From positions 1 to 55,553 of the forward strand of contig NZ_AJLK01000060.1 of assembly GCF_000317205.1 (NCBI RefSeq): a DNA stretch of 55,553 bases, given 5' to 3'. The stretch's first letter is position 1. Each line of letters begins with the position of its first letter. Shown one piece after another: positions 1 to 55,553 of the stretch. Made by a program: the position numbers and the translations under genes. Source of the stretch: Fischerella muscicola PCC 7414. GTDB lineage: Bacteria > Cyanobacteriota > Cyanobacteriia > Cyanobacteriales > Nostocaceae. The notes under the pieces are model-generated. The model had not been told where the DNA came from. It saw only the letters and a program-made list of their open reading frames with translations, and made no database searches.

Positions 1-24
1 ATCTCCCCATCTCCCCATCTCTTC

Positions 25-681
25 CTACTCCTCCCGCCAGCATACTTTTACAAAATACGCCTCCTGTCCCCATACATCTGTTGTACGCGTTATGTTTTCA
101 ATTTTCAAATTAAAGGGAATGGCAGTTGTGATGTATCGTTGTGCTAAAGCACCTACATCAGGGGCTAATTCTGCTGCTGTCGTTGCTGCCAATCCTAAGC
201 CTACGAGTTGTTCTATTATGCCTGGTGGTAGCAATATATGCATACCGACAGCAAATCCTGCTGTCAACAGCATTGCTACTGATGCATTTGTACCGCAGCG
301 AGGATGTATAGCTAAATGCCATTCCCCATTGATCAATCGATGTAAGGCAAGTGTGGCTGCACGCCGCAAGTCGCTAATATTTACCTCTCCATAAAGGTAG
401 AATCCTTGCTCTGTGGACAATCCACCCAAGAATTTGTTATCTACCTGAACATTAATGGAGGTGAATGTGGAAGGATGGGTACTTTTTGATTCGCTCAGCA
501 CCCATACTGTAGCATGTTCTAAAGCATGAACCTGCCGGAGCATGAGAATTTCTTTCAACCCTGGGATAAAAGATAGCTGTTTAAGTAACTCAGCATCTAA
601 CGTGGGCTGAGGTGCTGTTAAATCAAAATTAAACAAGTCCAAGGGAAACCCATCTATTTTGGCTTCAGCAAAATTATTCAT
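25..681 (-). CDS. Conserved cyanobacterial membrane-associated protein, probably DUF6391 family
   Basis: A 218-residue protein of unknown function. The N-terminal half is soluble and holds a HALEHAT motif near residues 52-58. An IHPRCGTN motif lies near residues 125-132. Two hydrophobic segments follow, at about 132-150 and 153-172, separated by a short proline-containing turn, so the C-terminal half probably sits in or on a membrane. The layout resembles what I remember as the cyanobacterial DUF6391 family; this is recall, not a search. The paired histidines and the Cys could bind a metal, but that is inference. Its stop codon lies 25 bases from the window edge, beside C-rich low-complexity sequence, so any downstream operon partner is outside the window. 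Confidence 0.7.
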   Translation of the reverse strand: MNNFAEAKIDGFPLDLFNFDLTAPQPTLDAELLKQLSFIPGLKEILMLRQVHALEHATVWVLSESKSTHPSTFTSINVQVDNKFLGGLSTEQGFYLYGEVNISDLRRAATLALHRLINGEWHLAIHPRCGTNASVAMLLTAGFAVGMHILLPPGIIEQLVGLGLAATTAAELAPDVGALAQRYITTAIPFNLKIENITRTTDVWGQEAYFVKVCWREE

Positions 682-804
682 AAGAACACTGCTCCCTAAG
701 CTGATGGAGCAATATATATTTCTTTCAAATGTACCCTTTCAGCCTATAGATTGTTGCTAATTTTTGTTGACTGTGACAATTTTGAATTTTGCGAAAAGTT
801 TGTA

Positions 805-1160
805 GACACGAAGTAGCTTCCCGAAGGGTGCGGAGGTTTCCTCCGTACTCTAACCTTGAAGCCTTCGGGTACTCTACCCTACGCTCACGCCTTACGGCGT
901 ACGAGAAGCCGGGCTTCGCCCGTCTACGGGGGTTCGCATACCCTTACCGTAAGCCTATGAGCGCGTCTACGTGACGGGAAGCCCAGCCACTGCGGTGGAC
1001 TCTTCTCCTGGCATAAAGGAGCCACTGCGCCCTTGGGGGTTCCAAGAGAGCACGTGGCGTCACGTGCCGTCCAAGACTGCGACCCCCTCACCGCCCTGCG
1101 GGCGTCTACAAAGCAGCGTCCCGGAGGGAACCTCAAAGCTTTTCAAGACGGATTTTGGAT
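805..1160. repeat. Composite cluster of GC-rich palindromic repeats
   Basis: About 350 bases of modular, hairpin-forming sequence inside the non-coding stretch 682-1485. Modules contain CTTCGGG, GCGCGTCTACGTGACG and GGAGCCACTGCGCCCTTGGG. The part at about 980-1075 recurs in the same orientation at 20816-20912. The part at about 1085-1165 recurs inverted at 45452-45530, and a fragment recurs inverted at the right edge of the window (55513-55553). Short open frames here on both strands are by-products of GC-rich repeats and have no family likeness. Confidence 0.8.
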
Positions 1161-1185
1161 TGAGGTTTGCAGTTAATCTCAAATC

Positions 1186-1312
1186 ACAAATCTAAAATCC
1201 AAAATTGATTGGCTAGGGGCTAGGGGCTAGAGGTAATAGTAATTCACAATTCCCAATACCCGATGCCAATGCCCAATGCCCCATGTCCAATACCCTCACT
1301 CGTACATTCGGG
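1186..1312. repeat. Short tandem repeats of heptamer type
   Basis: Consecutive copies of AATCTAAA/AATCCAAA, then GGGCTAG, then CCCAATGC-like units. This is the degenerate short tandem repeat sequence common in Nostocales spacers. The rest of the spacer up to 1485 shows no gene. Confidence 0.7.
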
Positions 1313-1485
1313 ATGCTTAACCTGGCATATATTATTCTTATACTTGGCTAAAAACTGTCCCTAACCTTAACCAATCTTCCAGTAGTCTGTGGGGCTGAAT
1401 TTTGAAAGGTTCACACTTAACATCAGGCGTGAGGAGAAAACGAACAAAGACCGATCAAAATGGGCTTGACAGCATACCAGTAAGT

Positions 1486-1752
1486 TTATTCATTATTTGG
1501 ATTGGGCAAAGGACAGCAGTTTACATCATTCAAGCAGACTTTGCCCCAGTGCAAAGCCCAGCGGACAAGAGCTACTCGATTGTCTGTACCAGTTTTGGTG
1601 AGAATGTTGCTGATATGGTTATCAACTGTACGCTTGCTAATTTCAAGCTTTGCTGCAATTTCCTGATTAGTTAAGCCAGCGGCCACTAAGTCGATAATTT
1701 GCAGTTCTCTGTCTGACAGACTTACAGGGGTCTGAGACTCGCCACCAGCCAT
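1486..1752 (-). CDS. Small LuxR-type helix-turn-helix regulator, PedR-like
   Basis: An 88-residue protein that is little more than a LuxR C-terminal DNA-binding domain (residues about 12-75). It shows the typical LSDRELQIIDLVAAGLTNQEIA start and the recognition-helix region SKRTVDNHISNI. It has no receiver or ligand domain. This size and architecture match PedR, the cyanobacterial regulator that responds to photosynthetic electron transport through thioredoxin-linked cysteines. The tail here has three cysteines (residues 73, 79 and 80 by count), consistent with redox control but not proof of it. The start is supported by a strong AAGGAGGA ribosome-binding site about 14 bases upstream. The gene stands alone. 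Another small orphan LuxR-type regulator is the main alternative. Confidence 0.75.
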   Translation of the reverse strand: MAGGESQTPVSLSDRELQIIDLVAAGLTNQEIAAKLEISKRTVDNHISNILTKTGTDNRVALVRWALHWGKVCLNDVNCCPLPNPNNE

Positions 1753-2208
1753 GCTTTATTTCTTCCTCCTTGGTATATGTACTCAATCACTCTTTCTCAT
1801 TCTAGAAGATTCTTTTGCTGGTGGGGGTTTCGAGTGTTAGTATTAATACTCTTTTCACAAAGTGTGTAGAAAATTGGGAAGTAGAATTAGCAATTAGGAA
1901 TGAAAAATTTATATTTAACTTAACCCCTTACCCCTTTGTCCATCCAAAATTCCTACCCCTCTAGCTCCTTTTTCTGTAAATCTTTTTTTGAAGGGACAGT
2001 TAGTAATTTTTTTAAAGGTCATTGATTTGATACAATTTATAATAAAAAATGGTGATTATACCGAAAAAACGTATTTTTAGCAAGCGCATCAAAAACATAT
2101 TTAGAAGCAAAAAAAAAGCTGTTTAATTGTATTAAATATCGCCGCCAAAATAATAGAAATTATTGTAGATTTTTTACTGGAAAATCATCTTCCAAAATTT
2201 GAATTCAG
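1753..2208. other. AT-rich intergenic region, no gene seen
   Basis: A divergent spacer between the LuxR-type regulator and the PfkB kinase. It becomes very AT-rich from about 1975 to 2200, with A and T runs that could hold promoters for both genes. I see no conserved RNA structure or coding signal in it. Confidence 0.6.
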
Positions 2209-3189
2209 ATGAGTAATCCCCGTGTTTTGTGCCTGGGTGAAGTTTTGTTTGATTGTTTAGCTGATCAGTTGGGGCGATCGCTTGAGGAGGTGGAGTCCTG
2301 GACTCCTTATCCGGGGGGAGCACCAGCTAATGTAGCCTGTGCCTTAGTAAAGCTAGGTATACCAACGGGATTTATTGGTTGTGTAGGTGAAGATCAGCCA
2401 GGTAATGAACTGGTAGACTTATTGCAAAGAGTCGGTGTAGATACAACTGGTGTACAGCGCCATCCTACAGCACCGACGCGACAAGTTTACGTGGTTCGCT
2501 CTCTCGAAGGCGATCGCCATTTTGCCGGCTTTGGACAGTACGACACTACAGAATTTGCTGATACCCGCTTGCTAGCTAATCAATTGCCAATCAAGCTATT
2601 TGAAGCAGCAGATTTTCTAGTTTTAGGTACTTTGGAATTAGCTTATCCAGAAAGTGGCAAAGCAGTTCACCGCGCTTTGGAACTAGCGGAAGAATATAAC
2701 CTCAAGGTTTTACTGGATGTAAATTGGCGTCCTGTATTTTGGACTAACCCTGACATCGCACCGCAAACAATTCGCGCCTTATTCAAACAAGTCGATTTTC
2801 TCAAACTCTCACTAGAAGAAGCCGAATGGTTGTTTGATACTAAAAAACCCAGGGAAATTTTAAACCGTCTCGACTCCGTTGAGGGTGTGATAGTGACTGA
2901 TGGGGAACACGGTTGTGCTTACTCGTTTGAAGAACACGACGGTAAGTTACCCGCCTTTGCTGTTACTGTTGCTGATACAACTGGAGCAGGAGATAGTTTT
3001 GTTGCTGGGTTCATCTATCAAGTGCTTATGCATGGGATCAAAAGCTTGAGCGATCCAGTAAAAGCTAAACAAATAGTCACCTATGCCAGTGCTGTCGGAG
3101 CATTAACCACAATGAAACCAGGAGCGATCGCATCTCAACCAACAAAAGAGGAAGTGGAAGCTTTTTTGATTCAAGAAATAGGGGTGTAG
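2209..3189 (+). CDS. PfkB-family carbohydrate kinase, probably fructokinase
   Basis: A 326-residue ribokinase/PfkB-fold sugar kinase. The N-terminal LCLGEVLFDCLAD strand and the YPGGAPANVACALVKLG substrate-binding signature (about residues 34-50) are intact. So is the C-terminal DTTGAGDSFVAGF signature (about 256-268), whose Asp is the catalytic base in this family. Length and motif spelling fit bacterial fructokinases, which phosphorylate fructose with ATP and feed sucrose breakdown in cyanobacteria. Exact sugar specificity cannot be read from sequence. The start is the ATG just downstream of a long AT-rich leader with no clear Shine-Dalgarno. The stop codon lies within an inverted-repeat sequence shared with the spacer upstream of the HEAT gene. 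Confidence 0.88.
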   Translation: MSNPRVLCLGEVLFDCLADQLGRSLEEVESWTPYPGGAPANVACALVKLGIPTGFIGCVGEDQPGNELVDLLQRVGVDTTGVQRHPTAPTRQVYVVRSLEGDRHFAGFGQYDTTEFADTRLLANQLPIKLFEAADFLVLGTLELAYPESGKAVHRALELAEEYNLKVLLDVNWRPVFWTNPDIAPQTIRALFKQVDFLKLSLEEAEWLFDTKKPREILNRLDSVEGVIVTDGEHGCAYSFEEHDGKLPAFAVTVADTTGAGDSFVAGFIYQVLMHGIKSLSDPVKAKQIVTYASAVGALTTMKPGAIASQPTKEEVEAFLIQEIGV

Positions 3190-3226
3190 GGGAAAGCAAA
3201 GCACTTACACCCCTCTAAAAGGCCTT
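3180..3226 (+). repeat. Left arm of an imperfect inverted repeat flanking gluconokinase
   Basis: The sequence around GTGTAGGGGAAAGCAAAGCA, continuing to about 3226, reappears in inverted orientation at 4285-4331. The core of about 29 bases matches with three or four differences. It overlaps the stop codon of the upstream kinase. Confidence 0.65.
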
Positions 3227-3668
3227 GATCAAGGTTGGTTTTACTTCTGGCTCAGATATGCCAGTAACCAGAGGGCAAACCGTTCTAGCCCAACTAGTAC
3301 AGTAATGATACCAAGTTAAGCAATGAATCCCGTGATGCCTCTCGTTTCATATTTTTATACTGCGTTTGTTCCTGTGGCGATCGCTACAATGTAAAGAATT
3401 ATTCATGATTGTTAACCTTAACTTTACTTCAGAGTTTGAGGGGAAGAAGCTGTTTTCTAAACTAGGAACTGATATTTTTCACCATCAAATGTTAATCGAC
3501 CAATAGGAAACCAAGAGCGACTTTTTAGATATTGCCAAGCTAAAAATAGAGTTTTCATGGTAGGGTGTTTCGCAATTTTAGCAACCTACTTTGATCTAAT
3601 TCCAATATCTTTTGTGCAAATTCAATTGCTGTTTGTGATATCCGTTCGCATGGAATTATTAACATAGA
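3227..3668. other. Intergenic region, no gene seen
   Basis: A spacer between the convergent fructokinase-like and gluconokinase genes. It contains GCGATCGC near 3378 and otherwise unremarkable AT-rich sequence. Remnants of an older gene cannot be excluded, but no frame is open over a useful length. Confidence 0.55.
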
Positions 3669-4154
3669 TTAAATCCCCAAACTCTCCCGAATATTTTGCA
3701 CAATTACCTCTGGTGGTGCTGAAATATCTACATATAAAGCATCTACAGGTTCTTCAAGGGTATCAAACTGACTTTTAAGGAGTTTTTCGGACATAAAGTG
3801 ATTTTGACGCTGATTCAGGCGTTTTTGAATTAAATCAAACGAGCCTTTGAGATAAACCAACTTGATACGTTCATCACCGATGAAAAAATACTGACGATAG
3901 CTAGCTTTGAGTGCAGAACACGCCAGTACTACATTTTGATTGTCTTCCAACCATTTTTTGATCGCTGCTTGTATGTCTTGCAGCCAGGGTAAGCGATCGC
4001 CATCATCTAGAGATATACCACGCCGCATTTTATCGATATTTTGAGGTGAATGGAAATTATCAGCGTCGCTCAATTCCCAGCTCAAAGAATCTGCTAATAG
4101 TTTAGCGATGGTGCTTTTACCGGAACCGGAAACACCCATGACAAGAATTACCAT
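3669..4154 (-). CDS. gntK: Gluconokinase (GntK type)
   Basis: A 161-residue P-loop kinase with Walker A GVSGSGKST at residues 7-15. The gluconokinase/shikimate-kinase-like hallmarks are present: DADNFHSPQNIDKMRRG substrate region near residues 31-47, GDRLPWLQ, ACSALKASYRQ and the lid NQRQNHFMSEKLLKSQFDTLE. It should phosphorylate D-gluconate to 6-phosphogluconate and so feed the oxidative pentose phosphate or Entner-Doudoroff route. Length is normal for the family. The gene is convergent with the upstream fructokinase-like gene, diverges from the HEAT-repeat gene, and is bracketed by an imperfect inverted repeat. Confidence 0.92.
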   Translation of the reverse strand: MVILVMGVSGSGKSTIAKLLADSLSWELSDADNFHSPQNIDKMRRGISLDDGDRLPWLQDIQAAIKKWLEDNQNVVLACSALKASYRQYFFIGDERIKLVYLKGSFDLIQKRLNQRQNHFMSEKLLKSQFDTLEEPVDALYVDISAPPEVIVQNIRESLGI

Positions 4155-4284
4155 TTATTGTTTGTGTTCTTGCTGGTACTAATGTACTTATACTAGTAAA
4201 AACAATTTACTTTACTAAGCTTACAAACTTTTAGAAATTACACATAGTCCTTAAAAGTATCCGTAGCTAGAGACTAAGCCCCTT

Positions 4285-4331
4285 GTAAGGCTGTGGGAGT
4301 GTAAGTGCTTTCCTTTTCCCTACACCCTATT
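4285..4331 (-). repeat. Right arm of the imperfect inverted repeat flanking gluconokinase
   Basis: Contains GTGTAAGTGCTTTCC and then CCCTACACCC, the reverse complement (with a few changes) of 3180-3226. It lies immediately upstream of the HEAT-repeat gene and may overlap its promoter. Confidence 0.65.
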
Positions 4332-4340
4332 TCTTGACAC

Positions 4341-5300
4341 ATGGCTAAATCACACAAAAAGGAAGAAATCTTCTCTATCCTTTCTCAAATTCCAGAAAAT
4401 CCTACCACTGAAGAAGCGATCGCTATCTTGCGTCAAGTCCTCAATAGTAAGTATTCTGTTGCTATTGCCAGAGCCGCAAAGATAGCGGGTAAGTTTGCTA
4501 TTGTTGAGCTGATTCCCGATTTGGTAGCAGCTTTTGCTCGCATGATGGTCAATCCTACGGTGACAGATGGGGGTTGCTTAGCTAAAAAAGAAATTGCCCA
4601 AACACTTTACTACTTAGAATACAGCGACGAAAGCTTGTTCTTGGAAGGTATTAGGCATGTGCAGATGGAACCAGTTTGGGGAGGTAAAGAAGATACTGCT
4701 GCTCATCTACGGGGAATATGTGCCTTGGGTTTGGCGAGGATGAACTACGCTGATGTGATGAACGAACTAGCAGATTTGCTGGCTGATCCCAAACCAGAAG
4801 CTAGGGTGGCGGCTGCAAAAGCGATCGCCTACAGTAACAATTCCCAAGGTGTACCATTATTGCGTTTGAAAGTCCGCCTTGCTGATCCAGCACCTCAAGT
4901 TCTCTGTGAGTGTTTCACAGCCCTGTTGCAACTTGCTCCCCAACAGTCACTCCCTTTGGTTGCTAGTTTTCTATTTGCCCCAGAAGAGCAAGTTTGTGAA
5001 TTAGCAGCCCTAGCGTTGGGTGAATCAAGATTGGATGCAGCATTTGCTACTCTCAAAAGCTGGTGGGAACAAACAAAAAATGCAGAACTATCTCGAACTG
5101 GACTGTTAGCGATCGCCATGTTGCGAAACGAACCAGCTTTTGAGTTTCTAATATCACTTATTGCAGAAGGAAAACACGTAGACGCTCAGAATGCGATCGC
5201 TGCTTTGAGTATTTATCAAAATGATTTGGAACTGTGGAAACGAGTTCGTCAGGGAGTGGAACAGCGAGGAGATATTAGGTTACTGCAAGAGATTGAGTGA
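4341..5300 (+). CDS. HEAT-repeat protein
   Basis: A 319-residue protein of paired helices with HEAT/PBS-lyase-like repeats, clearest at residues about 125-270. Examples are AHLRGICALGLARM, PEARVAAAKAIAYS and EEQVCELAALALGES. Such solenoids are protein-binding scaffolds. In cyanobacteria they include phycobilin lyase subunits and many uncharacterised adaptors, and nothing here shows which this is. No signal peptide or membrane segment is seen. Its last codons overlap, on the opposite strand, the 3' end of a truncated HIT-family gene. The very C-terminus may therefore have been formed or fixed by the same rearrangement. Confidence 0.75.
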   Translation: MAKSHKKEEIFSILSQIPENPTTEEAIAILRQVLNSKYSVAIARAAKIAGKFAIVELIPDLVAAFARMMVNPTVTDGGCLAKKEIAQTLYYLEYSDESLFLEGIRHVQMEPVWGGKEDTAAHLRGICALGLARMNYADVMNELADLLADPKPEARVAAAKAIAYSNNSQGVPLLRLKVRLADPAPQVLCECFTALLQLAPQQSLPLVASFLFAPEEQVCELAALALGESRLDAAFATLKSWWEQTKNAELSRTGLLAIAMLRNEPAFEFLISLIAEGKHVDAQNAIAALSIYQNDLELWKRVRQGVEQRGDIRLLQEIE

Positions 5301-5590
5301 ATCTCATAGTTCATCTTGATCGGCTGCATAATCTCAGCTACAGCTTTGGAAGTTGTTTGCATATCTCGGATCAATGCAGCAGCCTCTTCAGTAGTCAAAT
5401 CATGTATTTCGATTACATGTCGTTTGAGAACTAGACAGCAGTGACCTTTCATGGGAGCATCTTCAACACTAGTTAGGTATGATGCTTTTAATTCAGCAAC
5501 AATGCCAAAGGGCTTACTATTTTGGCATACTGGACAGAACTCGCTACTTCTCAATCGCTGCCATTCTTCAGGATTTACCCATTTACTCAT
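5249..5590 (-). pseudogene. HIT-family protein gene, 3'-truncated
   Basis: The reading frame from the ATG at 5590 gives about 113 residues. They look like the N-terminal part of a cyanobacterial HIT (histidine triad) protein: a CPVC pair, then GHCCLVLKRHVIEIHDLTTEE and NYEIH. Family members continue after NYEIH with a strand ending in the nucleotide-binding HxHxH signature. Here the frame runs instead into antisense of the HEAT gene and stops after about 17 unrelated residues, so the catalytic triad is missing. The start lies 26 bases after the site-2 protease stop, suggesting cotranscription. A frame beginning further upstream at 5698 would overlap the protease and is less likely. Loss of hydrolase activity is inferred; the remnant could still be translated. 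Confidence 0.65.
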
Positions 5591-5616
5591 AATCTGGATC
5601 TGATTGATATGCAAAT

Positions 5617-7107
5617 TTAGATCTGCAACAAATTCGCGATCGCCTGTGGTAATGGTAGAATAATCATCACTAACAAAGCCATTGCGAACAATCCCCAAAC
5701 ATCACGTTGGTTGTCCAGTTCAGTGACATCATTTAAAGCAGGTTCATCCATTAGGGGTATAAACAACAAGATTAGTGCCCACAAGAAAAATCCTGGTTGC
5801 ACTAAAGATAACAACAGCAACAGCAGACGCGCAACTTGACCAATTAAGATAGCGTTTCTTTGCCCAAACATTGCATGGACAATGTGACCCCCATCTAACT
5901 GTCCCACTGGCATCAAATTCAATGCAGTGACGATCAGTCCTAAACAAGCAGCGACAGCTACTGGATGTAAATCAATAGCTGATTGTGGTGTTAATTGACT
6001 ACCCAAAGCCAGCTTGGAGAGCAGTGCTAGCAAAATAGAATATTTGGGATTGAGCGCATCAGGATTTAATAGTCCTGTTTTTTCTTCTGGGAAATTCACA
6101 ACGTCAGAGTGAGCTAAACCCCAAATCAATAGCGGTAACGTTACCACAAAACCTGCCAAAGGCCCAGCAATACTCACATCAAATAAAGCTTTACGGTTTG
6201 GTACAGGACTACGCATCTTAATAAATGCACCAAAAGTTCCCAAGAAAAATGGCATGGGAATAAAGTAAGGCGGAGTTGAGCGAATTTTATAGCGTCTTGT
6301 CGCCATTAAATAGTGACCGAGTTCGTGGACACCCAAAATAAACATCAAAGCTAGGGCGTAGGGTAATCCTTGCAAAATCAGACTTGGATTAGATTGAAGT
6401 TGGCGGATTGTCAAATCAAGACCAGCAATTTCTACTCCAACCTTAGTAGTTGTTACCAAAGTGGCTAATAATAGTAACAATGCCCAACCAATTTGTTTTA
6501 ATTGTTCTTCTTGTCTAGGTGTATTAGCCTGAGTAACTAGAGTATTAGGAACAAGTACAAAGAAGGGTTTGCCATTGACACCTTCTTGAAAGAACACTAA
6601 AAATCGACCTGCAAATTTTGTTTCTATATTTTCTTTAATTTGTTGGTACGCTTCGGTTGGTTTGCTTCTTAACTGCCCTCGGCAAATTACAGCTTGAGGT
6701 CTATACTCTATATTCTGGATGTAATATAAAGACCAAGGAAAACAATCTCGCAGTTTTTGTTCTTCGTTTGGCTGAATCGGACGCACGGGAGTTGGTTCTG
6801 GACTGGGCACTGTTGTGGGTTCTGTTTGTGGCGCTTGAGCTTCAGTTTGTTTGTCTTGTTGCGGTTGGCGTCCCCATTGAAATAGCACCCAGTATAAAAT
6901 AGGACAAATGACTAATGGCCAAATCATTAGTGATCGCGGTAGTGGTTGTTTCTCTCCATACATTACTGTCCATCCTGTCCACAATATTGCTGGAGTCATT
7001 AATACCAACCACAATAACCAGACGGGCGTCTGGGTGAGGCGAGCAACACTACGTTGCACCATTAGATAAGTAATTAGTCCCAGTAGAATCAGAAACCAAA
7101 CTGTCAT
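5617..7107 (-). CDS. Site-2 protease family (M50) membrane metalloprotease
   Basis: A 496-residue intramembrane zinc protease of the type related to plant EGY1 and long cyanobacterial S2P homologues. Two N-terminal membrane segments (about 1-20 and 28-75) precede a Pro/Gln/Thr-rich linker (about 80-115) and a soluble domain (about 118-190). The M50 core follows. The zinc motif HELGH lies at residues 261-265, and the second motif, NLMP followed by LDGGH, has its third zinc ligand at about Asp405. Several further hydrophobic segments are visible, up to the C-terminus. Such proteases cleave membrane-bound regulators such as anti-sigma factors; the substrate here is unknown. The truncated HIT gene follows 26 bases downstream. 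Confidence 0.92.
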   Translation of the reverse strand: MTVWFLILLGLITYLMVQRSVARLTQTPVWLLWLVLMTPAILWTGWTVMYGEKQPLPRSLMIWPLVICPILYWVLFQWGRQPQQDKQTEAQAPQTEPTTVPSPEPTPVRPIQPNEEQKLRDCFPWSLYYIQNIEYRPQAVICRGQLRSKPTEAYQQIKENIETKFAGRFLVFFQEGVNGKPFFVLVPNTLVTQANTPRQEEQLKQIGWALLLLLATLVTTTKVGVEIAGLDLTIRQLQSNPSLILQGLPYALALMFILGVHELGHYLMATRRYKIRSTPPYFIPMPFFLGTFGAFIKMRSPVPNRKALFDVSIAGPLAGFVVTLPLLIWGLAHSDVVNFPEEKTGLLNPDALNPKYSILLALLSKLALGSQLTPQSAIDLHPVAVAACLGLIVTALNLMPVGQLDGGHIVHAMFGQRNAILIGQVARLLLLLLSLVQPGFFLWALILLFIPLMDEPALNDVTELDNQRDVWGLFAMALLVMIILPLPQAIANLLQI

Positions 7108-7261
7108 GTGATTTTTGTTGATTTTGAAATGTCAGTCCAAACTTGTGGTCAACCGCACCACTATTATTGCCACAAGATAGACACTATCCCGCTTTTTTAT
7201 TTAGAGAAGTTTTATACTTAAACCGGATTTGTCAAGACTCCTCAAGGAAATTGTTTTTCTC

Positions 7262-7948
7262 ATGTGTCCCTTGTCTCAAGAATCAAATCATACAGCCAAG
7301 CCACCACAGGAAGTCCTAGATAATATTTTTGCATTTCCGCCAAATCGGGACACACTAGGGGGAACAGCTTATTTTATTGTCGGAAATGAAGGCAACATTC
7401 TGATTGATTGTCCTGCTTTTGACCAAACTTACCAAGATTTTATGCGATCGCATGGTGGTATAAGTTGGTTATTTCTCACCCACAGAGGTGCTATTGGTAA
7501 GACAGTAGAATATCAGCAAACCTTCGATTGTAAAGTTTTAATTCAAGAGCAAGAAGCATATCTCTTGCCTGAGCTAACTGTAACTACTTTTAGTCAGGAA
7601 TTTGTCCTTGATTCCATCACAAAAGTGATTTGGACTTGTGGGCATTCTCCCGGCTCATCTTGCCTTTATTATAGTAAGTTTGGAGGTGTGCTGTTTTCTG
7701 GACGTCACTTACTTCCCAACCAGCAAGGCGAGCCAGTTCCATTACGAACAGCTAAGACTTTTCACTGGCATAGGCAAATCAAAAGCATCAAAATGCTTTT
7801 AGAACGATTTACTCCAGAAACACTTCAATACATTTGCCCCGGAGCAAACACAGGTTTTCTCCGAGGCAAACGTGTAATAAATAATGCATATGAACGCCTA
7901 GCCACTCTAGATTTAGCAACACTATTGCAGACGCAAGCCATATTTTAA
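7262..7948 (+). CDS. Metallo-beta-lactamase-fold protein with degenerate metal site
   Basis: About 228 residues with the alpha-beta/beta-alpha pattern of the MBL fold, for example NTERMINAL-side strands GGTAYFIVG and NILIDCPAF, then WLFLTH, GHSPGSSCLYY and GVLFSGRHLL. The usual THxHxDH zinc motif reads THRGAIGK. The usual GD aspartate after LFSG is an Arg. Only the GHSPGS histidine is kept, so it is probably not a normal zinc hydrolase. The ATG at 7262 is preferred over a TTG at 7229 because the family-like sequence starts well after it. It diverges from the site-2 protease gene and may be a binding protein or a regulator. Confidence 0.75.
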   Translation: MCPLSQESNHTAKPPQEVLDNIFAFPPNRDTLGGTAYFIVGNEGNILIDCPAFDQTYQDFMRSHGGISWLFLTHRGAIGKTVEYQQTFDCKVLIQEQEAYLLPELTVTTFSQEFVLDSITKVIWTCGHSPGSSCLYYSKFGGVLFSGRHLLPNQQGEPVPLRTAKTFHWHRQIKSIKMLLERFTPETLQYICPGANTGFLRGKRVINNAYERLATLDLATLLQTQAIF

Positions 7949-8058
7949 AGGGATAGGGGATTAGGAGGAGACAAGGAAGAATATATCAAAATATTTTCCA
8001 TGTCCCTGTCAAAGAGTGTCCCTTTGTCCCCCTTGTCCTCCTTTTCCCCTTTCCCCAG

Positions 8059-9318
8059 TTAACCCGCCCCACCTGCCAGCACAGAGTGTTGTGTCAGCAC
8101 TTCCATTGCTGCTTGATATTGCAAGTCAGCTTCTGTACCAATCTGTTCGCGAGTAATTGGCACAGAGGCAATTATTTTGTCTGGTTTTATACCTAATTTA
8201 TTAATGTCTCTATGGTTTGGGGTTTCGTACTTGGCGATGGTAACTGCTAAACCAGAACCATCGGATAATTCAAACAAGGATTGAATTAAGCCTTTACCAA
8301 AGGTAGTTTCGCCTACGAGTATGGCACGACCGTTATCTTGCAATGCACCAGCGAGGATCTCACTAGCACTAGCTGTGCCTTCATTCACTAGAACAACTAG
8401 TGGATCATTTGTGAGTGCTGGGCCAAATGATTCAAAGCTGCCTTGAATGCCTTGACGATTGGCTGTGTACACGATCGTACCAGAATCTAACCACAAACGT
8501 GCAACTTCAATTCCTGCTTGTAGTAAGCCTCCAGGGTTATTTCGCAAATCTAGAATATATGCAGATGCACCTTTTTTTTCTAAACTATTAATGGCGTGTG
8601 CCAACTCCGTAGCAGCATTAGCATTAAATTGAGTGAGGCGAATATACCCAAATGGGAGTCCTCCTGGAGTATTTTGTAACTCTGCGACCACAGGGTTTAA
8701 AGAAATGCGATCGCGCATCACTCGAAACTCTTTCTGCCCTTCTCCGTCCCGTTCGATAACTAACGTGACTAAACTACCAATTGGGCCACGCATTCTAGCA
8801 GCTGCTTCATCAAGTGTAAGGTTTTGTGTAGCAACACCTTCTATTTTGACAATGCGATCGCGCGGCTGGATTCCCGCTTTTTCTGCTGGTGAGCCTGCAA
8901 TCGGAGCTACTACTTCCAAACCGCCTGTCTGTTGATTTAAAGCAATTTGCAAGCCTACCCCAGTCAGTTCTCCAGAAGTATTGACCTGTAAACTCCGGTA
9001 TTGCTCTGGATCTAAAAAACGAGTGAAGGGGTCATCAAGGCTTTTGAGCATTTGCTGAATTGCTGTGTATGCTGCTTTTTGGTCTGGGAGAGATGCAGAA
9101 AGAATTTTTTGCCTCACAGCTGCCCAATTTTGATGATTAAACGTGTCATCTAAATAAGTACGGTTTACAATTCGCCATACTTCTGATACCAGCTTTTGTT
9201 CTTGAGTCAAAGCCATTGCTGGTTGACAAAAATTGCAAAATCCTAGCCAAAACGCGACAAAAAGTGACAATGCAACCCGAAAAACCTGTTTATGCATTAA
9301 CCCCATTTTTAATCCCAC
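8059..9318 (-). CDS. Carboxyl-terminal processing protease (S41 family)
   Basis: A 419-residue CtpA/Prc-type serine protease. A signal peptide or uncleaved anchor covers residues 1 to about 36, ending near PAMA, which places it in the lumen or periplasm. A PDZ domain occupies roughly residues 105-195 (GVGLQI to LVIERDG). The catalytic domain shows GTASASEI with the nucleophilic Ser and ETTFGKGLIQ with the Lys, so the Ser-Lys dyad is intact. CtpA enzymes in cyanobacteria mature the D1 protein of photosystem II; paralogues CtpB and CtpC exist and I cannot choose between them. Starts at 9318, 9306 or 9297 are all possible. It diverges from petB, sitting beside photosynthetic genes. Confidence 0.92.
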   Translation of the reverse strand: MGLKMGLMHKQVFRVALSLFVAFWLGFCNFCQPAMALTQEQKLVSEVWRIVNRTYLDDTFNHQNWAAVRQKILSASLPDQKAAYTAIQQMLKSLDDPFTRFLDPEQYRSLQVNTSGELTGVGLQIALNQQTGGLEVVAPIAGSPAEKAGIQPRDRIVKIEGVATQNLTLDEAAARMRGPIGSLVTLVIERDGEGQKEFRVMRDRISLNPVVAELQNTPGGLPFGYIRLTQFNANAATELAHAINSLEKKGASAYILDLRNNPGGLLQAGIEVARLWLDSGTIVYTANRQGIQGSFESFGPALTNDPLVVLVNEGTASASEILAGALQDNGRAILVGETTFGKGLIQSLFELSDGSGLAVTIAKYETPNHRDINKLGIKPDKIIASVPITREQIGTEADLQYQAAMEVLTQHSVLAGGAG

Positions 9319-9851
9319 TTTTTACCCAAAATTGCTTAGTTTAGACACAAGTAACTTAATTTTGACCTCTTACAAAAGTCGGGTAAGGAGAAAGGGGAAA
9401 AGGCAAAGAATCTTTACCCTTTAACCTTTACTCTCTTACTTTTGCAATCGGTATATGAAATCTATCTGTCGACTATGTTACTTTTTTTATAGAAGTGGTG
9501 GATTGGGAAATCAAGAGGTTTAATCTCCTGATTCGGTGCAAATCCCCCTCTACAAACGATAAAATCTACTTTGTGTCCAGCATTTTTTGATTGGGTGCAA
9601 AGAGAACGCAATATATTCCATCTTTGCAGAGTGTTAAGTTTTTTTAAATTTATTAACACTCTTAAGGCTCATCAACAAACGAGCTTTTCTCCTCTTTGCT
9701 AAAGGAGATTAGGGGGATAGCGGACTGAGGCTTAGCAACTAAGCCGGATGACTCCCGATTCCCGATTCCTGATCCCTACTCCCCAATCACCAATCCCCGG
9801 TAAGTTGGGAGATTTATTAACCGCGATCGATTTCTAGGAACTTGAGATTGT
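9319..9851. other. Intergenic region upstream of petB
   Basis: A divergent spacer between the processing protease and petB that must hold both promoters. It contains pyrimidine-rich low-complexity sequence and repeated GATTCCCGATTCC-like units at about 9750-9800. A weak minus-strand open frame at 9462-9659 has no recognisable family and no good ribosome-binding site. I see no conserved RNA element. Confidence 0.55.
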
Positions 9852-10499
9852 ATGGCCAACGTTTATGACTGGTTCGAGGAGCGCTTGGAGATTCAAGCGA
9901 TCGCTGATGACGTCACCAGCAAGTACGTCCCTCCCCATGTCAACATCTTCTACTGCCTGGGTGGAATTACCCTCACTTGCTTTTTAATCCAGTTTGCCAC
10001 TGGATTTGCCATGACATTCTACTACAAGCCAACTGTAACGGAAGCTTATGCCTCTGTGCAGTACATCATGAATGAAGTGAGCTTTGGTTGGTTAATTCGC
10101 TCCGTCCACAAATGGTCTGCCAGCATGATGGTGCTGATGATGATTCTGCACGTATTCCGGGTTTACCTCACTGGCGGCTTTAAAAAGCCCCGCGAGTTAA
10201 CCTGGGTGAGTGGAGTCATCCTAGCGGTAATTACCGTTTCTTTTGGCGTCACCGGCTATTCTCTGCCTTGGGACCAAGTTGGCTACTGGGCGGTGAAAAT
10301 CGTTAGCGGTGTACCAGAAGCAATTCCCGTAGTTGGCACCTTGATTTCTGAACTGCTGCGCGGCGGTTCTAGCGTTGGACAAGGAACACTAACTCGTTAC
10401 TACAGTGCCCACACCTTTGTGTTGCCTTGGCTAATTGCCGTCTTCATGTTGTTTCACTTCTTGATGATTCGCAAGCAAGGGATTTCCGGTCCATTGTAA
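9852..10499 (+). CDS. petB: Cytochrome b6 of the cytochrome b6f complex
   Basis: A 215-residue protein, the exact length usual for cytochrome b6. It is an integral thylakoid protein with four membrane helices that carries hemes bL, bH and cn and moves electrons between plastoquinol and the Rieske protein. The start [20 protein letters not shown] is typical. The heme-ligand region [18 protein letters not shown] (first helix pair) and the later ARG-free segment [12 protein letters not shown] with its His are intact, as is the Cys in FYCLGG that binds heme cn. petD follows 272 bases downstream in the same direction, the standard petB-petD arrangement. Confidence 0.98.
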
Positions 10500-10771
10500 T
10501 TTGAGATGGGGGTGAAGCATTCTTTGTGGCAGTTAGCCTACCAGCCACAGAGCTTGAAAGCATGAATGCTTCTCCCATAAAGTCATCAGGTACTGACTTT
10601 CAGTTTTCAGATTCAGTTGTTTGTTTTAAACTGAAATAAAAAATAACAAGCTTATTGACACATAGAAGACAAAAAAACAAACAGTTGCATCTTAAGCTGA
10701 AAGCTAGTGCCTGAAGCTCGAGGCTTAAACAAATGCTTTAACTCGATGTCAGCAGGAGAGCACATAAAAAA

Positions 10772-11254
10772 ATGGCAACACTAAAGAAACCAGACCTAAG
10801 CGATCCTACCTTAAGAGCCAAACTAGCCAAAGGTATGGGTCATAACTACTATGGCGAACCCGCTTGGCCCAATGACCTACTCTACGTCTTTCCAGTTGTA
10901 ATCATGGGAAGTTTCGCTTGCATTGTGGCTCTAGCAGTATTAGATCCTGCTTTGGTTGGAGAACCAGCAAATCCCTTTGCAACACCACTAGAAATTTTGC
11001 CAGAGTGGTATTTGTACCCTGTATTCCAAATTTTGCGCTCAGTTCCCAACAAACTCTTAGGAGTATTGTTGATGGCATCTGTACCTCTGGGACTGATCCT
11101 TGTTCCCTTTATTGAGAACGTCAACAAGTTTCAAAATCCCTTCCGTCGTCCTGTAGCAACAGCAGTTTTTCTTTTCGGTACTCTAGTTACCCTCTACTTA
11201 GGTATTGGTGCTACTTTCCCATTGGATAAATCTTTGACTTTGGGATTGTTCTAA
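10772..11254 (+). CDS. petD: Cytochrome b6f complex subunit IV
   Basis: A 160-residue subunit IV with the normal start ([20 protein letters not shown]), the quinol-site PEWY motif ([14 protein letters not shown]) and three membrane helices. It forms the quinone-binding core together with cytochrome b6. A ribosome-binding site AGGAG lies about 13 bases upstream. It is probably cotranscribed with petB and is followed by a strong stem-loop likely to end the transcript. Confidence 0.98.
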
Positions 11255-11275
11255 ACTCAGTACCATAAACCTAAT

Positions 11276-11345
11276 TTGACGCCTGTGGGTTTTCTCAACA
11301 AGTGCGGATGTACTTTAATTGAGAAGTCTACAGGTGTCAATTTTA
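11276..11345 (+). terminator. Stem-loop terminator after petD
   Basis: TTGACGCCTGTGG (11276-11288) pairs with CTACAGGTGTCAA (11328-11340), and an inner TCTCAA/TTGAGA pair extends it. TTTT follows. It lies 22 bases after the petD stop codon. Confidence 0.75.
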
Positions 11346-11877
11346 ATAATCTAGTTTGCGTTTTAGATTTGTAAGTTTTTCTGATTTTAAATTTTGGATT
11401 ACAATATTATTCCAAAATCTATAATCTATAAAATGATAGTAGATATAAATAACTGGAATCTAGTTAAACATAAATGTCATGGTTAATGATAGCAGCTGGT
11501 TTCAGGTTATCTTGCGTTATTGGGACTAAATAATATCATGGTTAAACTTGACCTTATAGTCTTTAGTAATTGGTGAGTCTCTAAATAACATATGACAAGC
11601 AACTAGGAAAGTTGGTAGTTGTTGGTGAGCCAGCGCGCAGAAAAAGAGGTTTCCATGCTAGGTGTCTTATGCCGGAAGACCATTTTTACAGAAGCCACTG
11701 TTCGTCCTACGGCAGTCGCTTATGGGAGGCTTTATGTTGGTGTAAAAACTACGGTTGTTGCTCTTCGCTAAATGCCATCCGTTTAAGGAAGCTTCAACAA
11801 GTAGGGTTATTTCTAACAAAAAAACAAAACATATTTATGCTGATCTTCTTACAAACATTTTTCAGCCATATACATAT
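11346..11877. other. Intergenic region, no gene seen
   Basis: An AT-rich stretch followed from about 11610 by GC-richer sequence with short palindromic pieces, probably a decayed repeat. Open frames reaching 11902 and 12333 start here, but the upstream part does not look like protein of any family; the anti-sigma-type gene is judged to start at 11878. Confidence 0.5.
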
Positions 11878-12333
11878 ATGCCAAGGCCAATGCTTAGCAT
11901 AGTGCAGCAAGATCATTTGAGTGTGAAGAGCGAACTCAAGCTTCTAAACCGGGTGCAACAGTGGTTTGAACAATTCTGTTTGCAACATTTATCTAAACTT
12001 GATTGGTCAGAAGGTCAACTTCATCGCCTTAACCTAGCATTAGCAGAAGGTTTTACTAATGCCGTCCGCCATGCTCATCATACCCTCCCTCCAGAAACAA
12101 CCATTGATATAGACGTTTCTCTATGGATGGATCGACTAGAGATTAGAATCTGGGATTATGGCAAACCTTTTAATCCTGATGCGATCACTGAACCAGAGCC
12201 AGGTACTCTGCAAGTCGGTGGGTATGGATGGTTCCTACTGCGACGCTTGGTTGATCAAGTTGTCTACGAACGTGGCGCAGATGGTAGGAATTGCTTGCTG
12301 ATCGTTAAGTATGGTCTACAAAGGCAGCAATAA
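11878..12333 (+). CDS. Anti-sigma-factor-type serine kinase (RsbW-like ATPase)
   Basis: About 151 residues forming one HATPase_c domain of the RsbW/SpoIIAB type. LNLALAEGFTNAVRHAH carries the N-box, IRIWDYGKPF the G1 box, and GGYGWFLLRRLVDQVVYE the G2 region. Such proteins bind partner sigma factors or phosphorylate anti-anti-sigma (STAS) proteins. Neither partner gene is adjacent, so its target is unknown. The ATG at 11878 is chosen because the conserved domain begins soon after it; a longer frame from 11755 has an unlikely N-terminus. It stands alone, upstream of and convergent with the tmRNA gene. Confidence 0.85.
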   Translation: MPRPMLSIVQQDHLSVKSELKLLNRVQQWFEQFCLQHLSKLDWSEGQLHRLNLALAEGFTNAVRHAHHTLPPETTIDIDVSLWMDRLEIRIWDYGKPFNPDAITEPEPGTLQVGGYGWFLLRRLVDQVVYERGADGRNCLLIVKYGLQRQQ

Positions 12334-12536
12334 GGTTTTTGTTTAACTTTATATTTCAAATAGTTAGTAGTAAATACATATAAATCTTTAAACTTGGCGA
12401 GCGCTGCAAATAAGGTGCAGCACAAGAGTGTTTTCAAATCTTGAACTGCGAGTTTCCATTAACATTATTTAATATTCCTTATATAAATTAAATAAATATT
12501 GAAGCGATCGCCAGCAATCAAATATTTTATAAAACA

Positions 12537-12563
12537 AAATCCACCTATAATTCAGGTGGATTT
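12537..12563 (-). terminator. Stem-loop terminator of the tmRNA gene
   Basis: AAATCCACCT and AGGTGGATTT form a perfect 10-base stem with a 7-base loop. On the minus strand it lies just after the tmRNA 3' end and is followed by TGTTTTAT. Confidence 0.75.
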
Positions 12564-12577
12564 GCTTAATTATTTAG

Positions 12578-12963
12578 TGGATCCGAGCAGAGTCGAACTG
12601 CTGTCCAAACTGGGTATTGACCCCCCGCTCTTTCACAGGCTTAGCCTTTCTTACCCTCAAGGCGGGGAACGTTCATTATCCCGAACGGTAGGATGCTCTG
12701 GTAAAGTCTTTGCTAACAAGTCCACCAGAGGGAACTTATCAGCGCATCCGTTGGGGTTTGCCTCTAGCCCTTAACGGAGTCAGACTAGAAGCGCTCGAAC
12801 CTATAAGAGGCTATTAGGCAGCTACAAGAGCTTCCTTACGAGCAAATTTTACGATGTTGTTCGCATTTACTTTTTTTTGAGCCTTGGATTTACGAGAGAT
12901 GACTCACTCTCGACCTGAATCACAGGGTAGCTTTCGCCAGCCTGTCAAAACCGGTACGGACCC
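12578..12963 (-). ncRNA. ssrA: Transfer-messenger RNA (tmRNA)
   Basis: A one-piece tmRNA of about 386 bases that rescues stalled ribosomes. The 5' end GGGTCCG pairs with CGGATCC at the 3' end to form the acceptor stem; the terminal CCA is not encoded. The TTCGACTC T-loop region is visible near the 3' end. The tag reading frame is at 12817-12864 with stop TAA at 12814-12816. It encodes ANNIVKFARKEALVAA, the proteolysis tag typical of cyanobacteria ending in hydrophobic AA. Pseudoknot-forming GC-rich segments follow the tag. The gene lies between the anti-sigma-type gene and the atp operon, on the atp strand, with its own terminator. Confidence 0.98.
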
Positions 12964-13015
12964 ATGAAGTTCACATACTCTTATTATACTGTGCAGTTTT
13001 GAAATGTACCACTTG

Positions 13016-13101
13016 GAATTTTAGATTTTGGATTTTTGATTTTGGATTGAAAATTCTGTACTAATTCCCATCTAAAATCTAAAATCTAAAATCTAAAATC
13101 T
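13016..13101. repeat. Short tandem repeats (ATCTAAA type)
   Basis: Repeated GATTTTGGATTTTTGATT and ATCTAAA units between the end of the atp operon and tmRNA. The two halves are partly complementary and could also fold into a hairpin behind the gamma-subunit gene. Confidence 0.7.
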
Positions 13102-13105
13102 TTTC

Positions 13106-14053
13106 TTATGTAAGTGCTTCAGCACCGCCTACAACCTCAAGAATTTCCTGAGTAATAGCGGCTTGCCGTGCTTTGTTGTAGGACAGGGTAAGGTTATTGA
13201 TCAATTCACCAGCATTATCGCTGGCATTGCTCATGGCTGTCATGCGAGCGGCCAGTTCGCTAGCTGAGGATTCTTGTAATGCCCGTAATAGTTGGTTCGT
13301 CAGATACAGAGACAGCAGAGAATCCAAAATTTGGGTTGGATCTTGCTCGAAGATCATGTCGCGGGGTAGGGGACGAGTCTGAGTAGTGACTTTCTGCCGT
13401 TCGACTTCAAACTGACCACCACGAGTGGTGAGACGGAAAATTTCGTCATCTGCGGTTTCTAAACCTTGGGGGTCGAGAGGAAGCAGGGTTTGTACTACTG
13501 GACGGGAGCTTACCAAAGAGACGAAGCGAGTGTAAATCAATTCGACGCGGTCTACGCTTTCTGATAGGAACAGGGAAAGCAATTCATTGGCAATATTAGA
13601 AGCTTCTGTGGCGGTGGGGATTTGTTCTAAACCAGTATAAACCGCATCGATTGGTTGATTACGACGTTGGAAATACTGTGTAGCTTTTCGTCCTACCAGT
13701 ACTAATTTATAATCTACGCCTTCTGCTTTGAGTTCCTTAGTGCGAGTTTCCGCCCGTTTGATGACGTTGGTGTTGTAACCACCACAAAGACCGCGATCGC
13801 CTGAAATTACCAATAGCCCTACTGATTTGACTTCCCGTTTTCTAAGTAAGGGTAGGTTAGCGTCTTCAAACCGCAGACGAGCTTGTAAACCGTAGAGTAC
13901 TTGTGCCAAGCGGTCAGCGAAGGGGCGGGTGGCTAATACCTGCTCTTGGGCACGACGCACCCTTGCAGCAGCCACCAGCCGCATGGCTTCTGTAATTTTT
14001 TTGGTATTTTTAACCGACTGAATGCGATCGCGTATTGCTTTGAGATTAGCCAT
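13106..14053 (-). CDS. atpG: ATP synthase gamma subunit
   Basis: A 315-residue F1 gamma subunit, called atpC in cyanobacterial operon nomenclature. The start [20 protein letters not shown] at 14053 is the family start; an in-frame extension to 14122 reads through repeat DNA and is rejected. The rotor helices at both ends ([20 protein letters not shown] and the C-terminal [17 protein letters not shown]) are intact. A segment at about residues 195-235, rich in charged residues, corresponds to the extra region that cyanobacterial and chloroplast gammas have. It contains no cysteine pair, so thioredoxin switching of the chloroplast kind is not expected. It is the last gene of the operon. Confidence 0.97.
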
Positions 14054-14061
14054 AATCTTTA

Positions 14062-14150
14062 TGAATTGGTAATTGGTAATTGGGGAAAAGGTAATTGGTA
14101 ATTGGGTAAAAGGTTTTACCATTACCCATTACACATTACCTATTACCCAT
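14062..14150. repeat. Short tandem repeats between alpha and gamma genes
   Basis: Repeated TTGGTAA/ATTACC units fill the spacer between the gamma and alpha subunit genes, including the likely ribosome-binding region of gamma. The central part is self-complementary (GGTAATTGG against CCATTACCC). Confidence 0.75.
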
Positions 14151-14153
14151 TTC

Positions 14154-15674
14154 CTATGCTGTTGCCAAGAAGGTCTTTTTGTATTCGTTGATTGCTTCTT
14201 TCAAAGCTGCTTCTTCGCTGTCACCTAGTGCTTTTTGGGTTTGCACACCTTGGACATACTGTGGTTTGCTGGTCTTTAAGTATTCCCGCAGACCCTTAGC
14301 GAAGGCTGTGACTTTAGCAGTAGGAATGTCGTCCAAATAACCGTTTAGACCAGCATAGAGAATGGCTACTTGCTCATATACTGCTAGAGGTGAGTTTTGG
14401 GGCTGTTTGAGGAGTTCCCGTAAACGCTGACCCCGTGCTAGCTGATCCTGAGTGGTTTTATCAAGGTCAGAAGCAAATTGAGCGAAAGCTTGTAATTCGT
14501 CAAACTGAGCCAACTCTAGCTTTAACTTACCAGCAACTTTCTTCATCGCCTTGGTTTGAGCGGCAGAACCCACACGGGATACAGAAATACCAGGGTTAAT
14601 AGCAGGACGAATACCAGCGTTAAACAAGTCAGAAGATAAGAATATCTGACCGTCAGTGATGGAAATCACGTTGGTGGGGATATAAGCAGATACGTCACCT
14701 GCTTGGGTTTCGATAATCGGTAGGGCAGTCATACTGCCTTTACCCAATTCATCACTTAGTTTAGCTGCCCGTTCCAACAAGCGGGAGTGGAGGTAGAAAA
14801 CATCTCCAGGATAAGCTTCCCGTCCGGGTGGACGACGCAACAGCAAGGACATTTGACGATAAGCTGCGGCTTGCTTGGAGAGGTCATCGTAAATTACTAG
14901 GGTCGCTTTGCCTTTGTACATGAAGTACTCAGCAATTGACGCACCAGTGTAAGGAGCCAGGTATTGTAGGGACGCAGGTTCACTGGCGTTAGCAGCAACA
15001 ACAACGGTGTAGTCTAGGGCGCCTTTGTCTTGCAATGTTTGGATGACGTTGGCGACAGTAGAAGCTTTTTGACCGACTGCCACGTAAACACAAATTACAT
15101 CTTCTTCTTTCTGGTTAATGATAGTGTCGATCGCGATCGCTGTTTTCCCAGTCTGACGGTCACCAATAATCAATTCCCGCTGACCACGACCGATGGGAAT
15201 CATCGCGTCGATCGCAGTAATCCCGGTTTGTAGGGGTTCGTGTACAGACCGACGAGCAACGATACCAGGTGCTGGCGATTCAAGCAAACGGCTTTCGGTG
15301 GTTTTGATTTCACCTTTACCATCAATCGCACGACCCAAAGCATCGACAACACGTCCAATCAAGGCTTCCCCTACAGGAACCTGAGCGATTTTGCCTGTAG
15401 CTGTAACGGTACTTCCTTCTTGAATTGAGTGACCTTCACCCATCAACACTACACCAACGTTGTCTTCTTCTAAGTTGAGGGCGATGCCGACTGTACCATC
15501 TTCAAACTCTAACAATTCCCCAGCCATGGCCTTTTCTAGACCATAAACACGGGCAATACCGTCACCTACTTGTAAAACTGTACCAACGTTAGCAACTTTG
15601 ACTTGTTGGTCGTATTGCTCGATTTGTTGCTGAATAATGCTGCTAATTTCGTCAGGTCTGATGCTAATTGCCAT
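14154..15674 (-). CDS. atpA: ATP synthase alpha subunit
   Basis: A 506-residue F1 alpha subunit. The Walker A motif GDRQTGKTA lies near residues 170-178. The family signature [17 protein letters not shown] is near residue 370. The start [20 protein letters not shown] is typical of cyanobacteria. Alpha subunits hold the non-catalytic nucleotide sites of F1; the beta and epsilon genes, usually a separate operon in cyanobacteria, are not in this window. Spacers on both sides contain short tandem repeats. Confidence 0.98.
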
Positions 15675-15721
15675 TTGTCTATCTTGCTTTTTGGTGAGAC
15701 AACAGGAGTTAAGAACTTATG

Positions 15722-15781
15722 AACTATGAATACTCAAAATTTTTATAATTCATAATTCACAATTCACACAATTCATAATTT
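15722..15781. repeat. Short tandem repeats between delta and alpha genes
   Basis: Repeated AATTCATAATTCACAATTCAC units fill most of the spacer between the delta and alpha subunit genes. Confidence 0.65.
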
Positions 15782-16336
15782 TTAGGCGCTTGTTAAGCGC
15801 AAAGACAGGCGACGCAGTTGACCCCGCAAACTAGCGTCAATTACCTGAGAACCTACTTTAATAATGACACCACCAATAATGTCAGGGTCGATTTTGGTTT
15901 CTAGTTCTACTTCGCGAGCATTGGTCATGGCAATGACCTTTTGTTTTACTGCTGAGGCTTGTGCTTCACTCAGAGGAACAGCAGAAACCACTTCTGCTAA
16001 CACTGTTTGTTTGAGCTGCCGTAACAGTGCCAAATATTGTCGGCAAATTTCTTCCAACAACATAATGCGCCGTCTATCTACCAACAGCATTAAAAAATTA
16101 CGGAAATAAGTGTTAGCACCTTCACCAAGAATCCGGTTGAGAACTGCTTTTCTATCTTCAGCCTGGATAAAGGGGTTGTTAAGAAACTTTTGTAGCTCAT
16201 CACTGCTAGACAACAAGTTCAGCAAAGCACGAATATCTTCGCCGAACTCTTCTGTCAAATTCCTGGACTGGGCTACTGACATCAAAGCCTCTGCATAAGG
16301 CAGGGCTATTTCTCCTAATCCTGCATTGCCTTTCAT
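15782..16336 (-). CDS. atpH: ATP synthase delta subunit
   Basis: A 184-residue F1 delta subunit (atpD in cyanobacterial nomenclature), homologous to mitochondrial OSCP and linking the peripheral stalk to the alpha subunits. The N-terminal six-helix domain ([20 protein letters not shown] onward) and the C-terminal signature [20 protein letters not shown] are both present. Its start codon overlaps the b-subunit stop by four bases (ATGA), so translational coupling is likely. Confidence 0.96.
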
Positions 16337-16884
16337 CTGTTGCCTCCCAGTAGCGCGATACTACTATCAATCAATCTTTGTTGAGCATCGTCGCCAATTC
16401 CACTGCGGAGTTCCGACTCGGCTTTTTGCAATGCCATTGCCACTACCCGTTGCCGTAGTTCGGCAAATGCTCGCTCTCTTTCTGTATCTAAATCGCGGGC
16501 GGCTGTTTCTTTCATTCGTTCCACTTCCTCTGCTGCCCGCGCTAAAATTGCTTCACGAGCTGAGCGAGCGTTTTCTTCGGCAGCTTTGCGAATTTGTTGC
16601 GCTTCTGCTTGTGCCTGAGTCAACTTTTGTTGTGCGTCGGAAAGTTGGGCTGCTGCTTCTTTGGCACGTTCCTCTGCTTCCCGAATTGCAGTTTCAATAT
16701 TTGAGCGTCGCTCGCTGAGGGTGTTACTGATAACTTTACGCCCAAAGTAAAATAAAACACCAATTAGAATTGCCAGGTTAATTATATTGGTTTCAAGAAT
16801 ATTGAAGTTTAGACCAAAACCGCCTGGCGATTCTGCTTCTGCCGCCTCTGTGGCTAATAACAAGACACTTCCTACAATACCCAT
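16333..16884 (-). CDS. atpF: ATP synthase b subunit
   Basis: A 183-residue peripheral-stalk subunit. One membrane helix (about residues 28-48, [21 protein letters not shown]) is followed by a long charged coiled coil rich in Ala, Glu, Gln and Arg. It pairs with b' to form the stator of the photosynthetic ATP synthase. It overlaps the delta gene by four bases. There is a 156-base spacer to the b' gene upstream. Confidence 0.96.
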
Positions 16885-17040
16885 CTACAACTGCGCTGCT
16901 CCCTTGCTAATCGTAAGTTAGAACTTTTCCCAAAGGAAAAAAGTGTCCATGCGTGACACTTAATTCAGCGCTCACCGGACAAAAGCCCCGCAGCGCATGT
17001 ACTTTTTGGAACCTAATATTGTCAGATGTCAACAATCACT

Positions 17041-17472
17041 TTATTTGACTAAAGAAGGTCCCAAGAGTTTTTCTAAAATCTGCCTGCTGAAGGCATCTAC
17101 CTGTTGCTCCAAGGAACTTAAAGCTTCCTGCTTCTGCTGTTCTATTTCTTGAGCCACTTGTTCTCGTTGCGCCTGAGCTTCTTTTTGTGCTTCAGCGATT
17201 TTCTCGGCAGTAATTTTTTGAGCTTCAGTCTGAGCTTGAGCAATGACATTTTGAGATTGCCTACGGGCTTCCGCTAGCTGTTGCTCATATTCCTTGGTCA
17301 ATCGCTCGGCTTTAGCCAAGCGTTCCCGAGCTTCAAGGTTATTCGTTCGGATGTAATTATCGCGATCGTCCAGTACCTTGGTCAATGGCTTGTAGAAAAT
17401 CACATTTAAAACAGCTGCCAACAGCAGGAACTGCAATGCCATCAAGGGCAAGGTAGCATCGAAATCAAACAT
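17041..17472 (-). CDS. atpF2: ATP synthase b' subunit
   Basis: A 143-residue second stator subunit, characteristic of photosynthetic organisms and called atpG in cyanobacterial nomenclature. The N-terminal helix [20 protein letters not shown] spans the membrane. It is followed by a coiled coil with the [17 protein letters not shown] pattern. It is preceded by an unusual spacer with two stem-loops that separates it from the c-subunit gene. Confidence 0.95.
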
Positions 17473-17520
17473 TTCTCTCCTTTTTGGCTGTAACAGCAGT
17501 TTTTGTGGCTAGCAATATTG

Positions 17521-17544
17521 ATTTACCTTTGATTAAAGGTAAAT
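17521..17544 (-). promoter_or_regulatory. Perfect hairpin in the c to b' spacer
   Basis: ATTTACCTTT (17521-17530) and AAAGGTAAAT (17535-17544) form a perfect 10-base stem with a 4-base loop, about 50 bases upstream of the b' start. It may affect mRNA decay, processing or translation of b'. The role is inferred. Confidence 0.6.
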
Positions 17545-17553
17545 CTAGACTCA

Positions 17554-17643
17554 GAGACGTGATACCAAATTGGGATAATTTAGTATCATTTTGAGATTTT
17601 CGCCAAATCTCAAATCCAAAATTGGTATGAGTCATCACGTCTC
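17554..17643 (-). promoter_or_regulatory. Long stem-loop in the c to b' spacer
   Basis: GAGACGTGAT (17554-17563) pairs with ATCACGTCTC (17634-17643). An inner ACCAAATT/AATTGGT pairing extends the stem, and TTGAGATT/AATCTCAA (17591-17613) makes a second hairpin in the loop. It starts 27 bases after the c-subunit stop codon. No T-run follows, so an mRNA-processing or stability element is likelier than a full terminator. Confidence 0.6.
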
Positions 17644-17669
17644 CAAAAATCACGGAAAAGTTTTAGAGA

Positions 17670-17966
<297 letters not shown>

Positions 17967-18030
17967 TTAGAGTTGGAACTGAATTTAATTTCCAGTCTTC
18001 AACATCTAATCATTACATCAACTGAGGACT

Positions 18031-18786
18031 CTAATGTTCCTCATGCTCTTCCCCACCATGTCCCTCCATTGCCTCGTGAATATAAGCTCCTGCAAGGGTA
18101 GCAAAAACCAGGGCTTGAATGGCGCTGGTAAACAAACCAAGAGCCATCACCGGCAGAGGAACAAATAGAGGGACTAATAGAACTAGTACCGCCACCACTA
18201 ATTCATCCGCCAATATGTTTCCAAAAAGACGGAAGCTTAGGGAAAGAGGTTTGGTGAAATCTTCTAGAATCGCGATTGGTAATAGAACCGGTGTTGGTTC
18301 GATATACTTTTTAAAGTAACCCAGACCGCGCTTGCTAAAACCAGCGTAAAAGTAAGCTAAAGAAGTCAATAACGCCAGTGCTACTGTCGTATTGATGTCA
18401 TTGGTTGGAGCGGCCAATTCACCAGATGGCAGTTTGATGAGCTTCCAAGGAATTAAAGCGCCCGACCAATTTGATACGAAAATAAACAGAAATAATGTGC
18501 CGATGAAAGGCACCCAAGGACGATACTCTTTCTCACCTAGCTGGTTTTTAGTCAAATCCCGAATAAATTCTAGGGCATATTCCATAAAATTCTGTATGCC
18601 ACTAGGAATTCTTTGGACGTTTCTAGTAGCGGCAATTGAAGCCACTACTAAAATGGCAATCACAAACCAGGAGGTAAGAAAAACTTGTCCATGTAGTTTT
18701 AGATTACCCAATTGCCAGTAGAAATGATGTCCTACTTCTAATTCGGCAAGGGTGAAGGAATTGAAGAAGTTCAGAAAATTGAGCAT
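18031..18786 (-). CDS. atpB: ATP synthase a subunit
   Basis: A 251-residue membrane subunit (atpI in cyanobacterial nomenclature) that forms the proton half-channels with the c-ring. The essential Arg is in [10 protein letters not shown] (near residue 183). The C-terminal channel helix contains [16 protein letters not shown]. The His- and Glu-rich C-terminus [10 protein letters not shown] follows the last helix. It lies 115 bases upstream of the c gene in the operon. Confidence 0.97.
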
Positions 18787-18884
18787 TTTCTTCCCAAATC
18801 AACTAATTCTCCAATGTTAAGCTGGAGAACAGAAACTAGAAGCCTGGTGTGGATTTACTGAAGGCAAACTCACATTGAGCCTTT

Positions 18885-19343
18885 TTAAGGTTTTGGAATA
18901 TTTGGCAAGCCAGAGATAAAAGCTTCTCTAACTACATAAAAGATGAGCGTGGCTTTATATGTCAGAAATCCCAAAAATATGGGCATGATTTGCAGTTCAT
19001 TCCACCGGGATGCCAGCAGAATTATCACTACTAACAGGGCAAACCGATTTTTATTCAGCTGCCGCTTTTGTGGGCCTAAGCGCTCAACATCTTTTGCCAA
19101 CATCCTCATGTAAAGCATACCCGTAAATGCCCCAAGAAGATAATTGAGGGCAATATTTAGGGAATAAAAAATCCACACAGAGATAAAAACAATCCCCGTC
19201 AAGACAAGCGTGATTAGCAAAAACTCTTGATAGAGTTTATAAAACTCTTGCATAGAGTTTACTGGTTCTGTGTCCTCAAAACCAGGCATTGAATCTTGTC
19301 GTGTTGTCGGTGTGGGATCAGTTGATTGATCAGACAAGCTCAC
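18885..19343 (-). CDS. atpI: ATP synthase AtpI-like protein
   Basis: A 152-residue protein at the head of the operon (atp1 in cyanobacterial nomenclature). Four hydrophobic segments are visible between about residues 40 and 145. The N-terminal 30 residues are polar and Thr/Pro-rich. Family members assist c-ring assembly or ion supply to the complex and are not stoichiometric subunits. The operon promoter should lie in 19344-19522. Confidence 0.85.
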
Positions 19344-19522
19344 GGGACTTGAAACCAGTACAGCTAATTATGTTGACTGCACATTCAGCCAGCTAAATCA
19401 TATCACGATCAGGTAACAATACTTTAGAAAAAAACAATTAACTTAGTCATTTGTTTAGTTGTTGGTTGTTGGTTGTTAACTGTTCCAAACAACAAACAAC
19501 AATCATCACCTCTAGATATTGT

Positions 19523-20713
19523 TCAGGTTGGTGTTAGCATGAGCAATTGGTCTTTTAGGAGCGATCGCACTTGCTTTAAATCTAGCTGCACAACAACATC
19601 ATCCCGCAAAATTTCTGCTACTGTTTTCTTCCCCTCACAGGCTTGCAGAAATTTTAATTCGGATTCCGATAAGTGTACGATTTGGTAGTCGTAATTGAAT
19701 ACACACTGGCTCGGAAACCCATCTATACAGGGATTACGCTCAGCAATTGCTGCCATTAAAGAATCATCATTTGACCAGTCGGCTTTGGTGATGGGTAGAC
19801 GACCAAGAAAAAATTCGTAGTGGGTGACTTCTGGGTCTAGCAATTCTATGAGACGGTAACGTTGGCGATCGCTCAATTCACCTGCCCTGACCATCAATTC
19901 CGGTGCTTTGCCCAAAAGTCGCTCCAATTGCCAGAAACCAGGATTTGAGAAGCCGATAAACTCTAATCCGGAAGCGTCGATGAGTTCAAACAGCGTGTCT
20001 ATATTGTAATCAATTTCTTGAGGATGGACATACATGTCAGCAAAGCATTCATCTCGCTGATTTTCCAAAGACCAACGCTCTCTTTCTCGCTTGACAATTC
20101 TGTTGTTTTCTGGTAGACAGGCAAATATCTGTCGCCCTACTTGGACACCATCACGATAGTCACCGCGTTTTTCACCTTGAATCAGGGCGATCGCTTTTTG
20201 CATGAGTTGAATTTCCCAGCGTCCTAGTTCCCCGTACACAAAAATATGCATTAAGCCGCCTGGAGCTAGTTTACTCGCCAAGGCTTGAATACCGCGAATC
20301 GGGTCGCCCAAGTGATGCAGTACACCCACACAGTTAATTAAATCAAACTCACCCGAAAGCTGTGCCACATCGTAAAGACTGAGGTGATGGAACTCGACAC
20401 GATTCGCTCCTGAGCGTTTGCAGCGTTCTCTGGCGACATCCAAAGCACCAGCACTCAGATCAATCCCGACTACAGAAGCATGAGGATTGAGGTGAACTAA
20501 ATACTCTGTTCCTACTCCTGTACCACAACCAGCATCTAAAATGCGGATGTCTTGCCTTTTGGGTTTTTGCCCAGTGCAGAAATTATAAGCGGCTAGCCAA
20601 TTCCAGCGCCAGTTGTAGCCAGGAGGTGGCTCATCCAGCAACGGTTCTGGTGGAAAAGGATAGGTATCGTAGAGTTTCGCGACAGCAGTACTAACAGTTT
20701 GGGAATCGGACAT
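19523..20713 (-). CDS. Class I SAM-dependent methyltransferase with C-terminal extra domain
   Basis: A 396-residue methyltransferase. The SAM-binding motif ILDAGCGTGVGTEYL is near residues 58-72, followed by the acidic strand-2 end VVGIDLSAGAL and motif IV-like INCVGVLHHLGDP. This is the Methyltransf_11/25 type acting on small molecules, lipids or proteins; the substrate is not readable. The last 60 or so residues (VHLSESELKFLQACEGKKTV to the end) look like a small winged-helix or PqqD-like domain, as seen in a subset of cyanobacterial methyltransferases. The gene lies alone between the atp and apc operons. Confidence 0.8.
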   Translation of the reverse strand: MSDSQTVSTAVAKLYDTYPFPPEPLLDEPPPGYNWRWNWLAAYNFCTGQKPKRQDIRILDAGCGTGVGTEYLVHLNPHASVVGIDLSAGALDVARERCKRSGANRVEFHHLSLYDVAQLSGEFDLINCVGVLHHLGDPIRGIQALASKLAPGGLMHIFVYGELGRWEIQLMQKAIALIQGEKRGDYRDGVQVGRQIFACLPENNRIVKRERERWSLENQRDECFADMYVHPQEIDYNIDTLFELIDASGLEFIGFSNPGFWQLERLLGKAPELMVRAGELSDRQRYRLIELLDPEVTHYEFFLGRLPITKADWSNDDSLMAAIAERNPCIDGFPSQCVFNYDYQIVHLSESELKFLQACEGKKTVAEILRDDVVVQLDLKQVRSLLKDQLLMLTPT

Positions 20714-24708
<3,995 letters not shown>

Positions 24709-24830
24709 ATCAGTGACCAGTGAAGAGTTATCAGTGAACAGGCGTATGCTGGGGATTAGCGCCATAAACCCTTTCTACCAATTGGTCAGTGTTCTTTACT
24801 GATAACTGATAACTGATAACTGTCAAACTT
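24709..24830. repeat. Short tandem repeats downstream of apcE
   Basis: CAGTGACCAGTGAAGAGTTA, then several TGATAACTGATAACTG copies. This is the usual degenerate heptamer type. Confidence 0.7.
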
Positions 24831-25209
24831 TACCCTTTTGCCCGCTTAAAAAAACTGAGCATGTTAAGAGGGAGAATCAGGGGAAAATTTTCTCTCCTGA
24901 TTCTTCTTCTCAATCTTTCGTAACATTGTTTTCAGATTGTAATTATGGAAGCAAACATGAAAAAGAATGTTACAAACTGTTAAAAGCAGTCATAATTGCT
25001 CAGCATAATGCCCGAAAATAATTCCGGAAGGTAGCTGAGTTACAAAGCTTGTGTAATTGCCATTACTCAGGCAGTCTCAAAACATAATAGCTTCAGTAGT
25101 TATTTGACTGTTGAATCTAGAGGACGAAAAAACAAAGCTACTATCAAACCGTAAAGTCGCACCAGTGTAATCTAAATTCTGGTTTCATTAGTACTGGAGG
25201 AATCCATTA
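24831..25209 (+). promoter_or_regulatory. Leader and presumed promoter region of apcA
   Basis: A roughly 380-base gene-free stretch between apcE and apcA. A hairpin AGAATCAGG/CCTGATTCT (24873-24904) may attenuate transcripts leaving apcE. The rest is an AT-rich leader that probably holds separate strong apcA promoters, as in other apc clusters. GGAGG lies 8 bases before the apcA ATG. Confidence 0.6.
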
Positions 25210-25695
25210 ATGAGTATCGTCACGAAAGCGATCGTGAATGCAGATGCAGAAGCCCGCTACCTCAGCCCCGGCGAACTGGATCGGATCAAGAGCTTTGTTA
25301 CCAGCGGTGAGCGCCGTCTGCGTATTGCTCAAGTTTTGACCGACAACCGCGAGCGGATTGTTAAGCAAGCTGGTGATCAGCTGTTCCAAAAACGCCCTGA
25401 CGTTGTATCTCCTGGTGGCAATGCTTACGGTCAAGAAATGACCGCTACCTGCTTGCGTGACCTGGATTACTACCTCCGCCTCATCACCTACGGTGTGGTT
25501 TCTGGTGATGTTACCCCCATCGAAGAAATCGGCGTTGTAGGCGTTCGTGAAATGTACAAATCTCTCGGAACTCCTATCGATGCTGTTGCAAGTGGTGTAA
25601 ACGCAATGAAGAACGTTGCTGCTTCTTTGTTGTCTGGTGAAGACGCTGCTGAAGCTGGCGCTTACTTCGATTACCTCGTTGGTGCTATGTCGTAG
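25210..25695 (+). CDS. apcA: Allophycocyanin alpha subunit
   Basis: A 161-residue phycobiliprotein of the core cylinders. The phycocyanobilin-attachment Cys81 is in [14 protein letters not shown]. The start [20 protein letters not shown] is typical. Codon use is strongly biased toward C-ending codons, as expected for one of the most abundant proteins of the cell. A GGAGG ribosome-binding site is well placed. apcB follows after 65 bases. Confidence 0.99.
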
Positions 25696-25760
25696 GTGAA
25701 GCTGTTTCTCCTTTGGAAACAGAAGTATTGCAATACGGTTGGAAATAAGGAAATAACAAC

Positions 25761-26246
25761 ATGCAAGACGCAATTACCGCTGTAATTAACTCTTCGGACG
25801 TTCAAGGTAAGTACCTCGATACCGGAGCCCTCGAGAAGCTTAAGAGCTACTTCTCAACTGGCGAACTGCGCGTACGTGCTGCTACCACCATCGCTGCTAA
25901 CGCTGCTGCGATCGTGAAAGAAGCTGTAGCGAAGTCCTTGTTGTACTCTGACATTACCCGTCCTGGCGGTAACATGTACACCACCCGCCGTTATGCAGCT
26001 TGTATCCGTGACTTGGATTACTACCTGCGCTACGCTACCTACGCTATGTTGGCTGGCGACCCCTCCATCCTCGACGAGCGTGTATTGAACGGCTTGAAAG
26101 AAACCTACAACTCCCTAGGTGTGCCCATTGGTGCTACCGTACAAGCTATCCAAGCTATGAAGGAAGTAACCGCTAGCTTGGTTGGTCCAGACGCTGGCAA
26201 AGAAATGGGTGTTTACTTAGACTATATCTGCTCTGGCTTGAGCTAG
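25761..26246 (+). CDS. apcB: Allophycocyanin beta subunit
   Basis: A 161-residue beta subunit. Cys81 (in [18 protein letters not shown]) binds phycocyanobilin. Asn71 in GGNMY is the residue N-methylated in phycobiliprotein beta subunits. It pairs with ApcA to form the allophycocyanin monomer. Codon use is as biased as in apcA. A structured 226-base spacer separates it from apcC. Confidence 0.99.
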
Positions 26247-26289
26247 GAGCTAGTTTGCGCTTAATAATTTAGGTGCAACTTAAGTGAAG

Positions 26290-26392
26290 GTCTGGAAATC
26301 GATCATGAGTGCTAGGGCGTTTTATTGCTTATCAAGCTAAATTAATGAATGATGAGTATTAACGATCTGGTATTGATGGTTGATTTCCAGAC
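26290..26392 (+). promoter_or_regulatory. Stem-loop between apcB and apcC
   Basis: GTCTGGAAATCGATCA (26290-26305) pairs with TGGTTGATTTCCAGAC (26377-26392), with a few wobble or mismatched pairs across a 71-base loop. It sits where a partial stop or processing point would lower apcC output relative to apcAB. No T-run follows directly. Confidence 0.55.
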
Positions 26393-26472
26393 TTGGAGTG
26401 AATAAAGATAGTTTTGCACTCAGAATTTTGAAATAAAAAAGTTTTCACCTTCGCCACTGGAGATTTAAGACT

Positions 26473-26676
26473 ATGAGGATGTTTAAAATTACTGCTTGTG
26501 TTCCTAGCCAAACTAGAATTCGTACTCAGCGGGAATTGCAAAATACTTTCTTCACTAAATTAGTTCCCTATGACAACTGGTTCCGTGAGCAGCAACGTAT
26601 TCAAAAAATGGGTGGTAAAATCGTTAAAGTAGAATTAGCTACTGGCAAGCAAGGAACAAATACTGGTTTAGCTTAA
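26473..26676 (+). CDS. apcC: Phycobilisome core linker ApcC (LC 7.8)
   Basis: A 67-residue small core linker of the CpcD-like fold. The start MRMFKITACVPSQTRIRTQR and the end KIVKVELATGKQGTNTGLA are characteristic. It caps and stabilises allophycocyanin trimers at cylinder ends. It is the last gene of the cluster and is followed by a clear terminator. Confidence 0.98.
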   Translation: MRMFKITACVPSQTRIRTQRELQNTFFTKLVPYDNWFREQQRIQKMGGKIVKVELATGKQGTNTGLA

Positions 26677-26720
26677 TTTAATTCCTAATTGACCAAACTA
26701 TTGATTGTAGGGAGTTGTGA

Positions 26721-26746
26721 AGAGGTCAGATAGACCTCTTTTTTGT
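26721..26746 (+). terminator. Rho-independent terminator of the apc operon
   Basis: AGAGGTC and GACCTCT form a perfect stem with a 5-base loop, followed by a T-run. Confidence 0.9.
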
Positions 26747-26749
26747 TTT

Positions 26750-26859
26750 GCTAGTGGTCTGCAACCTAACTTTGAGAGGTTAAATAAAAAACCGCACCAG
26801 ACGCAGAGACAGCAGAGGAAAAGAAAGAGAAAGAGAAAGAGAGGATCAAGACCACTAGC
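26750..26859. repeat. Short segment with 11-base terminal inverted repeats
   Basis: GCTAGTGGTCT (26750-26760) and AGACCACTAGC (26849-26859) are perfect inverted copies. They enclose a purine-rich tract of AAAGAG hexamer copies. The right arm overlaps the stop codon of the minus-strand fusion gene. It may be a repeat insertion or a shared transcription end for the convergent genes. Confidence 0.55.
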
Positions 26860-29800
26860 GTAGATAGGACGAAATACAGGTTGGGGTTGTTTTGGTTTGC
26901 AATTCTTCTATTTTCAATCCTTCTGTGGAAGGCGGATCATTCAATCGCCGATTCATGTTTACATTGGGGGTTTCAGAAGTTAAGTAGAGGATGCCCTTGT
27001 AAATCAATTTATGAAGCCAATCTTGATTAATTGCCGTTGCATAGGCTGCCCATTTAGGCTGGCATTTATTGATATCTTGCAACAGACGGTACATTTGTTC
27101 ACTGATGGGGTAAGTAGTGAAATAGGGGTTATTCGGAGAGAATAACTCGATTTGACGCTCTCCTGTTCTGGGGTTAGTCTCCAGTCTGAATCGCAAATCA
27201 GGAGACAGCGCCAGAAAGTAATCATCAATCTGTTGTTCTTCTAATAACTGCCGTTGGCGGAAATACTCCTGCACTTGCTGGTGAATTGGCTGATTGGGAT
27301 TGTGGATTGTGCGGCTGTAATAGGAGCCTTTATGAGTAGCACCAACCTGACAGATGAGGATATAACCAAAGTTAACTGCCTTTAAACCCGTGCTATGGAA
27401 ATTCTCCAGCCACTGGTCTAACTTAATGTTGTATTCCTCCAACGTCTGATTAAAAGCCGTGTGGCAGTGGGGAACTGAGAAAAGAATGTCATTGCGATCG
27501 GCAGTATTCAGTACCAATTTGTGGGCTGGTTCTCCTTGCCACCACTGTTCTAGTTTAGATTCATATTCTTGGAGATTCACTAAGTCTGTAACAATAAACA
27601 GCCTACCTTGAGGTGCAAGTTTGTTTGCACTCTCAGTAATAATTCGAGCCAAAATTTCTTCACCACCCATACCCCCATCGCGAAAGCAACATTCCTGACT
27701 TGGGCTAGGAACAAAGGGGGGATTGACCAGAATTGTATCGAAATAACCTCCGGTTGGTTCGTAAAGATTTCCTAGATAAAAGTTGATATTATATATCCCA
27801 TTCAGTTGAGCATTAAATCGGGCAAAGCGAATTGCCCGTGGGTTAATATCAACTCCGATAACTTCTTGGGCATAACGACTTGCCACTAAGCTTTGAATCC
27901 CACTGCCACAACAGAGATCCAAAACTCGATTGGCTGGATATTGGGGAGCTGTGTAAACCAATCCCATGCTGTCCATACCTACGTACATGACAACATCTTC
28001 ATCAAAGTGATCTTCTGCCAGTATCATGTAGCGATGATCCGTAGCCACATACAGTCCCGCAACGGCAAATAAATCGACTTGTGAAGCCCAATCTTGATCA
28101 CGCTGAATTAACATGCCCAAGCTACATAAAGTTGAGAATAACTCATTCCCAAAAATTTCTTGTAGTCTGGATTTTGTCAATGCACACCGCAGTAAAAACA
28201 GACGAATTAGGTCTCCTAGTATGGATTGGGGTAGACGGTAGCGATCATAGTAGTGTAAATATGTCGGCTCAATTTGTTGCTGCGAAGAAACACCCAACAA
28301 ATTGCAAATATTAGCTTCGTTATAGCCCGTTTGATGTAAAAATTCATACAATTTGCCTAGAATGCGTCGGGCAGAGAAGTTTTCATTTTCAAAAGGTGCA
28401 AAGGTTTGGTCTGAGGCTGAGGGTAATGGGGAATCTTGAGGTAATGGTTTAACGTAGGAGTACGCAGATTCTAATCTGTAGATACCGAGTTGTTGCTTTG
28501 CCCATTCAATGCGTTGGGTAAATTCAAAGTGAGTCAAACGCAAATCGATTCGCATTTGTTCTAGCCAACTCTCGGGCGCATTGAAAACAGCTAGCAACAG
28601 CTTGACTTCCTCAAAGGTGTAGGTTGAGGGTGGTACTTGCTGCTTGAGATCGACTAAAGTAGATTTACCTAAAGGATTTAGTAATAAAATTACATCGCTG
28701 GAAAGCTTTGTCTGGAAGGAACCGTAAAAAGGTGTCTCAGGGAAGAGCAAACTTGTTTCTTTATATTGAGCGCCCTTAGCAGAGAGTACTTGTAATTCTT
28801 CTGGAGACCAAGGACAGCCATCGGTTTGGCCGAAGAATAATGCCCGATCAAGCTTTGCCATTAAATCAGTGACATCGGGGACACCTAGAGGAAGTCCATG
28901 GGGAAGCACAACATCACCAACTTTTGCCAAGTGATCCTCGTAACTACGAATGGGAACACGACGTTTGCAGATCCAGAAGTTTTCTAGCGCTAAATAATCA
29001 ATATCTGTTCCTAAGAATGTAGCGATCGCCTCCAAGGGCGTTTCCACAATAGGTTGTCCTGCAACATTAAAGCTTGTATTAAGTAATACAGGTGTTCCCT
29101 GTCGTTCTTCCACTAATTTGTAGCATAGTCGATAAAAGTATGGGTTGTCCTGCTCTGTCACTGTTTGCACTCGTCCTGTCCCATCCACATGAGTCACGGC
29201 TGGGATCTGCTCGTGAAACTCGGGCTTAATCGGCGATACGAGCAGCATAAAAGGTGCAGCCACATTTTGTTCAAATACCTGGGAAACGGCTTCTAGAGGA
29301 ATGACAGGTGCAAAGGGACGAAATGCCTCACGGAATTTTACCCTCATATTCAAAATATCTTTCATGCGTTTGAAAGTGGGGTCAGCCATAATCGACCGAT
29401 GTCCCAATGCTCGCGGCCCATACTCTGCACCTCCTTCAAAGCGAGCCACAATACTGCCTTGTGCCAGCACTTGAGCGCTACGAGCAATCATCTCATCTGG
29501 GGTTAACTCCTCAACTTCAATAGAGTCTTGGAAGTGCCGAATAGCTTGACAGACTTGATCAAAGTCATAACGACGGCCAAGGGTTGCTTGAGTTAAGGGT
29601 ACTCGCTTCTGTCCAGCGCTGATCGTGTTGTATGCCCATAAGGCACAACCAGCAGCAATCCCACTATCACCTGCTGCTGGAAAGATAAAGATATCATCTA
29701 GTTGGAGTTGCCGTAATAATTCGTAGTTAGCAACAGAGTTCAAGCCCACACCACCAGCAATACAGAGTTTTCGCAGTCCTGTGCGCTTAATTGCTAAATT

Positions 29801-30643
29801 GACAATATGCAACAATGCTTGTTCTAGTTCTTTCTGCACCTTATATGCTAGGTCAACCAGATAGGGGCGGAGATAAGGTTTGCCTTCTCCTGTGTCATAG
29901 CGTTTTTCCAGTGCAGCAACTTCCAAAAAGATATCGTAGGCAGAAATTTTCAGGCTAAAAGATTCTTCGGTTGTCTGAATCCAGCGATGCCAGTTCGGTT
30001 GTTCTCCTCCAAAAGGAGCCAAACCCATAAGTTTTCCTGCTTCCGCGTGCTGAATCTGATTACCAACTTGGGTGACAAAGCCAGCTTTACGTGTGATGTA
30101 CTCATAAACAAAACCGAGGGTTGAGAGTTGAGCCAAGTGAGCCGCAACTGTCTCATTATGCAGCGTTGTAATTGTCTGTCCCCGTCCCTCGTATAGAGTA
30201 TAAGATTCAGTGCAATGAGCAGGGGTAGTACTGCCTGAAGCATCCACTACCAAGATCAGGGCTTGATCGAATCCAGAAGGCCAGTAAGCTGAGTAAGCAT
30301 GAGCCAAGTGGTGACTGGGAATTCGTATGACTTTATCTACGATTTCAGCAGGCAACACCCGGCGGAGAATGTCAGGCGCGCAATCGTGACCAGGCATATT
30401 TGCGGTAATTGTTGCCAGATCACTCAGGGTAATGTTGCAAGCATCCAAACAGTAACGCATTGCTTCCGCCGGAATTTGCATTTGTGCAGCCACACCAGGA
30501 GCATGGAGCATGTATCCAGGACTATATTTGTGGCGATCGAGCCTTTCTTGCTCAATTGCGACCACAATTTCACCATCTTTCGCGATCGCGACTGATCGCT
30601 CATGTCCTAAATTAATTCCCATATGGTATTGGTATTGTGTCAT
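26855..30643 (-). CDS. Carbamoyltransferase-methyltransferase fusion protein
   Basis: A 1262-residue two-enzyme protein. Residues 1 to about 345 match the Kae1-like half of NodU/CmcH/TobZ O-carbamoyltransferases: GINLGHERSVAI, the metal/ATP HHLAHAYSAYW at about 111-121, VVDASGS, AGGVGLNS and GDSGIAAG. Residues about 360-560 are the matching C-terminal half: FEGGAEYGPRALGHRSI, FRPFAPV, LNTSFNVAGQPI. Residues about 575-760 are unassigned. Residues about 790-1110 form a class I methyltransferase with a helical lead-in, SAM motif VLDLCCGSGIQS at 907-918 and catalytic NPPF at 974-977, recalling the DUF7059-linked and HemK/N6-adenine type. A tail (about 1135-1222) may be a small winged domain. The substrate is unknown; carbamoylation followed by methylation of one metabolite is an inference. 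No biosynthetic partners flank it. Confidence 0.85.
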   Translation of the reverse strand: MTQYQYHMGINLGHERSVAIAKDGEIVVAIEQERLDRHKYSPGYMLHAPGVAAQMQIPAEAMRYCLDACNITLSDLATITANMPGHDCAPDILRRVLPAEIVDKVIRIPSHHLAHAYSAYWPSGFDQALILVVDASGSTTPAHCTESYTLYEGRGQTITTLHNETVAAHLAQLSTLGFVYEYITRKAGFVTQVGNQIQHAEAGKLMGLAPFGGEQPNWHRWIQTTEESFSLKISAYDIFLEVAALEKRYDTGEGKPYLRPYLVDLAYKVQKELEQALLHIVNLAIKRTGLRKLCIAGGVGLNSVANYELLRQLQLDDIFIFPAAGDSGIAAGCALWAYNTISAGQKRVPLTQATLGRRYDFDQVCQAIRHFQDSIEVEELTPDEMIARSAQVLAQGSIVARFEGGAEYGPRALGHRSIMADPTFKRMKDILNMRVKFREAFRPFAPVIPLEAVSQVFEQNVAAPFMLLVSPIKPEFHEQIPAVTHVDGTGRVQTVTEQDNPYFYRLCYKLVEERQGTPVLLNTSFNVAGQPIVETPLEAIATFLGTDIDYLALENFWICKRRVPIRSYEDHLAKVGDVVLPHGLPLGVPDVTDLMAKLDRALFFGQTDGCPWSPEELQVLSAKGAQYKETSLLFPETPFYGSFQTKLSSDVILLLNPLGKSTLVDLKQQVPPSTYTFEEVKLLLAVFNAPESWLEQMRIDLRLTHFEFTQRIEWAKQQLGIYRLESAYSYVKPLPQDSPLPSASDQTFAPFENENFSARRILGKLYEFLHQTGYNEANICNLLGVSSQQQIEPTYLHYYDRYRLPQSILGDLIRLFLLRCALTKSRLQEIFGNELFSTLCSLGMLIQRDQDWASQVDLFAVAGLYVATDHRYMILAEDHFDEDVVMYVGMDSMGLVYTAPQYPANRVLDLCCGSGIQSLVASRYAQEVIGVDINPRAIRFARFNAQLNGIYNINFYLGNLYEPTGGYFDTILVNPPFVPSPSQECCFRDGGMGGEEILARIITESANKLAPQGRLFIVTDLVNLQEYESKLEQWWQGEPAHKLVLNTADRNDILFSVPHCHTAFNQTLEEYNIKLDQWLENFHSTGLKAVNFGYILICQVGATHKGSYYSRTIHNPNQPIHQQVQEYFRQRQLLEEQQIDDYFLALSPDLRFRLETNPRTGERQIELFSPNNPYFTTYPISEQMYRLLQDINKCQPKWAAYATAINQDWLHKLIYKGILYLTSETPNVNMNRRLNDPPSTEGLKIEELQTKTTPTCISSYLR

Positions 30644-30778
30644 TGCTTTACTTCCTCACTCAAGAACCATCACTCAATCGGATATTTCTGCCAAAACATT
30701 TCCAGCAAAAGATTTCTATCGGACTACCATTACAAGTAGAGTTAATAGTTTTAATTGACCCTATGTCAAAATCAGGTT

Positions 30779-32242
30779 TTAGTGGGAAAGCGAGACTGGC
30801 AATTTAATCAAAAACTCCGTTCCTTTGCCTAACTCCGAGGAACACTCCAACATCCCACCATGCTTCTCTACAACTATTTGATAGCTAATAGAAAGACCTA
30901 ACCCTGTTCCTTTACCCACAGGTTTAGTTGTGAAAAATGGGTCAAATATTTGCTTTCTAATTTCTTCTGTCATGCCAATTCCATTATCAATAATCCGAAC
31001 TGCAACATGCTCATCTGCAATGACTTCGGTGTGAATTTTAATAGTAGGTGTAAAAGAAGATTGTTCTTGATCTCCCTCGTACATTACCTGATGCTGAATT
31101 TCCCCATTAATTAGTTCGCTGGCACAATAATACAAAACTGCATCGATTGCATTGCTGAGCAAGTTCATAAATACTTGATTTAGTTGTCCTGCATAGCACT
31201 CTACTCGTGGCAATTCACCGTATTCTTTAATCACCTGAATGGGGATATGGTTTATTCCATTCAGACGACTTTGTAAAATCATTAAAGTACTGTCAATTCC
31301 TTCATGGATATCAACAGGTTTGATCTCCGCCTCATCCAAACGGGAGAAATTACGAAGTGACAGTACAATTTCGCTAATCCGCTCCGCCCCCATTTGCATG
31401 GAAGACATAATTTGAGGCAAATCAGCTAGTAGAAAATTTAAATCGATCTTCTTGATCTTTTTTTGTATTTCTTCTACAGGAGTAGAATAGTGCTGCTGAT
31501 AAAGGTAAATTAAATCCAATAAGTCTTTGACATACTCATTTGCATGAATTATATTGCCGTAAATAAAGTTAATTGGGTTATTAATTTCATGGGCAATTCC
31601 AGCAACTAACATGCCTAAACCTGACATTTTTTCGGCATGAATCAGTTTAGCTTGGGTTTGTTTCAGTTCTTTTAAAGTTGCTTCTAGCTGCTGTTTTTGC
31701 TGCTTCAATTGCTCTCTTGATTGGAGAAGTGTTGCTTCTGTTTGCTTGCGTTCACGATTCTCAACACGAAGCTGCTCAATTCGCATCTGTAACGCTTCAT
31801 TTGCCTCTTTCAAAGCAGCCTGCGCCCGTTTTCTATCAGTGATATTTGTTAAAGAGCCACATATTTCTCCTGGATCTTCGGAACGGGCGGCTAATTCTAA
31901 CCAGATAATCTCTGTATTTTTATGATGAAAACGTAATTCCCAACAAGCAAGATCCTGTTTAGTATCTATCTGAGTTAAAAAATTCAGCCAAAGCTCTCGA
32001 TCCTCAGCATGGAGATAATCATCGATTGGGCGATTCAAACATTCTGATGCACTATATCCTAAGGTAAGTGTCCAGGCTTTATTCAGAAGTGTAATATTCC
32101 CTGCTTTATCACACTTAAATACAATTTCACGCAGATTCTCGACCAATTCCCGATAACGTCGTTCTGATTCGGATATTTGCTCGATTAAACGGTACTGAAT
32201 CTGTGTGTGTAATTCATTATCAACTAAAAACTCTGGCTTCAT
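30779..32242 (-). CDS. Soluble PAS-domain sensor histidine kinase
   Basis: A 487-residue histidine kinase with no membrane segment. A PAS domain with its PAC-like end ([15 protein letters not shown]) covers about residues 25-140. A coiled coil (about 140-210) follows. The HisKA segment [16 protein letters not shown] carries the phospho-accepting His218. The ATPase domain has the N box ([12 protein letters not shown]), G1 (IIDNGIGM) and G2 ([10 protein letters not shown]). The [11 protein letters not shown] type is common among cyanobacterial kinases. No response regulator is adjacent, so the partner is unknown. It lies 135 bases upstream of the fusion gene on the same strand and could share its transcript. 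Confidence 0.92.
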
Positions 32243-32533
32243 AAATTTGTTTCATAAAATTCTATGAGCTTTTTTTGGATGATATGACAGTAATAAAAAT
32301 TCAATCTCTATTTCAAAATTCGTGTCCTAATAACTGTTTTTTCTCAAAGAAAGCATTCAATTCAGTTGAAAGGGCTTTTTTATTAACTATTATGCCTAAA
32401 GTATATTTAGTATCATAAAAAACAGTAAAAAAATAAGAAAGAGTTAAAAAATACTAAAACCTAACTTAGATTTTATTCAATTGAATTAACGTTTCAAGAA
32501 ATAATTTTTATTAAAAATCATCATGGAACCAAC
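32243..32533. other. AT-rich spacer, no gene seen
   Basis: Very AT-rich sequence with T and A runs between the isochorismatase-like gene and the histidine kinase. It probably holds the kinase promoter. Nothing else is recognisable. Confidence 0.5.
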
Positions 32534-33154
32534 TTAATGTTTTTGTAAAACTCTTATTTCTAGACGACTCAGTAGTTCTGTGTGAGTCATGACATCTGCA
32601 TAAAGCGGAAAAATACTGGTACAGTAAAAGTTTTGCTCAAATACAGTACGGGCTGAAGTGCAGTCAGATAAAATTGTCACGTGATAGCCTTTTTCGTGAG
32701 CAGATCTTCCAGTGGAATCAATGCAGATGGATGTTACTGCACCAGCTAGAACAATATTTGTGATTCCTCGCTGTTTGAGAATTTCATCAAGGTTGGTATT
32801 GATGAAAGCATTAAATCCTCGTTTACCAGGTACTTCTAGAATTCTGTCTTGAAAAGGCTGTAAAACTTCAATTGTCTCTGAACCTGGAGTTCCCATTTGA
32901 AAAGCGTTTACTTCTTTAATCGTTTTTAGAATACCAATCGGCTCGATTAATTCTTCATAGTTAGGTGTAAAGAATATAGGCGTCGTTATAATCAGTACGG
33001 GTGTAGAAGCAAGATACTGAAGAAGATGAACAGTATTCGCTATCACGTTTGTCACCTTCGATGATTCCTCAATTACTCCATATAGAATTCCATTGGGTGA
33101 AAAATAATCATTTTGATATCCAATTAAGATAAGTGCTGTATTTTGAGATTCCAT
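32534..33154 (-). CDS. Isochorismatase-like cysteine hydrolase, catalytic Asp replaced
   Basis: A 206-residue protein of the isochorismatase-like alpha/beta fold. The catalytic Cys is in GAVTSICIDSTGRSAHEKGY and the Lys in EVPGKRGFNAFINTNLDEIL. The N-terminal family motif, usually a hydrophobic strand then D-x-Q-N-D-F, reads LIGYQNDYF, with Gly where the catalytic Asp normally sits. Members hydrolyse amides or vinyl ethers (nicotinamidase, N-carbamoylsarcosine amidase, isochorismatase). With the Asp missing, the activity is uncertain. It is the first gene of a minus-strand row with the kinase and the fusion enzyme; a functional link with carbamoyl chemistry is only speculation. Confidence 0.8.
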   Translation of the reverse strand: MESQNTALILIGYQNDYFSPNGILYGVIEESSKVTNVIANTVHLLQYLASTPVLIITTPIFFTPNYEELIEPIGILKTIKEVNAFQMGTPGSETIEVLQPFQDRILEVPGKRGFNAFINTNLDEILKQRGITNIVLAGAVTSICIDSTGRSAHEKGYHVTILSDCTSARTVFEQNFYCTSIFPLYADVMTHTELLSRLEIRVLQKH

Positions 33155-33963
33155 GTGTGTATATGTTTGATTAATGTAAATTTGAGAAAATAAGTTATTT
33201 TGCTGTCGTAGTGGGAAATAGCAATTAGTTGGGCGTGTTAATAAATACAGAGTTTTGCGATGCAGTTAATAATGCAACAGTAGTAGCCTCTGATGCATAA
33301 AATTTTACTAGTCATCTTTAATTATTTAAATCAGTAATTTCTTTGAAGTTAGCCTATCTTCATTGAAAGTTTGTATGAAGAGAAGCTAAATACATCTATA
33401 AACTGAGATGACTTATATATGAAAAGTTTATGGATAGGCAATAGTTGTTCAGTAGAAAGATGTCTATTACATCCCAAATTACTATTGGGGAAATTTTGTT
33501 AAGTTTGGCAACATTCAAGACAACAGAGGATGAACTTACAAAGATTTAGAGTATGGGAATGCGATCGCATCTTCTCAAGGTAGGAATTCTGTCAAAATTA
33601 TTTTCGTATGTACAACAGGACTAAATTCTTATACCAATTCAAAACATGTTTAAAGGTAGATAACCCCACCCGCCTAACGGCACCCTAAGCGATCTCGCTT
33701 AGGGTTGGGGAGGGGTCTGATACTATTCATGTGTTGGATTCTTTTTCCAAATAGGTATTAATTGCCTTTCTGCACTCAACTGGCATTGGGGCTGCATGAA
33801 GGAGTTTATGAATTGAGAGTTGTTTTTTGATTATTGTTTGTTATTGTTGACTACTAACTACTATATAGACGTACACCATAGAAGTTCTAATAGATGCCCG
33901 TAGGGGAACTTCTAGGGAAGTACGCGTCTACTAACTACAAAATTTACATCTTTAATCGAAGTC
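33155..33963. other. Long gene-free region with a palindromic repeat
   Basis: An 800-base divergent spacer upstream of the isochorismatase-like gene and ftsW. It is mostly AT-rich. A dispersed palindromic repeat lies at about 33660-33720, and repeat fragments with GTAGGGGAACTTCTAGGG occur at 33898-33932, close to the ftsW start. No convincing small gene is seen. Confidence 0.55.
33662..33716. repeat. Palindromic dispersed repeat
   Basis: CCCTAAGCGA and TCGCTTAGGG (33683-33704) form a perfect 10-base stem with a 2-base loop. Flanking ACCCCACC and GGTTGGGGAGGGG extend the complementarity. It is typical of Nostocales extragenic palindromes. Confidence 0.65.
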
Positions 33964-35157
33964 GTGAACCTACGCCGTTTTATTCCGTTATTTGATGACT
34001 CCGTGTCTGAGTGGGGACTAGAGGCACGCTTGTTACGCTGGTTGACGTTGGTTTGGTTATTCGTCGGCTTAATCATGCTGTTTTCTGCGTCTTATGCCGT
34101 TGCTGACGTTCGTCATGATGATGGGCTGTACTACTTTAAACGCCAACTTCTTTGGGTATTAGTTGCTTTGATACTCTTCAATATTGTTGTGAACTTACCC
34201 TTACGTAAGTTTTTAGGGATGTCCCATTGGTTTATGTTTTTGCTACTGGGGTTAATTTTCGTCACTATGATTCCAGGAGTGGGAAAGAATGAGCTTGGTG
34301 CAGCTCGTAGGTTAGTAGGGCCAGTTCCGATTCAGCCTTCAGAGTTAATTAAACCCTTTTTGGTGCTGCAAAGTGCTAGAGTTTTTGGGCAATGGGAACA
34401 ACTGAGTTGGCGTGTACGTTTGACTTGGTTGGGTATTTTTTGTCTTGTGATTTTAGGGATTTTGGCACAGCCAAATTTAAGTACCGCCTCACTCTGCGGT
34501 ATGACTATTTGGCTAATTGCCTTAGCAGCTGGATTGCCTTACAAGTATTTGGGAGGAACAGCTATTGGTGGAGTCCTGTTAGCTTTACTCAGTGTTAGCT
34601 TCCGAGAGTATCAACGTAAACGAGTGATGTCTTTCCTCGATCCTTGGGCAGATGCAACTGGGAATGGCTATCAGTTGGTGCAAAGTTTGCTAGCGGTGGG
34701 TTCCGGTAATACTTGGGGTGCTGGCTTTGGACTTTCTCAACAAAAACTATTTTATTTACCAATTCAGGACACAGATTTTATTTTTTCTGTATTTGCGGAA
34801 GAATTTGGTTTTGTCGGTAGTGTTGTGCTGTTGGTAATGTTAGGTTTATTCGCAACCTTGGGGTTAATAGTTGCTCTCAAGACAACCCATCCTACATATA
34901 GATTAATCGCGATCGGTGTAACAGTTGTGATGGTAGGACAATCATTACTCCACATAGGTGTTGCCACAGGTGCTTTACCAACTACTGGTTTGCCGTTACC
35001 GATGTTTAGTTATGGTGGTAATTCTATGATTGCCAGTTTAGTCGCAGCTGGATTATTGATTAGGGTAGCAAGAGAAAGCAGTGAAGCTGAGGTGATACCT
35101 TTACGAGGAGGAGGGAGAAATAGGCCAGAAAGATTGACAAACCGAAAAAAATTTTAA
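33964..35157 (+). CDS. ftsW: FtsW/RodA-family SEDS peptidoglycan polymerase
   Basis: A 397-residue integral membrane protein with about ten hydrophobic helices. Family features include LIMLFSASYAV in the first helix, the loop PVPIQPSELIKPFLV, the SFLDPWADATGNGYQLVQSLLAVGSG segment and the C-terminal TGLPLPMFSYGGNSMIASL signature. SEDS proteins polymerise glycan strands together with a class B penicillin-binding protein; FtsW works at the septum, RodA in the side wall. The sequence fits cyanobacterial FtsW better by recall, but RodA cannot be excluded. The start is GTG. A hairpin follows the stop. Confidence 0.88.
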   Translation: MNLRRFIPLFDDSVSEWGLEARLLRWLTLVWLFVGLIMLFSASYAVADVRHDDGLYYFKRQLLWVLVALILFNIVVNLPLRKFLGMSHWFMFLLLGLIFVTMIPGVGKNELGAARRLVGPVPIQPSELIKPFLVLQSARVFGQWEQLSWRVRLTWLGIFCLVILGILAQPNLSTASLCGMTIWLIALAAGLPYKYLGGTAIGGVLLALLSVSFREYQRKRVMSFLDPWADATGNGYQLVQSLLAVGSGNTWGAGFGLSQQKLFYLPIQDTDFIFSVFAEEFGFVGSVVLLVMLGLFATLGLIVALKTTHPTYRLIAIGVTVVMVGQSLLHIGVATGALPTTGLPLPMFSYGGNSMIASLVAAGLLIRVARESSEAEVIPLRGGGRNRPERLTNRKKF

Positions 35158-35160
35158 TTA

Positions 35161-35189
35161 AACGTGAGTCTCCAACGGAGACTCACGTT
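35161..35189. terminator. Hairpin after ftsW
   Basis: AACGTGAGTCTCC and GGAGACTCACGTT form a perfect 13-base stem around a 3-base loop, starting 4 bases after the ftsW stop. No T-run follows, so it could be a terminator, an RNA-stability element or a dispersed palindrome. Confidence 0.6.
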
Positions 35190-35235
35190 AACCAAATAAA
35201 ACTGCTGTCAAGCTATTTCTTCGCCTCGCTGAGCC

Positions 35236-35826
35236 ATGTCTAATTATTTATTATTACTGTTTATTTTTGTTAATTTCTTTTTTGGAATTCACCCTGCCTC
35301 TGCTCACAAAGTCAAAACAACAGCAGATGTAGGTGCAACCCTACACATTGAACCAAATGATACTCCTCGTGCTGGAGAAGTAACAAGAGCGTGGTTTGCT
35401 CTCACGCGTAAAGGTGGTAAGGTGATTCCGCTAGCACAGTGTGATTGTCAATTGCTTATTTATGCCGAACCTCATGCCTCTGGAGAACCACCGCTGCTGG
35501 AACCAACCTTAAAATCAATCTCGGCAGAACGCTACAAAGGAATACCTGGTGCTGATATTACTTTTCCCAGACCAGGTAGTTATCAACTGCTGTTGCAGGG
35601 AAAACCAACAGCAGGGTCTAAATTTAAACCATTTGAGTTGAAGTATAGGGTTACTGTGGCGGTTGGAACAGCACAAACAAAATCAGCACCACAAGCTGTT
35701 AAAAATGTCAACCAAAATGTTACTCAAGAACAAACCCAGGGAGTACCTATTTGGGCGATCGCAGCTTTAGGTTTTTTTGGCATGGGCATGTTGCTATTTG
35801 TCGTGCAACGGGTGAATAAGGATTAG
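35236..35826 (+). CDS. Secreted, C-terminally anchored Ig-fold-like protein
   Basis: A 196-residue protein. An N-terminal signal peptide of about 23 residues ends in HPASA. A beta-rich domain follows (about 28-150), with the GEVTRAWFALTRKGG and ITFPRPGSYQLLLQGKP strands recalling CopC/YtkA or FixH-type immunoglobulin-like domains. A Gln/Asn/Thr-rich linker and one membrane helix (about residues 172-191) with a short positive tail anchor it, so it should face the lumen or periplasm. Two Cys (QCDC) lie in the domain. The function is unknown. It lies 78 bases after ftsW and may be cotranscribed if the hairpin between them is not a full terminator. Confidence 0.75.
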   Translation: MSNYLLLLFIFVNFFFGIHPASAHKVKTTADVGATLHIEPNDTPRAGEVTRAWFALTRKGGKVIPLAQCDCQLLIYAEPHASGEPPLLEPTLKSISAERYKGIPGADITFPRPGSYQLLLQGKPTAGSKFKPFELKYRVTVAVGTAQTKSAPQAVKNVNQNVTQEQTQGVPIWAIAALGFFGMGMLLFVVQRVNKD

Positions 35827-35905
35827 TCAATTGTCAATTGTCATTGGTTAGTGGTTAGTAGTTAGTAGTTGGTTGTTGGTTGTTGGTTGTTGGTTGTTAA
35901 TGGTC
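35827..35905. repeat. Short tandem repeats (TTGGTTG/TAGTTAG type)
   Basis: AGTCAATTGTCAATTGTC, then TAGTGGTTAGTAGTTAG and TTGGTTGTTGGTTGTTGG units. From about 35980 to 36070 the spacer continues as C-rich low-complexity sequence. Confidence 0.75.
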
Positions 35906-36074
35906 AAATGGTCAATGGTCAAAAGTCATTGCTCATTAGGGCAAACAAGTCAAAAAGTCTTAATGCGTGAATTTTGAATTGTTTTCTCCCCACACTTCCC
36001 ACACTCCCCCATCTCCCTTGTCTTCCTTGTCCCCCTTGTCTGGTTTGTCCTCCTCCCCAATCCCCAATCCCCTA

Positions 36075-37073
36075 TTACTTATGTCTCTGTTGATGCCACT
36101 GCCAGGCGTGGGTGATGATTTCTTTGAGGGATGAATACTTTGGTTGCCAGTTTAAGATTTTTCTGGCTTTGTCGCTACTGCCAATCAACACAGGTGGATC
36201 ACCAGGACGGCGATCGCATTCTACAACTTTAATATTACGACCTGTTATGGACTTAGCAGTCTCAATCACTTCTTTGACTGAGAAACCATTGCCATTTCCT
36301 AAATTAAAAACTTCGCTGTCACCACCTCTTAACAAATATTCCAAGCCTAAAACATGAGCATCAGCTAAATCATTGACATGAATGTAGTCTCTAATACAAG
36401 TACCGTCGTCTGTGGGGTAATCCGTACCAAAAACAGAAATTGATTCGCGCTTACCTAAAGCTGTTTGTAGTACCAAGGGAATTAAATGGGTTTCTGGAAT
36501 ATGGTCTTCTCCCAACTTCCCATGAGGATCAGCGCCAGCAGCATTGAAATAGCGAAAAATGACTGATTTGAAACCATAGGCAGTATCAAAATCAGACAGA
36601 ATCTTCTCCACCATCAACTTAGTAGCACCATAAGGATTGATTGGATTTTGGGGATGATTTTCGGGAATGGGTATGACCTGGGGAACTCCATAAGTTGCAC
36701 AAGTAGAAGAAAATACAAATTTATTTACAGAAGCTGCCTGCATCGCTTCTAGCAAGGTGAGGGTTCCGACAACGTTATTGCGGTAGTATTTGGCAGGGTT
36801 AGTAACCGATTCGCCCACATAGGCATAAGCAGAAAAATGCATCACTGCCGCAATATCATGACTTTGAAATAATTGATCCAACAAAACACGATCGCTTGTA
36901 TCACCAACTACAAGTTCTACTTGTAAAACTTTTTCTACCAAATCGCGATGTCCGTACACCAGATTATCCAGAATTAACACTTCATAACCAGCCTGCAATA
37001 GGGCTAGTACGGCATGGGAGCCGATATATCCAGCCCCTCCCGTAACCAAAATGGTGGGCTTTCCAGGCGACAT
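36075..37073 (-). CDS. galE: UDP-glucose 4-epimerase
   Basis: A 332-residue extended short-chain dehydrogenase. The NAD-binding GGAGYIGSH is at about residues 11-19. The catalytic Tyr-Lys pair is in NPYGATKLMVEKIL, with the Ser/Thr in FSSTCATYG. The GalE hallmarks YFNAAGADPHGKLGE and DGTCIRDYIHV are present. It interconverts UDP-glucose and UDP-galactose for polysaccharide and galactolipid supply. It stands alone on the minus strand. Confidence 0.94.
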   Translation of the reverse strand: MSPGKPTILVTGGAGYIGSHAVLALLQAGYEVLILDNLVYGHRDLVEKVLQVELVVGDTSDRVLLDQLFQSHDIAAVMHFSAYAYVGESVTNPAKYYRNNVVGTLTLLEAMQAASVNKFVFSSTCATYGVPQVIPIPENHPQNPINPYGATKLMVEKILSDFDTAYGFKSVIFRYFNAAGADPHGKLGEDHIPETHLIPLVLQTALGKRESISVFGTDYPTDDGTCIRDYIHVNDLADAHVLGLEYLLRGGDSEVFNLGNGNGFSVKEVIETAKSITGRNIKVVECDRRPGDPPVLIGSSDKARKILNWQPKYSSLKEIITHAWQWHQQRHK

Positions 37074-37375
37074 AGTTCTTCCTTTTTTTGAGACAACTAC
37101 TTAATTAAATTAATCTACTTAAACCCAATTACTGATCTGGAAAATTACAAAAACTGCGGTCAGTTGAAAAAATTTGCTCTAAAATCACTACGACGGTGGT
37201 CTTTGTGTGAGGGGGAGTCACCCCCCAGTGTGGAGATATATCTCTGCCCCTGGGAAGTGGCGTGCTGAGGGATTTTCGGTCAAGTAACAGTGCAATACTG
37301 CTTATTTGACGGTAAAATAACTCAAATGCCCAAAAATGCTAGGCTGACCGCACCAGAAGATTTGAGAGTTCACTT
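37074..37375. other. Spacer with structured GC-rich segment
   Basis: A divergent spacer between galE and a membrane-protein gene. At 37211-37225 GGGGG/CCCCC forms a hairpin. It is followed by a GAGATATATCTC palindrome (37233-37244) and GCCCCTGGG. The cluster lies 130 bases before the membrane-protein start and could be a structured leader. No known riboswitch is recognised. Confidence 0.5.
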
Positions 37376-38026
37376 ATGTTTGTACTTCTAAGCCGGGTTC
37401 TTCTTTGGCTGCTTCTTTTAGCGGTTCTAGTCTCTTTGTTCCAGAGATTTTATCCGAAAGGAACTTTTGTAGGGCGATTATTTCTAGTGATTTTGGCTGC
37501 TGTTGTACTTCTGTCATTTGTTAACCCTACAGAACCAGCCATTGCTTCTTTGTGGAGAGTAGTATCCTTTCCACTCAAACCTTTAGGAGCATCAATTTTA
37601 TTAATGATTTTTGCTGCCCAGAATTTAAAAGATGGTGGAATTGCAAAGCCAGGAGGATTATATGTCGCTTGGGCATTAACGATTTTGCTGCTGGCTAGTA
37701 CGCCAGCAGTCGCCTATTTTTTAGTTCAGTCACCGATCGCCAAATTTGCTAATCCAGATATGGCTCTAGCAACACCCACATCTGGAACACTGGTGGCATT
37801 TAAACAAAACTCCACTGTAGCGAACGTGTCAGATGTAGTGGGTGATAGCATTCTTTCACAGGCACAATTAAACTCGTATCTGTTGCAAACTCCAACTGAA
37901 GTTCGCAGACGTGGGTTGCAATTGGAAGATTTTGTACCCAGTGCGGACACATTGGCGCTGACAACAAGAGTTTGGGAAAGTTATCTCAATCAGATTTACT
38001 TTTTCTTGCGTGGTGGTCAGCAATAA
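37376..38026 (+). CDS. Membrane protein of unknown function
   Basis: A 216-residue protein. Four hydrophobic segments are visible at about residues 5-22, 31-48, 64-81 and 92-113, followed by a soluble C-terminal part of about 100 residues containing RRRGLQLEDFVPSADTLALTTRVWESY. The N-terminal four-helix layout recalls cyanobacterial proteins with a C-terminal DUF218 (YdcF) domain, but the DUF218 motifs are not seen here. It could therefore be a shortened relative or something unrelated. Its direction matches the downstream ABC transporter, 181 bases away across short tandem repeats. Confidence 0.6.
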   Translation: MFVLLSRVLLWLLLLAVLVSLFQRFYPKGTFVGRLFLVILAAVVLLSFVNPTEPAIASLWRVVSFPLKPLGASILLMIFAAQNLKDGGIAKPGGLYVAWALTILLLASTPAVAYFLVQSPIAKFANPDMALATPTSGTLVAFKQNSTVANVSDVVGDSILSQAQLNSYLLQTPTEVRRRGLQLEDFVPSADTLALTTRVWESYLNQIYFFLRGGQQ

Positions 38027-38092
38027 AACAAAGAAAACTACAATTCAAGAGGCCACAATGCTACATTTGTAGCTGACTGGCCTTATTTAACA

Positions 38093-38132
38093 GTTATCAG
38101 GTATCAGTTATCAGTTATCAGTTTTCACTGAT
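38093..38132. repeat. Short tandem repeats (CAGTTAT type)
   Basis: Five CAGTTAT/CAGGTAT-like heptamers in a row, just upstream of the ABC transporter gene. Confidence 0.75.
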
Positions 38133-38207
38133 TTGAACTGTCAATCTCACCGATAGCCAGATTTTGGCTGGCACATTCTACCATCACAATCGCTGCAAAT
38201 TGCTGGA

Positions 38208-39959
38208 ATGGCAAAAACACGACGCCTTGCTGTACTTGCTACTTACCTGCGTCCCCACTGGCGGGAAGCGACATTGGGTATTGTCGCTCTATTGACTGTC
38301 AATGGACTAGGTGTTTACATTCCTTTGTTAATTCGCTCAGCAGTTGACAAACTCTCAGTTACATTTAGCTTAAATCAGTTATCCAATTACGTAATACCAA
38401 TCATCCTGCTGACTTCAGCAATGTGGTTTATTCGGATGGCGTCGCGCATCTGGATATTTGGTATAGGTCGTCAAGTAGAATTTGAACTCAAACAAAGAAT
38501 TTTTGAACACTTACTGAAGCTAGAACCATCCTATTTTACTACCAACACAGCTGGGGACTTGATTAGTCGCGCCACCAACGATGTAGATAACATCAGGCGA
38601 TTATTGGGTTTTGTAGTGTTGAGTCTGGCAAATACCGTATTTGCTTATGTTTTAACATTACCAGTCATGCTCTCAATTAGTGTAGACATGACACTGGCGG
38701 CGTTAGCAGTATATCCTTTGATGTTTTATTTGGTGCATCTGTTTAGCGATCGCCTCCGCAATGAACAGTTAGCAGTACAAAATCAACTCTCTGACATCAG
38801 CGATTTGATTCAAGAGGATATCAGTGGTATTGCTTTAATCAAAATTTACGCCCAAGAAGAAAACGAACGGCGTGCTTTCGCCCAGAAGAATCAGAAATTA
38901 TTACGAGCTAACCTCAAACTAGCAAAAAGCCGCAATACACTCTTTCCCTTAGTTGGTGGACTAGCCAATGTTAGTTCTCTAGTGATCATCTTGCTGGGAG
39001 CAACACGCATTGCTTCGGGAACCCTTGATGTTGGTAGTTTTGTCGCACTACTGTTGTATGTAGAGCGTTTGGTTTTTCCCACTGCTTTGTTAGGATTCAC
39101 CATCACCGCCTACCAACGGGGTGAAGTGAGTGTTGATCGCATCGAATCAATTTTGACTGTCAAACCCAAAATTAAAGATGAACCAGATGCAATTCATTTG
39201 CCAATAGGGGAAATACAAGGCAAATTGACAGCAAAGAACCTTTGTTATACCTACCCCGGTGCTTCCACTCGCGCTTTAGATAACATCAACTTTAGTATCT
39301 CACCAGGAGAAACAGTCGCAATTGTCGGGGCAATTGGTTCAGGGAAATCAACTTTGGCTAATGCTTTGCCTCGTCTGTTGGATATTGAAGAAGGACAGTT
39401 ATTTTTAGATGGAGTAGATATTACTAAAATTGCCCTAGCAAACTTACGCAGTGCGATCGCCTACGTTCCTCAAGATAGTTTTCTCTTCAGCACCACCGTC
39501 AAAAATAACATCCGCTATGGCGATCCCTTAGCAGAACAGCAAGAAGTAGAATCAGCCGCCAAAAGTGCCCAAATTCACCCAGAAATATTAAATTTCCCGC
39601 AGCAATACGAAACTATAGTTGGTGAACGCGGTATTACTCTTTCTGGTGGTCAACGACAACGTACAGCTTTAGCAAGGGCAATGCTAGTAGATGCCCCAGT
39701 TTTAATATTAGATGATGCCCTCTCCAGCGTTGATAATCAAACAGCTACAGCAATTTTAAACAACCTCTCTGGTGGTACAAAACGCAAAACAGTGATTTTT
39801 ATCACCCACCAACTTTCAGCCGCAGCTGTTGCTGATCGAATTTTTGTCATGGATAAAGGCAAAATAGTCCAAACAGGCACACAAACAGAATTATTGCAAC
39901 AACCAGGTCTTTACAGAACATTGTGGAGTCAACATCAAGTCGAGGAATTATTACATTAG
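38208..39959 (+). CDS. ABC exporter half-transporter (permease-ATPase fusion)
   Basis: A 583-residue type I ABC exporter subunit. A six-helix membrane domain (about residues 15-310) precedes an ATPase domain. This shows Walker A GAIGSGKST (near 375), the Q-loop YVPQDSFLF, signature LSGGQRQR, Walker B VLILDDALSSVD and the switch His in FITHQ. It works as a homo- or heterodimer in the cytoplasmic membrane. The sequence is of the MsbA/YheI (multidrug or lipid) type; the substrate cannot be told. No second half-transporter is adjacent, so a homodimer is likely. Confidence 0.92.
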   Translation: MAKTRRLAVLATYLRPHWREATLGIVALLTVNGLGVYIPLLIRSAVDKLSVTFSLNQLSNYVIPIILLTSAMWFIRMASRIWIFGIGRQVEFELKQRIFEHLLKLEPSYFTTNTAGDLISRATNDVDNIRRLLGFVVLSLANTVFAYVLTLPVMLSISVDMTLAALAVYPLMFYLVHLFSDRLRNEQLAVQNQLSDISDLIQEDISGIALIKIYAQEENERRAFAQKNQKLLRANLKLAKSRNTLFPLVGGLANVSSLVIILLGATRIASGTLDVGSFVALLLYVERLVFPTALLGFTITAYQRGEVSVDRIESILTVKPKIKDEPDAIHLPIGEIQGKLTAKNLCYTYPGASTRALDNINFSISPGETVAIVGAIGSGKSTLANALPRLLDIEEGQLFLDGVDITKIALANLRSAIAYVPQDSFLFSTTVKNNIRYGDPLAEQQEVESAAKSAQIHPEILNFPQQYETIVGERGITLSGGQRQRTALARAMLVDAPVLILDDALSSVDNQTATAILNNLSGGTKRKTVIFITHQLSAAAVADRIFVMDKGKIVQTGTQTELLQQPGLYRTLWSQHQVEELLH

Positions 39960-40151
39960 GAGAGAACAGCGAACAAGTATAGGATGGACGCTAATACAGT
40001 TCGGATAAGCATTCTTTATCTGCCTTTTCCCTTTCCCCCTTAACCGAACCGTATTGCCTTGTCCCCTTAATCCCTAGTTCTGCCAAAATAAAAGTATTGG
40101 GTGGACTGGCTGGTGTGTCAACAGTTGTCCCAATACCAAAATGGAAATTTC

Positions 40152-40691
40152 ATGAGAAAGCGCCCCAAAAGTCAATTTTTGTTTTGCGATCGCTGGTTTG
40201 ATCGACACTGGATAGTCCGCAATATGGAAGCTTTCCAAGATTTGATTGTGGTTATCCTGTGTTTAAGTTTGTTTGGCGTCATGCTGATGCAATTATGGTC
40301 GATATTTATTGCCCTCACACAACAACTGGAATATAAACTAGTCACAGCCAAAATCTTATTCATTTTGATTTTGGTGGAATTATTTCGATTGTTGATGATT
40401 TACTTACAAGAACATAGTATTGCTGTAGGTGTGGCAGTTGAAGTCACAATTGTATCAGTACTCCGAGAAGTAGTTGTGCATGGAGCGTTAGAAATTTCTT
40501 GGATTCAAGGTGCGTCAATTTGTGCTTTATTGTTAATTCTTGGTGCATTACTAATAGTTTGTGCCAAAACACCGCATATGGATTGCATTAGCGCTAATAC
40601 AAAATCTTGTCCGGTAGTGTATTTTGAGGATAATCAACTGCAACAAGAGTGTGAATTTGAGCGATCCGCATCAATGCAAAAAAGGAGATGA
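40152..40691 (+). CDS. PsiE-like membrane protein
   Basis: About 179 residues with the layout of the phosphate-starvation-inducible PsiE family. Four hydrophobic helices lie between about residues 30 and 145, with the conserved LVELFRLLMIYLQEH and AVEVTIVSVLREVVVHG segments. The role of the family is unknown. The ATG at 40152 is preferred over one at 40101 because the upstream residues read through a low-complexity spacer. The polar tail after the last helix is short. No Pho-box-like sequence was confirmed. Confidence 0.75.
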   Translation: MRKRPKSQFLFCDRWFDRHWIVRNMEAFQDLIVVILCLSLFGVMLMQLWSIFIALTQQLEYKLVTAKILFILILVELFRLLMIYLQEHSIAVGVAVEVTIVSVLREVVVHGALEISWIQGASICALLLILGALLIVCAKTPHMDCISANTKSCPVVYFEDNQLQQECEFERSASMQKRR

Positions 40692-40875
40692 GGACAAGGG
40701 GAGACGGGGACACGAGGGACAAACCAGACAAGGGATACAAGGAGGACACAGGGGACAAGGGAAATATGACACTCCCCCCACCTCCCCACCCTACTCTTAT
40801 ACCCTTCTGGACAGATGAACACCTCTTTGAGGGCAAGTAGAAGTGAATATAGAAAGCCTAAAGGAGGGTGAATCA

Positions 40876-41118
40876 ATGACTCAAACCACAGAAAGACAAT
40901 CTCAAAATCCTATTAGCGACCTAGAGTACGACTTTTTGACTGTTTTGCACAATAAAGGTGAAGCGATTAAGGCTTACGACACCTATATCCAAGATGCACA
41001 ACAAGCTGGTTCTCAGCCTTGTGTAGAATTGTTCCAAAAACTACGTCAGTCTGACATCGAACAAGCACAGGAGATCCGCCGCCATCTTCAGGAAGTAATG
41101 CAGAAAGGTAAGATGTAA
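40876..41118 (+). CDS. Small conserved helical protein
   Basis: An 80-residue protein, all helical and charged, with DLEYDFLTVLHNKGEAIKAY and SDIEQAQEIRRHLQEVMQKG. I recognise the type as a small cyanobacterial conserved protein but no function. The start at 40876 is decided by a strong AAAGGAGGGTG ribosome-binding site 8 bases upstream; a frame from 40843 lacks one. One Cys (QPCVE) is present. It stands alone. Confidence 0.75.
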   Translation: MTQTTERQSQNPISDLEYDFLTVLHNKGEAIKAYDTYIQDAQQAGSQPCVELFQKLRQSDIEQAQEIRRHLQEVMQKGKM

Positions 41119-41221
41119 ATTTGGCGGGATGAAGCGATCGCTTTCTAATTTGTAGAGGAAAAAGCGATCGCTTCACTATTTGCTAGATTGATGACCTGCT
41201 GCTTGTTAGACTGGCTCTACA

Positions 41222-41260
41222 GTTAAGTTTAGAGCCTGGGCTATTTGTTCTAAACTTAAC
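41222..41260. repeat. Perfect 12-base inverted repeat
   Basis: GTTAAGTTTAGA (41222-41233) and TCTAAACTTAAC (41249-41260) around a 15-base loop. Confidence 0.65.
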
Positions 41261-41299
41261 CCCAAAGCCAACACGGACTAACCCAAAATCAAGACTTTT

Positions 41300-41362
41300 A
41301 AACCCACGCAAGTGGGTTTTGTATGTTGCAGCCGCGACTTCTAGTTGCCTGTTCCCTATCTT
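41300..41362. repeat. Dispersed cyanobacterial repeat with hairpin
   Basis: AAACCCAC/GTGGGTTT with a GCAA loop (41300-41319), then GCAGCCGCGACTTCTAGTTG. I recall this combination as a common repeat in Nostocales genomes. The hairpin with its T-run could act as a terminator. Confidence 0.6.
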
Positions 41363-41611
41363 CACGAATAAATTAATTTTGCTGAACTACTTACAAGATA
41401 TTGAGTCTAGGCGATCGCTCCACTAATGTCAGTTTTTGAAATTTGTTGTAAAAGCTTACAGTAATTTTAATTTGTTTAAATCACAATTATTTGTAGTGGC
41501 GAACAGCTGCTTGCCACTACAACAAAACTGTATATTAACTGTATATTATTAAGCTGATTACCTGAAAGTTCTGGTTTCAGGTCAGCAATGATAAACTGCC
41601 ATTCAGCATGT

Positions 41612-42625
41612 ATGTCAAGAAAATTGCTATTATCTCAATCTCTGCGTATTATCTTTGTTGCCTTCACTGTTGGAATTGTTGGGTGTAATTATGCTGGTAA
41701 TTTAGTAGGCCCCTCTTCTCCAACTACTGTATCCTCAAGCGAATCAAACAACAATCTGCCCAAAGTTGTTGCTACTACTAGTGTACTTTGTGACCTAGTT
41801 AAACAAGTGGCAGAAAATACAATTAATCTGACTTGCTTGATTTCACCCGGTGTAGATCCAGATCGTTATCAACCAAAACCAGAAGATCGTCAAGCAATAG
41901 AACAAGCAAAAGTTATTTTTTTTAATGGATATAACTTTGAACCAAGTTTATTCAAATTAATTAAAGCTAGTAAAAACGGTGCAGCAAAAATAGCAGTTGC
42001 TCAACGTGCTGTTCCTAAAGCATTGAAATATCAAAAGAATGGTAAGTTAGTATCCAATCCTTATGTCTGGCACGATCCTAAAAATGGGATCAAGATGGCA
42101 GAGGTAATTAGCAGAAACTTAAGTAAAGCCATACCTGAAAATGCTACTTTATATGGAAGGAATACTCAAAAAATCAAAAAAGAATTAAATCAGTTAGATG
42201 TATGGATCAAGTTACGTATTGATAGTATTCCTGCTAATAATCGTAGACTAGTTACAACTAATAATGCTATGGCTTATTATGCTAAAGCCTACAATATTGC
42301 ATCTATAAATGCTTTAGAAAGAATTAATCCTAATGCTAAGCCTACACCTATAAGAATTAAAGCTGTAGTTAGAGAAATTAGAAGATCAAAAGTGCCGACA
42401 ATTTTTGTAGACAGTAGAACTAACTCTAATGTTATTGATACAGTTGCCAAACAGGCAAACGTAAAAGTTTCTGCAAGGCAACTTTTGACTGATAATTTGA
42501 ATAAACCAGGTAACTATGGAGATACTTACCAAAAGTTGTTAACTGCTAATACCCGCACAATAGTTGAAGGATTGGGGGGAACATATCTGATATTTGAACC
42601 GCAAGCTTTTGCAAATAAAATTTAA
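41612..42625 (+). CDS. Metal-ABC-type substrate-binding lipoprotein with altered ligand residues
   Basis: About 337 residues of the ZnuA/MntC cluster A-I solute-binding family. A lipoprotein signal ends at VGIVGC. The fold is clear: PKVVATTSVLCDLVKQVA, LTCLISPGVDPDRYQPKPED, NPYVWHDPKNGIKMAEVI, TTNNAMAYYAKAY, VPTIFVDSRTNSNVI. In characterised members three His plus an Asp/Glu bind Mn or Zn. Here the first His (usually DPHxYxP) and the second (usually THxAF) are not His, and only the WHDP histidine remains. No permease or ATPase gene adjoins it. Metal binding is therefore doubtful. A start at 41588 is also possible. Confidence 0.8.
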   Translation: MSRKLLLSQSLRIIFVAFTVGIVGCNYAGNLVGPSSPTTVSSSESNNNLPKVVATTSVLCDLVKQVAENTINLTCLISPGVDPDRYQPKPEDRQAIEQAKVIFFNGYNFEPSLFKLIKASKNGAAKIAVAQRAVPKALKYQKNGKLVSNPYVWHDPKNGIKMAEVISRNLSKAIPENATLYGRNTQKIKKELNQLDVWIKLRIDSIPANNRRLVTTNNAMAYYAKAYNIASINALERINPNAKPTPIRIKAVVREIRRSKVPTIFVDSRTNSNVIDTVAKQANVKVSARQLLTDNLNKPGNYGDTYQKLLTANTRTIVEGLGGTYLIFEPQAFANKI

Positions 42626-42937
42626 GTTATACAATTTCACTTTTTTGATGATACAAATACATAAGTAAGGGCGTACAACTGTACGACCCTACAAAAAAAA
42701 TTAGTATCTATCACTTGTAGTTATTAAAGTCAAATCGTGTGTTTTGGCTTTGCTTTATCACTACTTCACATTCAAGAAAGGAGTTTTCGGAAAGTTAAAC
42801 AAGATTGGATTTGGCAAATTTTAGTAGTGCAAAGGGCGTATTCTCATACCATTTCACAAAAATCTTGATACAAATTCTCCTCCTTGTCTTCCTTGTCTCC
42901 CTGGCTGCCAAATTATCAAACTTATAGTGAAACGGTA
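42626..42937. other. Intergenic region, no gene seen
   Basis: A convergent spacer with a small GTACAACTGTAC palindrome near 42673 and pyrimidine-rich low-complexity sequence near 42880-42905. Nothing else is recognisable. Confidence 0.5.
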
Positions 42938-43435
42938 TCACCACCCCCAACTACCAGGAATACCTTTGAAAGGCCCAACAATATCACTTGTGATCCAGCC
43001 ACCATAAAAATTACCTGGTTGTGGTTGTGCTTTTTCGCCATCTACATAACAAGCATCCATAAAATGCGCATAAAATGCTACATGATTTTTGAGGGATGCA
43101 AAAGCAGGTGTGGGATTTGGATAATACCAAGCAGCATTTTGTACTTCTTTTTCGCCTACCCTTACTGTGTAGTAACTTGCACTCCCTTTCCATTCACAAA
43201 AACTAGATTGTGGTGATGCAATTAAGTATTGCATTTTGATATCTTCTGGAGGAATGTAGTAGACAGGTGGATGACTAGTTTCTAAGACACGTTTGGCGTG
43301 GTGAGTGTCAGCGATCGCGACATTATTAAATATTATTTGAATATGCTTATTTGTTTCCTCAAGGCGAGGAGGACGGGGATAATCCCAGACTGATTCTTGT
43401 CCGGGGCCAGGTTCAATACGTTGGGGTTTAATCAT
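42938..43435 (-). CDS. DUF427 family protein
   Basis: A 165-residue protein of the DUF427 family. It shows the typical ESVWDYPRPPRLE entry, the IFNNVAIADTHHAKRVLETSHPP segment and the central FCEWKGSASYYTV core, ending with VAFYAHFMDACYVDGEK. The function of DUF427 is not established. The ATG at 43435 is chosen; the frame stays open for another 52 codons upstream but only by translating heptamer repeats into NNQQPTT copies. Confidence 0.88.
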   Translation of the reverse strand: MIKPQRIEPGPGQESVWDYPRPPRLEETNKHIQIIFNNVAIADTHHAKRVLETSHPPVYYIPPEDIKMQYLIASPQSSFCEWKGSASYYTVRVGEKEVQNAAWYYPNPTPAFASLKNHVAFYAHFMDACYVDGEKAQPQPGNFYGGWITSDIVGPFKGIPGSWGW

Positions 43436-43436
43436 T

Positions 43437-43580
43437 TTATTGGTTGGTTGTTGATTGTTGATTGTTGGTTGTTGATTGTTGATTGTTGGTTGTTGGTTGT
43501 TGGTTGTTGATTGTTGGTTGTTGGTTGTTGGTTGTTGGTTGTTGGTTGTTGGTTGTTGATTGTTGGTTGTTGGCTGTTTG
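43437..43580. repeat. Long tandem heptamer repeat array
   Basis: About 20 copies of TTGGTTG/TTGATTG units. The array begins directly upstream of the DUF427 start codon and occupies its 5' leader and probably its promoter. There are no unique spacers, so it is not a CRISPR array. Confidence 0.9.
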
Positions 43581-43636
43581 AAGTTTTTCAATTAACAAAC
43601 AACCAACAACAAAGAACAATATCTACTAACTAAAAT

Positions 43637-45229
43637 TTATTTTCCACGCCATAGACGCTGTAATAATTGAAATATTCTCACAATCATTTCTTCTAGCCAC
43701 AGCATAGCACCATCTAACCATGCCAAAATTTGCTCTAATGGATGTTTTTCATAACCAATGATTTTGGCTTTTGTTTCAATCCATTCTGGTTTTGCTTCCA
43801 TTTCTGCAGTTTGGTAGTGTTGCTGCTGAGAAATAGAAAATGATGTTTTTGCTGCAACAGATATTGTTTGAGTAGAAGTGAGATTTGTAACTAAATTTTG
43901 TTTTTGTACTAATCTTCCTTGGGGTTGTAATGTAAAACTTCTCAAGCGATGAATTAGGTTGTGTAACGGATTATTTGCTGTTTGACTGCTAGGAAGAGCT
44001 GAGTGTGAAATTGGAGAATTGCTAATTATTTTCTTTGTATTGTTTGGATGATGAATAGATTTGCTTATGACTTGAACATCACCAAAGACATCACTCTCAT
44101 TCAGCCACAAATCTACTAATTCTTCACTTTTTAACTTAGAAGTTTTCAGTAATTTATGGTGTGTATAGCATTGTTTTTTGTTTTGAGTGATTGGTAAAAC
44201 TGGAGAAAGTTTATTTGTGGATATAGACTGATTTAATTTTTTACTCTGGTGGTCTCTAAAAAAGAAATTCAGTGCTGCCCAAATCAAATTTTGAATCTTT
44301 GATGTTGGATTTTCGAGATTCTTAAGAGTGGTTGTTGTTTGTTTACTAGCTACTATTTGCTCTTTTCCATAAATAAATATTTGTAACTGAGTTTGCAAGG
44401 CTTGGATAAGTTCACGGCTAGTATGAGAAATTGGCTCTAAAGCATTAGACTCTAATTTTGCAACAATTGCATCTAACAAAGCTAGCGATCGCTTCGCATT
44501 TAGTAAAGATAATTCTTCTGTATTTTGCTCTGTATTCCCAAATGGTAGTGCTGGTGTTTTGTTTTCACCATGACTACCAGTTAGCTTTGTCAGTAAGCAA
44601 TTAATTTCACCGACTAGCTTTTTTTCTTCCTTATATTGGGATAAGCGCCATTGATGCCAATAATTAGCAATTTCTGTGATAATTCGATCTTCTAATTTGT
44701 GCTTTTGCTGAGGTGTTAATATATCCAAAATTTCATTTTTGGAACTGACGAGTACCAGTTGGCGATCGCATAGCTGGGAGGCAATTCCCCGGATGTTTGG
44801 TGATAGGTGGGGGGGTGTAGACGCGCTTTGCGCGCCTTCCCGGAGGGTGGAGTGTGAGGAGTAATGTAGAGACGCGCCATGGCGCGTCTGGGAGTGTGAG
44901 GGGTTGATGCTTAGACTCTCTACAACCTTTAGCACTCGCTGAATGGGGATATCGGCTACTGGTGGTGCTTCTGGTTGGAAATCGGTATAATTTGCCTGTA
45001 ATTGTGGATTTTGTGTTGGCTGTCTACTGGTGTGTAGTTGTTTTCCAGCTGACTCTCGCGCTTTTTGAACCAGCATAAATACGGGGTAGACTAGTGCTTC
45101 TAAAGACCAACTAGCAGCAACCTGTAGATGACGAAAGGTGCGTCCTACTCCTTCACTCCAACGTCGAGATTGTTTGTGAACGAAGTTAAAAAGTCTGCTT
45201 TGATAGCGTTCAGAGAAAGCAGAAGGCAT
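43637..45229 (-). CDS. Conserved-looking protein of unknown function, repeat insertion inside
   Basis: A 530-residue protein I cannot assign. The first 60 residues are basic and aromatic with a possible amphipathic or membrane-touching helix (WSLEALVYPVFMLVQ). The middle is polar and Ser/Thr/Gln/Asn-rich with helical stretches (KHKLEDRIITEIANYWHQWR). The last 40 residues form a Trp-rich amphipathic helix (QILAWLDGAMLWLEEMIVRI) and end in RLWRGK. Residues about 114-138 are encoded by GC-rich palindromic repeat DNA (44818-44890), so that piece is probably recent. There is no signal peptide. It starts downstream of a heptamer-repeat leader. Confidence 0.6.
   Translation of the reverse strand: MPSAFSERYQSRLFNFVHKQSRRWSEGVGRTFRHLQVAASWSLEALVYPVFMLVQKARESAGKQLHTSRQPTQNPQLQANYTDFQPEAPPVADIPIQRVLKVVESLSINPSHSQTRHGASLHYSSHSTLREGAQSASTPPHLSPNIRGIASQLCDRQLVLVSSKNEILDILTPQQKHKLEDRIITEIANYWHQWRLSQYKEEKKLVGEINCLLTKLTGSHGENKTPALPFGNTEQNTEELSLLNAKRSLALLDAIVAKLESNALEPISHTSRELIQALQTQLQIFIYGKEQIVASKQTTTTLKNLENPTSKIQNLIWAALNFFFRDHQSKKLNQSISTNKLSPVLPITQNKKQCYTHHKLLKTSKLKSEELVDLWLNESDVFGDVQVISKSIHHPNNTKKIISNSPISHSALPSSQTANNPLHNLIHRLRSFTLQPQGRLVQKQNLVTNLTSTQTISVAAKTSFSISQQQHYQTAEMEAKPEWIETKAKIIGYEKHPLEQILAWLDGAMLWLEEMIVRIFQLLQRLWRGK
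44818..44890. repeat. Palindromic repeat inserted within a coding frame
   Basis: GTAGACGCGCTTTGCGCGCC followed by CCCGGAGGG and a 20-base perfect palindrome with AGACGCGCC arms (44869-44888). The same arms occur at 53550-53573. It keeps the host frame open. Confidence 0.75.
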
Positions 45230-45588
45230 GGTAGTGAATTTAGTTGTTGGTTGTTGTTTGTTGGTTGTTGGTAATCCAAATGCTTCGCCTGTACAGTAGT
45301 TAGTAATTGACCACTAACTACTATTATCCATTAACCTTACAGGTAACATTACAAGAGAAATACATTATATTTACGCTATCAATAATAGAATAGCGAAAAT
45401 ATGACAGATACATTTTTGATGGTACAAGCCTCCAGATTTATCTGTGGAGTCAATCCGTCTTGAAAAGCTTTGAAGTTCCCTCCGGGACGTTGCTTTGTAG
45501 ACGCCCGTAGGGCGGCTTCAAGGTAGAGTACGTCCCAAGCCCTAGCTCAAACTTTTCGCAAAATCCAAAATCCAAAATCTAAAATCGA
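45230..45588. other. Divergent spacer with repeats
   Basis: Heptamer repeats lie at 45238-45275, AT-rich sequence at about 45340-45420, then a GC-rich dispersed repeat at 45452-45530 and AATCCAAAATC copies (45560-45580) up to the alpha-mannosidase start. No gene is seen. Confidence 0.6.
45452..45530 (-). repeat. GC-rich dispersed repeat copy
   Basis: CCGTCTTGAAAAGCTTTGA, CCCTCCGGGACG and TTTGTAGACGCCCG match about 1085-1165 in inverted orientation with few differences. Confidence 0.8.
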
Positions 45589-48500
45589 ATGACCTCTCCC
45601 GTATCGCCATCTAATACCAAAATTATCTTAGCGGCAATTGAGAAATTGCGCTCTTTTTGTCAAGCGAATATTCTCCCAGATTGGCGCTGTTTTGCAGGTG
45701 ATTTGGCTGTGACTGATGTCAGTACATCTTCGTTGTCTGAGTGGGCATCTGTTCAAATCAATGCTATGGGAAATATTGCTTGGGCTGGGGGACAAAAAGT
45801 TTTGTGGTTAGCGCAGAAATTGGTGATTCCCCAAGATTTACAAGGTTATGCACTACAGGGGTTGTCTTTACGACTGGCGTTGGTTTGGTGGGCGAATTCT
45901 GCAAAAATTTATGTGAATGGTGAGTTAGTGGGTGAAGGAGATTTGTTTGATTGTTCGCCTCGGATTTTAGTTAGTCAAGCGGTAACGCCAGGGGAAGAAT
46001 TTTTCATAGCTATACGTTTAGTGAGTCCGGGACATTGTGATGGGGCGTTGATGCGATCGCTTTTAATTTATGAATCCAATGATGAGCAGTGTCCTGATCC
46101 TGGTTTTGTGGCTGATGAGTTGGCTGTGACGCAGCGTTTTTTGGAAAGGTTTGCGCCTGAGAGGTTGGATAGTTTGGCGGCGGTGGTAGAAGAAGTAATG
46201 AACCGCAGAGGCGCAGAGGACACAGAGGAAGAGAGGGGAGGGGTTGAGAATTCTCTGGTGTCATTACGGGATAGTTTAATTCAATCCAAAATCCAAAATC
46301 CAAAATCCAAAATTTATTTGTTGGGTCATGCTCATTTGGATATGGCCTGGCTGTGGCGTGTAAGTGAAACTTGGGAGGCGGCGCAGAGTACTTTTGAGTC
46401 GGTTTTGCAGTTACAGGCAGATTTTTCGGAGTTAGTTTTTTGTCATTCGACGCCGGCTTTGTATGCTTGGGTGGAGGAAAATCGCCCGGATTTATTTAGG
46501 GCTATTCAAGAAAAAGTAGCGGCGGGAAGTTGGGAGGTTGTTGGTGGTTTTTGGGTGGAACCGGAATTAAATTTGATTGCTGGTGAATCGATTGTGCGGC
46601 AGTTACTGTATGGTCAGCGTTATGTGCAAGAAAAGTTTGGCAAGCTGGCGAGTGTAGTTTGGGTTCCTGATACTTTTGGTTTTTGCGCGAGTTTGCCGCA
46701 GTTTATGGGGCAAGGAGGAATTGAGTATTTTGTCACGCAGAAGTTACGTTGGAATGATACAACAAAGTTTCCTTACAGTGCGTTTTGGTGGCGTTCTCCG
46801 GATGGCAGTAAAATATTGAGTTTAATGTCTGCGCCTGTGGGTGAAGGTATCGATCCGGTGAAAATGGCTGATTATGCTATTGAATGGCAAACTCAAACTG
46901 GATTGACGGACTCGCTTTGGCTTCCTGGTGTCGGCGACCACGGCGGCGGCCCCACCCGTGATATGTTAGAAACTGCCCAACGCTGGCAAAAATCGCCTCT
47001 CTTCCCAGAGTTAGAATTTACGACTGCTGAAAAGTACCTCCAACACCTTCGATCAACTATTAATTCTCACACCCCTCCCACTCCTCACACCTCCCCACAC
47101 TCCCCCCTCCCCACCTGGGATGACGAACTCTACCTCGAATTCCATCGCGGTTGCTATACTACCCACGGTGATCAAAAACGTTGGAATCGTCGTTGTGAGA
47201 ATTTGTTGTACCAAGCGGAATTGTTTGCAGCGATCGCCACTATCAGATGCGGGGTAAGCTATCCAAAGGGGGAATTGGAAGCTGCTTGGAAGCAAGTTTT
47301 ATTTAACCAGTTTCATGATATTTTGCCTGGTTCCTCTATTACTGAAGTTTATGAGGATGCCTTACCACAGTGGCAGGAAGTGGAAAAGGTTGGTACGGAA
47401 ATATTGGAGGAGTCGTTGCGAGCGATCGCAGCTCAAATTTCTTTCCCAACACCGCCACAGTCGGATAGTTTACCTGTGGTTGTCTTCAATTCTCTGAACT
47501 GGCAGCGTTCTGAGGTCGTTACTGTTCCTTTACCCTCTACGACTGCACTTAATCAGGCATGGCAGATTTACGATAACTCTGGCAACCAAATTGTTTCCCA
47601 GTTAGGTGAAGCTTCTACACTGCTGTTTTTGGCTAGGGATATTCCGCCTGTTGGCTACCGTATTTTTTGGCTGTGTTCTTCTCTGCCTAAAAATGGACAT
47701 AACTTAACCCAGTCTGATTATACCAATTTGGGTTTGCAAAAGCAAGAACAATTTTCCCGAGAAAGATTGACTTGGGAAAATGAATTTTTGCGAGTCATTA
47801 TTGAGGAGCAAACTGGTAATTTATCTAGTGTTTTTGACAAGGTTAATAATAGAGAAGTTCTCAATCAAGCAGGTGGAAATCTATTACAAGCTTTTCAAGA
47901 TATTGGTCAATATTGGGATGCATGGAATATTGATCCTAATTATGCCCAGCACCCTCTACCACCAGCTACTCTGAAATCTATCCAATGGCTAGAACAAGGG
48001 CCAGTACAACATCGCTTGCGTGTGGTGCAGCAACTTGGTGAATCAGAGTTTTGCTGTGAATACATTCTGTCAACAACTTCACCTATGCTGAAAATTGCCA
48101 TGAAGGTAGATTGGCAACAAGAGCATGTATTGGTGAAAGCAGCCTTTCCTCTTAATCTTGAAGCGGACTTTGCTACTTACGAAATTCCCTGTGGTGCAAT
48201 TCGTCGTCCAACCAAACCCCAAACCCCAGCAGAAAAGGCAAAATGGGAAGTCCCCGCTTTGCGTTGGGCAGATTTGACGGAAGAAATGGGGGACAAACCA
48301 GACAAGGGAGAACTTTTTACCAATCCCCAATCCAAAATCCAAAATCCTTACGGTGTAAGTTTACTAAATGACTGTAAGTACGGTTATGATGCTCAACCAA
48401 ATCAACTACGGCTAACACTTTTAAGAAGTCCTAAATGGCCCGATCAGCAAGCAGATAGAGGTGTACATGAATTCACCTACGCTTTGTATCCCCATGCTGG

Positions 48501-48918
48501 TGATTGGAAATCAGCCCACACAGTCCGACGTGGGTATGAATTAAATGTACCTTTGCAAGTAATGGTGTGTCCGGTTAACTATCATAAATCATCCAATTTT
48601 TCCTTCTCGATTGAAGAAGATGGGTTAGGGGTGAGTTTCTTAAATTTATCAGCAGAAAATTTAATCTTAATGGCATTTAAACAAGCAGAAGATGACCCCC
48701 AAAAGTGGATTTTGCGTTGTTATGAATGTCACGGAGAAACAGCCGAGTCGTCTTTGCAGAATAATCTGGGACTGAGTTTTGAGGAATCTGTGGATTTGTT
48801 GGAGCGTCCTTTATCTACTTCTGAATTCTCATCTACAGCTATTGAGCAAAAATTTAATGTTCAACCCTGGAAAATTGTTAATTTGAAGTTGCAAGTGAGT
48901 GATTCTGTAACTGCTTGA
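45589..48918 (+). CDS. Alpha-mannosidase (glycoside hydrolase family 38)
   Basis: A 1109-residue GH38 enzyme. An N-terminal beta domain (about residues 20-160) is followed by the catalytic domain. Zinc-binding HAHLD is at residues 247-251, the probable nucleophile Asp361 is in WVPDTFGF, and LPGVGDHGGGPTRDM and FHRGCYTTHGDQKRWNR complete the site. C-terminal beta-sandwich domains follow (ILEESLRAIAAQI onward). No signal peptide is seen, so a cytoplasmic enzyme cleaving alpha-mannosides is likely. It is longer than usual partly because three stretches (residues about 204-242, 493-509 and 912-920) are encoded by repeat-type DNA. The catalytic residues are untouched, so activity is probably kept. 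Confidence 0.9.
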   Translation: MTSPVSPSNTKIILAAIEKLRSFCQANILPDWRCFAGDLAVTDVSTSSLSEWASVQINAMGNIAWAGGQKVLWLAQKLVIPQDLQGYALQGLSLRLALVWWANSAKIYVNGELVGEGDLFDCSPRILVSQAVTPGEEFFIAIRLVSPGHCDGALMRSLLIYESNDEQCPDPGFVADELAVTQRFLERFAPERLDSLAAVVEEVMNRRGAEDTEEERGGVENSLVSLRDSLIQSKIQNPKSKIYLLGHAHLDMAWLWRVSETWEAAQSTFESVLQLQADFSELVFCHSTPALYAWVEENRPDLFRAIQEKVAAGSWEVVGGFWVEPELNLIAGESIVRQLLYGQRYVQEKFGKLASVVWVPDTFGFCASLPQFMGQGGIEYFVTQKLRWNDTTKFPYSAFWWRSPDGSKILSLMSAPVGEGIDPVKMADYAIEWQTQTGLTDSLWLPGVGDHGGGPTRDMLETAQRWQKSPLFPELEFTTAEKYLQHLRSTINSHTPPTPHTSPHSPLPTWDDELYLEFHRGCYTTHGDQKRWNRRCENLLYQAELFAAIATIRCGVSYPKGELEAAWKQVLFNQFHDILPGSSITEVYEDALPQWQEVEKVGTEILEESLRAIAAQISFPTPPQSDSLPVVVFNSLNWQRSEVVTVPLPSTTALNQAWQIYDNSGNQIVSQLGEASTLLFLARDIPPVGYRIFWLCSSLPKNGHNLTQSDYTNLGLQKQEQFSRERLTWENEFLRVIIEEQTGNLSSVFDKVNNREVLNQAGGNLLQAFQDIGQYWDAWNIDPNYAQHPLPPATLKSIQWLEQGPVQHRLRVVQQLGESEFCCEYILSTTSPMLKIAMKVDWQQEHVLVKAAFPLNLEADFATYEIPCGAIRRPTKPQTPAEKAKWEVPALRWADLTEEMGDKPDKGELFTNPQSKIQNPYGVSLLNDCKYGYDAQPNQLRLTLLRSPKWPDQQADRGVHEFTYALYPHAGDWKSAHTVRRGYELNVPLQVMVCPVNYHKSSNFSFSIEEDGLGVSFLNLSAENLILMAFKQAEDDPQKWILRCYECHGETAESSLQNNLGLSFEESVDLLERPLSTSEFSSTAIEQKFNVQPWKIVNLKLQVSDSVTA
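46196..46314. repeat. Repeat-type DNA within the alpha-mannosidase gene (first)
   Basis: CCGCAGAGGCGCAGAGGACA resembles the purine-rich spacer repeats seen elsewhere. It is followed later by four AATCCAAAATCC copies at about 46281-46314. The stretch is translated in frame just before HAHLD. Confidence 0.75.
47065..47118. repeat. C-rich low-complexity DNA within the alpha-mannosidase gene (second)
   Basis: CACACCCCTCCCACTCC and related units, identical in type to C-rich spacer repeats such as 36000-36060, translated as a Pro/Thr/Ser/His run before WDDELYLEFHRG. Confidence 0.7.
48318..48349. repeat. AATCCAAA copies within the alpha-mannosidase gene (third)
   Basis: CCCAATCCAAAATCCAAAAT copies are translated as NPQSKIQNP, close to the QSKIQNPKSKI produced at the first site. 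Confidence 0.75.
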
Positions 48919-49049
48919 TTGCAACTCAATTTCTAGATTAGATGAATAGCGATCGCACAGTAAGTAAGAAACTAGCCAATTTTCTAGGGTTGGTGTCGTG
49001 GTAGATTTGCTAGTGTTGTAAAAATCCTAACCAAAAGGAGAGCAAATCA

Positions 49050-49799
49050 ATGGTCAACGGCGAATCGAACGGCAAAGTTGCCTTGATTACAGGTGCAAAC
49101 AAAGGACTCGGATTTGAAATGAGCCGCCAACTTGCACAACATGGATTAATGGTTCTGATTGCAGCCCGCAAACTGCAAGCCGCAGAAGAAGCTGCAACAA
49201 CGCTCCAAAATGAAGGATTGCAAGCTCAAGCGATCGCACTTGATGTGAACGACAGCGCTCAAATTCAGGCAGCTGCTCAAGAAATTGGCGATCAGTTTGG
49301 CAAGCTGGATGTTTTGATCAATAATGCTGGGGTGATGCTTGATGGCGAATGGGCAATTAGTAATGCGAGTTCCGTTTCCATGGACACCCTTCGCAAGACC
49401 TTTGACACTAATTTTTTTGCCTTGGTTGAAGTGACTCAGGCATTATTGCCGTTGATTTTGAAGAGCCAAAGTGGTCGGATTGTCAATATGGCAAGTATTG
49501 AAGGGTCATTAGCGCTTCATGCTGATCCAAACTCTTTTATTTATGATTCCAAACCCTTTGCTTATAATGCGTCTAAAGCTGCTGTCAATTCCTTTACCGT
49601 TCATCTCGCCCATGCGTTACGGAATACACCTGTGAAGGTGAATAGCGCCCATCCCGGTTGGGTGAAAACCGAATTGGGAGGTGAAGGCGCAATGATGGAC
49701 ATTACCGAGGGAGCAAAAACAGGTGTGCAGTTAGCAACCCTTCCCGATGATGGTGTAAGTGGTGGCTTTTTCCATCTCGGTCAGCCTGTACCTTGGTAG
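49050..49799 (+). CDS. Short-chain dehydrogenase/reductase
   Basis: A 249-residue classical SDR. The cofactor motif TGANKGLGF is at about residues 14-22, NNAGV at about 90-94, the Ser in VNMASIEG and the catalytic Tyr-Lys in YNASK. The NKGLG spelling and the YDSKPFAYNASK region resemble carbonyl reductase-like plant and bacterial SDRs that use NADPH. The arginine after the first strand (AARK) fits NADPH. The substrate is unknown. An AAGGAG ribosome-binding site lies 9 bases upstream. It stands alone after the alpha-mannosidase. Confidence 0.9.
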   Translation: MVNGESNGKVALITGANKGLGFEMSRQLAQHGLMVLIAARKLQAAEEAATTLQNEGLQAQAIALDVNDSAQIQAAAQEIGDQFGKLDVLINNAGVMLDGEWAISNASSVSMDTLRKTFDTNFFALVEVTQALLPLILKSQSGRIVNMASIEGSLALHADPNSFIYDSKPFAYNASKAAVNSFTVHLAHALRNTPVKVNSAHPGWVKTELGGEGAMMDITEGAKTGVQLATLPDDGVSGGFFHLGQPVPW

Positions 49800-50061
49800 G
49801 TGAAAAAAGATTGCTCCTAAACATCCCTTGAATTAGAAACTAACTACAAACTTGCATAAATTCATAGCGAATTTTAGCACCAAGACTCCGCGCTCCTCGG
49901 CGTTTACCTTTGCGTCCCTTTGCGTTTTAAATCGCTACGCTTTTACATAAAGCTGTAATAAGAAATAGGAAGTGACTAGTTATTAAAATTTTTAATAGTC
50001 TGTTGCCAGTAACCCCTAGTCACTCACCTCTAACCCCTAGTTTCTAGTCCCTATTTTTTGT

Positions 50062-50193
50062 CTAATCCTCATGGTCTTCAAAAGGATCGCTCAATTGCTT
50101 AGAAGGAGGGCCAAAAGCAGTATAGATAGATAGCGCCGTGATGACGATCACAATCGCGCCAACGGAAATGCTAAGAACTGTTGCGGGTTCCAT
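50062..50193 (-). CDS. psbN: PsbN, photosystem II assembly protein
   Basis: A 43-residue single-helix thylakoid protein. Translation from 50193 gives MEPATVLSISVGAI, then a hydrophobic helix, then the conserved stroma-side tail FGPPSKQLSDPFEDHED. A second ATG lies directly upstream at 50196. PsbN is an assembly factor for the photosystem II reaction centre, not a subunit of the mature complex. It diverges from psbH, the usual neighbour, with an 85-base spacer for both promoters. Confidence 0.95.
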   Translation of the reverse strand: MEPATVLSISVGAIVIVITALSIYTAFGPPSKQLSDPFEDHED

Positions 50194-50278
50194 CATAAAA
50201 GGATAGATTATGAGTGCTATTCTTATAGAATATTACAGAAGATTAAAAAATGCTTTGGCAACTATCTTAAGGTGAGAT

Positions 50279-50482
50279 ATGGCACAACGGACGCGGTTAG
50301 GAGATATCCTCAGACCCCTGAACTCTGAATATGGTAAAGTTGCCCCAGGTTGGGGTACTACTCCCCTGATGGCTGTTTTTATGGGCCTATTTTTCGTGTT
50401 TCTGCTGATTATTCTGCAACTCTATAACAAGTCAATAATTATCCAGGACGTTAGTGTGGATTGGCGGAGTTTAGGACGTTAA
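50279..50482 (+). CDS. psbH: Photosystem II reaction centre protein H
   Basis: A 67-residue PsbH. The N-terminus [20 protein letters not shown], the [20 protein letters not shown] helix and the tail end VDWRSLGR are all characteristic. It stabilises the CP47 side of photosystem II and bicarbonate/quinone-site function. A strong terminator follows. Confidence 0.97.
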
Positions 50483-50522
50483 TTGAGAAAGAAGTTTTAC
50501 GCTTTTGTCAAAACGCTTCCCC

Positions 50523-50546
50523 ACCCGGTCAATCCGGGTTTTTTTG
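50523..50546 (+). terminator. Rho-independent terminator of psbH
   Basis: ACCCGG/CCGGGT stem with a 5-base loop, followed by a run of T. Confidence 0.9.
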
Positions 50547-50547
50547 T

Positions 50548-50640
50548 TAAGTTTGTTGTTAGTTGTTTGTTGTTAGTTGTTTGTTGTTGGTTGTTTGTTG
50601 TTGGTTATTCTTACAACCATGAACAACCAACAAAGAACTA
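50548..50640. repeat. Short tandem repeats (TTGTTTGTTGT type)
   Basis: Repeated GTTAGTTGTTTGTTG/GTTGGTTG units and complementary CCAACAAAG copies, between psbH and tatA. Confidence 0.75.
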
Positions 50641-50722
50641 TCAACCACCAACCAGTAACTTATGTCTAAACTAAATTTATGGGTTTGTGTAGCAGTTTTT
50701 GAGTTGACAGGAGACAGGACGA

Positions 50723-50971
50723 ATGAACGTATTTGGTATTGGTCTGCCGGAAATGGCTTTAATTATGATAGTGGCACTGTTAATATTTGGCCCGAAGAAA
50801 TTGCCAGAAATTGGTCGGAGCATGGGAAAAGCAATTCGCGGTTTTCAAGATGCTTCTAAGGAATTTCAAAATGAGTTTCAAAAAGAAGCAGCTCAGATAG
50901 AAGCAGCTGTAAAAACTACTGCTGAACTGGAACCAAAGCAATTAGAAGCACCTAAAAAGGAAGAAGTGTGA
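50723..50971 (+). CDS. tatA: Twin-arginine translocase subunit TatA/E
   Basis: An 82-residue protein with one N-terminal helix and the TatA signature LLIFGPKKLPEIGRSMGKAIRGF, followed by an amphipathic helix and an acidic/Gln/Lys tail. It forms the protein-conducting part of the Tat system that moves folded proteins into the lumen or periplasm. Length and tail fit cyanobacterial TatA. It lies between psbH and pth, all in one direction. Confidence 0.94.
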   Translation: MNVFGIGLPEMALIMIVALLIFGPKKLPEIGRSMGKAIRGFQDASKEFQNEFQKEAAQIEAAVKTTAELEPKQLEAPKKEEV

Positions 50972-51050
50972 AGTCAGTTATTAGTTACCAGTTATCAGTT
51001 ATCAGTTTATAACTGTTTACTATTTGCTCATTTTACACTTCATACTTCAA

Positions 51051-51701
51051 ATGACAGAAGCTACTGCCAAAACAACTTTGGTGATTCCCCAATTAATTGT
51101 TGGGTTGGGGAATCCAGAACCAAAGTATGATCAAACACGCCATAATATTGGTTTTGCCGCTTTGGATGTTCTATCCCGTTCTTGGCAGATTCCTCTGGCA
51201 GAAAATCGCAAATTTCAAGGTGAGTATGGTGAAGGTATTGCACCTACCAACGATAAAATTCGTCTGCTCAAACCACTCACTTATATGAATCGCTCCGGAC
51301 AAGCTATACAAGCTGTCACTAATTGGTATAAATTACCGCCCGAATCTGTATTAGTTATTTATGATGAGATGGATTTGCCTCTTGGGAAAACTCGTCTGCG
51401 CTTGTCTGGTTCGGCTGGTGGACACAATGGTATGAAAAGCGCGATCGCACATTTGGGAACACAAAATTTTCCTCGCCTACGTATCGGTATTGGTAGACCT
51501 AAAGGTGCTAGTAATGGTGAAGAAAATACTGTGTCTTATGTGCTGGGAAAGTTTTCGGCAACCGAAACTCAGTTTGTCTCTGAGGTATTAAAGTTTGTCT
51601 GCGAATGCGTAGAATTATGCCTCAAGCAAGGAGTTGAAAAAGCAATGAATCGTTGTAATAGCAATGGTCTTGTCTATCCTGAGCCTGGGACTATCAAATA
51701 A
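51051..51701 (+). CDS. pth: Peptidyl-tRNA hydrolase
   Basis: A 216-residue Pth. The family start LIVGLGNPEPKYDQTRHNIGF holds the catalytic His31. The LKPLTYMNRSGQA segment, the catalytic Asp in YDEMDLPLG and the SGSAGGHNGMKS loop are intact. It frees tRNA from peptidyl-tRNA that drops off the ribosome. The ATG at 51051 is preferred over 51024, which lies in repeat-like spacer. A terminator follows at 51785. Confidence 0.95.
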   Translation: MTEATAKTTLVIPQLIVGLGNPEPKYDQTRHNIGFAALDVLSRSWQIPLAENRKFQGEYGEGIAPTNDKIRLLKPLTYMNRSGQAIQAVTNWYKLPPESVLVIYDEMDLPLGKTRLRLSGSAGGHNGMKSAIAHLGTQNFPRLRIGIGRPKGASNGEENTVSYVLGKFSATETQFVSEVLKFVCECVELCLKQGVEKAMNRCNSNGLVYPEPGTIK

Positions 51702-51784
51702 GAATTACGTAAATAATGTTACTTATTTTTTACGTATTTGTCCACAACAAGACCGAAAATTTTTAATTAATTTTAAAAATATTC

Positions 51785-51808
51785 GACTGTGCTAAACACA
51801 GTCTTTTT
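51785..51808 (+). terminator. Rho-independent terminator after pth
   Basis: GACTGTG/CACAGTC perfect stem with a CTAAA loop, followed by TTTTTCTG. It lies 84 bases after the stop codon. Confidence 0.8.
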
Positions 51809-51913
51809 CTGTCTTTTTTTATAATTAGGTTGATGGGCAGCAATTTAGCTTGCTCCATCTAACCATGATCGGACACTCGGCGCGCTCCGTAACTTGGCAA
51901 GGCAATTATTTTA

Positions 51914-51932
51914 CACCCCTATTTGAGGGGTG
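51914..51932 (-). terminator. Possible terminator hairpin after rpsU
   Basis: CACCCCT/AGGGGTG 7-base stem with a 5-base loop, 93 bases beyond the rpsU stop on its strand. There is no strong T-run. Confidence 0.4.
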
Positions 51933-52024
51933 GTTCTTCTTGCTTATTTTTTTTTCAAAATGATAACGGAGGCTCTGTAGCTGTTTTAACATTAATCTTG
52001 TCAAGCAACGTCAGTGCCGATTTT

Positions 52025-52204
52025 TTATTTAAAACGCCGCTTCCGTCTAGCAGCCACTGCTTTGCGTTTGCGCTTTTCTAATGGTGTTTCAAAATGCCGA
52101 TGATACTTAACATCAGCTAAAATGCCAGCTTTAGAAACCTGACGCTTAAAGCGCCGCAGAGCTGACTCTATTCCTTCATTCTCTCCTAAAACCACCTGGG
52201 TCAT
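52025..52204 (-). CDS. rpsU: Ribosomal protein S21
   Basis: A 59-residue small-subunit protein. Translation from 52204 gives [20 protein letters not shown], then [19 protein letters not shown] and a very basic tail of Lys and Arg ending RRKRRFK. This is the standard S21 pattern. It binds near the anti-Shine-Dalgarno end of 16S rRNA. Upstream (52230-52345) the leader is short tandem repeats. Confidence 0.96.
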
Positions 52205-52237
52205 TCTTTGTCCTCATTATCAGTTATGATCCATTGT

Positions 52238-52345
52238 AATGGGTATTGGGTATTGGGTATCAGGATAGGGTATTGGTCAATTGTCAATTGTCAATTGTTA
52301 GTAGTTAGTGGTTAGTTGTCATTTGTCATTTATCATTGGTCACTA
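52238..52345. repeat. Short tandem repeats upstream of rpsU
   Basis: GGGTATTGGGTATCAGG, TCAATTGTCAATTGTC and TTAGTAGTTAGTGGTTAG units in succession, then C-rich sequence up to rsmI. Confidence 0.75.
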
Positions 52346-52394
52346 TTTATTCTCCTCACACTCCCCCCATCGTCCCCATTGCCCCATCTCCCTT

Positions 52395-53249
52395 CTAATC
52401 CCCAATCTCTATACTAAGAGCCAGTTGATAAAGTTGGCGGCGGGGTAGGGAAGTTACTTTTGCTAACTCTCTACTGGCTTGCGATCGCGACATTCCCTGA
52501 GTAATGAGTTTTGTTAACTCAGCTTTTAATTCTACTTCCGATAGCACTAGTTGGGTGGGTGGACTTCCTGCCACAACTAACGTGTATTCTCCTTGAGGTT
52601 CCTTATCACTACAATAAGCAAGCGCCTGTGCAAGGGTTCCCCGCCAGAATTCCTCATACAATTTAGTTAACTCTCGTGCCAACACAATTTGGCGATCGCT
52701 GCCAAAAATATCTGCTAAATCTTGTAAAGTCTCTGGTAAACGGTGGGGAGATTCGTAGAAAATTAATGTACGGGGTTCTGTCTTCAAAAATTCTAAATGT
52801 TCTCGTCGCCCTTGAGTTTTCGCTGGTAAAAATCCTTCAAACACAAACCGATCCGTTGGTAATCCTGCTGCACTCAATGCCGTGATTGCAGCATTCGCAC
52901 CAGGAATTGGCACTACAGAAATTTCTGCTGCAACACACGCTTTCACTAATTCATAGCCAGGATCAGAAATACCTGGCATACCCGCATCTGTTACCAAAGC
53001 GATCGCTTTACCCTCACCCAACTGCTCTAATAATTCTGGAATACGACTGTTACGATTATGTTCGTGGTAGCTAATTTGTGGAGTCTTGATTTGAAAATGC
53101 TGTAGCAACTTACCCGTATGACGTGTGTCTTCCGCCGCAATCAGATCCACCGTTTGTAAAATTCGCACTCCCCGGAAAGTCATATCTTCCAGATTCCCAA
53201 TTGGTGTAGCGACGATGTAAAGTATTCCTGGTTTTGGATCAGTTTGCAT
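52395..53249 (-). CDS. rsmI: 16S rRNA (cytidine(1402)-2'-O)-methyltransferase
   Basis: A 284-residue tetrapyrrole-methylase-fold enzyme. The entry GILYIVATPIGNLEDMTFRG, AEDTRHTGKLL, the VTDAGMPGISDPGYELV signature and GANAAITALSAAGLPTDRF are all intact. It uses SAM to 2'-O-methylate C1402 in the ribosomal decoding centre. The ATG at 53249 is the family start. The frame stays open for 33 more codons upstream only by reading heptamer repeats. Confidence 0.95.
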   Translation of the reverse strand: MQTDPKPGILYIVATPIGNLEDMTFRGVRILQTVDLIAAEDTRHTGKLLQHFQIKTPQISYHEHNRNSRIPELLEQLGEGKAIALVTDAGMPGISDPGYELVKACVAAEISVVPIPGANAAITALSAAGLPTDRFVFEGFLPAKTQGRREHLEFLKTEPRTLIFYESPHRLPETLQDLADIFGSDRQIVLARELTKLYEEFWRGTLAQALAYCSDKEPQGEYTLVVAGSPPTQLVLSEVELKAELTKLITQGMSRSQASRELAKVTSLPRRQLYQLALSIEIGD

Positions 53250-53261
53250 GAAAGGACTTTG

Positions 53262-53393
53262 TTGGTGGTTGGTGGTTGATGGTTGGTGGTTGATTGTTGA
53301 TGGTTGATTGTTGATGCTTGGTGGTTGCTTGGAACAAACAACAAACACCTAACACCTAACACCTAACACCTAACAACCAACAACTAACAACTA
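53262..53393. repeat. Heptamer repeats filling a divergent promoter region
   Basis: GGTGGTTGATGGTTG-type units and then CACCTAACACCTAACACC-type units occupy almost the entire 144-base spacer between rsmI and the PfkB kinase. Both genes must be expressed from within or across it. Confidence 0.85.
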
Positions 53394-54281
53394 ATGAAAG
53401 GCTTATTTGTCGGTTTAGTAACCCTCGATCTAATTTACCTCGCCCAATCTCCCCCGAGAAACAATCAAAAAATAGTTGCTGCTGACTATACTGTTGCCGC
53501 TGGTGGCCCTGCTACCAATGCTGCTGTTGCTTTTAGCCATTTGTCTTGTAGAGACGCGCCACGGCGCGTCTCTAGGTTATTAGGTGTTGTAGGTTCTCAC
53601 CCGATGACACAGTTAATTCGTGGAGACTTAGAAAAATATCAAGTAGAAATTACTGACCTTGATCCCGCTACAACCAATCCACCGCCAGTTTCTTCTATTA
53701 TTGTTACCCAAGCCAGTGGCGAACGGGCAGTCATTTCCATCAATGCTGTCAAAACTCAAGCCAATAGCCAGGCTATCCCACCAGACATTTTACAAAATGT
53801 TGATATTGTCTTAATAGACGGACATCAAATGACAGTAGGGATAGAAATAGCCCAAACAGCAAAAGCAAATAATATCCCAGTAGTCATAGATGGTGGTAGC
53901 TGGAAACCTGGTTTTGATCAACTTTTACCTTTTGTAGATTACGCCATTTGTTCTGCCAATTTCCATCCTCCCAATTGCCAGACTCAGGAACAAGTCTTTA
54001 CCTATCTCAGTGAATTTGGTATTCCTCACATCGCCATTACCCACGGTGAAAAACCGATTAAGTATCTCATACAGGAAACGGGTGCAAGTGGCTTTGTAGA
54101 CGTGCCAAAAACTACTGCTGTTGATACACTGGGGGCCGGAGATATTTTCCATGGTGCTTTTTGTCATTACGTATTACGGGAAAATTTTCTTGATGCACTA
54201 GCATCAGCAGCAAAAATAGCTGCTTTTTCCTGTCAATTTTTTGGCACACGTCGTTGGATGAGAAGTCCGGGAAAAAGTTAA
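53394..54281 (+). CDS. PfkB-family carbohydrate kinase with in-frame repeat insertion
   Basis: A 295-residue ribokinase-fold kinase. The N-terminal FVGLVTLDLIYLA strand, AAGGPATNAAVAFSHL signature (about 36-51) and the C-terminal DTLGAGDIFHGAF with catalytic Asp are intact. Between them, residues about 52-61 (SCRDAPRRVS) are encoded by a GC-rich palindrome, where relatives continue from the helix straight into the LLGVVG strand. The substrate is not readable; a sugar or nucleoside is expected. The insertion falls at a surface turn, so function is probably kept. Confidence 0.85.
   Translation: MKGLFVGLVTLDLIYLAQSPPRNNQKIVAADYTVAAGGPATNAAVAFSHLSCRDAPRRVSRLLGVVGSHPMTQLIRGDLEKYQVEITDLDPATTNPPPVSSIIVTQASGERAVISINAVKTQANSQAIPPDILQNVDIVLIDGHQMTVGIEIAQTAKANNIPVVIDGGSWKPGFDQLLPFVDYAICSANFHPPNCQTQEQVFTYLSEFGIPHIAITHGEKPIKYLIQETGASGFVDVPKTTAVDTLGAGDIFHGAFCHYVLRENFLDALASAAKIAAFSCQFFGTRRWMRSPGKS
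53546..53577. repeat. GC-rich palindrome inserted within a coding frame
   Basis: AGAGACGCGCC and GGCGCGTCTCT (53550-53573) around a 2-base loop. The core matches 44869-44888. Confidence 0.8.
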
Positions 54282-54573
54282 AGGAAACGAACACAGATGA
54301 ACACCGTGCAAGGCGATGGATTATGGGTTGGCTGTTAAGTTAATCCCCAATTTTTATTTTCAAGACAGTCAATCATGGGAAAATCCCACGAACCTGGCTA
54401 TGAAAATATCAATCTTCCTACACCCCTACACCCTTAAACCCCCACACCCATTTTCAAGCTAGCTATTCATGAACGTTGGTACACAACCTTGCCATGAAAA
54501 TTATTACCCCTTCTGCCATCTGCCATCTGCCCTCTGCCTTCTTTTCAAACTAGTAGAATATAGGACAAAATTA

Positions 54574-55434
54574 ATGCCAGACTTACAAAACATTCTCGAA
54601 CTCACTCGTTCTGTTGGTTGGGGTGCAGCAGAGATACTGCAATCATACTACAATGGAACTCAAAAAAATCTCGACGTCCAGTATAAAGATAATGACCCTG
54701 TTACGGCTGCTGATTTAGCTGTCAATCACTATATTTTGGAGAAATTGCAAGCAGCTTTGGGTCATGAAGACTTTGCTTACATTAGTGAAGAAACTTATAA
54801 AGAAGAACAAGCCAAGCATCCAAGTTGTCAATGGTCATGGATCATTGATCCTCTAGATGGTACACGGGATTTTATCGAAAAAACTGGTGAGTATGCCATT
54901 CACCTTGCCCTAGTACAGGAACATCGTCCAGTGTTAGCTGTGGTCGCAGTTCCCGAGGCAGATAAATTGTACTATGCAACTAAAGGTGGCGGGGCATTTG
55001 TAGAAACTCGCGATCGCCAAACTACTCCCATAAAAGTATCATCACGAGAACGCATTGAAGATTTAACCCTCGTTGTCAGTCGTTCCCACCGCAACGATAG
55101 ACTTGAATATTTGCTGCAACATCTACCTTGCCAAAATCAAAAAGCTGTTGGCAGTGTCGGCTGTAAAATTTCCACTATTGTTGAACAACAAGCAGATATT
55201 TATATTTCTCTTTCTGGTAAATCTGCACCCAAAGATTGGGATATGGCCGCACCTGAATTAATCCTAACAGAAGCTGGTGGTCAATTCACCCACTTCGATG
55301 GCAGACCATTACAATACAACACCGGAGATATTAATCAGTGGGGTGGTTTATTAGCTAGTAACGGTCAATTTCATGAAATACTTTGTCGGGAAGGAGAAAG
55401 GATTTTAGCAGAGTGGGATAGAGTCAAGAGTTAG
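54574..55434 (+). CDS. CysQ-like inositol monophosphatase-family phosphatase
   Basis: A 286-residue magnesium-dependent phosphatase. The metal-binding signature DPLDGTRDFIEKTGEYAIHL follows SWII, the first acidic ligand lies in ISEET and the second signature WDMAAPELILTEAGG near residue 225. The spelling fits CysQ, which removes 3'-phosphate from adenosine 3',5'-bisphosphate made in sulfate assimilation. Inositol or fructose bisphosphate phosphatase activity is also possible in the family. The ATG at 54574 is chosen; an upstream ATG at 54469 leads through a low-complexity spacer. Confidence 0.88.
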   Translation: MPDLQNILELTRSVGWGAAEILQSYYNGTQKNLDVQYKDNDPVTAADLAVNHYILEKLQAALGHEDFAYISEETYKEEQAKHPSCQWSWIIDPLDGTRDFIEKTGEYAIHLALVQEHRPVLAVVAVPEADKLYYATKGGGAFVETRDRQTTPIKVSSRERIEDLTLVVSRSHRNDRLEYLLQHLPCQNQKAVGSVGCKISTIVEQQADIYISLSGKSAPKDWDMAAPELILTEAGGQFTHFDGRPLQYNTGDINQWGGLLASNGQFHEILCREGERILAEWDRVKS

Positions 55435-55553
55435 GGTAATGGGGAGGTGGGGAGATGGGGGGCTAGGGGTCCCCACTTTGTGGGGTTGGGGGGCAATGGG
55501 GAGATGGAGAGTGTGTAGACGCAACAGCGGTGAGGGAGTCGCAGTCTTGGACG
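55435..55553. repeat. Low-complexity DNA and partial GC-rich repeat at the window edge
   Basis: GGGGAGGTGGGGAGATGGGG-type units, then GTGTAGACGCAACAGCGG and CGCAGTCTTGGACG. The latter matches about 1070-1105 inverted and runs off the end of the window. Confidence 0.7.

Follow-up and report, generated by a model that had tools for sequence, protein, structure and literature searches.

The window analysed here, a stretch of 55,553 nucleotides from Fischerella muscicola PCC 7414 (contig NZ_AJLK01000060.1), carries on its minus strand a single uninterrupted frame of 1262 codons, in which a NodU/TobZ-type carbamoyltransferase is genuinely joined to a class I methyltransferase (Table 1). An earlier note had read this two-enzyme protein from the sequence and placed it correctly at 26855-30643, leaving the strand unstated; the motifs that it named (HHLAHAYSAYW, AEYGPRALGHRSI, DLCCGSG and NPPF) are each present in the translation. 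The chain runs from the carbamoyltransferase through an RRE-like domain, a DUF7059-like domain with the methyltransferase, and a C-terminal domain to a linker and a conserved tail. No paper on this fusion was recognised among the listed matches from open-licence literature.

Table 1. Features of the fusion locus, in coordinates of the whole window.
Feature	Coordinates	Strand	Basis
Fusion gene, 1262 aa	26855..30643	-	ORF and domain searches
Carbamoyltransferase half, residues 1-562	28958..30643	-	Pfam, PDB sequence search, Foldseek of model 1
Predicted RRE-like middle domain	28481..28693	-	AlphaFold2 model 2, Foldseek
Methyltransferase half, residues about 780-1140	27224..28306	-	MTS, DLCCGSG, NPPF, weak DUF7059 (809-851)
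C-terminal domain	26987..27193	-	Model 1, comparison with stand-alone methyltransferases
Fast-evolving linker, residues about 1222-1240	26924..26980	-	pN/pS 0.44; insertions in L202/L203
C-terminal tail LKIEELQTKTTPTCISSYLR, near-invariant (residues 1243-1262); candidate self-substrate	26858..26917	-	Alignment, pN/pS, profile
PAS histidine kinase (487 aa), immediately upstream of the fusion	30779..32242	-	Pfam, ORF
Isochorismatase-superfamily cysteine hydrolase, 206 aa	32534..33154	-	Pfam, PDB relatives
Conserved non-coding block (GAAATTACTGATT region) lying upstream of the hydrolase	33325..33350	-	Alignment of 7 loci

An intact fusion was found in 12 of the 217 genomes of the family, with remnants in three more; two other cyanobacterial families contribute three further intact copies. 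The genome-contig search used one single protein query and thus had a reach of close relatives only. The earlier note had allowed for an assembly artefact or for a joining confined to a single strain. Fifteen intact copies in three families rule out an artefact or a recent joining.

Carbamoyltransferases of the NodU/TobZ family are known chiefly from small-molecule pathways. The N-terminal half of the fusion is of the TobZ/VtdB/GdmN/NovN type, both by sequence and by the fold of model 1. Carbam_trans_N scores 109.6 bits against a Pfam cut-off of 24 and Carbam_trans_C 214.8 bits against 27, TobZ, GdmN, NovN and VtdB are its solved relatives in a PDB sequence search (E 1e-71 to 3e-62), and Foldseek aligns model 1 with TobZ (3ves) at E 4.6e-30. 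H14, K436 and S524 are invariant across seven aligned copies and were set opposite H14, K443 and S530 of TobZ by coordinate offset only, from alignment end points and listed variant names. The resemblance covers the entire half; these four enzymes, however, serve small-molecule pathways without extra parts, whereas here an RRE-like domain, a methyltransferase and a tail follow. At E 1e-75 or better, this half was found in one of the 59 sampled genomes of the phylum, namely the window's own. In the plasmid collection, none of the 351 matching records has a single location that accounts for 80% of the query. Of three plasmid carbamoyltransferases inspected together with their surroundings, two lie in clusters of small-molecule type and the third is uninformative.

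The other half belongs to the MTS superfamily of class I SAM-dependent enzymes (MTS at 64.3 bits against a Pfam cut-off of 23, with DLCCGSG and NPPF). DUF7059, also among the domains that the earlier note proposed to search for, stayed below its cut-off of 27 (19.2 bits in the whole protein, 21.8 in the excised part), as it did in the stand-alone relative L055 (18.5 bits). The note's refuting condition that either half might lack its ligand pocket was examined through motifs and, for the carbamoyltransferase half alone, through a model: the pLDDT of model 1 is mostly below 50 for the methyltransferase half and the tail, and the model is usable for the first half and, weakly, the middle domain only. 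The stand-alone DUF7059-like class I methyltransferases L055 and L167, the latter actinobacterial, have an N-terminal domain of similar kind and a methyltransferase core (33% and 24% identity to the methyltransferase half over the aligned region) but, unlike the fusion, neither carbamoyltransferase nor tail. In these tail-less enzymes the C-terminal stretch may have a counterpart, at 17-19% identity over the aligned part; compared with the PqqD alignment by hhalign, the stretch shows no profile homology (probability 0.8%). L169 is a listed relative of the methyltransferase half, and among viral contigs relatives of this half were absent with A4 and comprised one clear and two weak cases with A12.

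Among solved structures in the PDB sequence search, the methyltransferase half scores best with a gentamicin (aminoglycoside) N-methyltransferase; 7rc2, which we take to be the peptide asparagine N-methyltransferase AerE, is also among its relatives. Models of HemK/PrmC-type protein methyltransferases match too, all under their cut-offs. The latter matches could suggest that the fusion modifies another cellular protein or a nucleic acid (RNA), the tail acting as its targeting peptide. We give this only a slim chance, as the PrmC equivalog scores 59.5 bits against a cut-off of 199.1 and the patchy presence of the fusion argues against a housekeeping target. A close rival to the reading that we favour is, instead, the tailoring of a small molecule: one diffusible metabolite or sugar, with its scaffold genes elsewhere, would be carbamoylated and N- or O-methylated, while the tail docks a partner or stabilises the protein. 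The solved relatives of the carbamoyltransferase half, the gentamicin enzyme and the two plasmid clusters all make this a real, if doubtful, possibility. By itself, however, it leaves unexplained both a near-invariant 18-mer behind a fast linker and the prediction of an RRE-like fold, and no scaffold gene or PKS/NRPS partner was recognised by eye as recurring in the flanks of the loci inspected. The earlier observation that PKS, NRPS and sugar genes are lacking nearby needs a minor correction: an epimerase-family gene of sugar-nucleotide type (36075-37073) lies about 5 kb from the fusion.

The domain between the two halves is predicted to be RRE-like. In AlphaFold2 model 2, whose mean pLDDT is 60.7 overall, ten-residue blocks of this domain reach 59 at the first strand and 70-85 thereafter, and in this model only the domain is built in an order that matches the strict RRE definition given in PMC12710340. 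The best-probability Foldseek match is the RRE of TbiB1 (5v1u; TM 0.65 of target), which is not significant (probability 0.38, E 2.0); nothing was matched at E 0.001 or better. Against a PqqD alignment, hhalign found no profile match for the domain (probability 0.2%). The paper that supplies the definition also reports RREs fused to PF02543 carbamoyltransferases and warns that winged-helix folds and Foldseek matches yield many false RREs (PMC12710340).

The protein ends in a strongly conserved peptide. Of its final 18 residues, I-x-E-L-x-T-K-T-T-P-T-C-x-S-S-Y-L-x, 14 are invariant in the 15 copies. Across 13 copies the last 18 codons have a pN/pS of 0.05 with normal synonymous change, and a pN this low occurs in just 13 of the other 684 overlapping windows of 18 codons. 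In the 20 codons preceding the tail the ratio reaches 0.44, the highest among the 20-codon windows listed for the C-terminal half. The tail is retained down to 63% overall identity, where the linker carries insertions. When a profile built from the C-terminal 41 residues was searched against 13 of the 15 intact-fusion genomes, the fusion was the best match in all 13, followed by 16 further weak matches (E 0.0067 to 8). Three of these were inspected and dismissed: one overlaps another gene (G010), and two belong to a 27-base string that is found unchanged where another gene begins (G073, G074). At the DNA level, the TKTTPTC pattern occurs in 18 of 217 genomes, 15 times at fusion loci or remnants and three times elsewhere, compared with 14 matches of a reversed control. 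Two of the three (G071, G072) fall within a kinase gene but in another reading frame, which disposes of them as cases of sharing with other proteins; the third is in G014. The looser TTP[ST]CxSS[YF] was matched 34 times, in 31 of 217 genomes (reversed control, 9), and 15 of these matches belong to fusion loci or remnants. Of the 19 that lie elsewhere, nine are the identical 27-base string already seen in G073 and G074, preceded in three of them by an additional base that disrupts the frame; among the remaining ten, none of the four inspected lies in frame in an ORF of at least 25 codons.

The sensor kinase that the earlier note saw upstream is a PAS/HATPase protein in which HisKA remains below its cut-off (20.9 against 26.9). 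Hydrolase, kinase and fusion follow one another in this order in 13 of the 15 intact loci, with the kinase in three of the 13 judged by ORF size only; two fusions lack the hydrolase, and in L202 and L203 large kinases flank the fusion on both sides. The phycobilisome genes reported beside the fusion are indeed there (a linker polypeptide and two phycobilisome proteins, 21295-26246, opposite strand). A link with them was rejected because the flanks change between genomes: among loci with translations inspected, phycobilisome genes were seen by eye beside the fusion elsewhere only in G002, of the same genus, and this neighbour is incidental. By eye, no recurring peptidase or exporter was found in the loci inspected. 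Nor was a separate precursor between the genes recognised: no shared frame or small ORF was seen by eye in the three intergenic stretches (upstream of the hydrolase, hydrolase-kinase and kinase-fusion) of seven aligned loci. The conserved GAAATTACTGATT region is perhaps regulatory, judging from its alignment.

The conserved gene order could also mean that the fusion makes a signal, either a small molecule or a peptide, that is sensed by the PAS kinase and destroyed by the hydrolase. Hydrolases of 83-100% identity are confined, within the family, to the 12 genomes with an intact fusion and to one with a broken copy (G110), the solved relatives of the hydrolase (3kl2, biuret hydrolase, RutB and, more weakly, N-carbamoylsarcosine amidase) include enzymes acting on ureido or carbamoyl amides, and the doubly flanked L202 and L203 would fit as well. 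Yet nine further family genomes carry a hydrolase of 64-72% identity without any fusion match, followed by a kinase in the four inspected; the pair therefore works without this synthase. In addition, no recurring response regulator was recognised in the three-gene loci, and we regard a signal synthase as improbable.

Taken together, the RRE-like domain, the near-invariant tail, and the hydrolase and kinase that recur with the fusion point to a peptide substrate over a classical small metabolite. We tentatively favour a single-chain RiPP-type peptide-modifying enzyme, whose own C-terminal tail is the most likely peptide. This preference draws on the contrast between tail and linker, on the retention of the tail at 63% identity, on the best hits of the C-terminal profile (13 of 13, L055 and L167 being tail-less), and on the modelled order of the middle domain together with the failure to recognise by eye a conserved small ORF or a recurring PKS/NRPS partner. 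On the other side, RiPP cores are usually variable, unlike this tail, which hardly varies. The favoured reading is further weakened by the non-significant PqqD and Foldseek matches of the middle domain, the small-molecule enzymes among the solved relatives of both halves, the lack of a recurring peptidase or exporter, the hydrolase-kinase pairs without fusion, the two fusions without hydrolase and the failure of model 1 for the methyltransferase half and tail.

Precedents add to the case for a peptide, as does the relative 7rc2. Borosin methyltransferases belong to the tetrapyrrole-methylase family, which is absent from the 16 Pfam matches obtained here at E up to 0.01, those of the methyltransferase half being MTS and Methyltransf models; the fusion, with its MTS-type enzyme, its near-invariant candidate in place of a variable core and its carbamoyltransferase, differs accordingly. 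The borosin enzyme bears its own substrate at the C-terminus, a principle possibly shared by the fusion (PMC7878506). StdF is a NodU-like carbamoyltransferase within a fusion, as here, and carbamoylates a peptide lysine, but it is joined to a peptidase domain and its precursor is a separate gene, whereas the present protein carries a methyltransferase instead and no precursor gene of its own was found for it; the StdF report counts only two carbamoyltransferases of this family in RiPP biosynthesis (PMC13174530). In crocagin, the carbamoyltransferase CgnI and the N-methyltransferase CgnL act on one ribosomal peptide product, in this case as separate genes with a separate precursor, CgnA, rather than as one chain (PMC10070186). 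Given this precedent and 15 intact copies in three families, the two-step modification of one substrate proposed in the earlier note is plausible, with a peptide rather than a metabolite as the candidate.

In the mechanism that we envisage, the carbamoyltransferase half would activate carbamoyl phosphate with ATP and transfer its carbamoyl moiety to a peptide amine or hydroxyl, and the methyltransferase half would add methyl groups derived from SAM; the order of these steps is conjectural. The peptide could be held by the RRE-like domain, perhaps also by the C-terminal domain, while the IxELxTKTTPTCxSSYLx tail would reach the active sites by virtue of the flexible linker. The invariant lysine of the tail is a good candidate for conversion to homocitrulline by carbamoylation. 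A role in expression control is conceivable for the kinase, and one in removing or recycling a ureido or carbamoyl group for the amidase-like hydrolase. The fullest version, a one-gene RiPP that carbamoylates and methylates its own tail in cis and perhaps releases it as a signal under kinase and hydrolase control, seems rather unlikely.

If true, a chain that unites carbamoyltransferase and methyltransferase and ends in a conserved peptide of its own would represent a new type of enzyme architecture. It would provide a compact, easily tested peptide-modifying system and a handle for genome mining where there is no separate precursor gene. Should the substrate prove to be a small molecule, the gene would still fix a two-step chemistry to one substrate. 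In either case, the recurring hydrolase and kinase offer testable leads to its role in cyanobacteria.

The earlier note had proposed that a carbamoyltransferase and a methyltransferase are joined in one 1262-residue protein, and this is borne out: the gene is a single open frame of 1262 codons with no break, and the plus strand across the same interval contains many stops. Two carbamoyltransferase domains (residues 104-335 and 390-560) and an MTS methyltransferase domain (residues 895-1033) score far above their Pfam cut-offs, whereas DUF7059, also suggested there, stays under its own. In sequence comparison with the PDB, the top solved relatives of the carbamoyltransferase half are VtdB (7xb6), NovN, GdmN and TobZ; those of the methyltransferase half are a gentamicin N-methyltransferase and then 7rc2, which we take to be AerE, a peptide asparagine N-methyltransferase. 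An AlphaFold2 model of residues 63-1262, built with 16 sequences, has a mean pLDDT of 49.8; its one well-modelled part is the carbamoyltransferase half, which matches TobZ 3ves in Foldseek (E 4.6e-30). Both enzyme families are already known; the fused architecture was recognised nowhere in the open-licence literature, among the matches listed. Viral contigs are rich in carbamoyltransferases of this family: at least 587 of 600 listed pattern matches encode a relative (the best 80 being loci L076-L155).

The fusion is not an artefact. Using its C-terminal 699 residues as query (E 1e-12 or better), we obtained matches in 15 of 217 family genomes. In twelve of the 217, the window's included, the frame runs without a break for 1264-1280 codons. 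All twelve copies were aligned, seven with the window among them and five more from residue 63 on. Among 386 sampled phylum genomes, five matched. Three were known already, one (G485, locus L054) adds a full copy from another family, and one (G274) matches only in part, with a 595-aa frame that has the methyltransferase and no carbamoyltransferase. Seven of 388 sampled genomes from the order matched: five, all known, belong to the same family, and the other two (G574, G586) contribute new full copies from a third. The search for the same fusion that the earlier note called for thus yields 15 intact copies over three families, together with three remnants. Named carriers include Nostoc sp. 106C, T09 and FACHB-110, Atlanticothrix silvestris, Dendronalium phyllosphericum and Dulcicalothrix desertica. 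The G108 copy has an internal stop and retains little of the carbamoyltransferase half, and in G221 the last 133 residues are all that remains, adjoining an apparent kinase piece recognised by eye. Calothrix sp. PCC 7716 (G110, locus L047) is a named carrier with a broken copy: the middle of the cassette formed by an isochorismatase-superfamily hydrolase, a PAS histidine kinase and the fusion gene is missing. What is left there is the hydrolase, a shortened kinase and a methyltransferase remnant of 421 aa whose tail is intact. The two halves as adjacent separate genes were never met in the genomes matched, an observation incidental to the fusion searches.

The C-terminal end combines a variable linker with a highly conserved tail. 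Codon analysis of the C-terminal half in 13 copies gave a pN/pS of 0.20 overall, 0.44 in the linker and 0.05 in the last 18 codons, where synonymous change is normal; a pN as low as that of the tail occurs in 13 of 684 other overlapping 18-codon windows. The tail, I-x-E-L-x-T-K-T-T-P-T-C-x-S-S-Y-L-x, is invariant at 14 of 18 positions across 15 copies from three families, its last residue being R in 13 copies and S in two, and the L202 protein, with insertions in its linker, shares only 63% identity overall with that of the window. Two stand-alone proteins related to the methyltransferase half, L055 and L167 (33% and 24% identity), lack the tail. Pattern searches of the family genomes and a tail profile, among the matches read, confirmed it in no protein or peptide besides the fusion and its remnants. 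One candidate, TTPSCLSSF, is a possible reading of a 27-base string that nine genomes share without a difference where another gene begins (L204, L206 and seven further loci). An extra upstream base disrupts the frame in three of the nine, so the string probably represents leader DNA and no peptide.

Between the two halves, a second AlphaFold2 model (residues 564-760, 7 sequences, mean pLDDT 60.7) places strands at 651-654, 661-665 and 673-675 and helices at 677-688, 691-700 and 705-721, with pLDDT per ten-residue block of 59 at the first strand and 70-85 in the next blocks. In Foldseek no match of this model is significant; among 50 of the 104 rows, the one of highest probability is the leader-bound lasso-peptide protein TbiB1 (0.38, TM 0.65 of target, E 2.0), an RRE (RiPP recognition element). 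When profiles were compared with 14 aligned PqqD domains, neither the middle domain (probability 0.2%) nor the C-terminal stretch (0.8%) gave a match. We therefore call the middle domain RRE-like for its modelled topology only. The same strand and helix order constitutes the strict RRE definition in a recent paper, PMC12710340, which also reports RREs fused to PF02543 carbamoyltransferases and cautions that many false RREs arise from Foldseek hits and from winged-helix folds of other kinds.

The sensor kinase noted earlier upstream of the fusion is a PAS histidine kinase. Hydrolase and kinase precede the fusion in the same direction, an order kept in 13 of 15 intact loci (the window, L021-L026, L054, L044, L045, L058, L042 and L046; in L058, L042 and L046 the kinase is assigned by ORF size only and the hydrolase by match positions). 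L202 and L203 are without the hydrolase and have large kinases on both sides of the fusion. Genes beyond the cassette vary among most loci read; the phycobilisome neighbours pointed out previously recur in G002, a genome of the same genus. Nothing in the window and G002 loci points to a connection between the second methyltransferase (Table) and the fusion.

With a threshold of E 1e-40, 22 of the 217 family genomes have the hydrolase: at 83-100% identity in 13, namely the 12 with an intact fusion and G110, and at 64-72% in nine, all without a fusion match. A kinase follows it in all four fusion-less loci read (of the nine). The hydrolase-kinase pair is thus an independent unit, and the fusion is placed next to it. 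That the fusion is part of a signal circuit seems to us unlikely. The closest solved relative of the hydrolase is 3kl2, a putative isochorismatase (E 7.6e-38), followed by biuret hydrolase, RutB and, more weakly, N-carbamoylsarcosine amidase, and these relatives suggest that it may act on a ureido or carbamoyl group. The conserved non-coding stretch (Table) is possibly a regulator site.

Table. Features of the window and of the loci compared
Feature	Location	Strand	Remark
Fusion gene	26855-30643	-	
Second class I methyltransferase, 396 aa	19523-20713	-	on the far side of the phycobilisome genes; also present in G002, of the same genus
Non-coding stretch around GAAATTACTGATT	33325-33350		upstream of the hydrolase gene; conserved in seven aligned loci
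Second, different isochorismatase-like protein, 199 aa	L054:5878-6477		adjoins the cassette in G485
Second, different isochorismatase-like protein, 186 aa (by eye)	L166:8236-8796		adjoins the fusion-less hydrolase-kinase pair in G009
Frame of 453 aa, transposase-like by eye	L047:6572-7933		in Calothrix sp. PCC 7716, takes the place of the end of the kinase and the greater part of the fusion

As for function, tailoring of a small molecule is a possibility to be taken seriously, as the solved relatives of the fusion act on small molecules. These relatives also count against modification of a peptide, as do a tail that hardly varies, the lack of a peptidase or exporter recurring by eye in the loci read, and the weak evidence for an RRE. 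Action on another macromolecular target is improbable. Our tentative preference is nevertheless that the fusion modifies a peptide, with its own tail as the favourite. The conserved end peptide, the fast-evolving linker, the RRE-like domain and the two modifying enzymes fit this reading, most simply with the tail as substrate, and it draws further on the fact that a precursor gene and scaffold genes were not recognised nearby. A preprint shows that StdF, a NodU-like carbamoyltransferase fused to a peptidase domain, can carbamoylate a peptide lysine (PMC13174530), and crocagin is presented as one ribosomal peptide that is both carbamoylated and N-methylated (PMC10070186). That the enzyme acts strictly in cis, on the tail of its own polypeptide, is somewhat less probable than peptide modification as such.
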